Shown: positions 1 through 12,776 of the stretch, piece by piece
Numbering within the stretch: the stretch's first letter is position 1
Layout: the number at the start of each line of letters is the position of its first letter
NCBI GenBank assembly: GCA_027080315.1
Contig: JALWSI010000158.1
Coordinates: forward strand, 1,308-14,083
Reading direction: 5' to 3'
DNA: 12,776 nt
Source of the DNA: a bacterium
Lineage (GTDB): Bacteria; Thermosulfidibacterota; Thermosulfidibacteria; Thermosulfidibacterales; JALWSI01
Made by a program: the position numbers and the translations under genes
The notes under the pieces: model-generated
Database searches by the model: none
Told to the model about the DNA's origin: nothing
Seen by the model: the letters and a program-made list of their open reading frames with translations, nothing else

Positions 1-534
1 GAACGGGTGTGGAGATGGCTGTTTGGCTCTCTTCCCGAAGTGGTAGAGTGCCAAGAACCCTTTTTGCATCCAGGTCGCTCATTAGAGTTTAGAGAGAAGG
101 GAGTTTCTCAGGTTGCTGTAGTTGGTGAGCTACATCCTAAGGTTAGAGATGCCTTTGGTCTTAAAGGAAGAGTCTATGTTATGGAGATGTCTCTACCGGA
201 TTCCAGGGTTTCTGGAGCTAAGGGATTCACTTTCACTCCGCCACCCAAGTTTCCCGCCACGGTTAGAGACCTTTCAATTGTTGTGAAGAAAGGAGTTTCT
301 CACGGAGAACTTCTCTCTCTTCTTAAAAAAACGGTATCGGAACTGGTGGAAGAAATAAGGTTAATAGATCGATATCAAGGTCCTCCTTTGGAAGAGGGGG
401 AGGTTAGTTTAACCTACTCTTTCAGATACAGAGCCCCGGATAGAACCCTTACAGATGAAGAAGTAGAGAGCCTTCACCAGACTTTAGCGGAGAAGATAGT
501 TAGCCAGATAGGTGCTAAGATACGCGGAAAATAG
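1..534 (+). CDS. pheT: Phenylalanine--tRNA ligase beta subunit, C-terminal part (5' end outside the window)
   Basis: This is the last 177 residues of the beta subunit of the cytoplasmic alpha2-beta2 phenylalanyl-tRNA synthetase, which charges tRNA-Phe. The frame is open to the left edge (codons GAA CGG precede the GTG at 7), so that GTG is an internal Val and not a start. Visible marks are FLHPGRS followed by VVGELHPKVRDAF and LKGRVYVMEM, typical of the end of the catalytic-like core. About the last 95 residues are the FDX-ACB (anticodon-binding) domain, with KFPATVRDLSIVV, DRYQGPPL, SLTYSFRYRAPDRTLTDEEV and a final helix. Full-length family members are near 800 residues, so roughly four fifths lies upstream, where pheS would be expected. 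The stop is TAA at 532-534 and an intrinsic terminator follows within 25 bases, so this gene ends its transcript. Confidence 0.96.
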   Translation, partial: ERVWRWLFGSLPEVVECQEPFLHPGRSLEFREKGVSQVAVVGELHPKVRDAFGLKGRVYVMEMSLPDSRVSGAKGFTFTPPPKFPATVRDLSIVVKKGVSHGELLSLLKKTVSELVEEIRLIDRYQGPPLEEGEVSLTYSFRYRAPDRTLTDEEVESLHQTLAEKIVSQIGAKIRGK

Positions 535-555
535 TTTCTTATATTGAACTCTAAG

Positions 556-589
556 AAAAGGGGATCTAAGCGTTTTAGGTCCCCTTTTT
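556..589 (+). terminator. Intrinsic terminator after pheT
   Basis: A 14-pair hairpin: 556-569 (AAAAGGGGATCTAA) pairs with 575-588, with one U-G pair at 565/579 and a 5-base loop GCGTT (570-574). The GC-rich core GGGGA/TCCCC is flanked by A-tract and T-tract (585-589). It starts 22 bases after the pheT stop codon and precedes the next promoter, so it separates pheT from the lipoprotein gene. Confidence 0.92.
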
Positions 590-670
590 CAGTATCTAAT
601 CAAGAATTATATCTTTGCGTGTAGTGCTAAAATAAAAGGTGAGAAATTTATAAAATTTTTCAAAAAGCTA

Positions 671-699
671 TTGACTTAATAGAGAATAATATCTATAAG
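671..699 (+). promoter_or_regulatory. Sigma-70-type promoter for the lipoprotein gene
   Basis: The -35 box TTGACT (671-676) and the -10 box TATAAG (694-699) are separated by exactly 17 bases. An A/T-rich stretch (about 643-666) upstream could serve as an UP element. The expected transcript start is near 706, giving a leader of about 35 bases. A short inverted repeat CTATT/AATAG (668-672 and 678-682) overlaps the -35 box and might be an operator, though it is short enough to be chance. No other feature is seen in the 206-base gap 535-740 besides the pheT terminator and this promoter with its SD. Confidence 0.75.
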
Positions 700-725
700 G
701 TAGGATCAAACCAGCGCTAATAAAG

Positions 726-731
726 AGGAGG
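726..731 (+). promoter_or_regulatory. Shine-Dalgarno site fixing the GTG start of the lipoprotein gene
   Basis: AGGAGG at 726-731 lies 9 bases before GTG at 741. There is no ATG in frame until residue 50, well inside the mature protein, so this site decides in favour of the GTG start and a complete signal peptide. Confidence 0.85.
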
Positions 732-740
732 AGACGCACA

Positions 741-2336
741 GTGGGAGGAGAAAAGGGATATATAGGTGTAGGTGTATTCAGGGTAATAGGGTTTCTTATT
801 ATCCTATTACTGAGTGTTGGATGTGGAACTTCTAACGCTACTGATTCTCCATTTTCACCGCCGACATTCTCTTTTACTTTGTCTGCAATGAGAGGGGCTG
901 CTCCCCTTACAGTGATTGCTCAACCCATAGTAAGTGGTGAAACAGGGGACTTTGCATGGGATTGGGATGGAGATGGTGATGTTGATCTTGTATCCCATTA
1001 CAAGACCCAGCATCAGTACACAGAGATCGGAGAATTTGATGTTAATGCCTGGTTATACGCAGATAGTGGTAGAACATATGAGGCAGATAAGAAGGTTCAT
1101 ATAAGCGTCACAAACTCATTTACTGGCCCTTCTGGTACGGTGTCTGATACTGATAATCATGACTGGTCTACTGCAGAAAACCTTCCATTAGGTGCCACAG
1201 TTTATCGCCACTTAGGAGCAAACAGCTATCACTTTTATACCTTGAAGGTTTATGATTCTGGTGACTACATGATTAAGACCTGGGGATTGGATTCTGCTTC
1301 CCAGAGTGCTGGAGCTGTGGTTACTCTCTATTCCTCTATAGGTTTTGTTAAGGTTAGGTCGGGAGCATCTGTAGGCGGCAAGTTCGGTTATATGGTTGTG
1401 CCTTTAGATAAGGGAACCTATACAGTAGAGGTTATAAACTACAGTTCTGCTATAAACTACGGTCTTGCATTTAGCAAAGACACAGGAGAAAGACCGACTG
1501 GTGACTCAGGTGGTGATACCGGTGATGAAGGAGGTACAACAGGAGAAGGGTCTCATCCCGGCGCCTCTGTTCTCAATTGCGGTGACACAAAGAGCAGTAC
1601 CTTGTCCACTGTAGGCGACTGGTACCAGTTCACCTTATCCTCAGATGCCCAGGTTACTATCACCACCACAAGGGCAACCAACTCTCTCACCACAGGGGCT
1701 CAGGTCACCCTTTATGATGCCTCTGATAGCCAGATTGCCACAGATGGTGGTGCCACAACTTTTGGGACCATTTCCCGGTCCTTAACCAGTGGAACATACT
1801 ACGTTCTGGTTAAGGCTGTGGAAGGTTCAATAATTGGATCCTACTCAATAACCCTCACCTGTGCCAACAGCGAGGGAGACACCCCAGGAGGGGATTCAGG
1901 AGGTGGAAATGGAACCCTTAGCGTGCCAACAACCCCAACTATCGAGGTGGTTCAACTGCCAGATACAGGGCCTACTCCTGCGTATCCTTTGGCACTTCAC
2001 GCAGATAAAGGTATGTACACACTTCTCCTCGGGACAGGTAAGTACTCTTCTCCTGTTGATGTCTATGTAGTGGCAACGCTTCAGTCGGGGAGCATGTGGA
2101 TATTCAAGAAGTATGGCAATGAGGCGGGATTGACCACGCAGGTGGAACCCTACGTGTCTAACTCCACCGAGCCCACCGATGGCAGTGCTGATGTGTTAAT
2201 AAAGATTCCTTCGGCTTTGTTCCCTTCAGGAACTACCACATTCTATCTATTGGTGGTGAATGCAGGAACCGATCTCTCTAAGATAGATTGGGAGCACGAC
2301 GGGTATCTGCTTCAGTACTTCTCGGTGATTCATTAA
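741..2336 (+). CDS. Secreted lipoprotein with a PKD domain and two PPC-like beta domains
   Basis: No named family is recognised over the full length of 531 residues. Residues 14-27 form a hydrophobic signal segment ending in LSVGC, a lipobox with Cys28 as the lipidated residue (Ser rather than Leu at -3 is atypical). About 41-124 is a PKD-type beta-sandwich with the Asp-rich loop DWDGDGDVD (74-82), which looks able to bind calcium. About 130-245 is a weaker PPC-like domain (DWSTAENLPLG, LDKGTYTVEV). About 275-375 is a clearer PPC-like domain (GDWYQFTLS, VTLYDASDSQIATD, SGTYYVLVKA), with Cys280 and a Cys near its end that could form a disulfide. Gly/Asp/Thr-rich linkers lie at about 246-274 and 376-394. 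About 395-531 is an unassigned C-terminal domain. No catalytic domain is visible, so it is probably a surface or periplasmic binding or adhesion protein. It stands alone with its own promoter and terminator. The product class is inference; lipoprotein and domain calls are from motifs. Confidence 0.85.
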   Translation: MGGEKGYIGVGVFRVIGFLIILLLSVGCGTSNATDSPFSPPTFSFTLSAMRGAAPLTVIAQPIVSGETGDFAWDWDGDGDVDLVSHYKTQHQYTEIGEFDVNAWLYADSGRTYEADKKVHISVTNSFTGPSGTVSDTDNHDWSTAENLPLGATVYRHLGANSYHFYTLKVYDSGDYMIKTWGLDSASQSAGAVVTLYSSIGFVKVRSGASVGGKFGYMVVPLDKGTYTVEVINYSSAINYGLAFSKDTGERPTGDSGGDTGDEGGTTGEGSHPGASVLNCGDTKSSTLSTVGDWYQFTLSSDAQVTITTTRATNSLTTGAQVTLYDASDSQIATDGGATTFGTISRSLTSGTYYVLVKAVEGSIIGSYSITLTCANSEGDTPGGDSGGGNGTLSVPTTPTIEVVQLPDTGPTPAYPLALHADKGMYTLLLGTGKYSSPVDVYVVATLQSGSMWIFKKYGNEAGLTTQVEPYVSNSTEPTDGSADVLIKIPSALFPSGTTTFYLLVVNAGTDLSKIDWEHDGYLLQYFSVIH

Positions 2337-2346
2337 AATAACAACC

Positions 2347-2376
2347 CTCCCTTCTGGATCCCCCCACAGAAGGGAG
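2347..2376 (-). terminator. Perfect hairpin, likely terminator of the minus-strand operon
   Basis: CTCCCTTCTG (2347-2356) and CAGAAGGGAG (2367-2376) form a perfect 10-pair stem with a 10-base C-rich loop. Read on the minus strand, the stem is followed by GGTTGTTATTTT, a modest U-rich tract. It therefore suits transcripts coming from the thioredoxin-like gene, whose stop is about 58 bases earlier. On the plus strand there is no T-tract after it. Confidence 0.6.
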
Positions 2377-2394
2377 AAAGCACCTCCCTCAATT

Positions 2395-2435
2395 GGGGTG
2401 AGGGATCTCCCCTCTCCCTCACCCCGTCCTTTTTT
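2395..2435 (+). terminator. Intrinsic terminator of the lipoprotein gene
   Basis: GGGGTGAGGGA (2395-2405) and TCCCTCACCCC (2415-2425) form a perfect 11-pair GC-rich stem with a 9-base loop, followed by GTCC and six T (2430-2435). The T-tract runs into the stop codon of the converging gene (TAA on the minus strand at 2436-2434). A competing 6-pair hairpin, CCCTCA (2386-2391) with TGAGGG (2399-2404), overlaps its left arm. Confidence 0.85.
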
Positions 2436-3015
2436 ACACTCCGTAGCGCTTAAGCACCTTTAGAACGTCAATGAGCTGATCCTTGCTCACAAGGAAGAAA
2501 CGCTTTCTTACCCGTCCTTTGGGATCAATAATCACGAGGTAAGGAAGGTGCTTTATGGAATATCCCTTTGCAAGGTCAACAATCTCTTCGTCTGTGGCGT
2601 AGGCTATCTTGAAGTTCAATCCTCTCTTCTTCACCACCTCTTTGAGGTGGTCTAAGGCCGAGTTGTCGTTAACGGGATCCAGGAACACTCCAAGCACCTC
2701 AAGCCAGTCTGGTTTGTTATTGCACAATGGAATAAGGGTCTCCTCCTCCAGCCTTTTGCAAAGGGGACATTTCTCCATGGCAAAGTAGAGAATAAGATAT
2801 TTCCCAGAGTAGGTGAGGGGATCTACCGTGCTGTTATCCAAGGTTTTTAATAGGAATGGATGTGCTGTTGGTAGGTTTTTTACAGCCCACTGTCTTCCCC
2901 AGAGATTCAGCCCTATCACCGCTCCCAGCACGGCGATGATTATGAACCAGTTTATCCTTGCCAATCTCCGAGGATTCACCTCGTTGGGTGGTCGGGGACT
3001 AAATAGCCCTCTCAT
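2434..3015 (-). CDS. Membrane-anchored thioredoxin-fold protein (TlpA/AhpC-TSA-like)
   Basis: A 193-residue protein with an N-terminal membrane anchor (about 22-40, WFIIIAVLGAVIGLNLWG) preceded by basic residues, so the rest should lie outside the cytoplasmic membrane. The soluble part has thioredoxin-fold landmarks: a beta strand YLILYFAM, the redox pair Cys83-Pro-Leu-Cys86 at the start of a helix, and HLPYLVIIDPKGRV, which holds the cis-Pro and following strand. A third Cys lies at 98. The Trp that usually precedes CxxC is absent. The likely role is disulfide exchange or peroxide/thiol redox in the periplasm, but the substrate is unknown. It is last in the operon. ATG at 3015 overlaps the 3' end of the acyltransferase gene by 17 bases and has AAAGGT upstream at about 9 bases. 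Alternative: an SCO- or peroxiredoxin-like member of the same superfamily. Confidence 0.82.
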   Translation of the reverse strand: MRGLFSPRPPNEVNPRRLARINWFIIIAVLGAVIGLNLWGRQWAVKNLPTAHPFLLKTLDNSTVDPLTYSGKYLILYFAMEKCPLCKRLEEETLIPLCNNKPDWLEVLGVFLDPVNDNSALDHLKEVVKKRGLNFKIAYATDEEIVDLAKGYSIKHLPYLVIIDPKGRVRKRFFLVSKDQLIDVLKVLKRYGV

Positions 3016-4114
3016 AGATTCTGTACCTTTTGTAGAGAGTTGCTCCCATATCCTTTGATATAAGGCTATTCACCTTGTGATTGTCCTCTAATGTCCAGGA
3101 TAGCTCTCCTCCTCTGTATCCCAAGCCCCTACCAGCTTTGAGGCTTGACAGGCACAACAGCAATTCAAGCCCTTTGTGACGCCACTCCTTCTTCACCCCC
3201 ATGGCCACCATTCGGGCTCTGCTTATGTGTCGGGAGTAGAGCATCAACTTGCATATTCCAAAGGGGAATAGACTGCCCTTTAGTCTCCTTAACACCTGGT
3301 TGTAGTCGGGAAGGCTGATTGAGGTGGCAACTGGTGTCCCGTTCTTTTCTATGAAGATCACAAGGTCAGGCTTTATTATTGGACGTAGCCTTTTTGCCAT
3401 GAACTCTATTTCGTCCTCGTCTAAGGGAACGAACCCCCAGTTCTCTTCCCATGCAGAGTTGTAGATCTCGGCAAAGCGCTCAATCTCTTTCTCAAACTCC
3501 CCCATTCTCATGCTGCGCACCTCTACTCCCGATCTTCTCTCTATTCTGTCGGCCACGCGGTATAGGGTCTCTGGTAGCTCCCTATAGGCATCCATCCAGA
3601 AGGCGAACAGGTCTTTGGCCTTTTCAAATCCCAGCTTCTCCATAACCTCGGCGTACCAGGGAGGGTTATAGGGCATCATGATCACTGGAGGATCGTCAAA
3701 TCCATCAATAAGTAGGCCACATTCGTGGTTTATTGAGAGACTGAATGGGCCTTTTATGGTTTCCATCCCTTGTTCTTTTAGCCAAGAAGATGCGGCTTCA
3801 AATAGAGCGGTGTAAACCTTAGGATCCCTGATCGTCTCAAAGAACCCGAAGAAGCCTGCCTTCTCATTGTGTATTTCGTTGTGCCTGTGATCTACAGTGG
3901 TGGCTATTCTGCCTACTATTCTGCCCACGTTATCCTTAACCACGAAGAAGACGGTATCTGCATGCTTGAAGAAGGGGTTTCTCTCTTTGTCAAAGAAACG
4001 AAGCTGGTCAACTACCAGAGGAGAGACCCAGTTTGGATCGTCTCGGTATAGCCTTTTGGCCATGGTGATGAAGCCAATAAGCCCCTTACGGTCTCTTACC
4101 TCTTCAACCTCCAT
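2999..4114 (-). CDS. BcerS/YghO-like double-GNAT N-acyltransferase, candidate bacterial ceramide synthase
   Basis: A 371-residue soluble protein of the family that includes E. coli YghO and the Caulobacter ceramide synthase bCerS. Family marks seen are YRDDPNWVSPL (23-33), NPFFKHAD (46-53), VGRIATTVDHRHNE (67-80), GFFGFFE (87-93), GPFSLSINHECGLLIDGFD (122-140) and MMPYNPPWY (146-154). The C-terminal half carries a GNAT core with VAMGVKKEWRHKGLE (303-317), resembling the acyl-CoA pyrophosphate loop. In known cases the enzyme N-acylates a long-chain base, and here it sits directly behind the SPT-like gene. Its ATG shares one base with that gene's stop (TGATG, 4116-4112) and has only a weak SD, so translation is probably coupled. 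Substrate is inferred from family and context; a related N-acyltransferase acting on another amine is possible. Confidence 0.8.
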   Translation of the reverse strand: MEVEEVRDRKGLIGFITMAKRLYRDDPNWVSPLVVDQLRFFDKERNPFFKHADTVFFVVKDNVGRIVGRIATTVDHRHNEIHNEKAGFFGFFETIRDPKVYTALFEAASSWLKEQGMETIKGPFSLSINHECGLLIDGFDDPPVIMMPYNPPWYAEVMEKLGFEKAKDLFAFWMDAYRELPETLYRVADRIERRSGVEVRSMRMGEFEKEIERFAEIYNSAWEENWGFVPLDEDEIEFMAKRLRPIIKPDLVIFIEKNGTPVATSISLPDYNQVLRRLKGSLFPFGICKLMLYSRHISRARMVAMGVKKEWRHKGLELLLCLSSLKAGRGLGYRGGELSWTLEDNHKVNSLISKDMGATLYKRYRIYERAI

Positions 4115-5295
4115 CAGATAACACCCAGCTCTTTCCCCACCTTCTTGAATTTCTCAAGGGCAAAGTCCATCTGATCTATGGTGTGGGTTGCCATGCAGCT
4201 TACCCTGAGCAGGGACTGTCCCGGAGCCACCCCTGGAGGAACAACGGGATTAACGAAGATCCCTTCCTCGTGTAGAGCCATGCACATCTGAAAGGTCTTA
4301 AGTGGATCTCTGATATAAACCGGGATCACTGGGGTCTGGGTGTTACCAATGTCAAATCCCAGACACCTGAATCCATCCTGCAGGTGATAGGTCACCTTCC
4401 AGAGCTGTTCCCTTCGTTCCGGTTCCTCTTTAAGTATCCTTAAGGCCTCTAAAGCCGCAGCTGCATTGGGAGGGGATATGCTGGCGCTGAAGATGATGGT
4501 TCTTGCCATGTGTTTAAGGTAATCAATCACCTCTTTGCTTGATGCTGCAAATCCACCAAGAGAAGCCAGGGACTTGCTGAAGGTGCCCATTATAACATCC
4601 ACCTCATCTGTGACCCCAAAGTGTTCAGAGGTTCCTGCGCCTTTCTCTCCCATCACTCCCAGGCCGTGAGCATCGTCAACCATAACCCTTGCCCCAAACT
4701 CTTGGGCCAAGGAACATATCTCTGGCAGGGGGGCTAAATCTCCTTCCATACTGTAAACCCCGTCCACAACAATCATTATACCGGCTTCTTCGGGTATCCT
4801 TTTGAGGACATGGGTAAGATCCTCCATGGAGTTGTGGCGGTACCTTTTGGTCTTTCCCAATGCCAGTCTGCACCCTTCCACTATGCTGGCGTGATCTGAT
4901 TTGTCGGCAATTACGTAGTCTCCCTTGCCTACCAAGGTGGCTATTATACCAAGGTTGGTCTGAAATCCCGTGCTAAAGAGAAGGGCTGACTCCTGCCCCA
5001 CAAAAGAGGAGATCTCCTCTTCAAGTTCAAGGTGGATATCCAGGGTTCCGTTGAGGAACCGAGATCCTGCGCAACCGGTGCCGTACTTCTCAATGGCTTT
5101 TATGGCTGCTTCTTTCACTCTTGGATGGTTGGTGAGCCCAAGGTAGCTGTTTGAACCCAGCATGAGCAGCTGTTGGCCATCTATGATCACCTCGGTGTCC
5201 TGTTCTGTGCTTATGGGACGAAAGTAGGGGTATAAACCGGCCTTACGCACCTTTTCGGCCTGTGTGAAGGAGTAGCACTTTTCAAAGATATCCAT
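4114..5295 (-). CDS. spt: Serine palmitoyltransferase-type PLP enzyme (alpha-oxoamine synthase family)
   Basis: The family condenses an amino acid with an acyl thioester. Serine palmitoyltransferase makes 3-ketosphinganine in the cytoplasm, the first step to sphingolipids. Using the ATG at 5295 (393 residues), visible marks are [14 protein letters not shown] near 71-84, SDHAS with the PLP-stacking His135, VDDAHGLG with Asp207 and His210, the PLP lysine Lys241 in [13 protein letters not shown], and Arg364 for the substrate carboxylate. GTFSKS and the [16 protein letters not shown] segment fit bacterial SPT better than BioF (typically GTFGKA) or Kbl (typically GTLGKA). No tdh or biotin genes are adjacent. 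The start is chosen because AAAAGGTGA (5298-5306) sits just before the ATG. A GTG at 5313, overlapping the ychF stop by 4 bases, is the alternative (399 residues) but lacks an SD. The following acyltransferase supports a lipid role. Exact substrates are not proven. Confidence 0.85.
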
Positions 5296-5297
5296 AC

Positions 5298-5306
5298 TCA
5301 CCTTTT
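5298..5306 (-). promoter_or_regulatory. Shine-Dalgarno site favouring the ATG start of spt
   Basis: On the minus strand AAAAGGTGA (5306-5298) precedes ATG (5295-5293), with GG five bases before the codon. The in-frame GTG at 5313 has no comparable site, and MDIFEKC is a sensible N-terminus, so the protein probably begins 14 bases after the ychF stop. Confidence 0.6.
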
Positions 5307-5309
5307 GAC

Positions 5310-6401
5310 TCACTTTCTTGTGAAACGGATGGTTATAAAATCTCCATCCTTTACCTCATACTCTTTGCCCTCTATTCTCATCAGCCCTTTCTCTTTTGCC
5401 TCTGCCAGAGATGAGAGGCTCTTTAGCTGCTCAAAAGAGATAACCTCTGCCTTAACAAACCCTTCTTCCATGTCAGAATGTATCTTTCCTGCAGCCTTCA
5501 CCACGGGGGTGTTTCTCTTAACGGTCCAGGCCCTGCACTCCTTCTCGTTGCCGGTGAAGAAGGTAACAAGGCTGAGAAGCTCGTATCCCGCTTTTATTAG
5601 GGCATCTAAGCCCCTCTCTTCAATTCCCATCTCTTCTCTGAAGAGCTCCTGCTCTTCAGGATCCATCTGGGCAAGCTCAGCCTCTATCTGGCCCCGAATG
5701 ATTACAATTGGAATCCCTTCATTTTTGCACCTCTCTATAAGAGGTGATGCATCAACTGCTGGTTCTCCGTCTTCCCCCACGTTCAATACGCATAAGCGAG
5801 GCTTTAGGGTTAGAAGCTGGTAGGGTTTTAGAAGGTTCAGCTCTTTTGGTGAGAATTCCTCCAAAGGCAAGAAGCGCTCCTGTTCCAAAAAGGAGACCAC
5901 TTTCTCTAAGGTTTCTGCCTCTCTTGCCCTGTCTTTGTTTCCTATCTGAACAAGCCTTTTCACCTTGGCAAGGTGCTTTTCAACAAGCTCAAGGTCAGAG
6001 AGGATCAGCTCTATCTCTACAGTCTCCCAGTCGTAGAGGGGATCCAGCTTGCCCCTGACGTGGGACACATTGCCGCTCTCAAAGGCCCTGACCACCTGGG
6101 CCATGGCATCCACCCCTCTGATGTGGGAGAGAAACTGGTTTCCTAAACCCTCTCCCTTGCTTGCACCTTCAACCAGGCCGGCTATGTCCACAAACTCCAT
6201 CACCGTTGGTACTGCTTTGGGGGATCCCACAAAGGACTGAACCACAGGTAATCTTGGGTCGGGAACCTCAACCACCCCTGTATTTGGATCAATGGTGCAG
6301 AAGGGGTAAGATTCTGCTGGCACCGATGATGATGTCAAGGCATTGAATATGGTGGACTTACCAGAGTTAGGAAGCCCTATTATACCGCAAGAGAATCCCA
6401 T
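5310..6401 (-). CDS. ychF: Redox-regulated ATPase/GTPase YchF (Obg superfamily, OLA1 type)
   Basis: A 363-residue cytoplasmic P-loop NTPase that binds ribosomes and, in studied members, prefers ATP and affects stress responses. The N-terminus [18 protein letters not shown] (6-23) holds the G1 loop. G3 is DIAGL (72-76), and the YchF signature [17 protein letters not shown] follows. The usual G4 NKxD is replaced by NVGE (207-210), the family trait linked to relaxed guanine specificity. About 125-185 is a charged helical insert. The C-terminal TGS-like domain (about 280-363) includes [17 protein letters not shown] and ends near [10 protein letters not shown]. Length is standard. ATG at 6401 shares one base with the pssA stop (TAATG, 6403-6399). 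A GAGGAG lies 11 bases upstream inside pssA. It is a housekeeping gene with no clear functional link to the lipid genes around it. Confidence 0.96.
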
Positions 6402-7159
6402 TATTCAGGAGTCTCCTCGGTCTCAACCTTGCATGATGTTTTGTTGATTATTGCCTGCTTTCTGCCTTTAGCAATCCACATCACAGGTCCCCAAGAAGCA
6501 TAGATCATGGCCATTATCCAAAGGGATATCTTGGGCTCAGAGAGCACCACTGCTATGCCAAGAATGACACAGAAGAGAACAATAAAGGGATACCGTCTGT
6601 TGAATATTCCTTCTTTGAAAGCCACATAGGGTATGTTGCTCACCATTAGAAGGGCTGTGCATATGGCTATAACTGCAACAAGCAGCACCTCCAATTTAGG
6701 GGCCCCGATGTGAACTGAGCTATGTGTGAATATGTAGGTGGTTGCAACCACAGCAGCAGCGGCAGGTATGGGAAGCCCAGTAAAGCTCTTGGTGTTTGGA
6801 CCATGTGAGGCCTGCACGTTGAATCTCGCAAGCCTTAATGCTCCACAGGTTAGGTATAGGAAGGACAGCATCCACCCTGCTCTGCCCAGACGTTCAAGAG
6901 CCCAGAAGTAGAGAAGAAGGGCAGGGGCTACTCCGAAGGCCACGAGGTCGCATAAAGAGTCGTACTGCACCCCGAAAGAGCTTGTGGCACTGGTTAATCT
7001 GGCAACCTTACCATCCAAAGCATCCATGATCATAGAGAGAATTATAGCCCAACAGGCCACCTCTAAATTGCCTTTTAGTACGGCTACAGAGGCGTAAAAA
7101 CCCCCGAATATGGTGCCCGTGGTTATAAGGTTTGGTAAAATATAGACTCCTCTCTTCAA
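6401..7159 (-). CDS. pssA: CDP-diacylglycerol--serine O-phosphatidyltransferase
   Basis: An integral inner-membrane enzyme, 252 residues, that transfers phosphatidyl from CDP-diacylglycerol to L-serine, giving phosphatidylserine. The CDP-alcohol phosphotransferase motif is complete: Asp49-Gly50-x2-Ala53-Arg54-x8-Gly63-x3-Asp67-x3-Asp71. Downstream GALRLARFN and FTGLPIPAAA match the eukaryote/Bacillus-type PssA subclass. Several hydrophobic segments follow (about 32-46, 74-88, 97-112, 133-147, 156-175, 190-206, 212-230), and the polar C-terminus ends in Glu-rich residues. The start is TTG at 7159, overlapping the psd stop (TTGA). It is supported by GGAGGAG (7171-7165) five bases upstream and by the conserved N-terminus KRGVYILPNLIT. 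The product is the substrate of Psd encoded just upstream. Family and reaction are well supported. Confidence 0.95.
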   Translation of the reverse strand: MKRGVYILPNLITTGTIFGGFYASVAVLKGNLEVACWAIILSMIMDALDGKVARLTSATSSFGVQYDSLCDLVAFGVAPALLLYFWALERLGRAGWMLSFLYLTCGALRLARFNVQASHGPNTKSFTGLPIPAAAAVVATTYIFTHSSVHIGAPKLEVLLVAVIAICTALLMVSNIPYVAFKEGIFNRRYPFIVLFCVILGIAVVLSEPKISLWIMAMIYASWGPVMWIAKGRKQAIINKTSCKVETEETPE

Positions 7160-7773
7160 CTCTTCTCCTCCGTCATTGCCACAATGCTCTCTCCAGACTT
7201 AACATTCTCTCCCTTCTTCACCACAAAACGGGCAAAATCCCTTGGCATATCAAGCTCTACCCGGGAACCAAAGAGGATCATGCCAATCCGCTCTCCTCGG
7301 CTCATCCTGTCTCCCACAGATGCCCAGCATTGAATGCGCCGTGCTATCATACCAGCTATCAGGGAGACCTGAAACTGCTCTCCAGTTGAGCTCTTAAAGG
7401 TTATGATTACCCTGTTGTTTTTTGAGGCCTCAGGGAGATTTGCCGACTTGAATCCCCCCTTCTCTCGCCTTATCTCAACCACCTCTCCATCCATGGGGGC
7501 CCTGTTCACGTGGCAGTTGAATAGTGACATGAAGATGGCAAGGTGCGTGCCATCTTCATCTTCTTTTACAACCACAACCTTACCATCTGCAGGTGAGACT
7601 ATTGCCTCTGGTATGGGAGGAACCTCCCTTTCAGGATCCCTGAAGAATAGCACGAAGAAGAGGGCGAGAACCACAAAGAGGGTGGAGAGAAAGTACCATC
7701 CCGCCATCCCTGTAACAAAACAGGCGCCTATGGCAGAAAAGATAAATGGCCTGCCCTCTTTTCGCGTCTTCAT
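7156..7773 (-). CDS. psd: Phosphatidylserine decarboxylase, short archaeal-type form
   Basis: A 205-residue proenzyme that decarboxylates phosphatidylserine to phosphatidylethanolamine at the inner membrane. A hydrophobic hairpin at about 9-44 would anchor it. Conserved stretches are FFRDPERE (43-50), VSPADGKV (59-66), IFMSLFNCHVNRAPMDG (80-96) and the self-cleavage site FGSRVELDMP. Cleavage between Gly169 and Ser170 should give the alpha chain with its N-terminal pyruvoyl group. The short Psd class has GS in this position in place of the LGST of the long E. coli-type enzyme. Length agrees with the short class (about 200-220). It begins 11 bases after ilvC with ATG at 7773 but without a recognisable SD, so it may depend on reinitiation after ilvC. 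Its stop overlaps the pssA start. Together PssA and Psd complete the PE pathway. Confidence 0.95.
   Translation of the reverse strand: MKTRKEGRPFIFSAIGACFVTGMAGWYFLSTLFVVLALFFVLFFRDPEREVPPIPEAIVSPADGKVVVVKEDEDGTHLAIFMSLFNCHVNRAPMDGEVVEIRREKGGFKSANLPEASKNNRVIITFKSSTGEQFQVSLIAGMIARRIQCWASVGDRMSRGERIGMILFGSRVELDMPRDFARFVVKKGENVKSGESIVAMTEEKS
7165..7171 (-). promoter_or_regulatory. Shine-Dalgarno site supporting the TTG start of pssA
   Basis: GGAGGAG on the minus strand (7171-7165), inside the end of psd, is five bases before TTG (7159-7157). It decides the unusual start codon, since no ATG near the conserved N-terminus is available. Confidence 0.75.
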
Positions 7774-7784
7774 TAACTAAGGTC

Positions 7785-8792
<1,008 letters not shown>

Positions 8793-8793
<1 letters not shown>

Positions 8794-9341
8794 CAATGAT
8801 GGGGGGTTTGAGTGAGTTTAAGGCTCTTGGGGCCTCTAACTACGGCCACCTTACCTGTCCTCACTATCTCCCTTATTCCGCAGGGCTTAAGAAGCTCTAT
8901 GAAGGCTTCTATCTTTCCTTCGTCTCCTGTGATCTCTATAACGAAGGTTTCAGAGCTCACATCAACTATCTTGCCTCTGAATATGTCTGATATCCGCATA
9001 ACCTCTGCCCTGCTGTCTCCCTTGGCATTCACCTTAACCAGTACCATCTCTCTGTCAACGAACTTGTCCCCTGAGGCAGTGAGATCAACCACCTTTATCA
9101 CGTCTATCAGCCTTCTGAGTTGCTTTATGATCTGCTCAATGATCTGGGGATGGCCAGATGTCACTATGGTGATTCGTGAGACTGAGGGATCAAGGGTTTC
9201 GCCTACAGAGAGGCTGTGAATGTTGTAGTTCTTGGCGCTGAAAAGGCTTGCAATTCTTGCCAACACACCTGGCCGGTTCTCCACCAAGAGGGCTATGGTG
9301 TGTTTTCTTATCTCGCTCTCGTAACCGTTAGCATTCTTCAC
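8793..9341 (-). CDS. ilvN: Acetolactate synthase small (regulatory) subunit
   Basis: The regulatory partner of IlvB, 182 residues, which raises activity and confers feedback inhibition by branched-chain amino acids. The N-terminal ACT domain (about 14-90) reads [20 protein letters not shown] followed by [14 protein letters not shown], the effector-binding face seen in the family. The C-terminal half contains [33 protein letters not shown] and the [27 protein letters not shown] segment that contacts the catalytic subunit. It has a tail of about ten residues after the usual end. The start is GTG at 9341, with a perfect AGGAGG (9354-9349) 7 bases upstream in the 20-base gap after ilvB. Symbols ilvN and ilvH are both used for this family. 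Confidence 0.96.
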
Positions 9342-9348
9342 AACAGTA

Positions 9349-9354
9349 CCTCCT
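9349..9354 (-). promoter_or_regulatory. Shine-Dalgarno site of ilvN, supporting its GTG start
   Basis: AGGAGG on the minus strand (9354-9349) lies seven bases before GTG (9341-9339), within the short gap after the ilvB stop (TAA, 9364-9362). Confidence 0.8.
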
Positions 9355-9361
9355 GCTCCGC

Positions 9362-11131
9362 TTAGGTGGGGAAGTTCAAAGGCAATAGGTGTTTCAAGGT
9401 CTTGCCATTTCTCTCTCCCGATGGAGCATCAAGGATCATGTCACTAACAGAAGCCCCGGCAGGCACCATGGGGAATACGTTTTCTTCCCTGTCAACCACC
9501 ACGTCCAGAATAAAAGGTCCAGGGGTCTCAATCATCTCTCTTAGTGCATCTTCAACCTCATCAGGCTTATTTATCCTTTTGGCCTTTATCCCGTAAGCAT
9601 CGGCAAGTTTGACAAAGTCCGGTTGAATACTCATATCGGTCTCTGCATGGTTTCTGTCAAAGAATAGGGTCTGCCACTGGCGCACCATACCGAGATACTG
9701 ATTGTTAAGTATAAGGATCTTAACAGGTATCTTCTCTTGAATAACCGTGCCCAGTTCTTGAATGTTCATCTGGATACTGCCATCACCGGCAATATCAATC
9801 ACCACCTTGTCTGGGTTGGCTATCTGGGCCCCTATGGCAGCGGGAAAACCAAATCCCATGGTGCCGAGCCCTCCCGAGGTGATGAATCGGCGAGGATGTA
9901 GGTGATGGTAGAAGAGGGCGGCCCACATCTGGTTCTGACCCACCTCAGTGGTGATTATGGCGTCTCCCTTTGTGATCTCGTAGAGTTTCTCAATCACAAA
10001 TTGTGGTTTTATCACCTTCTCGTCGTAGGCGTACTGCAAAGGATGTTCCTGAGCCCACTCTTTTATGGATTCAAGCCAGGCCCGGTGTTGTTCCTTCCAG
10101 TCAAGCTCTTTCCCCTTTAAGGCGGTAACCAGTTGTTTTAAAACCTCTTTGGCCTCCCCAACAACGGGAATGTCTACCACCACGTTCTTGCTTATGGAGG
10201 AGGGGTCTATGTCTATGTGGATGATCTCTGCATTGGGTGCAAACTCTGAGACCTTTCCAGTCACCCTGTCGTCAAACCTTGCTCCCACTGCCACTAAGAG
10301 ATCGCAGTTGGTTATAGCTGTGTTGGCTACGTAGGTTCCGTGCATGCCCAACATTCCGAGAAAGAGGGGACTGTCTCCTGGAAAGGCACCAAGACCCATG
10401 AGGGTTAAAGTTACAGGGGTGAAGGTCATTTCAGCCAATTCTCTAAGCTCTTGGTAGGCATTTGAGGCTACAACCCCGCCTCCTGCATAGATAAGGGGCT
10501 TCTTTGCTTTGGTAAAGGCCTCCGCTGCCCTCTCTATCTGGTGTGGATGTCCCTTGGTGCTTACAGAGTAACCCCTGATCCTCACACGCTCAGGGTAATC
10601 AAATTCGGCTTCTCCAACAATGACGTCCTTGGGCATATCAACCAGTACTGGCCCCGGTCTCCCTGTGGTGGCGATGTAGAAGGCTTCTCTTATCACCCTT
10701 GCAAGGTCGGCAGTTTCTCTCACCAAATAGTTATGCTTGGTGCAAGACCTGGTTATTCCTACTATATCTGCCTCTTGAAAGGCGTCGTTTCCTATCAGGG
10801 TGGTTGGAACCTGACCGGTGAAGACCACCACAGGCACAGAGTCTAAGTATGCATCGGTTATGCCTGTCACGGTGTTTGTGGCACCGGGGCCCGAAGTGAC
10901 CAGCACCACCCCTGGCTTCCCACTGGATCTTGCATAGCCTTCAGCGGCGTGAACAGCGGCCTGTTCGTGGCGTGTTAGCACATGTCTGATCTTAGGGTAG
11001 TAATCTTTCAGGGAATCGTAGAGGTTGATCACAGCTCCTCCAGGGTAGCCAAACACAACCTCTACCCCTTCTTTCAATAGAGATTCCCAAAATATCTGGT
11101 AGCCCTTTAAAACTCTTTTCTCTGTTTCCAT
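9362..11131 (-). CDS. ilvB: Acetolactate synthase large (catalytic) subunit
   Basis: A ThDP-dependent enzyme, 589 residues, that condenses two pyruvates to acetolactate, or pyruvate and 2-ketobutyrate to acetohydroxybutyrate. The N-terminal Pyr domain shows [13 protein letters not shown] (27-39) and catalytic Glu56 in [16 protein letters not shown]. The middle domain has [12 protein letters not shown] (282-293) and IHIDIDP, typical of the FAD-binding family members. The C-terminal PP domain carries the ThDP motif GDGS (449-452) ending at [12 protein letters not shown] (476-487), and the herbicide-region Trp is present in RQWQ. Length and order are standard. ATG at 11131 lies 25 bases after ilvD. 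The only SD candidate is GGGGGG four bases before the start, which would pair with the anti-SD using a G-U pair. ilvN follows directly. Confidence 0.97.
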
Positions 11132-11156
11132 TTAACCCCCCGGCTAAATTTATATG

Positions 11157-12776
11157 CTATATGCCTTTAAACACCGCTCCTTCGTCTGCGGAAGAGACCA
11201 TCTTTGCGTATCTTCCCAGATACCCTTCAGTGATCTTTGGAGGCGGAGGTGTCCATTCATCTCTCCTTTTGGCGAGCTCTTCATCTGAGATCTTTACGTC
11301 TATTCTTCTGGCGGGAATATCAATCACCACCGTATCGCCATCTTTCAGAAGCCCTATAGGGCCACCCTCCATTGCCTCGGGAGAGACGTGTCCCACGCAG
11401 GGGCCCTTGGTTCCACCAGAGAATCTGCCGTCGGTGATGAGTCCCACGGTGTTGGAGAGACCCATGCCAACAATTGCAGAGGTGGGAGAGAGCATCTCCC
11501 GCATTCCTGGTCCTCCCTTGGGTCCCTCGTATCGGATTATCACCATGTCTCCGGCCTTTATCTTGCCAGAGGTTATGGCTTCCATTGCTGCCTCTTCAGA
11601 ATCAAACACCCTGGCGGTGCCTTCTAACACCATTGCTTGAGGATCAACTGCGGTCTGTTTCACAACAGAGCCGTTGGGGGCAAGGTTGCCTTTCAAAACG
11701 GCGATGCCGCCCTCTGGATGGTAGGGGTTATCAACGGGCCTTATGATGTCATCATCGCGAACCTGGGCTTTCTGGGCGATCTCTATTGTGGTCATGCCGC
11801 TTACGGTGGGAAGATTCTCTACTTTCTCTCCTAAGCGTTTGAATACAGCGGGTATTCCCCCTGCGGCATCAAGGTCCTCCATCATGTAGTCTCCGCCGGG
11901 ACGCAGGCTACAGAGGTGTGGAGTCTCTCTACTTATTCTGTCAAAGGCCTCAAGCTCAAGATCCACCCCTGCCTCTCTTGCAATGGCGAGGAGATGCAGC
12001 ACGGTGTTTGTGGATCCACCAAGGGCCATATCAACCTTTATTGCGTTGTAGAAGGCCTCTTTCACCATGATGTCCCTTGCACGAACCCCTTTCCTCACCA
12101 GCTCCATAAGGGCTATTCCGCTATCAAAGGCTATTCTTTTCTTTCTGGCTAAGACCGCAGGGGCGGTGCCACATCCAGGAAGTGATAGACCCAGAGCCTC
12201 TGTTAAACAGGCCATGGTGTTGGCGGTATACAGACCCTGACAGGATCCGGCTCCTGGACATGCCTCTATTTCAAGCTCGTGAAGCTCGTTTTCTGAGATC
12301 ATGCCAGCTTTGCAGCGACCCACGGCCTCAAAGGTGTCACGAACCAGAGAGAGTCTCTTGTTTGCAAGACGGCCAGAGAGCATGGGACCGGCTGTTACCA
12401 CAACAGTGGGCAGGTTAAGCCTGCCTGCTGCCATAAGCATGCCGGGGGTTATCTTGTCGCAGTTTGTTAGCATCACCAGTCCATCAAGCTGATGAGCCTC
12501 AACCACGCTCTCAATCATATCAGCAATGAGCTCACGGGAGGGTAGAGAGTACTTCATGCCTTTGTGTCCCATGGCCACGCCATCGCAGATTCCAGGGACG
12601 GAGAAGAAGAAGGCATAACCTCCCCCTGTGTGAACGCCTTTCTCAATCCACCTCTCAAGGTCGCGCATCCCAACGTGGCCTGGAATGAGATCGGTGAAAC
12701 TGCTAACCACCCCGATAAAGGGCATGTCCCACCCTTTCTTTGGAACCCCAGTGGCATACAATAGAGCCCTGTGAGG
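11157..12776 (-). CDS. ilvD: Dihydroxy-acid dehydratase, N-terminus cut by the window edge
   Basis: This iron-sulfur enzyme dehydrates dihydroxy-isovalerate and dihydroxy-methylvalerate to 2-keto acids, the third common branched-chain step. 539 residues are visible. The frame continues to the right edge with PHRALL before [10 protein letters not shown], so the TTG at 12761 is an internal Leu and the true start lies outside. About 10-20 residues are missing compared with the usual 550-560. Cluster ligand motifs are all present: [24 protein letters not shown] and [15 protein letters not shown]. Further marks are [28 protein letters not shown] and [20 protein letters not shown] near the C-terminus. 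It ends with TAG at 11159-11157. It is the first gene of the minus-strand run in the window. Any promoter or leader control of the operon lies beyond the edge. Confidence 0.97.

Follow-up and report, generated by a model that had tools for sequence, protein, structure and literature searches.

In Caulobacter crescentus, spt (CC_1162), cerR (CC_1164) and cerS/bcerS (CC_1154), together with acpR and aasR, bring three core enzyme families into one genome: a serine palmitoyltransferase (SPT), an N-acyltransferase (bCerS) and the reductase CerR, which is also required for bacterial dihydroceramide synthesis (PMC11087976). The spt and cerS genes lie in different operons there, and spt is adjoined by a dedicated ACP and an acyl-ACP synthetase. 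Bacteroidotal spt is usually unlinked to cerS (PMC11334938), and a 2024 paper holds that the spt and cerS genes of bacteria never share an operon. Ding et al. 2024 (PMC11334938) found the three ceramide genes to be often clustered and counted Spt-like genes in 38 phyla; an SPT-bCerS locus is therefore of a kind already known. Clusters from Zixiibacteriota, Acidobacteriota, Myxococcota, Planctomycetota, Ignavibacteriota and others (L095-L174) have SPT directly upstream of bCerS, with an SPT of the clade to which the enzyme described below belongs, the Spt-like clade of Ding et al. 2024, and CerR often adjoins the pair.

The window, by which we mean the whole stretch of 12,776 nucleotides that was analysed (G000:C158:1308-14083, from a draft genome of 1.84 Mb that is 94% complete), also has SPT directly upstream of bCerS. 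As in C. crescentus, the three core enzyme families occur in one genome, but in the window the spt and bcerS genes overlap and neither an ACP nor a ligase gene is present, and cerR lies apart from them, next to hemL on a separate contig. We consider it very probable that, of the three core enzymes with which bacteria make ceramide, two are encoded by the pair and the third, CerR, elsewhere in the genome. The bacterium, a member of a little-sampled lineage, is a probable ceramide producer. With the full set of core genes identified, its order would join the likely ceramide makers. The one point of more than local interest, and a mild surprise, is a misfit with the published generalisation on the cerS operon; apart from this, the established picture is confirmed.

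The condensing enzyme

Both open reading frames of the pair are intact and lie on the minus strand, at 4114-5313 (399 aa from a GTG) and 2999-4114 (371 aa). The ATG at 5295 is a likelier start for the PLP-dependent alpha-oxoamine synthase than the GTG at 5313, since AAAGGTGAGT precedes it and the same-order orthologues begin aligning at about that point, which places the gene at 4114-5295. The GTFSKS motif is present, its PLP lysine being residue 247 counted from the GTG or 241 from the ATG, and the junction with bCerS (4112-4116, minus strand) reads GTTATCTGATGGAG, in which TGA and ATG have one base in common. Motif and TGATG overlap can thus be read directly, just as they had been reported in the preliminary description.

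The enzyme is a serine palmitoyltransferase, an activity we infer from family matches, tree position and diagnostic residues. The NCBIfam model NF047600 (CFB serine palmitoyltransferase) matched over its full length with 609 bits, the next family reaching 414. No named SPT subgroup cut-off was reached (609 against 640 for NF047600, a model built for the CFB group, and 408 against 500 and 343 against 670 for the other two named NCBIfam SPT models, NF047599 and NF047603), these cut-offs serving to assign names and marking no biochemical property of SPTs in general. In a search of the PDB the best match was the Sphingobacterium SPT 3a2b with 497 bits, followed at a distance by Sphingomonas SPTs (about 300-312 bits), 8s1y, which is annotated as Kbl/BioF (303), Kbl (at most 295) and cysteate acyltransferases of the SulA type (256-269). 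The match to the Sphingobacterium multivorum enzyme (PDB 3a2b, 8guh) is full-length, and the catalytic and diagnostic residues are the same: N55, H141, H216, K247 and R370 align with it, and the window enzyme has the DDAH motif with the Asp that binds PLP.

In a quick tree of 64 alpha-oxoamine synthases, with HemA left out and Kbl and BioF as outgroups on long branches, the window enzyme fell within an SPT clade (SH-aLRT 97) that takes in all SPTs, including the Sphingomonas references and that of Sphingobacterium, the latter on a long branch. Outside the clade were E. coli Kbl, E. coli BioF, 8s1y and the BioF-like paralogues of the order, which carry GTLGKALGG and one of which scores above the BioF cut-off. 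The phylogeny against Kbl and BioF that had been proposed earlier therefore puts the enzyme in neither of those clades. That a Kbl- or BioF-type enzyme, serving threonine breakdown or biotin synthesis, stands beside a GNAT gene by chance is scarcely credible: the superfamily is the same, and TIGR00858 and TIGR01825 match at about 400 bits, but this reading is contradicted by the tree position, by Ala277 (see below) and by the FSKS motif, the order has its separate GTLGKALGG paralogue (a second gene of this type begins on contig C156 of the window's genome), and the partnership of the window enzyme with bCerS and CerR is conserved. We rejected it on the strength of the tree and the diagnostic residue.

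A cysteate acyl-ACP transferase (SulA) would make the pair a source of sulfonolipid and not of ceramide. SulA and SPT agree in fold, in PLP site and in nearly every active-site residue (PMC9304779), Alistipes SulA (PDB 7u7h) agrees with the window enzyme in fold and PLP chemistry, and a sulfonolipid route would likewise need an N-acyltransferase. However, SulA has Lys281 at a site where SPT has Ala (Radka et al., PMC9304779). In our alignment this site is Ala277 in the window enzyme (numbered from the GTG at 5313), Ala in the SPT references, Asn in Kbl and Thr in BioF. Given this residue, the tree placement and the gap between 256-269 bits for SulA-type structures and 497 for SPT, we rejected the SulA reading as highly improbable. 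The earlier assignment as an SPT-type PLP enzyme is thus upheld by the SPT clade, Ala277 and the best PDB match.

Since some SPTs take alanine, and perhaps further amino acids (PMC11334938), the long-chain base may not be serine-derived. For anaerobes that have Spt-like enzymes, Ding et al. 2024 (PMC11334938) described 1-deoxyceramides derived from alanine and suggested a class derived from lysine. We nevertheless regard it as distinctly unlikely that the window SPT uses alanine or another amino acid to give 1-deoxyceramide-like or other N-acylated bases, as the active-site residues that were checked are the same as in the serine-using Sphingobacterium SPT.

The acyltransferase and an unlinked reductase

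The product of the second gene (2999-4114) had no match in NCBIfam and only a weak GNAT match in Pfam. Across 376 aa it shares 38% identity with E. coli YghO, which is listed as the counterpart (aca) of Caulobacter CC_1154 (PMC9386255), and across 380 aa 38% with a Roseomonas CerS. The latter is encoded in a Caulobacter-like sphingolipid cluster in which, as in Caulobacter, genes for ACP, SPT, a fatty acyl-AMP ligase, a CerR-like reductase and LptF/G are found; the two proteins served as reference sequences standing in for Caulobacter bCerS. An AlphaFold2 model of the window protein, built on a 43-sequence alignment, had a pLDDT of 95 and resembled tandem GNATs most closely (best Z 25.4, rmsd 3.2 over 303 residues; Foldseek, VIA-align 2). 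It also resembled, at a lower Z of about 16.6, N-myristoyltransferases, which likewise transfer long acyl chains. The full-length identities and the confident tandem-GNAT model support placing the protein, as a double GNAT, in the bCerS/YghO family of acyl-CoA N-acyltransferases, as had been proposed, and are consistent with a ceramide synthase activity.

The locus had been presented as a two-gene ceramide module. The SPT and bCerS pair is real, but this description understated the pathway, whose third enzyme appears to be encoded on another contig (C193). With a reductase encoded next to the SPT-bCerS pair of another lineage as query, we found in the window's genome a candidate CerR (P0003, C193:3924-4871; E 5e-43, next best 1e-13), the gene for which overlaps the end of an upstream gene recognised by eye as hemL. 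In a tree of 60 reductases, P0003 and six same-order orthologues form a clade of their own (support 98) that nests among 41 reductases whose genes, in other phyla, are close to SPT-bCerS; on the opposite side of the tree (support 91) lie 12 further epimerases, of which six belong to the window's genome. As P0003 is only 27% identical to Roseomonas CerR, its predicted function as a CerR-type reductase comes from this grouping. With this candidate, all three known core enzymes would be encoded in one genome.

Frequency and spacing of the gene pair

Of 80 named loci representing the closest bCerS relatives, 74 were usable, having either an adjacent SPT or at least 1.5 kb shown upstream. SPT lies directly upstream of bCerS on the same strand in 50 of these 74, in many phyla, a rate that is biased by the choice of the loci for similarity to the window's bCerS; in 36 of the 50, CerR is also within the retrieved stretch. 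SPT-bCerS adjacency is ordinary across many bacterial phyla, and overlaps occur as well, possibly of 1 nt in L124, L143 and L152 and of 4 nt in L112, L151 and L162. Judged by gene adjacency, the window and the 50 named loci disagree with the rule that cerS stands apart from spt, which does not hold outside Rhodobacteria.

A sample of 60 genomes, which holds eight other genomes of the window's order and no relatives between order and domain, gave a second view. A bCerS-family protein was present in 16 of 17 SPT-bearing genomes, as against 7 of the 43 without a recognisable SPT (Fisher p 2e-8; 3e-5 outside the window's order), which argues that the pairing is not due to chance. Its occurrence in those seven genomes also means that the bCerS family alone is no proof of ceramide. 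A good SPT match (55%) at G021:C1:60485-61690 comes from a sample genome with no bCerS match; the N-acylating step may be done there by something else.

The preliminary description had read the overlap as fixing the proportion of the two enzymes and as a notable coupling, tighter than in Caulobacter. The comparison with Caulobacter holds. As to the rest, adjacency is the commonest arrangement in the named loci, in many phyla, and spacing varies within the order: by ORF-finder start codons, there is a 4-nt overlap in G002, a few bases in G003 and G006 and about 100 nt in G007, and in G001 the genes lie on different contigs (L036 7880-11472 and L181 7201-8382), SPT behind ychF and bCerS beside trxB. 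Since adjacency is ordinary and spacing variable, the overlap is no evidence of a special stoichiometry, although it does make co-transcription of the two genes likely. In G001, where the pair is naturally broken, bCerS comes after genes for a BioF-like oxoamine synthase and an acyl-ligase-like protein. What looked like a split bCerS in G002 is really a run of Ns in the assembly.

Proposed pathway and neighbouring genes

In the pathway that we propose, SPT would join serine and a long-chain acyl thioester by condensation into a 3-keto long-chain base. The tandem GNAT of the bCerS family would N-acylate this base with acyl-CoA or acyl-ACP as donor, and the CerR-type NAD(P)-dependent reductase from C193 would reduce the 3-keto group to give dihydroceramide. 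This proposal draws on protein families, diagnostic residues, co-occurrence and conserved neighbourhood, from which we predict activity, substrate, acyl donor, the sequence of the final two steps, co-transcription and the lipid. As far as capacity goes, gene content supports the earlier suggestion that the organism makes an N-acylated, serine-derived long-chain base.

The pair stands at the end of a tight minus-strand directon, together with genes for phosphatidylethanolamine and branched-chain amino-acid synthesis, in the order ilvD, ilvB, ilvN, ilvC, psd, pssA, ychF, SPT, bCerS and a gene for a thioredoxin-like protein. The four ilv genes (7785-12761), upstream of the pair and co-directional with it, were recognised by eye, without a family scan. 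The next three were assigned by family models: psd, for phosphatidylserine decarboxylase (7156-7773; NF003685, 203 bits, cut-off 183), pssA, for CDP-diacylglycerol-serine O-phosphatidyltransferase (6401-7159; TIGR00473, 143 bits, cut-off 107), and the ychF GTPase gene (5310-6401; TIGR00092, 388 bits, cut-off 279), which ends 14 nt upstream of the SPT ATG. Gene order matches that in G002, G003 and G006. On this conserved order, ilv-psd-pssA-ychF-SPT-bCerS, a wider reading can be based, one that we consider speculative and rather unlikely. Ceramide synthesis would share a single transcription unit with the synthesis of branched-chain amino acids and of phosphatidylethanolamine, giving iso-branched ceramides, perhaps with a phosphoethanolamine head, made in step with the phospholipids; cerS would then serve de novo synthesis and not salvage, contrary to the published operon argument. 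Promoter and terminator scans of the window gave chance-level results only, and searches of it for tRNAs and tandem repeats found none.

The gene that ends the directon (2434-3015, minus strand) overlaps the end of bCerS by 17 nt and encodes a membrane-anchored thioredoxin-like protein of the TlpA/ResA type (AhpC-TSA, 3.8e-9), which is probably unrelated to ceramide. A protein of this kind is also encoded downstream of bCerS in G002 (L053 409-975), and in other genomes of the order that slot is taken by trxB, for thioredoxin reductase. On the opposite strand of the window, 741-2336 encodes a secreted lipoprotein-like protein with PKD-like and PPC (pre-peptidase C-terminal) regions and without a close family assignment. 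The same contig carries, immediately upstream of ilvD (L035 14403-15275), a gene for a protein that consists almost wholly of ankyrin repeats. The start of the second alpha-oxoamine synthase gene on contig C156 of the window's genome is at L054 6-161, where it is ended by the contig end; beside it, at 213-1091, is an LpxI-like gene, which suggests that the organism may also make lipid A.
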